DNA of 34,340 nt from Eubacteriales bacterium (lineage in GTDB: Bacteria > Bacillota > Clostridia > Saccharofermentanales > UBA5734): assembly GCA_028684955.1 (NCBI GenBank), contig JAQUEY010000011.1, forward strand, positions 1 through 34,340, written 5' to 3'. Of this stretch, positions 1 through 34,340 are shown piece by piece; position 1 is the stretch's first letter, and each line of letters begins with the position of its first letter. The notes under the pieces are model-generated. The model was given only the letters and a program-made list of their open reading frames with translations, made no database searches and was not told the DNA's origin. Both the position numbers and the translations under genes were made by a program.

Positions 1-230
1 AGTACTGCCTGCCCTGTCCGTCTGGTGTTGCGATCCCTGCGGTCTTCCGCGCCTATAACCAGGCGTTCATGTTTGAAGATGCCCAGGCGGGCAAAAATAG
101 CTATGCCTGGCTGGTGAAAAACCACGAAGACGCCACGCTCTGTGTCGAATGCGGTGCCTGCGAGCAGGTCTGTCCGCAGCATATCCCGATCATTGCCAAG
201 CTCAAGTCTGCCCACGCCTATCTGGGATAA
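1..230 (+). CDS. Aldo/keto reductase with C-terminal 4Fe-4S domain, 3' end only
   Basis: Only the last 75 residues are in the window, read in frame from base 3 to the TAA at 228-230. They contain two cysteine clusters: CLPCPSG near the left edge, then CVECGACEQVCPQHIPI. This pattern is typical of the ferredoxin-like tail of COG1453 aldo/keto reductases, oxidoreductases predicted to couple NAD(P)H chemistry on an aldehyde or ketone to an iron-sulfur centre. The catalytic TIM-barrel part lies outside the window, so the substrate cannot be read. Its 3' end faces fucI and is closed by its own terminator. A role in reducing lactaldehyde from fucose breakdown would fit the location but is only a guess. 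Confidence 0.8.
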   Translation, partial: YCLPCPSGVAIPAVFRAYNQAFMFEDAQAGKNSYAWLVKNHEDATLCVECGACEQVCPQHIPIIAKLKSAHAYLG

Positions 231-255
231 CAGGGGAAAACAGAGGAACCAAGAC

Positions 256-287
256 CAAAAGACCGGGCGGCAACGCCCGGTCTTTTT
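256..287 (+). terminator. Rho-independent terminator of the aldo/keto reductase gene
   Basis: A perfect 10-bp GC-rich stem (260-269 with 274-283) has a GCAA tetraloop, is preceded by AAAA and followed by TTTT. It starts 26 bases after the reductase stop codon. The flanking A and T runs extend the pairing and could also let it work on the opposite strand. Confidence 0.9.
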
Positions 288-319
288 ATAGTGCAGAGAA
301 AACGGTCCTGAAAAACACC

Positions 320-350
320 AAAACGCCGGGCCCTACATTCCCGGCGTTTT
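320..350 (-). terminator. Rho-independent terminator of fucI
   Basis: The 11-base arms AAAACGCCGGG (320-330) and CCCGGCGTTTT (340-350) pair perfectly around a 9-base loop. Read on the minus strand, the stem is followed by a T-rich tract. It lies 67 bases beyond the fucI stop codon. Together with the hairpin at 256-287 it forms a back-to-back terminator pair between convergent genes. Confidence 0.85.
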
Positions 351-417
351 GACATCTGAGGAGAAAATTCGAGAAAACAGGTGAGTGTCTGACCTGTTGT
401 CGATGAGAGAATGAGAA

Positions 418-2226
418 TCAGCCGAAGAGCGGGCCGTAGGTTTCGCAAGCCTTGTAATCGGCACTTTCCGAGTTGACGGTGCCAAAGGCAGACCAGGCAT
501 GCGGACGGAAGACCTTGTCGGCCGAGACATTGTGCATGGCGACCGGGATGCGCAGCATACTGGCCAAGGTGATCAGTTTGGCGCCAATGTGGCCATAACT
601 GAAGGAACCATGGTTGGCGCCCCAGTTGGCCATGACGCTGTAGACGTCCTTGAAGGCGCCTTCACCGGTAACGGTGGGGGCAAACCAGGTGGTCGGCCAG
701 GTCGGGCTGGTGCGCTGCTGCAGGATCTGGCTGGGTTCTTCCGGCAGTTCGACGGTGTAGCCCTCGGCAATCTGCAGGACCGGTCCGAGACCTTCGATCT
801 TGTTGACCCGGACCAATGTAACTGGCATTTCGGCTTTGGTCTCAAACATCGAAGAGAAGCCGCCGCCGCGGAAATAGCCAACATCGGCCGGACACCAGGC
901 AGTGGCCGCCAGACAGGCATCGGCATCTTCGCTGGTCATTTCCCAGAACGGTTTCATGACCGCCTTGCCTTCAGCATCGCGCATCGCGGCACTGCCATCG
1001 AGGGCAGCGGCACCGGAATTGATCAGGTGGATCAGGCCATGGGCGGCTTTGCCTTCGGGTTTCCAGCCGGTGACGCGCTCGATGGCATCAGGGCTCCAAT
1101 AGGTGCGCACGTCGGCAAAGACGGAGGCAGCATCATTGACGAGATGGCCGAGCAGCATGGCCATGGCATTCATGGCATCGTTTTCGGTGGCGAGGACCAT
1201 GGGCTCGCGGATGCCGTTCCAGTCGAAGGATGAGCCGAGGATGGCTTCGGAGAAGTCGTGATTGGGGAAATGGTCGGTCCACTGGCGCTGACCTTGGACA
1301 CCGCCGGCAATGGCATTGCGGCCGAGGGCTTCTTCACCATAACCCATTTCGGCCAGTTTGGGGTTGCCGATCAGGATGTCCCGGATGATCAGAGTCTGCT
1401 GGATGACGCGATCCCATTCCGCCGCTTTTTCTTCCGGGGAATGAGCCAGAGGGCTGCCGATATTGATGTCAACGCCTTCCTGGCAATAGGCTTCGCGCCA
1501 GGACTTGGCCTTGGCGAATTCATCGTGGTCATAAATGCCCCGGGCGATGCGGCGCTCGATCTCAACCTGGTCGAGCCATTCGGTTCGCAGGCCAAAATAC
1601 TCCTGCAACATCTGGGGATCAACAACCGATCCGGCGATGCCCATGCAAGGTCCGCCGATGTTGACATAAGATTTGCCTTTCATTGTGCCGACGGCCATGG
1701 CAGCCTTGGCCCAAAGGAGAATTTTCTCGGCGACATCGGCCGGAACACTGGTGTCGTCGGCATCCTGGACATCGTGGCCATAGATGGAGAAAGCCGGCAA
1801 TTTGCGCTGGGCATGGGCAGCCATGACCGCAGCGAGATAGACGGCGCCGGGTCGCTCGGTGCCATTGAAGCCCCAGACGGCCTTGATGGTGAGGGGATTC
1901 ATGTCCATGGTCTCGGTGCCGTAACACCAGCAAGGCGTGACGGTCAAGGTCGCGGTGACATTTTCCCGGGCGAAGAGGTCTTCGCAGGCGGCGGCTTCTG
2001 CGACGCCACCGATGCAAGTCTCGGCGATGACGCATTCGATCGGCAGGCCATTGGCGTGGCGCAGATTCTTCGTGATCAGGTCGGCAGCCTGATGGGCCAT
2101 CGCCATGGTGCGCTCTTCGAGGGATTCACGGACGCCCATCCGGCGACCATCGATGGTGGGTCGGATGCCAATTCTCGGCATGCGGCCGACGTTTCTGTTG
2201 ACAGGGGGATTCTTGGTTTGCGGCAT
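418..2226 (-). CDS. fucI: L-fucose isomerase
   Basis: FucI interconverts L-fucose and L-fuculose (also D-arabinose and D-ribulose) in the cytoplasm, using a manganese ion. The 602-residue product matches the family length (about 590). Family metal ligands are visible: Glu348 in ATENDAMN, Asp372 in [11 protein letters not shown], and His546 in SYGHIGA. The Glu-Asp spacing of 24 equals that of E. coli Glu337/Asp361. The motif [10 protein letters not shown] followed by [11 protein letters not shown] is also characteristic. The ATG at 2226 is preceded by GGAGGT (minus strand, 2233-2238) at good spacing. The gene diverges from the araC-type regulator gene and the downstream sensing and transport cluster. 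The nearby fucU supports fucose as the natural substrate. fucK and fucA are not seen and may lie outside the window. Confidence 0.96.
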
Positions 2227-2300
2227 TGGGCTACCTCCATGTAATGGCTTGCCGGGTGGCAGGAATGGTTTGCTTGTACCTTCATTTTAGGACGACAAAA

Positions 2301-2329
2301 TTTATAAAACATGGATTATCTGGTAAAAT
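2301..2329 (+). promoter_or_regulatory. Candidate promoter of the AraC regulator gene, in the AT-rich fucI/araC divergent region
   Basis: TTTATA (2301-2306) and TAAAAT (2324-2329) are separated by 17 bases, resembling -35 and -10 boxes. Transcription would begin near 2336, which argues against the upstream ATG at 2331 as the start of the regulator. The 134-base intergenic region is clearly richer in A and T than its neighbours. I could not identify a convincing sigma-70 promoter for fucI on the other strand. Confidence 0.4.
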
Positions 2330-2360
2330 AATGAATCATCAGGAAGGGCGGGTGACAACC

Positions 2361-3233
2361 ATGCTGAAAGTCTCCCGGCATGAGGCGATCGAAAACCGGG
2401 CGCAGTTCACAACCGATTCGCGCGGGATCACCCGCAACAATCTGCTGATGAGCCATCTGAACCTGCTGTCGGTCGAGCTTCTCGACCATGGCTATTTTGT
2501 AGGCAACCTGCAATGGAACCAGTATGGCGTCCATTCTCCTTTTGCCCGGATTTACTACATGGTGGCGGATCGGGGCTGGCTCGACACGGACCAGGGCCGG
2601 ATTGACCTGATCCCTGGAACCATGTATCTGATCCCGCCGCGCACTCGGGTCAACCTGCGCACCGACGGCCGGATCGAGAAGTTCTACTTCCATGTCACCT
2701 GCCGGTATGGTGACATGGATATTCTGGACAACATCAACCGCTGTTTCACATTGCCCCTGCGGCCAGATTTGCTTCACCCGCTGCTTGCTGCGTACTCAGG
2801 TGGCCGATTGCCGGATCTTCTGGCCATCAAGGGGCTGGTCTACCAGACGCTGGCCAGCTTTTTCCGCGATTGTCTGCCAGACATCAGTGATCGCCTGGCT
2901 CTAGCCAATGAATACAAGCTGGTCTATGCTTACATCGAGCAGAATCTGTCGGCCAGGTTGTCCTCCCGGCAGCTCTGCCAGGTCCTGGACTTGCCTTATG
3001 AATCTTTCCGCCGCAAGTTCCGCCGGGATAACGGGATCACGTTGCACCAGTTCATCGCCGACCGCCTGATCCAGCGTGCGTCTCTGGGTCTGCTTCTGAC
3101 CAAGGATACGGTCCAGCAGATTGCTTCGCGGCTCGGATTTGCCGATGAATTCTATTTTTCCCGGTTTTTCAAGCAGAAAATGGAGTACAGCCCGCGCGAG
3201 TACCGCCGGATCAACGCCGTGCTCCGGCACTGA
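2361..3233 (+). CDS. AraC-family transcriptional regulator
   Basis: The N-terminal half looks like a cupin-type ligand-binding domain (RIYYMVADRGWL, then GTMYLIPPRTRVNL). The C-terminal ~100 residues are a double helix-turn-helix of AraC type, ending in LGFADEFYFSRFFKQKMEYSPREYR, a typical AraC signature. From the ATG at 2361 the product has 290 residues, usual for the family. A GTG at 2352 and an ATG at 2331 are also in frame, but 2361 has a purine-rich GGGCGGG 8 bases upstream and best fits the promoter guess. It diverges from fucI and lies 35 bases before the response-regulator gene, so it probably controls fucose genes. The ligand is inferred from context only. Confidence 0.88.
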   Translation: MLKVSRHEAIENRAQFTTDSRGITRNNLLMSHLNLLSVELLDHGYFVGNLQWNQYGVHSPFARIYYMVADRGWLDTDQGRIDLIPGTMYLIPPRTRVNLRTDGRIEKFYFHVTCRYGDMDILDNINRCFTLPLRPDLLHPLLAAYSGGRLPDLLAIKGLVYQTLASFFRDCLPDISDRLALANEYKLVYAYIEQNLSARLSSRQLCQVLDLPYESFRRKFRRDNGITLHQFIADRLIQRASLGLLLTKDTVQQIASRLGFADEFYFSRFFKQKMEYSPREYRRINAVLRH

Positions 3234-3268
3234 AAATCAAAGTGAGCAAACGAGGTCCGATTCAAACG

Positions 3269-4867
3269 ATGTATAAACTGATGATTGTCGAAGATGAAGC
3301 ACTGGCGCGCGATGCCATCCTGAAAATGATCGATTTTGCCCGGTACGGCTTTGAAGTCGTGGCTGTCTGCGAGGACGGGCAGGAGGCAGCCGAGGCCTAT
3401 TTCGACCAGAGTCCGGATCTGGTCATCACCGATATCTGCATGCCCCGCATGAGCGGCTTGCAGCTGGCTGGCCTGATCCATGAGTCTGACCGGGGGACGC
3501 CTGTGATCATCATCACGGGCTATGACGATTTCAATTATGCCCGGCAGGCAATCAAGATCCAGGTGGCCAGCTACATCCTGAAACCGGTGACGCCCAGCGA
3601 ATTCATGGATGTCCTGGCTGAGGCCAAAAAGAAGCTGGATGAACGCCAGACAAAAGCCCTGGCTGTCGAGAAAGCCGAGCGTCAGTTGCACCGGACCAGT
3701 CCACTGGTGCGTGACCAGATCCTGAGCCGCCTGGTGCAAGGCACCTTTGATCCAGCTGAGCTGGGGGAAATCGGCCAGGAGACTGGTCTCGAGTTTTCCG
3801 GCGGTTTTTTCCAGGTCGCCCTGGTCTTGCCACAACATGTGCAATCGGACGCCCGGCGTCTCGGCGTCAATAGCCAGCTGCTGCAATACATGTTTTTCAA
3901 CATTACGCAGGAACTGGCCGGGGGTGTGCAGAACATCACCGCCTTCCAGCTGCCGGATGGGCGGGCCTGCCTCATCGGAGCCATGGCGGAGTCCTCCAGC
4001 CTGGAGCAGGCGCTGCGCAGCCTGGTCCAGCGGATCTGGGCCACGATCCGCCAGGTGCTCCAGGCGGAGGTCGCCATCGGTGCGGGCCATCCGGTGCAAA
4101 CCCTGGCCCAAGTCCAGATTTCGTTCCAGTCGGCCCAGCAAGCCCTGGACCAACTGTACCGGAACCCAGGCCAGACGATCTTGTTTGCAGATGATCTGGT
4201 AGCGCCTTCAAGTCCGGTCGATCTGTCCAGTTACGAGGAACAGGTGATCCTCCAGGTCCGTTTGCAGGATAAACAGGCGCTGGAACCAGCCATCACAGCG
4301 CTGTCCCGGGCGATCCGGGCCGCTGCCCTGTCCCCGGGTGAGATCCGCTTTGAATGGAACCGTCTGGCCAACCGCCTGCTGGGCCTGCTCCCCTCGGATG
4401 GTACTGTCTGCCGGCTTCCGGATACGACCTGGTCACAGACCGACACCTACGATGTGCTGGAAGGCTTCGATGACCTTCTGCAACGGGTGTGCTTGCAATG
4501 CATGGCCTGCCTGGGTGGCCAACGCAACCGGGAAAACCAGCGCCTGGGTCTTTTGGCCCAGACCTACATCAAGGATCACTATGCCGACAACCAGCTGTCC
4601 TTGATGGCGGTCAGCAATCATGCCAACGTCAGCTTGTCTTATTTCAGCCAGATCTTCAAAGAGGAAACTGGCAAGACCTTCGTTGAGTTCCTGACCGAAG
4701 TCCGGATGGACAAAGCCAAGGAATTGCTCCGCAGCACCGACCGGATGCTGTATGACATTGCCGAGCAGGTCGGCTATGAAAATCCAGCCTATTTCACCGT
4801 GGCATTCAAGAAACAGGTTGGCCTGAGTCCGCGTGACTACCGCAAACAATTCGGTCAGAGGAGCTGA
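3269..4867 (+). CDS. YesN-like response regulator (REC plus AraC-type HTH)
   Basis: The 532-residue protein starts with a CheY-like receiver domain (residues 1-120): acidic pair in IVEDEA, phospho-acceptor Asp55 in LVITDICMPRMSG, Thr83 in IIITGYDDF and Lys105 in YILKPV. A long helical middle region follows (about 130-420). Residues 425-532 form an AraC-type DNA-binding domain with VSLSYFSQIFKEETG and VGYENPAYFTVAFKK. The ATG at 3269 is preferred over an in-frame GTG at 3242 because the receiver strand begins right after it and GAGG lies 12 bases upstream. The histidine kinase gene follows after 4 bases, so the two are a cognate pair. Expected output is activation of the transporter and possibly of fucI. 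Confidence 0.93.
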   Translation: MYKLMIVEDEALARDAILKMIDFARYGFEVVAVCEDGQEAAEAYFDQSPDLVITDICMPRMSGLQLAGLIHESDRGTPVIIITGYDDFNYARQAIKIQVASYILKPVTPSEFMDVLAEAKKKLDERQTKALAVEKAERQLHRTSPLVRDQILSRLVQGTFDPAELGEIGQETGLEFSGGFFQVALVLPQHVQSDARRLGVNSQLLQYMFFNITQELAGGVQNITAFQLPDGRACLIGAMAESSSLEQALRSLVQRIWATIRQVLQAEVAIGAGHPVQTLAQVQISFQSAQQALDQLYRNPGQTILFADDLVAPSSPVDLSSYEEQVILQVRLQDKQALEPAITALSRAIRAAALSPGEIRFEWNRLANRLLGLLPSDGTVCRLPDTTWSQTDTYDVLEGFDDLLQRVCLQCMACLGGQRNRENQRLGLLAQTYIKDHYADNQLSLMAVSNHANVSLSYFSQIFKEETGKTFVEFLTEVRMDKAKELLRSTDRMLYDIAEQVGYENPAYFTVAFKKQVGLSPRDYRKQFGQRS

Positions 4868-4871
4868 ACAG

Positions 4872-6659
4872 ATGAGGCGCAAATCACACCTCAGGGACAG
4901 TATTTTCCTGACCTCCCTGTTTACGATCATCGGCATCCTGGCTGTCTTTTTCCCCTTGTCGTATTTTCTGACGACTGATCTGACCCAGGACAATGCCCGG
5001 GACTATAGCCGCCAGCTTCTGGGCCAGATCAAGAACAGCATCGAGTTCTACACCGAAGAGATGATCATGATCTCCGGCTACCTGGCCGATCATCCGGATG
5101 TGCGCGTGTACCTGGAAGGTGAAAATCCGCTGGCGCCCTCGTCTTACAGCCTCTACCAGCAAAGGGCCCGGATCTCTTCTGAACTGAAAGCAATCAGTGG
5201 CACCCGCCAGGATCTGGTCAACATCATTTTGTTCCGGGAGGATGGCGATTTCATCACCAACCGGGAACATGCCGGCCTGACGCCCTACTGGGATTACCGC
5301 GAATTTGACTGGTACCAGGAGACGGTGGCTGCCAAAGGGCTGCCGCGCCTGTCTTCATCCCGGGTCGAGAATGTGATTGCCGGCGAACATCGCTGGGTGG
5401 TTTCGCTGAGCAGGGCCATTTATGACCAGGACCATTTGCTGGGTGTTTTGCTGATCGATCTCAATTTCCAGACGATCGCGGATATCTGCAGCAATCTGTC
5501 CGGGCAGAATGGGGCTTATGTGTTTATCATGGGCGCCAATGATGAGCTGGTCTACCATCCCCAGCAGCGCCTGATCTACAGTTCAGTCAAGTCCGAGCGT
5601 TTTGACTTGGTCCGGCGCAGCGAGGCCATTGAATCGGTGATCCGGGACGGCATCATCTATTCCAGTGTCAAGATCAAATCTGCCGACTGGGTGATTGTCA
5701 GTGTCACGGACACCCGCCAGATGGTCCAGGTCAGTCCGCTGGTCATTGTCACCTACATCGGCATCGGCCTGGTCTTCGCCCTGATCGCCCTGGTCGTCTC
5801 GCTCCTGGCATCGCGTCGTCTGACTGAGCCGATCCTGGCTCTGAAAAACTCGATGCAACAATTCCAGCAGGGTGATTTCAATGCCCAGGCTCAAATCACA
5901 GCCACCAATGAAATAGCTGAGCTGGGAGACCAGTTCAATTCGATGACCCAGCAGATCAAGACACTGGTTGAGCATGAGCGCCTGATCGAAGAGCAGAAAC
6001 GAAAAAGTGAAATCCAGGCCTTGCAATCCCAGATCAGGCCCCATTTCCTCTACAATACGCTCGAATCGATCATCTGGATGGCCAGCAGTGGGGAACAAGA
6101 CAAGGTGGTCGAGATGACCTCGTCGCTGGCCAAGCTGATGCGGGCCAGTGCCAGCAAAGCCAGGGAGATGGTCACCGTCCAGATGGAAATCGACACCGTC
6201 AGCCATTATCTGCGCATTCAGAAATTGCGCTACCAGGACAAGCTGCAGTACGAGATCGAGATCGACCCAGAGGTCCTTCTGGCTCGCATGCTGCGCCTGA
6301 GCTTGCAGCCTCTGGTGGAAAATGCCATCTATCATGGCATCAAACCGCTGCGCGATGGCGGCCTGCTGGTGATCCGGGCCTATCGAGCCGGATCGGAGCT
6401 GCTTGTGGAAGTTGCAGATAATGGGGTTGGCTTTGCCCCGGACGCCCTGCATGCCTCGCTGGAAGCGAGCATGGACGAAGGTGAGAGCATCGGCCTGCAC
6501 AATGTTCATAACCGGATCCAGCTGATGTTTGGCAAAGAGTATGGGGTATCGGTCCGCTCCGCCGGACCAGGCCAGAACGTGCTGGATCAGAGCGACTTTG
6601 ACCCTGCGGCAGGGATTCGGACCATCGTATCGATCCGGTTGCCGCTGGTGTTTGAATAG
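4872..6659 (+). CDS. YesM/LytS-like sensor histidine kinase
   Basis: The 595-residue protein has a short cytoplasmic start, a membrane helix (about 11-33), an extracellular sensor region with Cache-like features (about 35-285), a second membrane helix (about 288-313), a HAMP linker (about 313-365), a His_kinase region with phospho-acceptor His391 in QIRPHFLYNTLESI, and a HATPase_c domain with Asn484 in PLVENAIYHGI and the G1 box ADNGVGF. The ATG at 4872 has AGAGGAG just upstream, overlapping the end of the response-regulator gene; an in-frame start at 4833 would overlap it more. The kinase is sandwiched between its regulator and a membrane-anchored sugar-binding protein, pointing to ligand sensing through that partner. 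Confidence 0.94.
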   Translation: MRRKSHLRDSIFLTSLFTIIGILAVFFPLSYFLTTDLTQDNARDYSRQLLGQIKNSIEFYTEEMIMISGYLADHPDVRVYLEGENPLAPSSYSLYQQRARISSELKAISGTRQDLVNIILFREDGDFITNREHAGLTPYWDYREFDWYQETVAAKGLPRLSSSRVENVIAGEHRWVVSLSRAIYDQDHLLGVLLIDLNFQTIADICSNLSGQNGAYVFIMGANDELVYHPQQRLIYSSVKSERFDLVRRSEAIESVIRDGIIYSSVKIKSADWVIVSVTDTRQMVQVSPLVIVTYIGIGLVFALIALVVSLLASRRLTEPILALKNSMQQFQQGDFNAQAQITATNEIAELGDQFNSMTQQIKTLVEHERLIEEQKRKSEIQALQSQIRPHFLYNTLESIIWMASSGEQDKVVEMTSSLAKLMRASASKAREMVTVQMEIDTVSHYLRIQKLRYQDKLQYEIEIDPEVLLARMLRLSLQPLVENAIYHGIKPLRDGGLLVIRAYRAGSELLVEVADNGVGFAPDALHASLEASMDEGESIGLHNVHNRIQLMFGKEYGVSVRSAGPGQNVLDQSDFDPAAGIRTIVSIRLPLVFE

Positions 6660-6673
6660 GAGACCACGTCAAG

Positions 6674-7675
6674 ATGCAGAAAAATGTCAACCGGCTGTTT
6701 CTATTTTACTGGCCCTGGCTCTTGATCGGCCTGGCTGTGTCGGCTTTGCTGACAGGCCTGTACCTGCCCTTGCGGCATACGCCCTTTCCCTACCGGATCA
6801 TCGCTGTCGGCAAGGCGTCCACCGAGGGCATCGCCTTCTGGTACAGCATCGCCGAAGGCATGGCTGCTGCTGCGAATGAATTCAAGGTGACTGTGGACTA
6901 CCGGTCTCCGGTCGATGAATCCGAGGTGGATCGCCAGATTGCGATCGTTTATGAGGCAATCGCAGAAAAACCGGACGCCATCATTCTGGCCGCTCTGGAT
7001 GCCGATCGTCTGGTCGAGCCAGCCCGAGCTGCCCGGGCCGCTGGAATTACAGTTGTCATGGTCGATTCAGCGTTGGCGGATGTGGACAAAAGCCCACAGC
7101 AAAGCTTTATTGCCACCAACAATGTCCTGGCTGGCCAGCAGCTGGGGGAACTGGTCCTCCAGCGTGTCAGGCCCGGGGCCCAGATCCTTGTGGTCTCGCC
7201 TTCGACCCGCGGCGACTCCCTGATCGGCCGTGAAACCGGTGTGCGTGCTGTCATCGAGGACGCTTTTGATGTCTTGCCGACCCTCGACACAGGTGGCCAG
7301 CTCAGTGACGATATCTATCACCAGGTCAGCCAGGCTTTGACCGAGCATCCGGAAATCAAAGCGGTTGTCTGTCTCAATGAATACACCACAGCCGGTTCTG
7401 CCCGGGCTATCCGTGGTCTTAGCCTGACTGGAAAAGTCACCCTGGTCGGATTTGACAGTTCGGAAGAGTTGATCGATTACCTGGAGGAAGGGCTCTTAAG
7501 TGCCGTGGTCATCCAGCGCCCGTTCAACATGGGCTACCTATCTGTAGCCCGGACCATCGATCTGCTGAATGGCCGCACGATTGAATCCTTTTACGACACC
7601 GGATCGATCGTGATCACCAAGGACAACATCTACACAGGGGAAAACCAGAAGCTGCTGTTCCCGTTCGAGAATTAG
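6674..7675 (+). CDS. Membrane-anchored periplasmic-binding-type sugar sensor
   Basis: The 333-residue protein begins with one uncleaved-looking membrane helix (about residues 8-30) with no lipobox cysteine. A type 1 periplasmic binding fold of the ribose/xylose class follows: RIIAVGKASTEGIAFWYS, then AEKPDAIILAALDADRLVEP, VCLNEYTTAGSARAI and VTLVGFDSS. It lies 14 bases after the kinase gene, with GGAGA upstream of the ATG, and precedes the ABC importer, which has its own lipoprotein binding protein. This arrangement is like the XylFII-LytS-YesN xylose-sensing systems of clostridia, where an anchored binding protein presents ligand to the kinase. The likely role is therefore extracellular sugar sensing rather than transport. 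Identity of the sugar (fucose suspected) is inferred from neighbours. Confidence 0.85.
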   Translation: MQKNVNRLFLFYWPWLLIGLAVSALLTGLYLPLRHTPFPYRIIAVGKASTEGIAFWYSIAEGMAAAANEFKVTVDYRSPVDESEVDRQIAIVYEAIAEKPDAIILAALDADRLVEPARAARAAGITVVMVDSALADVDKSPQQSFIATNNVLAGQQLGELVLQRVRPGAQILVVSPSTRGDSLIGRETGVRAVIEDAFDVLPTLDTGGQLSDDIYHQVSQALTEHPEIKAVVCLNEYTTAGSARAIRGLSLTGKVTLVGFDSSEELIDYLEEGLLSAVVIQRPFNMGYLSVARTIDLLNGRTIESFYDTGSIVITKDNIYTGENQKLLFPFEN

Positions 7676-7788
7676 GTGGGATTTTCCATTCTGCGTAGAA
7701 TTTCGAAAGTTTACCGGAAAAAATCAAAATAATCTTGGATCACCCTTTGCTAGGATGACATCAGCGACTAGCAAGTGGGGGTGATCGA
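7676..7788 (+). promoter_or_regulatory. Intergenic control region before the sugar ABC transporter
   Basis: This 113-base AT-rich gap is the only sizeable break between the sensor genes and the importer. It holds the palindrome TTTCGAAA (7701-7708), an A-rich tract (7717-7733), and GCTAG/CTAGC inverted arms at 7749-7753 and 7768-7772. AAAATAAT (7727-7734) also occurs upstream of the AraC gene (2325-2332). No good consensus -35/-10 pair is visible, as expected for an activator-dependent promoter driven by the response regulator. The exact elements are unproven. Confidence 0.4.
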
Positions 7789-9294
7789 TTGCCTGAACAG
7801 ATCCTGAACATGACCGGTGTCAGTAAGAGCTTTCCCGGCGTCAAGGCACTCAAGGATGTCCATTTCGATTTGTTTGCCGGTGAAGTCCATGCCCTGATGG
7901 GAGAAAATGGCGCCGGCAAGTCAACTTTGATGAAAGTCCTGACCGGGATTTACCAGCGGGACGAAGGTGAAATCACCTGCTTTGGTGAGCCGGTCCATTT
8001 CAAGAATACTCGGGAGGCCCAAGACAAGGGCATCTGCATCATCCACCAGGAATTGAACATGATGAACCACCTGACCGTGGCCCAGAACATGTTCATTGGG
8101 CGTGAGAAATCCAGAGGCCTTTTCCTCGATGACCGGGCGATCAATGATGAGGCTGTCCAGATCCTGGCCAAGCTGGGTATCGCGATCAATCCGAAAGAAA
8201 TCATGGGGCATCTGACGGTTGGCAAACAGCAGATGGTCGAGATTGCCAAGGCGATCTCGCTCAATTCCCGCCTGTTGGTCCTTGACGAACCGACCGCCGC
8301 CCTGACCGACGTCGAGATCGAGCATCTGTTCAAAGTCATGCGTGACCTGAAAGAACAAGGTGTCGGCATGATCTACATTTCCCACCGCATGGATGAAATC
8401 GCCCGGATCACCGACCGGGTCACGGTCTTGCGCGACGGCGAATATGTCGGGACGCTGGTCACCAAGGATTCCACCCATGACCAGATCGTCCGCATGATGG
8501 TCGGGCGCACGATTTTCGAAGAACCCAAGCAGAAAAGCACCTGTCCACCGGATGCGCCAGTCGTCCTCGAGGTCGAAAACCTCAACGCAGGCCGCATGGT
8601 GCAGGACGTTTCGTTCCAGCTGAAAAAGGGTGAGATCCTCTGTTTTGCCGGCCTGATGGGCGCTGGTCGCACCGAAGTCGCCCGGGCCTTGTTTGGCGCC
8701 GATCCCAAGACATCCGGCACCATCCGGGTCAAGGGCCAGCTGGTCCAGATCAATGGCCCCCAGGATGCCGTCAATGCCGGAATCGGTTATCTATCCGAAG
8801 ACCGCAAGCGCTACGGAGTCGCCCTCGGCCTCTCAGTTGCGGAAAATTCCGTTCTGGCCAATCTCGATGCTTATTCCGGAAAATTGTTTGTCCGCGGTGG
8901 CGAGATCAACCAGGTTGCCAGCCAGTATGTCGAAAAACTCAATACGAGAACCCCTTCGATCCGCCAGCTGGTCCGCAATCTGTCCGGCGGCAACCAGCAG
9001 AAAGTCGTCATCGCCAAATGGCTGATCCGCAATTCGGACATCCTGATTTTCGATGAACCGACCCGCGGCATCGATGTCGGGGCCAAAAGCGAAATCTACA
9101 AGCTGATCCACGAACTGGTGGATGAAGGCAAATCAATCATTGTCATTTCGTCGGAACTGCCGGAGGTTCTGCGCCTGGCTGATCGCGTCCTGGTGATGTG
9201 TGAAGGCCGGATCACGGGTGAAGTGGAAGCCGGTGCCTCCCAGGAAACGATCATGTCCTTTGCACACCAGCGGCAAGAACAGCCGGCTGTCTGA
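7789..9294 (+). CDS. CUT2 sugar ABC transporter ATP-binding protein (RbsA/MglA type)
   Basis: The 501-residue protein contains two fused nucleotide-binding domains, the hallmark of the CUT2 monosaccharide importer ATPases. The first half has Walker A GENGAGKS (38-45), signature LTVGKQQMVEIAKA and Walker B LLVLDEPTA (Asp166-Glu167). The second half has a degenerate Walker A GLMGAGRTE but an intact LSGGNQQKVVIAKWL and FDEPTRGID. The start is a TTG at 7789, with GGGGG 9-13 bases upstream; starting there restores the normal N-terminal strand before VSKSFPGVKAL, which the next ATG (7810) would clip. It energises uptake of a pentose or deoxyhexose, presumably L-fucose, with the permease and binding protein encoded next. 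Confidence 0.95.
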   Translation: MPEQILNMTGVSKSFPGVKALKDVHFDLFAGEVHALMGENGAGKSTLMKVLTGIYQRDEGEITCFGEPVHFKNTREAQDKGICIIHQELNMMNHLTVAQNMFIGREKSRGLFLDDRAINDEAVQILAKLGIAINPKEIMGHLTVGKQQMVEIAKAISLNSRLLVLDEPTAALTDVEIEHLFKVMRDLKEQGVGMIYISHRMDEIARITDRVTVLRDGEYVGTLVTKDSTHDQIVRMMVGRTIFEEPKQKSTCPPDAPVVLEVENLNAGRMVQDVSFQLKKGEILCFAGLMGAGRTEVARALFGADPKTSGTIRVKGQLVQINGPQDAVNAGIGYLSEDRKRYGVALGLSVAENSVLANLDAYSGKLFVRGGEINQVASQYVEKLNTRTPSIRQLVRNLSGGNQQKVVIAKWLIRNSDILIFDEPTRGIDVGAKSEIYKLIHELVDEGKSIIVISSELPEVLRLADRVLVMCEGRITGEVEAGASQETIMSFAHQRQEQPAV

Positions 9295-9315
9295 AAAGAT
9301 GGAGGAGAAGAACGC

Positions 9316-10323
9316 ATGAATGTCCTTTCGAAAAAACCAGCTGCCGGGGAAGAGATGGCCAAGCAAGGCCTGGCCGGCAACCAGCGCCTGTATGCCCTGG
9401 TCGCCATGATCCTGATCTACATCCTGTTTGCTGTTTTCGGCCGCAACTTCTTCAGTTTTGAAACTGCGGTCAATATCCTGGATGCCTCTTACTACATTGG
9501 CTTTCTGGCGATCGGCGTCACCTTTGTCATCATCACCGGCGGGATCGACCTCTCGATCGGCACGGTTGCCATGTGCTCAGCCATGATCGGCGGGGTCGCC
9601 TGGGAGAAATGGGGCCTGCCTTTCACCGCAGGGCTGGTCCTGATCCTGGTCTCTGGTGCCCTGTTCGGTCTGTTGAACGGAACCCTGGTTTCCCGCCTGA
9701 AACTGCCGCCTTTCATTGCCACGCTGGGCACCATGATGGTCTCACTGGGCATCAGCTCGATTGTTTCCAAGGTCCAGACCGTCAACTTCCCCAGTCGCAC
9801 TTCCGAGGAAGGCTGGTTCAAATCAGTCTTCTCCAAAGTCCAGCTACCCAGCGGAGCCATGCTGCCCACCGGTGCCATCCTGCTATTGGCTGTGCTCCTG
9901 ATCGCCTTTGTCGTTCTTAACAAGACCAAGATCGGGCGCTACACCTTTGCCATCGGCAGCAATGAAGAGGCCGTCCGGCTGTCCGGTGTCAATGTGGTTT
10001 ACTGGAAAACCATCCCCTATATCATCAGCGGCCTGTGTGCCGGCATGGCTGGCATCGCCTACGCCTCAACGTACACGACGGTCGTCCCGGGCGCTGGCCA
10101 GGGCTTTGAACTCGATGCGATTGCCGGCGTTGTCATCGGCGGCACCTCGCTCTCCGGTGGTGTTGGCTCTGTCTTTGGCACCCTGATCGGTGTCATGATC
10201 ATGAGCATCCTGCGTATCGGCCTGCCGTCCATGGACCTGCAGCCCCATTACCAGAAACTGTTCACTGGCATCGTCGTCATCATCGCCGTCCTGATGGACA
10301 TCAGCCAGCAGAAAAAACGCTAA
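9316..10323 (+). CDS. CUT2 sugar ABC transporter permease (RbsC type)
   Basis: A 335-residue hydrophobic protein with about eight to ten membrane helices. It shows the family hallmarks VTFVIITGGIDLSIGT (about residues 68-83) and, near the C-terminus, FELDAIAGVVIGGTSLSGG followed by GSVFGTLIG, the loop that contacts the ATPase. The ATG at 9316 has GGAGGAGAAG upstream. It lies 21 bases after the ATPase gene and would form the homodimeric channel of the importer. Confidence 0.95.
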   Translation: MNVLSKKPAAGEEMAKQGLAGNQRLYALVAMILIYILFAVFGRNFFSFETAVNILDASYYIGFLAIGVTFVIITGGIDLSIGTVAMCSAMIGGVAWEKWGLPFTAGLVLILVSGALFGLLNGTLVSRLKLPPFIATLGTMMVSLGISSIVSKVQTVNFPSRTSEEGWFKSVFSKVQLPSGAMLPTGAILLLAVLLIAFVVLNKTKIGRYTFAIGSNEEAVRLSGVNVVYWKTIPYIISGLCAGMAGIAYASTYTTVVPGAGQGFELDAIAGVVIGGTSLSGGVGSVFGTLIGVMIMSILRIGLPSMDLQPHYQKLFTGIVVIIAVLMDISQQKKR

Positions 10324-10396
10324 GAACTGATCCGCCTGCTCGTGATCTTGCTGTTGGGCATCCGATCATACTCCCGGCAAAAACCCGTTGATCCCG

Positions 10397-10422
10397 CGAA
10401 GACCTGCCATCCGGCAGCTTCG
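10397..10422 (+). other. mRNA hairpin between permease and binding-protein genes
   Basis: CGAAG (10397-10401) and CTGCC (10404-10408) pair with GGCAG (10413-10417) and CTTCG (10418-10422), giving a 10-bp stem with a two-base bulge and a four-base loop. No T run follows, so it is not a classical terminator. It sits in the 145-base gap before the binding-protein gene; such structures often protect or partition transporter mRNAs. The rest of the gap carries only a strong AAAAAGGAGG ribosome site. Confidence 0.45.
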
Positions 10423-10468
10423 AATAAAACCCCAAGTCCCAAGTTTCCAGGACAAAAAGGAGGAAAAA

Positions 10469-11605
10469 ATGAACCATCGACTGCTCAAGACTTTCACCCT
10501 GATCATGCTGTCCTTCGCGCTGCTCTTGTCCATGACCGCTTGCGGCCAGACAACTGCCACCACCACGGCTGCCCCCGCTGCCGGTGAGACCACGGCCGCT
10601 CCTGCTGCCACCACCGCCGCCCCGGCCGAAGACGTCTACATCGCCGTCGTTTCCAAAGGCTTCCAGCACCAGTTCTGGCAGACCGTCTACAAAGGTGCCC
10701 AGGCTGCCGCTGACGAACTCGGCGTGACCATCACCTTTGAAGGCCCGCCATCCGAATCCGACATCCAGGCCCAGGTCCAGATGCTCGACTCCGCCCTGGC
10801 CAAGAAACCAGTCGCGATCGCCCTGGCCGCCCTGTCCACCGAATCCGTCACCGACCAGCTCAACAAGGCCCTGACCGCCAAGATTCCGGTCATCGGGTTT
10901 GACTCCGGTGTTCCGAATGCCCCGGCTGGCTCTGTTTATGCCAATGCTTCGACCGATAACAAAGCTGCTGGCGCCCTGGCTGCCGAAAACGTCTACCCGG
11001 CGATCAAAGACAAATTGGCTGCCGGCACCACCGACATGCCCGTCGTCATCGCTGTCTTGTCCCAGGATGCTGTCGGCGAATCCGTCACCAACCGTACGCT
11101 CGGCTTTGTCGAGAAAATGGCTGAACTGGTCAAGGCTGGCGGCATTGCCGAAGTTGCCTCAGTCGGCCATGACAAATTCAAGAGCGGCGACGAAAAGACC
11201 GCCAAAGTCCTGATCGACGTTGGTGTCAGCGCCACCACCAGTGCCACGGACATCGCCTCTGCCGGCACCGCCCTGCTCTCCAAAGACAACGTGGTCGCCA
11301 TCTTCGGTTCCAACGAAGCTGCCGCCAATGGCATCCTTGACGCATCCAACGAAGGTGTTGACCTCGCTTCCAAAGGCATCCTGGCTGTCGGCTTTGACGC
11401 TGGCAAACGCCAGAAAGCTGCTGTCTCCTCTGGTGTCTTCATGGGTTCGATCACCCAGGACCCCTACAACATCGGCTACAAGGCTGTTGAACTGGCTTTC
11501 AAAGCTTACAAAGGTGAATCGGTTGCTGACATCGACACCGGTGCCAAGTTCTACACCAAGGACAACATGACCCAGCCTGACATCGGCCAACTTCTCTATG
11601 ACTGA
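10469..11605 (+). CDS. CUT2 sugar ABC transporter substrate-binding lipoprotein (RbsB type)
   Basis: The 378-residue protein has a lipoprotein signal peptide ending in the lipobox LSMTAC (Cys25). An Ala/Thr/Pro-rich linker (about 26-52) follows, then a type 1 periplasmic binding domain: DVYIAVVSKGFQHQFWQTVYKG, later KKPVAIALAALSTESVT, VIGFDSG and ILAVGFDAGKRQ. The ATG at 10469 follows AAGGAGG directly, so the longer in-frame upstream reading is not used. It is the high-affinity receptor of the importer, tethered to the outer face of the membrane. It is a paralogue in fold of the anchored sensor at 6674-7675 but, unlike it, is lipidated. Hairpins flank the gene on both sides, in keeping with selectively high expression. 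Confidence 0.95.
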   Translation: MNHRLLKTFTLIMLSFALLLSMTACGQTTATTTAAPAAGETTAAPAATTAAPAEDVYIAVVSKGFQHQFWQTVYKGAQAAADELGVTITFEGPPSESDIQAQVQMLDSALAKKPVAIALAALSTESVTDQLNKALTAKIPVIGFDSGVPNAPAGSVYANASTDNKAAGALAAENVYPAIKDKLAAGTTDMPVVIAVLSQDAVGESVTNRTLGFVEKMAELVKAGGIAEVASVGHDKFKSGDEKTAKVLIDVGVSATTSATDIASAGTALLSKDNVVAIFGSNEAAANGILDASNEGVDLASKGILAVGFDAGKRQKAAVSSGVFMGSITQDPYNIGYKAVELAFKAYKGESVADIDTGAKFYTKDNMTQPDIGQLLYD

Positions 11606-11648
11606 TTGAATTTCTCTGCTACCATCAAAGATAGAAATTGAAATCATG

Positions 11649-11698
11649 AACAGCCGTTGCCGTCGTCTGGCCTGCCAGACCACAAGGCAGCGGCTGTT
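11649..11698 (+). other. Long two-part mRNA hairpin after the binding-protein gene
   Basis: AACAGCCGTTGCC (11649-11661) pairs with GGCAGCGGCTGTT (11686-11698) over 13 bp, with a single G-T wobble. Inside it, GTCTGG (11665-11670) pairs with CCAGAC (11675-11680) around a CCTG loop. The stem is followed by CCTTGG rather than a T run. It lies 43 bases after the binding-protein stop and before fucU. It most likely stabilises the upstream mRNA or attenuates read-through into fucU. A weaker AATTTCT/AGAAATT pair lies just before it (11609-11639). Confidence 0.6.
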
Positions 11699-11743
11699 CC
11701 TTGGCATTTGTCCTCTGTGACAAGCCGGAAAGGACTTAAACCC

Positions 11744-12178
11744 ATGCTCAAAGGAATTCCGTCCATTCTTTCACCTGAACTGCTCGCCACCTTGATGACA
11801 ATGGGCCACAGCGATGAGATCTGCCTGGGTGATGGCAATTTCCCCCATGCCAGCATGAACAGCCGCGTCATCCGCTGCGATGGCCACGGCATCCCGGAAC
11901 TGCTCGATGCCATCCTCCAGCTGATGCCGCTCGACACCTACGTCGACAGCCCGGTCATGCTGATGCAAGTCACCCCTGGCGATCCGGTCGCCACCCCGAT
12001 CTGGGATGAGTATCGCGCCATCGTCGCCAAGCACGACCCAGCAGCGGCCGCAACAATCACGAACATCGAGCGCTTTGCCTTCTATGAGCGAGCCAAGACG
12101 ACCTTTGCCGTGGTGGCTACAGGTGAAAAGGCCTTGTACGCCAACATCATCTTGAAAAAAGGTGTCGTCAAAGAATAA
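11744..12178 (+). CDS. fucU: L-fucose mutarotase
   Basis: FucU interconverts the alpha and beta anomers of L-fucose so that the isomerase receives its preferred form. The 144-residue product matches E. coli FucU in length and along its whole length: LSPELLATLMTMGHSDEI with His22, GDGNFP with Asp30, and RFAFYERAKTTFAVVATGE. The FYER motif and the start MLKGI separate FucU from the ribose pyranase RbsD. The ATG at 11744 is chosen because it matches the family start and has GGAAAGGA upstream. The gene follows the transporter on the same strand and is the main evidence, with fucI, that the cluster handles L-fucose. Confidence 0.93.
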   Translation: MLKGIPSILSPELLATLMTMGHSDEICLGDGNFPHASMNSRVIRCDGHGIPELLDAILQLMPLDTYVDSPVMLMQVTPGDPVATPIWDEYRAIVAKHDPAAAATITNIERFAFYERAKTTFAVVATGEKALYANIILKKGVVKE

Positions 12179-12197
12179 ATGACTGGAGGGGTTGAGC

Positions 12198-12917
12198 ATG
12201 CTTGACCAGATGAAGAATCGCTGGGGTGTCCGGCTGACAGTGCCTGAACCGGAACTGGCCGCCCAGTGGCTTGAGGAAAACCTGTTCTTTTCTGTCCTCG
12301 CTAATGGCGCAGGCATCCTGGCTACCAATGGCACGTGTCTGCTGGAGCTGTTGCCAGGTGAAAGTGTAGCCCTGCCACAACCGGTTGCAGGCACCTTTTA
12401 TACCGGTCTGGCACACGTGGCCCTGCGCACGCGTGACATCGAAGAAGCCATCACCTGGTGCCAGAGCCGCGATCTTAGCCTGCAGCTCGACAACGGCAGG
12501 CGCTTCCATAACCCCAAGGTCTACGGCGAAGGTGAATATTTTTTCAACATCATCAGCCCGTTCGGTATCATCTTCGAAGTCAGCCAGCGCCTTTCTGAGC
12601 CGTCCCCCTGCAAGGACCCGGTGATCTGCGGCCTCGATCACATTGGGGTGCCGTCGGTTGATTTTGCCGTGGCGAGCCAGGTTTTCATGCAACTGGGATT
12701 TGTACCGGATTTCGAACCGGTGGAGAACTGGAATGCAATCGAAGGCCGGATCCGCTGCGGTATGTTCAGCCAGACTGACCCCAAGGGCCAGCAGCTCACC
12801 CTGGAGATCTACCAGTTCCTCGATTGGCAGCCAGCCTCGATGCCCGCAAGCTATGGGATCAGGGGACTGCTCCTGGGCCAAAGCGGGATCACCGCCAACG
12901 GGATACACCTTTTCTGA
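12198..12917 (+). CDS. VOC-superfamily (glyoxalase/dioxygenase fold) protein
   Basis: The 239-residue protein contains repeated beta-alpha-beta-beta-beta modules of the vicinal oxygen chelate superfamily. Two modules show the usual metal-ligand pattern: His73 in GLAHVALRT with Glu127 in IIFEVSQR, and His148 in GLDHIGVPS with Glu203 in LTLEIYQF. A third, weaker module precedes them (about residues 10-55: VRLTVPEP to CLLELLPG). Such H/E/H/E sets bind divalent metal in glyoxalase I and related enzymes. The ATG at 12198 has GGAGGGG upstream, 19 bases after the fucU stop, so it is probably co-transcribed with fucU. The reaction is unknown; handling a reactive aldehyde or a sugar-derived intermediate is possible. 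I cannot assign a precise subfamily. Confidence 0.75.
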   Translation: MLDQMKNRWGVRLTVPEPELAAQWLEENLFFSVLANGAGILATNGTCLLELLPGESVALPQPVAGTFYTGLAHVALRTRDIEEAITWCQSRDLSLQLDNGRRFHNPKVYGEGEYFFNIISPFGIIFEVSQRLSEPSPCKDPVICGLDHIGVPSVDFAVASQVFMQLGFVPDFEPVENWNAIEGRIRCGMFSQTDPKGQQLTLEIYQFLDWQPASMPASYGIRGLLLGQSGITANGIHLF

Positions 12918-12938
12918 GCTTGCGGCCACTGTGTCCAA

Positions 12939-14036
12939 TCAGGGCAGCACGTGCAGACCGTTGGCGAGGTGGACCAGGAAATCCTGGACATTGGTGACAA
13001 TGCCGCGTGAAGAAAGGCTGCCGCGATCGGTCAGTTTATTGATCGTGAATTCGGAAATATCGACGATGTAGAAGTAGACCTCGCGGATGGTGCCATCGGG
13101 CAGCACGCGATAGGAAGGGGTCATGTTGCCGGTCGCGATGGCGTGCAGGGTCGTGGCCAGGCAGATAACGGTCGTTGCCTGGCTGGACAGGGCACGCATG
13201 GCATCCTGGCCGAGGTAGACGTCGGCATAGACTTCCGGCAGCGGCCCATCGTCTCTGACCGAACCGACCAGAACCAGTGGCACCCGGTTCTGGACACAGT
13301 GGTAAATGATACCATCCGAAATCTTCTCAGCGGCGATGAACTGCTCGATCGAGCCATGCCGCCGGACCCGGTTGATCGTGTCCAGATGATGGTAATGGCC
13401 GTGCTTGCGCGACTCCTGGGTGTAGATGTCCTGGCCAAGTGCGGTCTGGAACCAGGCGGCCTCAAGGTCATGTACGGCGAGGGCATTACCGGCCAGCAGG
13501 GCATCGACATAGCCGTGCCGGATCAGGCCGGAGAAGGCTTCGCGGGCATCGGCATCGAAGGAACAGGCAGGTCCGAGCACCCAGGTGATGTGGCCATGCT
13601 TGTGTTCATGGCGCAGCAGCTCGTAGATGAAGTCGTAGTCCATGGAAAAGGCTGTTTCGCGCGACCGCCCCTGGCGAAAAATGAAGGCATCCCCATTCGC
13701 ATCGGCCTGGCGGGGGAAACCGCTGGTATGGACGAAAATTCCGTCCCGGCCGTCTTCTGAGCGCCCGACAATAACAAGGTCACCTTGCCGGAGGTTGCGG
13801 AATTCCCGGACTTCGATCTGGCCATGTTCATACACGGCCACACAGTCCATGCGGCTTACCTGGGCGAGCAGCCATTGATCGCCGATCTTGAAATACTCTG
13901 GGAAAATGCTGGTGGCGTGGTACTGTTCCGGCGCGACACCGTCCTGTGGCGCTGGCTCGAGCCGGGCTGGCGGGGCGCTGTCCAGTTCTGGCGCGGAAAA
14001 ATCCGGTGGCTGATAGGGGGCCAGGGAAAAGTGCAT
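12939..14036 (-). CDS. LOR/SDH-domain protein (TIGR00300-like, ornithine cyclodeaminase-related)
   Basis: This 365-residue protein resembles the LOR/SDH-domain family, which includes archaeal-type ornithine cyclodeaminase and the C-terminal half of cyanobacterial AgrE/ArgZ, NAD-dependent enzymes that turn ornithine into proline. Recognisable segments are WVLGPACSFDADAR (152-165), LLAGNALAVHDLEAA (180-194), GHYHHLDTINRVRRHGSIE (213-231), GSVRDDGPLPEV (258-269) and ATGNMTPS (301-308). It seems slightly shorter at the N-terminus than typical ~400-residue members. The ATG at 14036 has AGGAGG upstream. It follows pdxT on the same strand after 60 bases, which contain their own possible -10 box. The assignment is from remembered motifs; substrate and reaction are not proven. 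Confidence 0.7.
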   Translation of the reverse strand: MHFSLAPYQPPDFSAPELDSAPPARLEPAPQDGVAPEQYHATSIFPEYFKIGDQWLLAQVSRMDCVAVYEHGQIEVREFRNLRQGDLVIVGRSEDGRDGIFVHTSGFPRQADANGDAFIFRQGRSRETAFSMDYDFIYELLRHEHKHGHITWVLGPACSFDADAREAFSGLIRHGYVDALLAGNALAVHDLEAAWFQTALGQDIYTQESRKHGHYHHLDTINRVRRHGSIEQFIAAEKISDGIIYHCVQNRVPLVLVGSVRDDGPLPEVYADVYLGQDAMRALSSQATTVICLATTLHAIATGNMTPSYRVLPDGTIREVYFYIVDISEFTINKLTDRGSLSSRGIVTNVQDFLVHLANGLHVLP

Positions 14037-14095
14037 GGCTGCCTCCTGTGTATGCGGCGTTCGCCTTTCAAAAGAGCCAGGTGTTCACTGATTCA

Positions 14096-14104
14096 ATTAT
14101 ATCA
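14096..14104 (-). promoter_or_regulatory. Possible extended -10 box for the LOR/SDH gene
   Basis: Read on the minus strand, TGATATAAT matches an extended -10 element (TGnTATAAT). It overlaps the pdxT stop codon and would start transcription about 50-55 bases before the LOR/SDH ATG. No clear -35 is seen. The gene may therefore be read both from the pdxST promoter and from this one. Confidence 0.35.
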
Positions 14105-14690
14105 GGCTTTGGGCGACCAGATCAGCGAAGGAGCGATGCCAGGCGGAATCGTCTGTCAGTTCAGGGTGGAAGGCGGTCGCCAGCAGGTGACCTTGCCGGG
14201 CTGCGACGATCTTGCCCGCGACGGTATGGAGAATCTCAACATCCGGTCCCGCCCATTCGATCCAGGGAGCGCGGATGAAAACCAGCTCAGTCGGCTTGTC
14301 TGATATAGTCGGAATGTGTGCAATCTGGCGGAAGCTGTCGACCTGGCGACCAAAGGCATTGCGCTGGACTTTGATATCCATCACCCCCAAGTGCGCAGGC
14401 TCGCCTTCGATTTCCCGGGCCAGCAGGATCAGTCCAGCACAGGTCCCCCAGACGGGAAGACCGGCCTGGATTTTTGCGCGCAAGGGTTCCAGCAGGTCGA
14501 ATGTTTTCAGCAACCGGGCGAGGGTTGTGCTTTCACCACCCGGGAGGATCAGGCCGTCAATCACATCCAGGTCAGCCGCACGACGGACTTCCTTGGGCAG
14601 GACATTGGCCAGGCCTGCAAGATGGGCCATATGCTCCGCCACAGACCCCTGCAAGGCCAGAACGCCGATCGTGACCGGTTTACCAGCCAC
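14097..14690 (-). CDS. pdxT: Pyridoxal 5'-phosphate synthase glutaminase subunit
   Basis: PdxT hydrolyses glutamine and channels ammonia to PdxS for vitamin B6 (PLP) synthesis. The ~197-residue product carries the class I amidotransferase triad: Cys84 in [12 protein letters not shown], His175 and Glu177 in AFHPELT. The oxyanion motif LPGGESTT is at 49-56. I place the start at the GTG at 14690, overlapping the pdxS stop by 11 bases and 6 codons before the first strand [14 protein letters not shown] at 14699 is also possible, and there is no ATG nearby. No good ribosome site is visible, suggesting translational coupling to pdxS. Confidence 0.94.
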
Positions 14691-15561
14691 GGGCGGCAAG
14701 CAACTGGCTGGCCGGCACTTCGCGGATGTCGAGGCCAGCCATCGACTCGCCGAGATTTTCGCTGACTTCGGCGAGGATTTCCGGGTCGTTGTAAAAAGCG
14801 GTGGCACGGACGATGGCTTTAGCCCTGGTCACAGGGTCGGCTGATTTGAAAATGCCTGAACCGACGAAAACACCTTCGCTGCCGAGCTGCATCATCAGGG
14901 CGGCATCGGCGGGTGTGGCGATGCCGCCGGCAGCGAAATTGACGACCGGCAGGCGGCCGTTCTGCGCTGTCCAGATAACCAGATCGAGGGGTGCACCGAT
15001 TTCTTTGGCAAAATTCATTCGCTCTTCGACCGGCAAGTGACTCAGGGTGCGGATTTCGCTCGCCATCGTACGCATGTGGCGTACAGCTTCGACCACATTG
15101 CCAGTGCCTGCCTCACCTTTGGTGCGGATCATGGCTGCTCCTTCACCGATCCGGCGCAGCGCTTCGCCGAGGTTCCTGGCTCCGCAGACAAAGGGTGCTT
15201 TGAAAGCGCACTTGTCGATGTGGAAGGTTTCGTCGGCCGGGGTCAGGACTTCGCTTTCGTCAATGAAGTCGATTTTCAGGGCCTCCAGGATCTGGGCTTC
15301 GACGAAATGGCCGATCCGGACCTTGGCCATGACCGGAATGGTGACGGCGGCCTGGATCTCGCGGATCATGCGCGGATCGCTCATCCGGGCGACGCCACCT
15401 TGTTTCCGGATATCCGATGGCACGCGTTCGAGCGCCATGACAGCGACGGCACCAGCCTCCTGGGCGATCACCGCCTCCTCGACGTTGGTGACATCCATGA
15501 TGACGCCGCCTTTAAGCATCTGGGCCAGGTTCTTGTTGAGGGTGAGTTGATCCTGTGACAT
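14680..15561 (-). CDS. pdxS: Pyridoxal 5'-phosphate synthase lyase subunit
   Basis: PdxS condenses ribose 5-phosphate, glyceraldehyde 3-phosphate and ammonia into PLP (DXP-independent route), as a dodecamer with PdxT. The 293-residue product has the usual length. Visible catalytic residues are Asp23 in GGVIMDVTN, Lys80 in [11 protein letters not shown] (sugar Schiff base) and Lys148 in [11 protein letters not shown]. The ATG at 15561 has AAGGAG about 12 bases upstream; a longer in-frame reading to 15633 adds 24 unrelated residues and is rejected. The gene diverges from a MocR regulator, with shared operator-like repeats between them. Confidence 0.97.
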
Positions 15562-15650
15562 CTTCAGAGACTCCTTTTTCTTGAATCTATGGCCGCACGC
15601 TGGTGGCTGACCTCGATGTGTTTGAAACGCCAATGGTGGTTTGCCCCAAC

Positions 15651-15715
15651 TTTATACGCAAACTGGCCTTATCAAAAGTGCCAGTTTGTGCTAATTTGAT
15701 ATGACCAGTTTGCGT
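15651..15715. promoter_or_regulatory. Operator-like repeats in the pdxS/pdxR divergent region
   Basis: Three copies of a CCAGTTTG(C/T)G element occur. Copy 1 is inverted, CGCAAACTGGC (15657-15667). Copy 2 is GCCAGTTTGTG (15680-15690) and copy 3 is ACCAGTTTGCG (15704-15714). Copies 1 and 2 form an 11-base inverted repeat with one mismatch. Copies 2 and 3 are direct repeats 24 bases apart. Copy 1 abuts TATAAA (minus strand, 15656-15651), a good -10 box for pdxS, and occupies the place of its missing -35 box. This is what one expects for activation of pdxST by a MocR/PdxR protein. Confidence 0.75.
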
Positions 15716-15771
15716 AGGGACTGGCAGGTAATCACAGTGCGCCGAGCGCTTGAACAAAGATCGGACCCTCT

Positions 15772-17298
15772 ATGAACATTCGCGAAAAAAGGCAGATCAA
15801 GCTCCTGACGTGGACGCTGGATCCAGGCTCCCAGGTTCCCATGTATGAGCAGCTTTGCCAGTTGTTGCGCCGGGAAATCCAGACCCATGTCCTGCCCCCG
15901 GGCAAGCGGCTGCCTTCCAAACGGGTGCTGGCGGCCCATCTGGGAGTCAGCACCATCACCGTGGAAAATGCGTATAGCCAGCTGGTGGCGGAAGGACAAG
16001 TTGAAACGCTGCTACGGCGCGGGTATTTTGTCCGAAAATCTTATGAGCCATTCGACAAGTCCTTCCTGAAAAAGCAAGCCAAGCTTGAAAAATCCGGTCC
16101 ACTCATAGACCGGTATAAAACAGCTTGGCAGCGAGAACGCGAAGCGCAAAAACCACCCGTGCTGGCCTGTGATTTTTCGACCAACAGAGTGGATACGGCC
16201 TCTTTCCCGTTTACCATCTGGGCCCGGCTGTCGCGCCAAGTTCTGCAGGAAGAAGGACGCGACCTGCTGGAGGTCAGTCCGCCACAGGGGGACGAACGGC
16301 TCCGGGCCAGTATTGCCAGGCATTTGCAGACGTACCGTGGCATGTCCTGTGATCCAGAACAAATCATTATTGGCGCCGGGAGCGAATACCTGTTCAGCCT
16401 CATCATCCAGCTGCTCGGACCAGGCAGGCACTATGCCATAGAAGATCCCGGCTACGTCAAAATCAGCCGGATTCTCGAGAAACACAAAGCTCAAGTCCTG
16501 CGTTTCGAAGTCGATCGCCACGGCATGTTCATCCACCCACTGGAGCTTGCTAAGCCAGATGTCATCTACCTGACTCCCTCCCACCAGTTTCCGACCGGGG
16601 TGGTCATGCCCTTGAAGCGACGGGAAAACCTGCTGCACCGCATCAATGGGTTTTATGATCATTACATCATCGAAGATGACTACGACAGTGAATTCCGTTT
16701 TTCCGGGCGACCCATTCCAGCCCTGCATAGCCTCGACCAACAGGGACAAGTGATTTACCTGGGCACCTTCTCCAAGAGCCTTGCCCCATCGCTGCGAATC
16801 AGCTACCTGGTCTTGCCGCCCCAGCTCCTGCTGCGATACCGTCAGGAATTAATGTTCTACGCCTCTACGGTTTCACGCCTGGAACAAATGACTTTGGCCC
16901 GCTTTATCGACGGCGGTTATTTTGAGCATCACCTCAATAAAATGCGCAGGATTTATCGCGAACGAAGGGATGCGTTGATTGCGGCCATCGAGGCCTGGCA
17001 ATTCCGGTCAAAAATCGAGATCAACGGCATCGAAACAGGCCTGCATCTGGTCGTGGTATTTCCTGCTGAAATTGGTGAAGAAGCCCTGGTGACTGCAGCT
17101 GCCAAGGTTGGAATCAGAGTCCATGGCCTTTTTGAATACACCTGGGATAATCCAAACCCGGAAACCCCTCCACGAGCAGCATCCAGACGTCTGGTCCGGC
17201 CGCCCACCCTGATCCTGGGATACGCCCATCTGACTCCGGAGGAACTGGTCGCAGCCGCAGAACGGTTGCATCAGGCCTGGGCTGGCCTGGTCCACTGA
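15772..17298 (+). CDS. pdxR: MocR/PdxR-type regulator (GntR HTH plus aminotransferase domain)
   Basis: The 508-residue protein joins an N-terminal GntR winged helix (about 20-90: PGSQVPMYEQL, PPGKRLPSKRVLA, LGVSTITVENAYSQLVAEG) to a fold-type I aminotransferase-like domain (about 130-500). The PLP-binding lysine is Lys335 in LGTFSKSLAPSLR. DPGYV (225-229) and EDDYDSEFR (301-309) are typical of MocR proteins. It diverges from pdxS-pdxT, so it is almost certainly the PLP-responsive activator of those genes and probably represses itself through the repeats between them. The ATG at 15772 lacks a strong ribosome site. No terminator is visible before the next gene. Confidence 0.9.
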   Translation: MNIREKRQIKLLTWTLDPGSQVPMYEQLCQLLRREIQTHVLPPGKRLPSKRVLAAHLGVSTITVENAYSQLVAEGQVETLLRRGYFVRKSYEPFDKSFLKKQAKLEKSGPLIDRYKTAWQREREAQKPPVLACDFSTNRVDTASFPFTIWARLSRQVLQEEGRDLLEVSPPQGDERLRASIARHLQTYRGMSCDPEQIIIGAGSEYLFSLIIQLLGPGRHYAIEDPGYVKISRILEKHKAQVLRFEVDRHGMFIHPLELAKPDVIYLTPSHQFPTGVVMPLKRRENLLHRINGFYDHYIIEDDYDSEFRFSGRPIPALHSLDQQGQVIYLGTFSKSLAPSLRISYLVLPPQLLLRYRQELMFYASTVSRLEQMTLARFIDGGYFEHHLNKMRRIYRERRDALIAAIEAWQFRSKIEINGIETGLHLVVVFPAEIGEEALVTAAAKVGIRVHGLFEYTWDNPNPETPPRAASRRLVRPPTLILGYAHLTPEELVAAAERLHQAWAGLVH

Positions 17299-17372
17299 AT
17301 CAGGCTATGATGAAGACAAAGAGGACGACTGACAACAGTATGTTGCTTTATCCCTGACCAAGGAGGCTGCCC

Positions 17373-18197
17373 GTGCCTGAGCTGCGTTTCACCACTTTTG
17401 CGATCGCCCAGGAAATCGACCTGAACAAGGTGGCGGATGCTTTTGGAATCCGCAAGAAATACACCTGGGAAGAAGCCCTCGCCCTGCCAGAACAAGTCCT
17501 GGGCCAGATCGATGGCTGGCACAGCCACGAGAGTGAACACGTCCTGCTTTTTTCCTTTGGCAGCATCGTTTTCATCAACTCCAACCGTGAGCATATGGAG
17601 CAATTCCTGGCTTTCCTGAAAAAGCTCGCGCCGGGCATCGATGCGGTCAACTACCGGGTGTATCGCGAAGATTATGCTTTGCATGTCGAGCCAGGCCAGC
17701 CGGTCGAATGCACCGACCGCTTCGTGCGCGTGCCGGTTCTGTTGCCGTATTATCCGGAGCTGGTGTCGACCGTCATGGCCAAATCAGCAGCTCTCGAACG
17801 AATCGAAGTCCAGCTGGAACCGATCCTTGACATCATCGAAAGCAAGCTCGACCGGCTCGAAAAAGGCCGCCTGGGCCTTGGGAACCGGGATCTGGCCCGG
17901 ACCATCGCCCGGGTCGTCCGGCACGAATACAACACCATCGCCTACATCATGATCCTCGACAAGCCCGACATCACCTGGACCAGCAGCGCTGCGGCCGATT
18001 TCTATGAGAAAATGGCCGACTTTTTTGAACTCACCGACCGCTATGAGGTGATCAAGAGCAAGACGGCAATTCTCGAGCGGATCCTCGATGGGTTTATGTC
18101 GATCAGCCACTCAATCCGGGGGCTTTTCGTCGAATGGGTCATCGTCCTTTTGATCGTGGTCGAGGTCATCCTGATGCTGCTTGATTTGCTGAGGTGA
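17373..18197 (+). CDS. DUF155 (RMD1/YagE family) membrane protein
   Basis: The 274-residue protein matches the DUF155 family (PF02582), which includes yeast Rmd1/Rmd8 and human mitochondrial RMND1. Visible hallmarks are HVLLFSFGSIVFINSN (about 56-71), a long helical middle, and the C-terminal block LTDRYEVIKSKTAILERILD followed by FVEWVIVLLIVVEVI, which ends in one membrane helix (about 252-272). The protein would be anchored by its C-terminus with the bulk in the cytoplasm. The bacterial function is unknown. The start is a GTG at 17373 with AGGAGG (17361-17366) well placed. The next gene begins 3 bases after its stop and encodes a shorter paralogue. Confidence 0.85.
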   Translation: MPELRFTTFAIAQEIDLNKVADAFGIRKKYTWEEALALPEQVLGQIDGWHSHESEHVLLFSFGSIVFINSNREHMEQFLAFLKKLAPGIDAVNYRVYREDYALHVEPGQPVECTDRFVRVPVLLPYYPELVSTVMAKSAALERIEVQLEPILDIIESKLDRLEKGRLGLGNRDLARTIARVVRHEYNTIAYIMILDKPDITWTSSAAADFYEKMADFFELTDRYEVIKSKTAILERILDGFMSISHSIRGLFVEWVIVLLIVVEVILMLLDLLR

Positions 18198-18200
18198 AAG

Positions 18201-18713
18201 ATGATGGCGGGGCAAGAACCCAGAAAGAGTCCGGATCGCGGTGTGATTGAAGCAGCTGCTCACGGTGGTGCAAATGCTCAGATCAGGGCGATTGTCGCGG
18301 AGCGAGCGCGCGAACTGGCCATAGCCGAAACAAACCTTGATGCGGTACTGGATGCGGTGGAACGGATGGTGAAGCAGCTCGGCCAGCGGCGTTTGTTTAT
18401 CCGCTCGCAACGGAATATCCGGCTGATGACCCGCGTCGTGCGTGTCCAATTCCAGAACCTGAGAGTTATCGAACCAGTGGCAATGCCTGGCAACGGCAAT
18501 TTTTCAACTCAATCGCAAAACACCTATCATGAACTGGCGGCTGAGTTTGATTTGCAGCTTCGCCAGGATCGCTTGCTGGAAAAAGCAAAACTCCTGGACA
18601 CGATCATGAGTAAAACAATCGTATCCAGGAGTCGATTGACGGAAAACTGGCTCCTGCGTTTGGAGATTTTGCTGTTGGCCCTATTCCCGTTGTTTCATTG
18701 GTTGTTTGATTAA
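18201..18713 (+). CDS. N-terminally short DUF155 paralogue, C-terminal membrane anchor
   Basis: This 170-residue protein is not obvious on its own, but it lines up with the C-terminal part of its neighbour (roughly residues 39-170 against 141-272). Shared positions include LDAVERMVKQL / LDIIESKLDRL, TRVVR / ARVVR, QDRLLEKAKLLDTI / TDRYEVIKSKTAIL and an E(N)W motif before a C-terminal membrane helix (about 150-168). The N-terminal FSFG part of DUF155 is missing and replaced by about 35 polar residues. The two genes are 3 bases apart, with GAGGTGAAAG upstream of the ATG. They look like a duplicated pair whose products may form a hetero-oligomer. Function unknown. The similarity was judged by eye. 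Confidence 0.7.
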   Translation: MMAGQEPRKSPDRGVIEAAAHGGANAQIRAIVAERARELAIAETNLDAVLDAVERMVKQLGQRRLFIRSQRNIRLMTRVVRVQFQNLRVIEPVAMPGNGNFSTQSQNTYHELAAEFDLQLRQDRLLEKAKLLDTIMSKTIVSRSRLTENWLLRLEILLLALFPLFHWLFD

Positions 18714-18727
18714 CCATCAGGACTTTG

Positions 18728-19060
18728 TCACCCGCGGACGATGACACCCGGCCAAGACGAAATGGCCCCGAGATAGAAGACGTTATCATAGCCATTTTTC
18801 AACAGCCAGTTGCAGGCCTGCTTGGCACGGCTGCCGCTGAGGCAGTAGACAAAAAGACGGGCCTGCCTGTTGGGGACTTTTTGGTTGATCGAGAGCGGCA
18901 AGCGGTCGAGAGGGACATTGACGCTGCCTTTGATGTGGCCGCTTTTGTGCTCATCCTTGGTCCGGACGTCCAATAGAACGATGGAACGGTCTTTGGCCAG
19001 CTCCGCCTGGGCATCTTTCATCGATAGGGTAGGGGTCTTTTTGCCAAATAATCCGAACAT
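18728..19060 (-). CDS. Rhodanese-domain protein
   Basis: A 110-residue single-domain rhodanese (sulfurtransferase fold). Landmarks are VLLDVRTKDEHKSGHIKGSVNVPL (29-52) and the active-site loop VYCLSGSRAK with Cys73 (71-80), followed by LLKNGYDNVFYLGAISSWPG. The loop CLSGSR fits a persulfide-carrying single-domain rhodanese. The ATG at 19060 has AAGGAG 7 bases upstream; a TTG two codons earlier is less likely. The gene is convergent with the DUF155 pair (14 bases apart) and diverges from the DNA glycosylase. The sulfur donor and acceptor are unknown. Confidence 0.9.
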   Translation of the reverse strand: MFGLFGKKTPTLSMKDAQAELAKDRSIVLLDVRTKDEHKSGHIKGSVNVPLDRLPLSINQKVPNRQARLFVYCLSGSRAKQACNWLLKNGYDNVFYLGAISSWPGVIVRG

Positions 19061-19148
19061 GAACAACTCCTTGGGTGGCCGGCCATGCTGCGCCGGTCCA
19101 GCGCTTCACTGTAGGAAGGATACACGGCCAGGCGGCTGTTTTTCTGTG

Positions 19149-19161
19149 ATTGTATTACAAT
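19149..19161 (+). promoter_or_regulatory. Palindrome overlapping a likely -10 box upstream of the glycosylase gene
   Basis: ATTGTA-T-TACAAT is a perfect 6-base inverted repeat. Its right arm TACAAT (19156-19161) is a good -10 hexamer for the gene starting at 19205. The -35 region is poor. It lies in the 144-base divergent gap between the rhodanese and glycosylase genes and may be an operator or a chance symmetry. Confidence 0.4.
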
Positions 19162-19204
19162 GGGATTGACGTCTGGAAAACAAGCCAGGCCCGAAAGGGA
19201 AGAG

Positions 19205-19741
19205 ATGATTGACGATCCCGTTTTGCAGGCTTTTCCGCCCATTATCGATGAAAAGAGCCGGGTCCTGATCCTTGGCTCCATGCCAAGTGTATCCTCTCTT
19301 GAAAAGTCCCAGTACTATGCCCATCCGCACAATGCCTTCTGGCGGATCATCCACGACTTGTGGGGTGAGGAACTGCCGCAGGACTATGCGGCTCGGACGC
19401 AGTTTTTGCTGGCCCATGATTTGGCATTGTGGGATGTGGTGGCCTTCTGCCGGCGCGATGGCAGCGCGGATGCCGCGATCCGGGATGTGGTGGCCAACGA
19501 CTTTGCGATTTTTTTCCAGCAATGGCCCCGGATCGAGCGTATCTGCTTCAATGGCCAGGCTGCCGAAAAGCTATTCGAACAAAAGGTGCTCAAGAAACAG
19601 GGGCTGATGTCGCTGGCTGAACTCCGGCCTGCACTTCAGGTCTGCCGTCTGCCCTCAACCAGTCCAGCTCATGCGGTTTCATATGTAGACAAACTGGCCC
19701 AGTGGCAAGTGGTGCGACACTGGGTGGACGAGGTGACCTGA
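19205..19741 (+). CDS. Hypoxanthine-type DNA glycosylase (UDG superfamily, family 6)
   Basis: The 178-residue protein has the two hallmark motifs of the deoxyinosine/hypoxanthine DNA glycosylase branch of the uracil-DNA glycosylase superfamily: LILGSMPSVSSLEKSQYYAH with PHNAFW (21-46), and CRLPSTSPAHA (147-157). LWDVVAFCRRDGSADAAIRD (75-94) is also typical. It would remove deaminated adenine (hypoxanthine) from DNA to start base-excision repair. The ATG at 19205 has GAAAGGGA upstream and starts 10 residues before the core; an ATG at 19160 is in frame but adds an unrelated stretch. It stands alone between divergent and convergent neighbours. Confidence 0.88.
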   Translation: MIDDPVLQAFPPIIDEKSRVLILGSMPSVSSLEKSQYYAHPHNAFWRIIHDLWGEELPQDYAARTQFLLAHDLALWDVVAFCRRDGSADAAIRDVVANDFAIFFQQWPRIERICFNGQAAEKLFEQKVLKKQGLMSLAELRPALQVCRLPSTSPAHAVSYVDKLAQWQVVRHWVDEVT

Positions 19742-19765
19742 CGTCTGCGGCCAGAGACGTGAAAG

Positions 19766-20635
19766 TCAACTGCCCCGGACGGCGCTTGGTGTCTGGCCGG
19801 TCACACGTTTGAAAATCCGGTTGAAATTGGCCAGGTTCGCAAAACCGCTCTCGATTGCGATGTCGTAGATGCCGCGGTCGGTTGTCCGCAAGAGATCGAT
19901 CGCCCGGGCGACCCGGACTTTGTGGATGTACTGGACGGGGGTCTGGCCAGTGGCGCGTTTGAAAAAGGTGCAGAAATAGCTGGGGGTCATGTAGACGAGG
20001 GCGGCCAGTTCTTCGAGCAAGAGCGGTTGGTCGAGGTTCTGCCCGATGTGTTCGAAAACAACCTGCAGCTGTTCGAGGCGTTTATTTTTCTGCGCCGGTG
20101 TGAGACTGGACTTGGCCTCGTCCTGGTATGAACGGATCAGGTAGGTAAAAAGAGCGAGGAGCTTGGCTTTGATCATCAGTTGAAAGCCAGTGGCTTGCTG
20201 ACGGTATTCCTCTTCGATCTCGGTCAGCAGGGTGAAGATCTTTTTGCCAATGGCCGTATGACGGTCGATTTTGTTGCTGAAGTTGGAGCCGCGTTCAAAA
20301 AACGGCACCAGGTATTGCTTGTCGAAAAGTGGGCTGGCACCGTCGCTGATCAGGCGTCCGTCAAACATGACCACGGGCTGGATCATCGGCTCAGGTGGCA
20401 GGACCTCCATGTAGTGCGGTTCGATGTTGTTGATGACCACGATGTCACCAGGTGCGATATCATAGACTTTGTTCTCAATATAGTACCGGCCGTGTCCTTG
20501 CTTGACGTAGGAAATTTCCAGGTAATTGTGCCAGTGGAAGGTATGATCCATGCAGTAATACGGCGGCATTTCCGCGAACTTGATCGCAAATGGAAAATCT
20601 TCCGGTAATTCCTTTGGTTTGTAAACGGGTGCCAT
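19766..20635 (-). CDS. AraC-family regulator, probably of the galactose genes
   Basis: The 289-residue protein has an N-terminal cupin domain (HTFHWHNYLEISYVKQGHGRYY, then YDIAPGDIVVINNIEPHYMEV), which normally binds a sugar. The C-terminal AraC double helix-turn-helix (about 188-286) includes LAALVYMTPSYFCTFFKRATG and IAIESGFANLANFNRIFKRVTG. The ATG at 20635 is preceded by GTGAGG at good spacing; a GTG four codons earlier is in frame but inferior. It diverges from galT with 130 bases between, so it is the obvious candidate regulator of galTEK. Galactose as effector is inferred from that position. Confidence 0.88.
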   Translation of the reverse strand: MAPVYKPKELPEDFPFAIKFAEMPPYYCMDHTFHWHNYLEISYVKQGHGRYYIENKVYDIAPGDIVVINNIEPHYMEVLPPEPMIQPVVMFDGRLISDGASPLFDKQYLVPFFERGSNFSNKIDRHTAIGKKIFTLLTEIEEEYRQQATGFQLMIKAKLLALFTYLIRSYQDEAKSSLTPAQKNKRLEQLQVVFEHIGQNLDQPLLLEELAALVYMTPSYFCTFFKRATGQTPVQYIHKVRVARAIDLLRTTDRGIYDIAIESGFANLANFNRIFKRVTGQTPSAVRGS

Positions 20636-20707
20636 CCGAGACCTCACAAACGAAAAATCGTATTAGCCCACCATAAAAAAAGAGAGGAAAGGGCAGTGGA
20701 CATTTCC

Positions 20708-20722
20708 TATACTGGCAGTATA
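20708..20722. promoter_or_regulatory. Perfect 15-base palindrome between araC-type gene and galT
   Basis: TATACTG-G-CAGTATA is a perfect inverted repeat located 44 bases before the galT ATG and 73 bases before the AraC start. The TATACTG arms also resemble -10 boxes on both strands. It probably marks the shared control point of the galactose operon. AraC proteins usually prefer direct repeats, so another regulator (for example of LacI or GntR type) might use it. Confidence 0.5.
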
Positions 20723-20765
20723 CACGAGTTAGGTCCATGATTCACCTCGAGGAGACGCTCAGACG

Positions 20766-22316
20766 ATGACGATCCAGATTGATATTGAAAAATTGCTCAT
20801 GCTGGCAGTGGATAAAGGGATCCTTGATCCACTCGATGTGACCAGTAGTCGCAATCTGCTGCTCGATCTTTTCCGGTTGGACCAGCCAGCTGCTGAACCG
20901 GTCACTGGGGCACCGGAAGAAACCATTCCAGAGGTTCTGGGCCGGATGGTTGATGCGGCCGGAGAGCTGGGTCTGGTTGACAGTTCGATATTCGAACTGC
21001 GCGCCCTGTTTGACACCCGGATCATGGGCCTTCTCATGCCGCGGCCTTCAGCAGTGACGGCAGCCTTCAACCGGCTGCGCGAGCAGGTGTCCAGCCAGGC
21101 TGCGACCGATTATTTCTACCAGCTATCGATCGATTCCAACTACATCCGCATGGCTGAGATCGCTCGCAACAAGTCTTGGCAGACTGCGACCGAGTACGGC
21201 GATCTGGAGATCACGATCAACCTGGCCAAGCCGGAGAAAGATCCGCGCGCCATCGCCCTGGCTCTGACTCAAAAAAGTGCCCAGTACCCGCGCTGCCTGC
21301 TCTGCCCGGAAAACGTCGATTACGCTGGCCGGATCGATTTCCCGGCTCGCCAGACCCTGCGGATCGTGCCACTGAATTTGGCGGGTGAGCGCTGGTATCT
21401 GCAGTATTCGCCCTATGTCTACTACAACGAGCATTGCATCGTCCTGGGCGAACGACACGAACCGATGGTGATCAATCGCTGGACCTTCGCCGCCTTGCTC
21501 GATTTCGTGCGCCAGTTTCCGCACTATTTTTGCGGTTCGAATGCCGACCTGCCGATCGTCGGTGGCTCGATCCTGAACCACAACCATTTCCAGGGTGGCC
21601 GGGCCTCTTTCCCGATGGAGCAGGCGCCTCGTACGATGACTTTTGCCCATCCGGATTTCCCGGAAGTCGAAGCCTGCCAGATTCACTGGCCGCTGACCAC
21701 CCTCCGGCTTGCCAGCGCCAACACGGACGCGCTGGTCGCTCTGGCGGACCTGATCCTTGGCACATGGCGGGGCTATTCGGATCCGCAGGCAGAAATTCTC
21801 CACCAATCCGAACACGATGGCCAGCTGCAGCCGCACAACACGATCACCCCGATCGCCCGCCGACTGCCAGACGGACGCTACCAGCTCGACTTGGTCTTGC
21901 GCAACAACCGGACGACAGATGAGTACCCGCTGGGGATTTTCCACCCGCATCCGGAAATCCATGCGGTGAAAAAAGAAAACATCGGCTTGATCGAGGTCAT
22001 GGGTCTGGCGATCCTGCCGGGCCGCCTGCAGACCGAGCTGGCCGGATTGCGTGACTGGCTGCTGGCCGGGATGGATCACTCAGTGTTGGCCAGTCCAAAA
22101 CACCCGCTGCACAAGCACCTGGCTTGGGTCGAGGCTTTGGCCGCGCGTGGCGGTCTTGCTGGGATGGTAGACGCACCGTCCATCGATGCTGCCCTGGCAC
22201 AGGAAACAGGCCGTTTGTTCAAGTCAGGACTTGAACATTGCGGCGTCTTCAAGCAGGATGAAACAGGGACAGTCGCGCTCAAGCGTTTCCTGGTAGCCAC
22301 CGGATTCATTTTCTGA
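20766..22316 (+). CDS. galT: Galactose-1-phosphate uridylyltransferase, class II
   Basis: GalT exchanges the uridylyl group between UDP-glucose and galactose 1-phosphate. The 516-residue length and sequence are those of the Gram-positive class II enzyme, unlike the ~350-residue E. coli type. The active-site segment [13 protein letters not shown] (268-280) places the uridylylated His in N-H-x-H-F-Q form (His272/His274). [13 protein letters not shown] (177-189) is another family segment, while the zinc ligands of class I are absent. It is the first gene of a galT-galE-galK operon; the ATG at 20766 has GGAG about 12 bases upstream. Regulation is expected from the divergent AraC gene. Confidence 0.95.
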
Positions 22317-22366
22317 CCGGTAGCCGTTTCGGACTGGTTTCATCACCCAAACAGGAGGATCACAAC

Positions 22367-23398
22367 ATGCGTACCATTCTGGTGACCGGCGGTGCCGGTT
22401 ATATCGGCAGCCATACCTGCCTCGAGCTTCTCAATGAAGGCTATGCCGTCGTCGTCGTCGACAATCTGGACAATTCCAGTCGCGAGTCGCTGAACCGGGT
22501 CGAGGCGATCACGGGCAAATCCCTCGCTTTTTATCCGGTCGATGTCTGTGACCGTGAAGCCTTGCGCGGTGTTTTCCAAAAGCATGCCATCGATGCGGTG
22601 ATTCACTTTGCCGGGCTCAAAGCCGTCGGCGAATCGGTCGCCCAGCCCATGCGCTATTACCGCAACAACCTCGACAGCACCCTTTCTCTGTGTGAGGTGA
22701 TGGCAGAATTTGACGTGCGCCAGCTGGTGTTCAGCTCTTCGGCGACCGTGTACGGTTTGCCCGAGCGCGTGCCGATCACCGAGGATTTCCCGACCTGGTG
22801 CACCAATCCCTATGGGTGGACCAAGCTGATGAACGAGCAGATCCTCAGGGATATCCAGGCTGCCAATCCCAGCTGGTCGATCGTTCTCCTGCGCTATTTC
22901 AATCCGATCGGCGCCCATGAATCGGGCCAGATCGGCGAAGATCCCAGCGGGATCCCGAACAACCTGATGCCGTACATTTCCCAGGTCGCCGTCGGCCGGC
23001 GCGACAAGCTGCACGTATTTGGCGCTGACTATCCGACCGTCGATGGCACCGGTGTGCGCGATTACATCCATGTGGTCGACCTCGCGATAGGCCATATCCG
23101 GGCGCTTGACTATGCCGCCGGTCATACCGGTACCGAGGCAATCAACCTGGGGACCGGGCAGGGCTACAGTGTCCTGCAAATGGTGAAAGCCTTTGAACAG
23201 GCAACCGGCCGCCAGGTCCCGTACCAGATCGATCCGCGCCGCCCTGGTGATGTTGCGCTGTGCTATGCCGATCCGGCCAAGGCTCGTGAGCTCCTCCACT
23301 GGCAGGCCACGCGCGACCTGGAGACAATGTGCCGCGACACCTGGCGCTGGCAAAGCCAGAATCCCAACGGTTATGCAAAGGAGACCGCTGCCCCATGA
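22367..23398 (+). CDS. galE: UDP-glucose 4-epimerase
   Basis: GalE regenerates UDP-glucose from UDP-galactose using tightly bound NAD. The 343-residue protein begins with the Rossmann motif [11 protein letters not shown] (6-16) and has the SDR catalytic set in FSSSATVYG (122-130; Ser124) and Tyr149/Lys153 in [11 protein letters not shown]. Positions 149/153 match those of the E. coli enzyme. The ATG at 22367 has AGGAGG upstream. Its stop overlaps the galK start (ATGA), so the two are translationally coupled. Confidence 0.97.
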
Positions 23399-24702
23399 AA
23401 ACGATCGAATCCGTTCTTGCAAATTTGAAATCAGGCGGTCTGGCCCAACGTTTGTCGGAAATCTACGGTTGTCCACAGGATGCAACGGCGTCCTACGCCT
23501 TGCGGCTGCAGGAGCTGGTGGAAACGTTCGCCCAGGTGTTTGCAGACGATAGCGAATCTACTGCCCTGGCTGACCTCGAACTTTTTTCTGCCCCCGGCCG
23601 GACAGAGATCGGTGGCAACCACACGGATCACCAGCACGGCCATGTTCTGGCTGCCAGCGTCAATCTCGATGTCATCGCAGCTGCCCGCAAGAATGGTACG
23701 CGCACGATCCGGATCCAGTCCGAGGGCTTCCCGATCGATGTCATTGATCTCGATGATCTCACGGTCCAGGACGCAGAAAAAAACACTTCGGCAGCCCTGA
23801 TCCGTGGCGTAGCTGCCCGGTTTGCACAACTGGGCTATCCGGTGGCCGGCTTTGACGCGTACACCTCATCCAATGTCCTCAAAGGATCCGGGTTGTCATC
23901 GTCTGCAGCTTTCGAAGTCCTGGTCGGCAACATCCTCAACACCCTGTTTGCCAGTGGTGAGGTCAGTCCAGTGGCGATTGCCCAGATTGGGCAATACGCG
24001 GAAAATGTCTATTACGGCAAGCCCTGTGGCCTGATGGACCAGATGGCCTCCTCAGTAGGAGGGATCATCGCGATCGATTTTGGCGATCCAGCCCTGCCTG
24101 TCGTCGAACCGGTGTCTTTTGATTTTGCCCATTCCGGCCTTGCCCTGTGCATCATCGACAGCGGGGCTGACCATGGTGACCTGACCGACGAATATGCTGC
24201 CATCCCGGCTGAAATGAAAGCCGTGGCGGCGTGTTTTGGCAAGAATCATCTGCGCGAAGTCCCGGAAACCGATTTTCTGCGCACGCTGGCAGAGGTCAGA
24301 GGGAAAACGGGCGACCGGGCTGTCCTGAGGGCGCTGCACTTTTTTGCCGATGACCAGCGGGTAGCTCTCCAGGCTTCGGCGTTGAAGGCCAACGATGTCG
24401 AACGTTTCAAATCCCTGATCATCGAATCAGGACGCTCGTCGAGCGACAATCTGCAAAATGTTTTTGCCACTGGCTCGACCCGGGAGCAGTCGGTGGCTCT
24501 GGTCCTGGCCTTGTGCGAGCGTTTGCTGGCACCAGTCGGTGGCGCCTGGCGTGTCCATGGCGGAGGATTTGCCGGTACGGTGCAGGCTTTTGTACCGCTG
24601 GCCGAGGTTGATGCGTTCAAGCCGGCGATCGAGGCTGTTTTCGGCCTGGGATCGTGCCATGTCCTCTCGATCCGGCCGGTGGGCGGCTGCTGGATCGGTT
24701 GA
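23395..24702 (+). CDS. galK: Galactokinase
   Basis: GalK phosphorylates galactose at C1. The 435-residue GHMP kinase shows the galactokinase signature as [18 protein letters not shown] (65-82), the ATP-binding motif [11 protein letters not shown] (163-173) and the catalytic Asp215 in [12 protein letters not shown]. The C-terminal GHMP motif [19 protein letters not shown] is intact. It is longer than E. coli GalK (382), as in the clostridial subgroup. The ATG at 23395 overlaps the galE stop and has AAGGAG upstream; longer readings into galE are not used. It closes the operon and is followed by a terminator. Confidence 0.96.
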
Positions 24703-24737
24703 ACGCACCAACGAGCTTGTTACGAACCTGATCCTTC

Positions 24738-24774
24738 AAAAAACGCGTTTTTGTCAGAAACAAGGCGCGTTTTT
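24738..24774 (+). terminator. Rho-independent terminator of galTEK
   Basis: AAAAACGCG (24739-24747) pairs with CGCGTTTTT (24766-24774); the loop can add a TTTGT/AACAA extension. The T run at 24770-24774 follows the GC core. It lies 36 bases after the galK stop. Confidence 0.7.
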
Positions 24775-24798
24775 CACGTTCTCAGGCCACAGGTTCCC

Positions 24799-24828
24799 TT
24801 GGAGAAGAGACTCCAACTGTGGTATAGT
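24799..24828 (+). promoter_or_regulatory. Promoter with an inverted repeat for the DUF4015 gene
   Basis: TTGGAG (24799-24804) and TATAGT (24823-24828), 18 bases apart, fit -35 and -10 boxes, with the start codon at 24875. The -35 box is also the left arm of TTGGAG-6-CTCCAA (24799-24816), a perfect inverted repeat that could bind a repressor over the promoter. Confidence 0.5.
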
Positions 24829-24874
24829 CGGAACGGATTGATCCTTGAGTTCCATCCTGTTGTGAGGGCGCGAT

Positions 24875-26260
24875 ATGAATAAAGCCAAGACCATCCCTGC
24901 ATTGATCAGACCCGCTGCACGGGTTGCCATTATCCTGCTGACGGTGAGCTTCCTGCTCGCGGGCTGCAATCTGCAGCTGGCAATTCCAGGCCAGGAGACC
25001 GGTACCGCAACGGCAACTTCCGGTGCCCAGGCGGGACAGTCAACTGAAGGTCCGGCCGCTTCCGTGACACTGCCGCCAGAAACAGCCGCGCCCACACCCA
25101 CACCAACCTTTGTTCCGACTCCGACCCCGGTCCCGCCCCTGCCGGCCGATCCGGTCGTCGAGACCTATTTCGGTCCGCTGCCGACAGCCAGCCAGGTCGT
25201 TTCGTACGAACACAATGAAATCCGGGCCCTCTATCTCGGCGCTGCAGCCAACCTGGACTCCACCATTCGCCTGGCTCGTGAGACCGAGGTCAATGCCGTG
25301 GTCATTGATCTGAAAGAATCCAACGGGGTCAAATACAAGTCAGAGGTCCCGCTGGCCATCGAAAATGACTTGGTCCATCCGCTCTATAATTTGCCGGCTG
25401 TGGTCGAAAAACTCCACGCAGAGGGCATCATCGTCATCGGCCGGATTGTCTGTTTCAAAGATCCGTACCTGGCAGAGGCGCGTCCGGACCTGGCGATCCA
25501 GGATAAGAACGGCAACGCCCTGCTTTATAAGCTGGAAGGCAAAAAGCCTTTCGTCAACCCCTATAACCAGGACGTCTGGCAATACAATGTGGACATCGCC
25601 AAAGAAGCCATCGCCATCGGCGTCGATGAGATCCAGTTCGATTATGTGCGCTTCCCGACGGGTGGAACGACCACTGGTGCAACACCCTATTTTGGCGAAG
25701 AAGGCACGGTGCCAACCAAGGTCCAGGCGATCAACCGGTTCTTGCAATTTGCCCGGGTCCAGATCCAGGACGAGCTGGGTATCCCGTTGGGGGCAGATGT
25801 TTTTGCAATAGTCATGATCAGCAGAGGCGATGGCAACCGGATCGGCCAGGATTGGGCCTCGCTCGGCTTGCTCGGCCTCGACCGGGTCAGTCCGATGATC
25901 TACCCGTCGCACTACGCCAACAATTCCAGCGGCCATTACACGGGCAATGGAGTCGGACAGCAAGTTGGCGACACCCTGTACACCAAGCCGGATCTGTATC
26001 CCTATGATGTCATGTACAAAACATTGATTGAAGGCCAGGAAGCAGCTGCCGCTGCGCCCGGCTACAACGTCGCGATTGCGCCCTATCTGCAAGCTTTCAC
26101 GGCTTCGTACCTGCCTGATGGTTATTACATGACTTACGGCGCACAGGAAATCCGCGAACAGATCCGGGCTGTCGAAGATGCCGGCTACACCGAGTGGGTC
26201 CTGTGGAACTCCCGTGCCAGCTATCCAGCCGAAGCTTTCCGGCCCAAAATCAGCGACTGA
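24875..26260 (+). CDS. Putative glycoside hydrolase lipoprotein (DUF4015)
   Basis: The 461-residue protein has a lipoprotein signal peptide with lipobox LLAGC (Cys31), a Thr/Pro-rich linker (about 40-92, with repeated PTPT) and a catalytic-type domain of the DUF4015 family (PF13200), predicted TIM-barrel glycoside hydrolases. Landmarks are VNAVVIDLKESNGVKYKSEV, IIVIGRIVCFKDPYLAEARPDLAI and VDEIQFDYVRFPTGG (about 249-263), the last being the family hallmark. It would act at the outer face of the membrane on a polysaccharide; the substrate is unknown. The ATG at 24875 has GAGGG upstream. It converges with the deacetylase gene 26 bases away. Confidence 0.88.
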   Translation: MNKAKTIPALIRPAARVAIILLTVSFLLAGCNLQLAIPGQETGTATATSGAQAGQSTEGPAASVTLPPETAAPTPTPTFVPTPTPVPPLPADPVVETYFGPLPTASQVVSYEHNEIRALYLGAAANLDSTIRLARETEVNAVVIDLKESNGVKYKSEVPLAIENDLVHPLYNLPAVVEKLHAEGIIVIGRIVCFKDPYLAEARPDLAIQDKNGNALLYKLEGKKPFVNPYNQDVWQYNVDIAKEAIAIGVDEIQFDYVRFPTGGTTTGATPYFGEEGTVPTKVQAINRFLQFARVQIQDELGIPLGADVFAIVMISRGDGNRIGQDWASLGLLGLDRVSPMIYPSHYANNSSGHYTGNGVGQQVGDTLYTKPDLYPYDVMYKTLIEGQEAAAAAPGYNVAIAPYLQAFTASYLPDGYYMTYGAQEIREQIRAVEDAGYTEWVLWNSRASYPAEAFRPKISD

Positions 26261-26286
26261 GCCCCCTCAAGACTGGAGAACAGGAT

Positions 26287-27207
26287 TCACTTCAGTTTGG
26301 ACACGACTTCGCCCGGACCTGGCAGCCCTTCGCTGCTGTAGGACAGCAGTTCGCTGACCGTCATGAAGCGAAACCCCTTATCAGACAGACCGTCAATGAT
26401 GCGGGGCATGGCGGCCAGTGTGGCGCTGTTGGTGTCATGGAGTAAAATGATGTGGCCATTGGCCGCGTTTTCAATCACAAAATCGGCAATATGGTCGGGA
26501 TCATCTTTGTGGTTCCAGTCCTCCGGGCAGCTCTGCCAGGACCAGTTGACAATCAGAAGGCCCAGCTCACGGGCCACTGCTTCGGTGACGTCACTGTAGC
26601 CACCCGTGGGCGGGCGCATGACCGTAGGGGTCACACCGGCGATCGACTGGATCAGCTCGGTCGTGCGGACCAGTTCGTCGCGTGTCGTGGCTGCGTCAGC
26701 CTTTTTCAGGATCTGGTGCGTATAGGTGTGATTACCGATTTCATGGCCTTCTGCGACCTCGCGCCGGAGCAAATCGCCGCGGGCCTGGCTGGATTGGAGC
26801 CGGTTGCCGAGGACAAAAAAGGTCGCTTTGACATCTTTTTCCAGAAGGATATCGAGCAGAGGTCCGGTCAGATCTGTGGAAGGACCATCATCAAAAGTCA
26901 GGGCAATGACAGGATGCTCGTCGCTGGGTGGCCCGGAATAGACCGTGGGTTCTGGTACAGCCGTTGCCTCAGGTGCTGTCGTTGGCTTGGTTTGTGCTGT
27001 GCCCGCAGTCTGCCCGGGATCTCCCGGCGTTGCCACGGGATCGGTCTGGCTTCCGGTGGCGGCTGACGGGCTGGTTGCGGCGGGTGTCAGTGCCTGGCTG
27101 GTCATGGGCTGCAGCAGACAGCCCGTCAAGGATAACAGGGCTACCAGGATCATAATCAGGGCGGTCCATATCGGTACAGGTGGTTTCATGGCATTTGGCA
27201 CTTTCAT
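26287..27207 (-). CDS. Polysaccharide deacetylase lipoprotein (CE4/NodB domain)
   Basis: The 306-residue protein has a lipoprotein signal (lipobox LTGC, Cys30), a low-complexity Thr/Ala/Pro linker (about 36-92) and a NodB homology domain (about 97-290). All catalytic motifs are present: TFDDGPS with Asp106/Asp107, HEIGNHTYTH with metal ligands His160/His164, RPPTGGYS (198-205), NWSWQSCPEDW (221-231) and IILLHDT with His257. It should remove N- or O-acetyl groups from peptidoglycan or another extracellular glycan. The ATG at 27207 and one at 27189 are both possible, neither with a strong ribosome site. It diverges from coaBC with mirrored promoters. Confidence 0.92.
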   Translation of the reverse strand: MKVPNAMKPPVPIWTALIMILVALLSLTGCLLQPMTSQALTPAATSPSAATGSQTDPVATPGDPGQTAGTAQTKPTTAPEATAVPEPTVYSGPPSDEHPVIALTFDDGPSTDLTGPLLDILLEKDVKATFFVLGNRLQSSQARGDLLRREVAEGHEIGNHTYTHQILKKADAATTRDELVRTTELIQSIAGVTPTVMRPPTGGYSDVTEAVARELGLLIVNWSWQSCPEDWNHKDDPDHIADFVIENAANGHIILLHDTNSATLAAMPRIIDGLSDKGFRFMTVSELLSYSSEGLPGPGEVVSKLK

Positions 27208-27260
27208 TGCATCTCATGTGTGGACGAGATCTGAGCACAGTGACTGTGATCTTTACGTTC

Positions 27261-27302
27261 ACTATATCATAACCGATCCTGATCGACCTGTTATGGTATA
27301 AT
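27261..27302. promoter_or_regulatory. Mirrored divergent extended -10 promoters (deacetylase / coaBC)
   Basis: On the plus strand GTTATGGTATAAT (27290-27302) is an extended -10 (TGnTATAAT) facing coaBC. On the minus strand GTTATGATATAGT (27273-27261) is a near-identical element facing the deacetylase gene; 11 of 13 bases agree. The arms CATAAC/GTTATG (27268-27273, 27290-27295) enclose an inner palindrome CGATC-CT-GATCG (27274-27285). Neither promoter has a good -35, typical of extended -10 types. One protein bound at the centre could control both genes. Confidence 0.6.
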
Positions 27303-27367
27303 TATTCGGATAATCCGGCATGTCCCATGGGGATAGGCTGTGCCGGTGCAGGAGGACAGTTTACAGC

Positions 27368-28543
27368 ATGCCAGGTGCCAGAAAAATTACTTTGGGAGTG
27401 ACGGGCTCCATTGCTGCTTACAAAGCAGCTGAAATCGCCAGCGCCCTGACGTCTGCGGGCCATGAGGTCCGCGTGATCATGACAGAACATGCGACCCGGT
27501 TCATCTCTCCGATTACATTTGAGACACTGACGCACCAGAAGGTCCTGGTTGACATGTTTTCTGATGAGGACCACCGTCAGGTTTCGCATATTGAACAGGG
27601 AACCAACATCGATCTGGTTCTGGTCGCACCAGCAACGTTCAATATCATTGGCAAGGCCGCTCAGGGAATCGCCGATGACCTTCTAAGTTCGGTTCTGGCG
27701 GCAGCCGATCCAAAACGCGTCCTGTACGCCCCGGCCATGAATGTCAACATGTTTGAAAACCCATCGTTCCAGGCGAATCTGGCCACTTTGCTGGCACGCG
27801 GCAGCCGGTTCGTTGAGCCAGAGGAAGGCATGCTGGCCTGCGGTGTCTATGCCAAGGGCCGCTTGGCCAAGGTGCCTGCCATCCTCGATGCCGTCGAATC
27901 GTTTCTCGCACCCAAGCCTTTGCTGGGCAAGCGCGTGCTGATCACGGCTGGTGCGACGCGCGAATACATCGATCCGATCCGCTTCCTGTCCAATTCATCG
28001 AGTGGCCAGATGGGTGTCGCACTGGCCCGGGCCTGTCGCCACTATGGGGCTGAGGTCACGCTGCTGCTGGCTAATTCCACCCTGGATGCCCCTGGGGTCG
28101 AGGTCATCCGGGTCGACACCGTGGCCGATCTCTATGCAGCTGCGCTCAAAGCGTTTCCGGCAACGGACTACCTGTTTGCCGCTGCTGCTGTGTCTGACTT
28201 CAAGCCAGCCACCAGAAGTGATTCCAAAATCAAAAAAACAGGCGCCACGCTGAACATCGAGCTGGTGCCCAATACCGATGTATTGCTGGAGCTGTCAAAA
28301 CACAAGACCCACCAGAAGCTGATCGGGTTTGCGGCTGAGAGCGAGGCGATGCTGGAAAACGCCAAAGGCAAGCTCGAGCGCAAGAAGCTTGACCTGATCA
28401 TTGCCAACTCACTGGACAATTTTGCCCGGGCCTCGGGCAAGGTCTGGCTGGTCGATGAGCAGGAGACCGAGGAATTGCCCGAATTACCCAAACCGGAATT
28501 GGCCTTTGCCATCCTCGATGCCATGCTGGCCAAAGGATTGTGA
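27368..28543 (+). CDS. coaBC: Bifunctional phosphopantothenoylcysteine synthetase/decarboxylase
   Basis: CoaBC converts 4'-phosphopantothenate to 4'-phosphopantetheine in two steps of CoA synthesis. The 391-residue protein has the FMN-dependent CoaC decarboxylase domain (1-180): LGVTGSIAAYKA, catalytic His74 in VSHIEQG, Asn125 in PAMNVNMF and Cys158 in GMLACGVYAKGRL; Asn125 and Cys158 share their numbers with E. coli Dfp. The CoaB ligase domain (about 185-390) follows, with KRVLITAGATREYIDPIR and SSSGQMG. The ATG at 27368 has AGGAGG about 12 bases upstream. It is the first gene of the pantothenate/CoA operon. Confidence 0.96.
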   Translation: MPGARKITLGVTGSIAAYKAAEIASALTSAGHEVRVIMTEHATRFISPITFETLTHQKVLVDMFSDEDHRQVSHIEQGTNIDLVLVAPATFNIIGKAAQGIADDLLSSVLAAADPKRVLYAPAMNVNMFENPSFQANLATLLARGSRFVEPEEGMLACGVYAKGRLAKVPAILDAVESFLAPKPLLGKRVLITAGATREYIDPIRFLSNSSSGQMGVALARACRHYGAEVTLLLANSTLDAPGVEVIRVDTVADLYAAALKAFPATDYLFAAAAVSDFKPATRSDSKIKKTGATLNIELVPNTDVLLELSKHKTHQKLIGFAAESEAMLENAKGKLERKKLDLIIANSLDNFARASGKVWLVDEQETEELPELPKPELAFAILDAMLAKGL

Positions 28544-28551
28544 GGTCGCAG

Positions 28552-30291
28552 ATGAGAGCAGAAGCAGGTACACCCTCCAGTCCGGAATTTTCCCAAGGCA
28601 CTTCACCAGATCCCTTCTGTGGACCAGACCAGTCATGTGTCCGAGTCCTGGCCGTTGACATTGGCAACACCCAGACCGTCATCGGCTGGTTTGAAGCGGA
28701 TGTGTTGCGCTGCACCGCCCGCTGGGGCACGGTGCGCGAGGATGCGGATGACCTTATGGACCGGGAATTGTCGGGTTTTTTTGACCGCTACAACCTGAAC
28801 CCTGGCCAGCTTGATGCCATTGGCATTTCGTCTGTCGTTCCACCCGCCACACCCCAGCTGGTCGAAGCTTTGAGCCGCTACACCGGGCTTTTACCTGTCC
28901 TGACCAGCGCCCGGACATCGATCATTCCGATCCGGGTCGATGTGCCGGAAAAAATAGGCGCGGACCGGATTGCCAATGCAGTCGCAGCCGCCCGCCTCTA
29001 TCCCTTGCCGGCCATTGTCATGGATGTGGGGACAGCTACGACAGTCAGCGTGATTGATGCCACCGGCAGCCTGGTGGGCGGCTCGATCAGCCTCGGCTTG
29101 CAAAACAGTGCCCGGGCGCTGCATCAGGTGACTGCCCAGCTGCCATTGTCCGATCTGGCCAGCCCCCCTGCCCAGATTGGCCGCAACACAGAGGACAGCA
29201 TCCGCAGCGGACTTCTCAATGGCACCGCTGCGATGCTCGAAGGCTTGGCAGAACGGATGTCCGGTGAACTGGGCCGTCCTGCCACCCTGATCTTGACGGG
29301 CGGCTTGTCCGGCCGCCTGATCCACCATTTCAGGAAACCCGTCCGCCACGATCCGGAGCTGCTGCTCAAAGGCTTGCGCCTGATTGCTCTCGGTGGCCAG
29401 CCGGCTGCGATCGTTCGCCCTTTGACCGGCCGGCGACTGGGCATCATTGGTGCAGGACGGCTGGGTGTCGGCCTGGGCCTGTATCTGGCCAGCCGCGGGG
29501 TCGCTCTGGCGGGTTATGCCAGCCGCAGTTTCCTCTCGGCAGAAAGAGCTGCCCGCCTGACCGGCAGCAAAGCGTTCCGCAATCTGGATGAAGTGGCGGC
29601 CTATTCCGACATGATCCTGATTGCAACGCCCGATGGTGAGATCGCCGCCGTGGCGCGCCGTCTGGCCGGTCGCCTGGTTTCAGGCCAGTGGCTGTTGCAT
29701 GCCAGTGGCTCGTTATCGGCAGAAACCTTGCGGGACAACCTGCCGGACAAACCTGATGTGGGCGTCTTGTCCTTGCACCCGATGCTGGCTTTTGCCAGCC
29801 GCGACATGATGCCGGAGGCGATCGAAACCGCCAGCTTTTCCCTGGAGGGAGATGCAACAATTGCCGATGAATGGGCTGCGGCCCTTTCAGAATGGAGCCA
29901 CCCGGTCATCCGGCTGTCTGCCGGTCAGAAACCCCTCTACCACCTGGCCAGTGTCTGGGCATCCAACCTGACTTTGGCAGTCATCGCCCGGAGCTGTGCG
30001 TACCTGGAAACCCTTGGTCTGTCCCACAAGCAAGCCGAACAGGCTGTCTGGCCTCTGATCAAGGCCAGCATCGACAATTTCCACGCCCATGGCCTGCCGG
30101 GCGCCCTGACAGGTCCAGTCGAGCGCAATGATGTCGATACGATCCGCCATCATCTGGCTGCCATGCCGGCAGACGACCGGGCCCTCTATCGCCAGTTGTC
30201 GGCGATTTTGCTGGAACAAGCTCGCTTGCGCCATCACAACCGCAAAGACCAGGCTCTTCACGAATTGCTTCGTTCAGGAGGATCTTCATGA
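28552..30291 (+). CDS. Fusion of type III pantothenate kinase (CoaX) with PanG-like DUF2520 Rossmann reductase
   Basis: The 579-residue protein has two enzymes in one chain. Residues 32-285 are CoaX, which phosphorylates pantothenate: [13 protein letters not shown] (33-45), [13 protein letters not shown] (134-146), [14 protein letters not shown] (156-169) and [15 protein letters not shown]. The usual Pro in GGxIxPG is Leu here. Residues 294-570 are a Rossmann domain with GAGRLG (300-305), then a DUF2520 domain with [15 protein letters not shown] (463-472) and [12 protein letters not shown] (516-527). This layout is that of PanG, a ketopantoate reductase described in Francisella. The ATG at 28552 has GAGG upstream and leaves about 30 extra N-terminal residues before the kinase. 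panB overlaps its stop. No panE is present, so the second half likely supplies that step. Confidence 0.88.
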
Positions 30292-31145
30292 AACGTACCA
30301 TCACGACTTTCCAGAAAGCCAAAACCATCGGCGAACGGCTGGCCATGGTGACTGCCTACGACTATTCGATGGCCCGCCTGGCGGATGCCTCCGGAGTAGA
30401 TGCCATTCTGGTTGGCGATTCACTGGGCATGGTCTGCCTCGGTTATCCGAATACGCTGCCTGTCACCATGGCAGACATGCTGCACCACACCAAAGCCGTC
30501 GCCCGGGGTACGAAAGACGCCCTTTTGGTGAGTGACTTACCCTTTATGTCCTACCAGACTTCGGTGCGCGATGCCATAGTCAATGCCGGACGCCTGATCC
30601 AGGAAGGTAATGCCGAGGCAATCAAGCTCGAAGGCGGCGCCACGGTCCTGCCCCAGGTCCGGGCAATCGTCAAAGCCCAGATCCCGGTCATGGGCCATCT
30701 TGGACTGACTCCGCAGTCGGTCCATGTCTTTGGCGGATTCAAGTACCAGGGCAAGGAAGAAAAGGCAGCTCGCCAGCTGATTGAGGACGCCAGACGCCTG
30801 GAGGATGCCGGGGCATTTGCCATCGTCCTCGAATGCTTGCCAGCGGAACTGGCAGAAGTGATCAGCAAATCCGTGTCTATCCCGGTGATCGGTATCGGCT
30901 CAGGTGTCGGATGTGATGGCCAAGTCCTGGTTTACCATGATATTCTGGGATTGTCCGGTGATATCAAACCGCGTTTTGCCAAGGTCTTTGCCGATGGCGC
31001 CCAGACAGCGGAAACGGGTCTGAAATCCTTTGTCGCAGCTGTCCGCCAGGGGACTTTCCCCGGACCTGAGCATTCGGTAGCCCTCGATAAAGACCTGGCC
31101 CGAAGGCTGAAACAGTCGCCAGATGCCGGAACGCATCTGGCTTGA
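30288..31145 (+). CDS. panB: 3-methyl-2-oxobutanoate hydroxymethyltransferase
   Basis: PanB adds a hydroxymethyl group from methylene-tetrahydrofolate to 2-ketoisovalerate, giving ketopantoate. The 285-residue TIM-barrel protein carries the Mg and substrate ligands: Asp44 in LVGDSLGMV, Asp83 in VSDLPFMSY, Lys113 and Glu115 in IKLEGG, and Glu182 in [17 protein letters not shown] and [17 protein letters not shown] are family segments. The ATG at 30288 has AGGAGG upstream and overlaps the stop of the preceding fusion gene (ATGA), so translation of the ketopantoate producer and the presumed ketopantoate reductase is coupled. Confidence 0.97.
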
Positions 31146-31166
31146 GCGTTGGCGGGAGGCGAGATC

Positions 31167-32102
31167 ATGATGAAGAAGCAACAGACGGATAAAAGCAACC
31201 AGACGTCGGTTCTCGAAAAAAAGGCTCTCGATGCCCGGGTTGAACGGGAAGCCATGGAGATTGCCAGCACCATCCAGGATGTCCGGACTGTAGTCAAGCT
31301 ATACCAGAACGCCCAGGAGACCATCGGGCTGGTACCGACCATGGGCTACCTGCACACGGGTCATGTCAGCCTGATCGAAAAAGCCAGGAAGTCCTGCGAC
31401 CGTGTGATTGTCAGCATTTTTGTCAATCCGATCCAGTTTGGCCCGAATGAAGATTACACCCGCTATCCCCGCGATCTGGAACGAGATCTGGAGTTGTGCC
31501 GCGACGCAGGTGCCGACTTGGTCTTCATCCCGGAGGTCGCCGACATGTATCCCAAGCCTAATTTGACTTTTGCCGATGTCAAGACCCTCGGGGACCACCT
31601 GTGTGGGGCCAGCCGGCCTGGCCATTTCCAGGGCGTCTTGACAGTTGTAGCCAAATTATTTAACATTTGCCAGCCAGACCAGGCCTTTTTCGGGGAAAAA
31701 GACGCCCAGCAACTGGCGATCATCCGCCGCATGGTCGCTGATTTCAACTTCCCTGTCGAAATCGTGCCCTGTCCGATCATTCGCGAAGCAGATGGCCTGG
31801 CCATGAGCTCCAGGAATGTCTATCTGTCAGAGAAGGAGCGCCAGGCGGCTTTGTCATTGTCACGCAGTCTGGAGAAAGCCTGGCAGGCACTCGAAACAGG
31901 CGAACGGTCTGCAACTGTCATCCGCGACATCATCCGTTCCGGAATTGCTGCCGAGCCACTGGCCCGGATCGATTATGTCGAGGTTGTGGATGGGGACACC
32001 CTGCAGCCTGTCACGACCATCTCAGGCAGCGTCCTGGCTGCCGTTGCCGTCTTTTTCGGCAAAACCCGCCTGATCGACAACTTCACGTTCAGGCCGGAAT
32101 AA
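31167..32102 (+). CDS. panC: Pantothenate synthetase
   Basis: PanC joins pantoate and beta-alanine using ATP. Family motifs are [13 protein letters not shown] (54-66, with the HxGH nucleotide motif), [43 protein letters not shown] and [14 protein letters not shown]. The ATG at 31167 has GGGAGG 7 bases upstream and gives 311 residues, about 30 more than usual; the extra N-terminus is highly charged and low in complexity. An in-frame ATG at 31254 would give the standard 282 residues but has only GGGAAG almost touching it. It lies 21 bases after panB. Confidence 0.95.
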
Positions 32103-32116
32103 AGGAGGAACCTACC

Positions 32117-32500
32117 TTGGAATTGTCCGTACTCAAAGCCAAAATCCACCGCGCGGTGGTCACTGAGGCTGACTTGCATTATGTCGGCAGCATCACGATC
32201 GACCAGGATCTGATGGATGCCGCTGGCCTTTTATCCTATGAAAAAGTCCTCGTTGCCGACATCGACAATGGCAACCGCCTCGAGACCTACATCATCGCCG
32301 GGCCACGCGGCAGCGGCATCATCTGCCTCAATGGCGCCTCCGCCCGTCTCGTCAGCCCCGGTGACCGTGTCATTGTCATGGCCTACTGCACCATGTCCCC
32401 CGAAGAAGCCAAGACCCATCGTCCGACTGTCGTCTTTGTCGACGAGAAAAACGCAATCACGGAGATCACCTATTACGAAGAACATGGCATGATTGGCTGA
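32117..32500 (+). CDS. panD: Aspartate 1-decarboxylase
   Basis: PanD makes beta-alanine from aspartate with a pyruvoyl group formed by self-cleavage. The 127-residue proenzyme has the cleavage site Gly24-Ser25 in HYVGSITID and the conserved [14 protein letters not shown] start. [19 protein letters not shown] and VIVMAY are also typical. The start is a TTG at 32117 with AAAGGAGG (32101-32108) well spaced, so no ATG is used. It closes the pantothenate/CoA operon, 14 bases after panC. Confidence 0.96.
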
Positions 32501-32521
32501 AGCGCCGGTCTGTCCGGCGCT
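32501..32521 (+). terminator. Hairpin after panD, possible operon terminator
   Basis: AGCGCCGG (32501-32508) pairs perfectly with CCGGCGCT (32514-32521) over a 5-base loop, directly after the panD stop. No T run follows immediately, so it may act with Rho or as an mRNA 3' protector rather than as a classical terminator. Confidence 0.5.
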
Positions 32522-32550
32522 GCGCCCGCCTTCGGATTTTCAAGAACTTT

Positions 32551-32579
32551 TTGCCGTTTCAAACGTCCAATGGTTAGAT
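32551..32579 (+). promoter_or_regulatory. Candidate promoter of the serpin gene
   Basis: TTGCCG (32551-32556) and TTAGAT (32574-32579) are 17 bases apart, with TGG just before the second hexamer as in extended -10 promoters. Transcription would start about 15 bases before the serpin ribosome site. Confidence 0.4.
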
Positions 32580-32601
32580 CATTCGATTGGAGGTGTTCGT
32601 G

Positions 32602-33960
32602 ATGAAACGGTTGTTTTCATTAATCTTCATGCTGGCATCAATCCTGGCGCTGGTACTTGCTGGCTGTACAGGTCCGGTATCAAGCTCAGGGCCTGCTTCC
32701 GAGTCTGCCTCAGAAAACACGCAGGAATCGTCCGGGGAAACGAGCCGGACCCCCCAGCCGGCATCTGGCGCGAATGATTTGATGGCTGATGTGAGTTCGG
32801 CTGCCTGGCCGGTTGAACCGGAGCCTTTACCTGAGGGCTGGTCTGGTGGGGCAAGTCGCTTTTCGGCCTTGCTTTTCCAGAAATCAGCAGAAAATCCGGG
32901 TAATTTCATGGTATCGCCTGCCTCGGTCTACCTGGCTCTCGCGATGACCTTGAACGGGGCTGATACAACGACGCGCGATGCGATGTTGGCGGCACTGGCT
33001 GCTCAGGGTTTGTCGGTCGCAGATGTCAACCGTGCCGCACGCAGCTGGATCACGGGGCTGAATCGTGCCAGTGGGCAAACGACGGTTTCGATCACGAATT
33101 CGATCTGGTTCGACCAGGATTTTGTCCCTTTCCAGCCGTTTTTACAGGCCAACGCCGACTATTTCAATGCAGCTGCGCAAAAGCTTGATTTCAAGGACTC
33201 CAAGACACTGGATGTGATCAATGGCTGGGTCAGCGAAGCCACAAATGGCCGGATCGAGCAGATCATCGACCAGATCCGCCCCGATTCGGTGATGTTCCTG
33301 ATCAATGCGATCTATTTCCTGGCCGACTGGGACATTCCTTTTGAAAAAGCGGACACCCGCCCGCAACCTTTCCGGGCGCCCGAGGGGGACGTGGAAGTCG
33401 ATTTCATGCACCGGACCGGTGGGATGAATTTCTACCAGCTGGATGATGCGACTGGTATTGGACTGCCTTATGCCGATGACCGGTTTGCCTTTTTTGCCGT
33501 GTTACCTGATGAAGGCACGGATGCGCGCGAATGGCTGGGTGCACAAGATCCGGCGCTGTTTTTTAACGAAGTTGCGGCTGGATTGCGCCAGGATCCGCTC
33601 GAGGTCGATCTGGCCCTGCCCAAGTTCGAGTCGCGCTATGAGGATAGTCTTCTCAATGAATTATCCCACCTGGGTCTCAACATTGCGTTCCAACCCGACC
33701 AGGCTGATTTTTCCCAGATGATCGACAGCCATGAAAAAATCCTCTACATCGGTGAGGTCAAGCACAAATCGTTTGTCCGTGTGGATGAGAAAGGGACCGA
33801 GGCAGCAGCAGCGACCTCAGTGGAGATGCGCGTGACGAGTTTGCCGTTCTCGGAGCATCAGATTGTTTTTGACCGGCCGTTTGTCTATGGCATCCTCGAT
33901 CTGGAAACTGGTTTGCCTTTGTTCGCTGGTATTCTGGAAAAACCCGAACCTGTGTCATGA
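32602..33960 (+). CDS. Lipoprotein serpin (serine protease inhibitor)
   Basis: The 452-residue protein has a lipoprotein signal peptide (lipobox VLAGC, Cys22), a Ser/Glu/Pro-rich linker (about 25-70) and a full serpin domain (about 80-450): NFMVSPASVYLALAMTLNGA, FLINAIYFLADWDIPF, DLALPKFESRYEDSL, and FDRPFVYGILDLETGLPLFAG. The hinge of the reactive loop is intact, GTEAAAAT (398-405), typical of inhibitory serpins. Counting from the conserved hinge, Thr412-Ser413 falls at P1-P1', which suggests an elastase-like or subtilisin-like target. The ATG at 32602 has GGAGGTG upstream. It would act on the cell surface against host or competitor proteases, or self-released ones; the target is unknown. 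Confidence 0.95.
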   Translation: MKRLFSLIFMLASILALVLAGCTGPVSSSGPASESASENTQESSGETSRTPQPASGANDLMADVSSAAWPVEPEPLPEGWSGGASRFSALLFQKSAENPGNFMVSPASVYLALAMTLNGADTTTRDAMLAALAAQGLSVADVNRAARSWITGLNRASGQTTVSITNSIWFDQDFVPFQPFLQANADYFNAAAQKLDFKDSKTLDVINGWVSEATNGRIEQIIDQIRPDSVMFLINAIYFLADWDIPFEKADTRPQPFRAPEGDVEVDFMHRTGGMNFYQLDDATGIGLPYADDRFAFFAVLPDEGTDAREWLGAQDPALFFNEVAAGLRQDPLEVDLALPKFESRYEDSLLNELSHLGLNIAFQPDQADFSQMIDSHEKILYIGEVKHKSFVRVDEKGTEAAAATSVEMRVTSLPFSEHQIVFDRPFVYGILDLETGLPLFAGILEKPEPVS

Positions 33961-33994
33961 ACCGGTTCTTGCACGATGCCGGGGCAGACCTGCC

Positions 33995-34340
33995 ATGACT
34001 GAGCAGAAGGTGCAGCAGCTTTTTGCCAGCCAGCCTGAAATGATTCCCGTTTACGAAGCGCTGGAGCAATGGATCCTGAGTTTGCCGGGCACCCGAGTGG
34101 TCTTCCGGAAAACTCAGGCTTCCTTTTATGCCAGGCGGACATTTGCGTCAGCGTGGCCGCCCATCTTGACCGTGAAAAACCGGCCGGACCGTTATTTGAT
34201 CGTGAGTTTTTACTTGGATCATCACGTGGTTCATCCGCGGATTATCAGTGCCGTCGAACCACGCCCTGGCCTCTGGACGCATCATGTCCTGGTTGCATCT
34301 GAGGTCGATCTGGACGATGGATTGCGCAGCTGGCTGCTGG
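33995..34340 (+). CDS. DUF5655-like protein, 5' part only
   Basis: The first 115 residues are in the window and run off the right edge without a stop. The protein starts MTEQKVQQLF and contains YEALEQWILSL, VVFRKTQASFYARRTFASAW, YLIVSFYLDHHVVHPRI and PRPGLWTHHVLVASEVDLD. This resembles DUF5655-type proteins common in Bacillota, of unknown function. The start lies 34 bases after the serpin stop with only a weak ribosome site, so co-transcription is possible. The family call is from memory and moderate. Confidence 0.6.
   Translation, partial: MTEQKVQQLFASQPEMIPVYEALEQWILSLPGTRVVFRKTQASFYARRTFASAWPPILTVKNRPDRYLIVSFYLDHHVVHPRIISAVEPRPGLWTHHVLVASEVDLDDGLRSWLL

Follow-up and report, generated by a model that had tools for sequence, protein, structure and literature searches.

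Two neighbouring genes of the DUF155/RMD1 family, the second of which lacks the N-terminal domain of the first, raise the question of what a bacterium does with a headless family member placed directly behind a complete one. This question was addressed at a locus in the window, that is, the whole stretch of 34,340 nucleotides that was analysed, which comes from a 2.7-Mb draft genome of 98.5% completeness. The features referred to below are listed by their position in the window.

17373..18197, + strand: gene A, 274-aa full-length protein of the DUF155/RMD1 family, GTG start (Pfam DUF155 match; 91% identical orthologues in three congeners)
17373..17747, + strand: predicted N-terminal alpha/beta head of A, residues 1-125, missing in B (predicted secondary structure, block pLDDT about 60-90 there)
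18135..18191, + strand: C-terminal hydrophobic segment of A, residues 255-273 (hydropathy 2.90)
18191..18197, + strand: GAGGTGA, Shine-Dalgarno-like, overlapping the stop codon of A (read directly)
18201..18713, + strand: gene B-short, 170 aa, a DUF155 B-family protein without the head, ATG start (Pfam, profile-profile comparison and tree)
18303..18569, + strand: helical DUF155 part of B, residues 35-123 (Pfam match below cut-off, profile positions 82-171)
18651..18707, + strand: C-terminal hydrophobic segment of B, residues 151-169 (hydropathy 1.85)

Protein B is a headless homologue of protein A

Protein A matched the Pfam family PF02582 (DUF155) with an E-value of 6.6e-25 and 88.7 bits (cut-off 27) over profile positions 1-173 of 174, and by its sequence is unambiguously assigned to the DUF155/RMD1 family; in a DUF155 search of the window's genome it was the only match at E 0.001 or better. 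Protein B alone reached E 0.01 and 16.4 bits, below the same cut-off, over profile positions 82-171 of 174, and of its orthologues in three congeners one scored above the cut-off (29 bits) and two below (22.7 and 22.3). BLASTP aligned A with B at 26% identity over 94 ungapped residues (E 9e-8, as one single comparison), and a profile-profile comparison of short B with the A family, the check proposed with the original prediction, was significant (E 1.2e-7). The homology and the missing head are thereby established, and the original prediction of a tandem DUF155 pair whose second gene is without the N-terminal domain is borne out by open reading frames, BLASTP, Pfam and profiles. The near-gapless alignment that it had drawn to A residues 141-272 stood as ungapped homology, its range being slightly generous beside the BLASTP match at A 145-238. 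The predicted membrane helix of B likewise has its counterpart in the hydrophobic segments found at the end of both A (255-273) and B (151-169). These alignments show B to span the helical part of the family and the membrane segment, and only A stands before it. In NCBIfam, PHROGs and PADLOC, A had no match and B a single chance match, well below its cut-off; phage records gave no match, and plasmid records one, from Nostoc, at 24% identity under the record name RMD1 family protein.

The open reading frames confirm that the two genes lie on one strand with 3 bases between the stop codon of A and the ATG of B. A second in-frame ATG of B at 18204 would give a gap of 6, like that of two congeners, so that GAGGTGA is spaced 3 bases from the first ATG and 6 from the second. 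GAGG ahead of the B start is kept in four genomes of the genus, and translational coupling of A and B via the GAGGTGA at the A stop is likely from this layout. Fusion of A and B by read-through was ruled out, since the frames of A and B differ in many relatives.

Short B groups with B proteins that are full-length elsewhere

Relatives of B outside the window's genus were considerably longer, 32 full-length B proteins measuring 263-308 residues against the 170 of short B. The hhalign comparison of short B with this full-length B family gave E 5e-17 over 143 columns, and its membrane tail is closer to the B family tail, of the LFPLFH type, than to that of A. A tree of the C-terminal domain was built from 109 of 146 proteins, after 37 of the 52 A rows without an intact B had been dropped at random; its solo set comprised 22 of 27 single-copy loci, with L028, L039, L042, L043 and L056 left out. 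B together with short B was recovered with branch support 100/100, A with 100/98 and the solo proteins (S) with 97/85. Within B, short B was drawn with the proteins of Desulfosporosinus and Sedimentibacter at a fork supported 93/93, of length 0.012 and below the tool's star, so its placement there is unsure; its long stem (2.87) and unusual composition also call for caution about its position in the tree.

These data bear on the reading that B arose by a recent partial tandem duplication of A in the window's genus, which its adjacency to A on the same strand and the gap-free similarity would fit, but which is very improbable: B grouped at 100/100 with full-length B of other families, short B was closer to the B profile than to the A profile (E 5e-17 vs 1.2e-7), and a constraint placing short B with its own genus's A was rejected (p-AU 0.003, for a group that was named after the tree was seen). 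Tree and profile place short B with the second subunit found in full length in other Bacillota, not with its own A as a copy of it, and the separate ancestry of A and B is established. The original description of B as a headless relative of A thus stood in its homology and in the lack of an N-terminal domain, although B is no truncated duplicate of the adjacent A.

Distribution of the pair

The close relatives searched comprised 39 genomes, of which 5 belonged to the window's genus, 18 to other genera of its family and 16 to other families of its order. A and B were both present in 4 of the 39; these four belong to the window's genus, and in each the two genes lie side by side. No match to either was found in the fifth genus genome (G004), in the 18 family members of other genera or in the 16 order members of other families. 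The survey of relatives proposed with the prediction thus found short B adjoining A in 4 of 5 genus genomes searched, which establishes conservation of the pair; that other members of the family lack it suggests that the pair was gained by transfer. The window's A clusters with the A proteins of Desulfosporosinus and Sedimentibacter and with a few more (100/94, starred), and the placement of both A and short B near these two genera agrees with the pair moving as a unit.

Wider samples of 291 class and 398 phylum genomes, with the window's genome counted in both, contained DUF155 matches in 13 and 28 genomes, respectively, the match of class genome G218 lying only below the cut-off. Two copies were found in 6 class and 5 phylum genomes, and in all 11 the copies were neighbours on one strand, with the downstream copy scoring lower. 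Reading of the loci distinguished two kinds, solo proteins on the one hand and, on the other, a separate A type with a diverged B behind it; B next to a solo protein was not seen in the loci read. Among single-copy loci above the cut-off in both samples, none of 27 was a B (22 fell in the tree as one S clade and 5 were judged by eye), although a lone B, if much diverged, could escape the Pfam search.

Genome contigs were then scanned with an A profile, and the best 80 of 170 relatives were used as A-type loci. Of these best 80, 25 carried a full-length B directly downstream of A, 3 had a short B there and 1 a frameshifted one, and in 51 no B was seen; the 3 short-B loci are congeners and 4 of the 25 full-length-B loci are class-sample genomes, all of them already covered by the searches above. 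Hosts of full-length B include Desulfosporosinus, Sedimentibacter, Acetivibrio and Paenibacillaceae, and the 51 B-less loci are mostly Bacillaceae genera by title. Three of the 51 (L132, L142 and L145) end too near A to judge, leaving 48 with downstream sequence and yet no B beside A. The frameshifted gene is that of Acetivibrio straminisolvens JCM 21531 (L090:5826-7000), a draft assembly in which the shift is perhaps a sequencing error. In a whole-genome search, five genomes with B-less A had one DUF155 protein each and four pair genomes had two each. Together with the 48 B-less loci, the five single-DUF155 genomes indicate that A does not need B everywhere.

The occurrence of A without B in many loci would suit the reading that B is an independent membrane protein sharing only an operon with A, a possible but doubtful explanation, against which stands the finding that none of the 27 single-copy loci above the cut-off in the two samples was a B.

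Gene neighbours were surveyed with mechanically called ORFs in the same best 80 of 170 relatives, an antisense ORF displacing A in L067. Besides A and B, the largest clusters of shared neighbours reached 15 of the 80 loci and at most 6 of the 29 pair loci; with no cluster above 6 of 29, the neighbours give no hint of a translation role. In the window's genus a MocR-type regulator lies upstream of A in three of four pair genomes, the fourth contig beginning just before A. At 14097-17298 of the window, pdxT- and pdxS-type genes (SNO, SOR_SNZ) are divergent from the GntR/aminotransferase regulator directly upstream of A, a MocR-type protein that we take to be PdxR-like. A 365-aa protein encoded at 12939-14036 (− strand) matches only C-terminal regions of an ArgZ-like arginine dihydrolase, with PF21570 matched and PF21571 below cut-off. 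Of the congeners, G001 has A, B and the regulator and no match to the uracil-DNA glycosylase found beside A/B; in G004, which has no A/B match, the MocR-type regulator is matched only partially and the glycosylase not at all.

Selection and conservation

Among the four genomes of the genus, short B, counted from its second ATG, had dN/dS values of 0.17-0.30 in all six pairs at pairwise dS of 0.75-1.31, and A in the same pairs 0.05-0.07. The last 39 codons were the most constrained part of B (pN 0.02-0.10 vs pS 0.31-0.78 over the six pairs) and the first 30 codons were weakly constrained. Short B is under purifying selection, strongest in the membrane tail. Its missing head, its faster evolution than A and its weakly constrained first 30 codons are what might be seen if short B were a decaying remnant of a second subunit no longer needed in the genus; this reading is nevertheless unlikely, because short B is open in all four genus genomes with A despite such dS values, its dN/dS stays at 0.17-0.30, its last 39 codons are nearly fixed and the GAGG ahead of its start is kept.

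In 32 full-length pairs the mean p-distance was 0.61 for B and 0.35 for A, and the A and B distances were correlated (r 0.956; 0 of 2000 permutations as high), in line with an interaction, although adjacent co-inherited genes correlate in distance anyway. Within A, conservation is lower in the head (p-distance 0.45) than in the helical part (0.27), which counts against the head as the chief functional part. A and solo proteins share 45 near-invariant columns; B deviates from them at positions that include E14, K29, Y101, W202, R249 and G250, whereas G63, S138, E145 and R223 are retained in 94-100%, although the alignment near the membrane segment may be a few residues off. Comparison of 37 paired with 51 B-less A proteins revealed near-fixed differences at positions 30 and 189 only, and a residue signature telling paired from B-less A did not extend beyond these two; this little sign of A adapting to B is in favour of an independent B.

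Predicted structure

Single-chain A-stop-B models, made from alignments of 10 rows, had a mean pLDDT of 64.7 and pTM of 0.45 for the window and 74.9 and 0.44 for Desulfosporosinus hippei; an A-B interface could not be read from them, another point for an independent B. In both, an alpha/beta head of about 125 residues is followed by helices, the last of which is long and runs through the hydrophobic segment; full-length B repeats the plan of A, and short B consists of helices only. What remains of B in its most reduced form is precisely the helical part together with the membrane helix, which argues against B acting apart from A.

With either model, Foldseek returned nothing at E 0.001 or better among the matches listed; solved structures gave no match to A at E up to 1, and the solo profile matched none of them at an E-value under 0.17. 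CorA, MRS2 and ZntB recurred in structural re-alignments, some from head to membrane helix, with best Z of 10.7 and 9.9 among the matches listed; these values are below about 13, under which the tool advises caution with helical models, and may reflect a common helical arrangement only, and an unrelated BAG-domain chain tied with the CorA-type fold matches at Z 10.2. Profile similarity to CorA/MRS2 reached E 0.026, 0.049, 0.32 and 0.12, and the CorA value of 0.12 was beaten by reversed DUF155 (0.0086), by reversed CorA (0.019) and, among 20 block shuffles, by at least 8 (best 0.0057). With HMMER, 17 members together matched 21 families, CorA being matched once, at 0.15. Kinship with CorA by sequence was rejected, as profile support was lacking and controls scored better. 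Apart from this, the DUF155 head (model residues about 1-105 and 280-385) showed recurrent fold matches to one half of the TATA-binding protein, with a Foldseek probability as high as 0.99 (E 0.14) and Z up to 7.9, too weak to interpret.

A candidate membrane hetero-oligomer

From the adjacent genes, their co-inheritance and the selection on the tail, which indirectly support the hetero-oligomer suggested in the original prediction, we infer that A and B assemble, and we lean towards a membrane hetero-oligomer in which B would give stalk and anchor and the heads of A would bind. A and B would then be the two subunits of a paired DUF155/RMD1 form, A contributing alpha/beta head, helical stalk and C-terminal membrane helix, and B being a fast-evolving paralogue that in the window's genus is left with stalk and membrane anchor. 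Short B would be made by a coupled start right after A, and the two would co-assemble through their helical stalks and membrane helices, presumably at the inner face of the membrane. The A heads may bind, with B setting their spacing or number or regulating them, a division of labour that is the least certain part of the proposal.

Comparison with known systems

CorA and MRS2 have two transmembrane helices with GMN between them. The pair resembles CorA, MRS2 and ZntB in how its parts are predicted to follow one another (an alpha/beta head, then long helices, of which the last enters the membrane), and weak fold matches point the same way, but it differs from CorA/MRS2 in that its proteins have one hydrophobic segment, no GMN after it and no profile support. 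Across 146 proteins, hydrophobic segments (hydropathy ≥1.6) numbered one in 139, none in 3 and two in 4, and GMN occurred in 2, both times within the N-terminal head. It is improbable that DUF155 proteins, RMND1 included, have the CorA/MRS2 architecture without the pore, with A-B as its hetero-oligomeric version and short B as a headless stalk and anchor diluting the heads of a ring.

Solo bacterial DUF155 proteins of the same phylum have the same domains as A, the first sequences of the two profiles being 36% identical; they differ in forming their own clade (97/85) and in having no B beside them in the loci read. With the PF02582 family (RMND1/Sif2-Sif3/Mrx10), A shares profile positions 1-173 of 174 and a C-terminal transmembrane segment, present in A by hydropathy; such a segment is described for a plant DUF155 member and drawn for human RMND1. 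A role of RMND1 in translation or ribosome anchoring is proposed in PMC5264221, and mutations in human RMND1 cause mitochondrial disease. A literature search that excluded preprints and covered few subscription papers found no description of a bacterial DUF155 protein, its biochemical function or a paired form; the family is already known, and the paired form with a headless partner is a variant not found described in that literature. The locus differs from PF02582 as known in its two-gene A-B form with a diverged partner, headless in the window's genus. With its natural headless partner, such a two-subunit form sets stalk and anchor apart from the head, which suggests the helical part plus membrane helix as the unit of assembly; in cultivated hosts, e.g. 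Desulfosporosinus and Paenibacillus, it opens oligomerisation in the family to direct testing.
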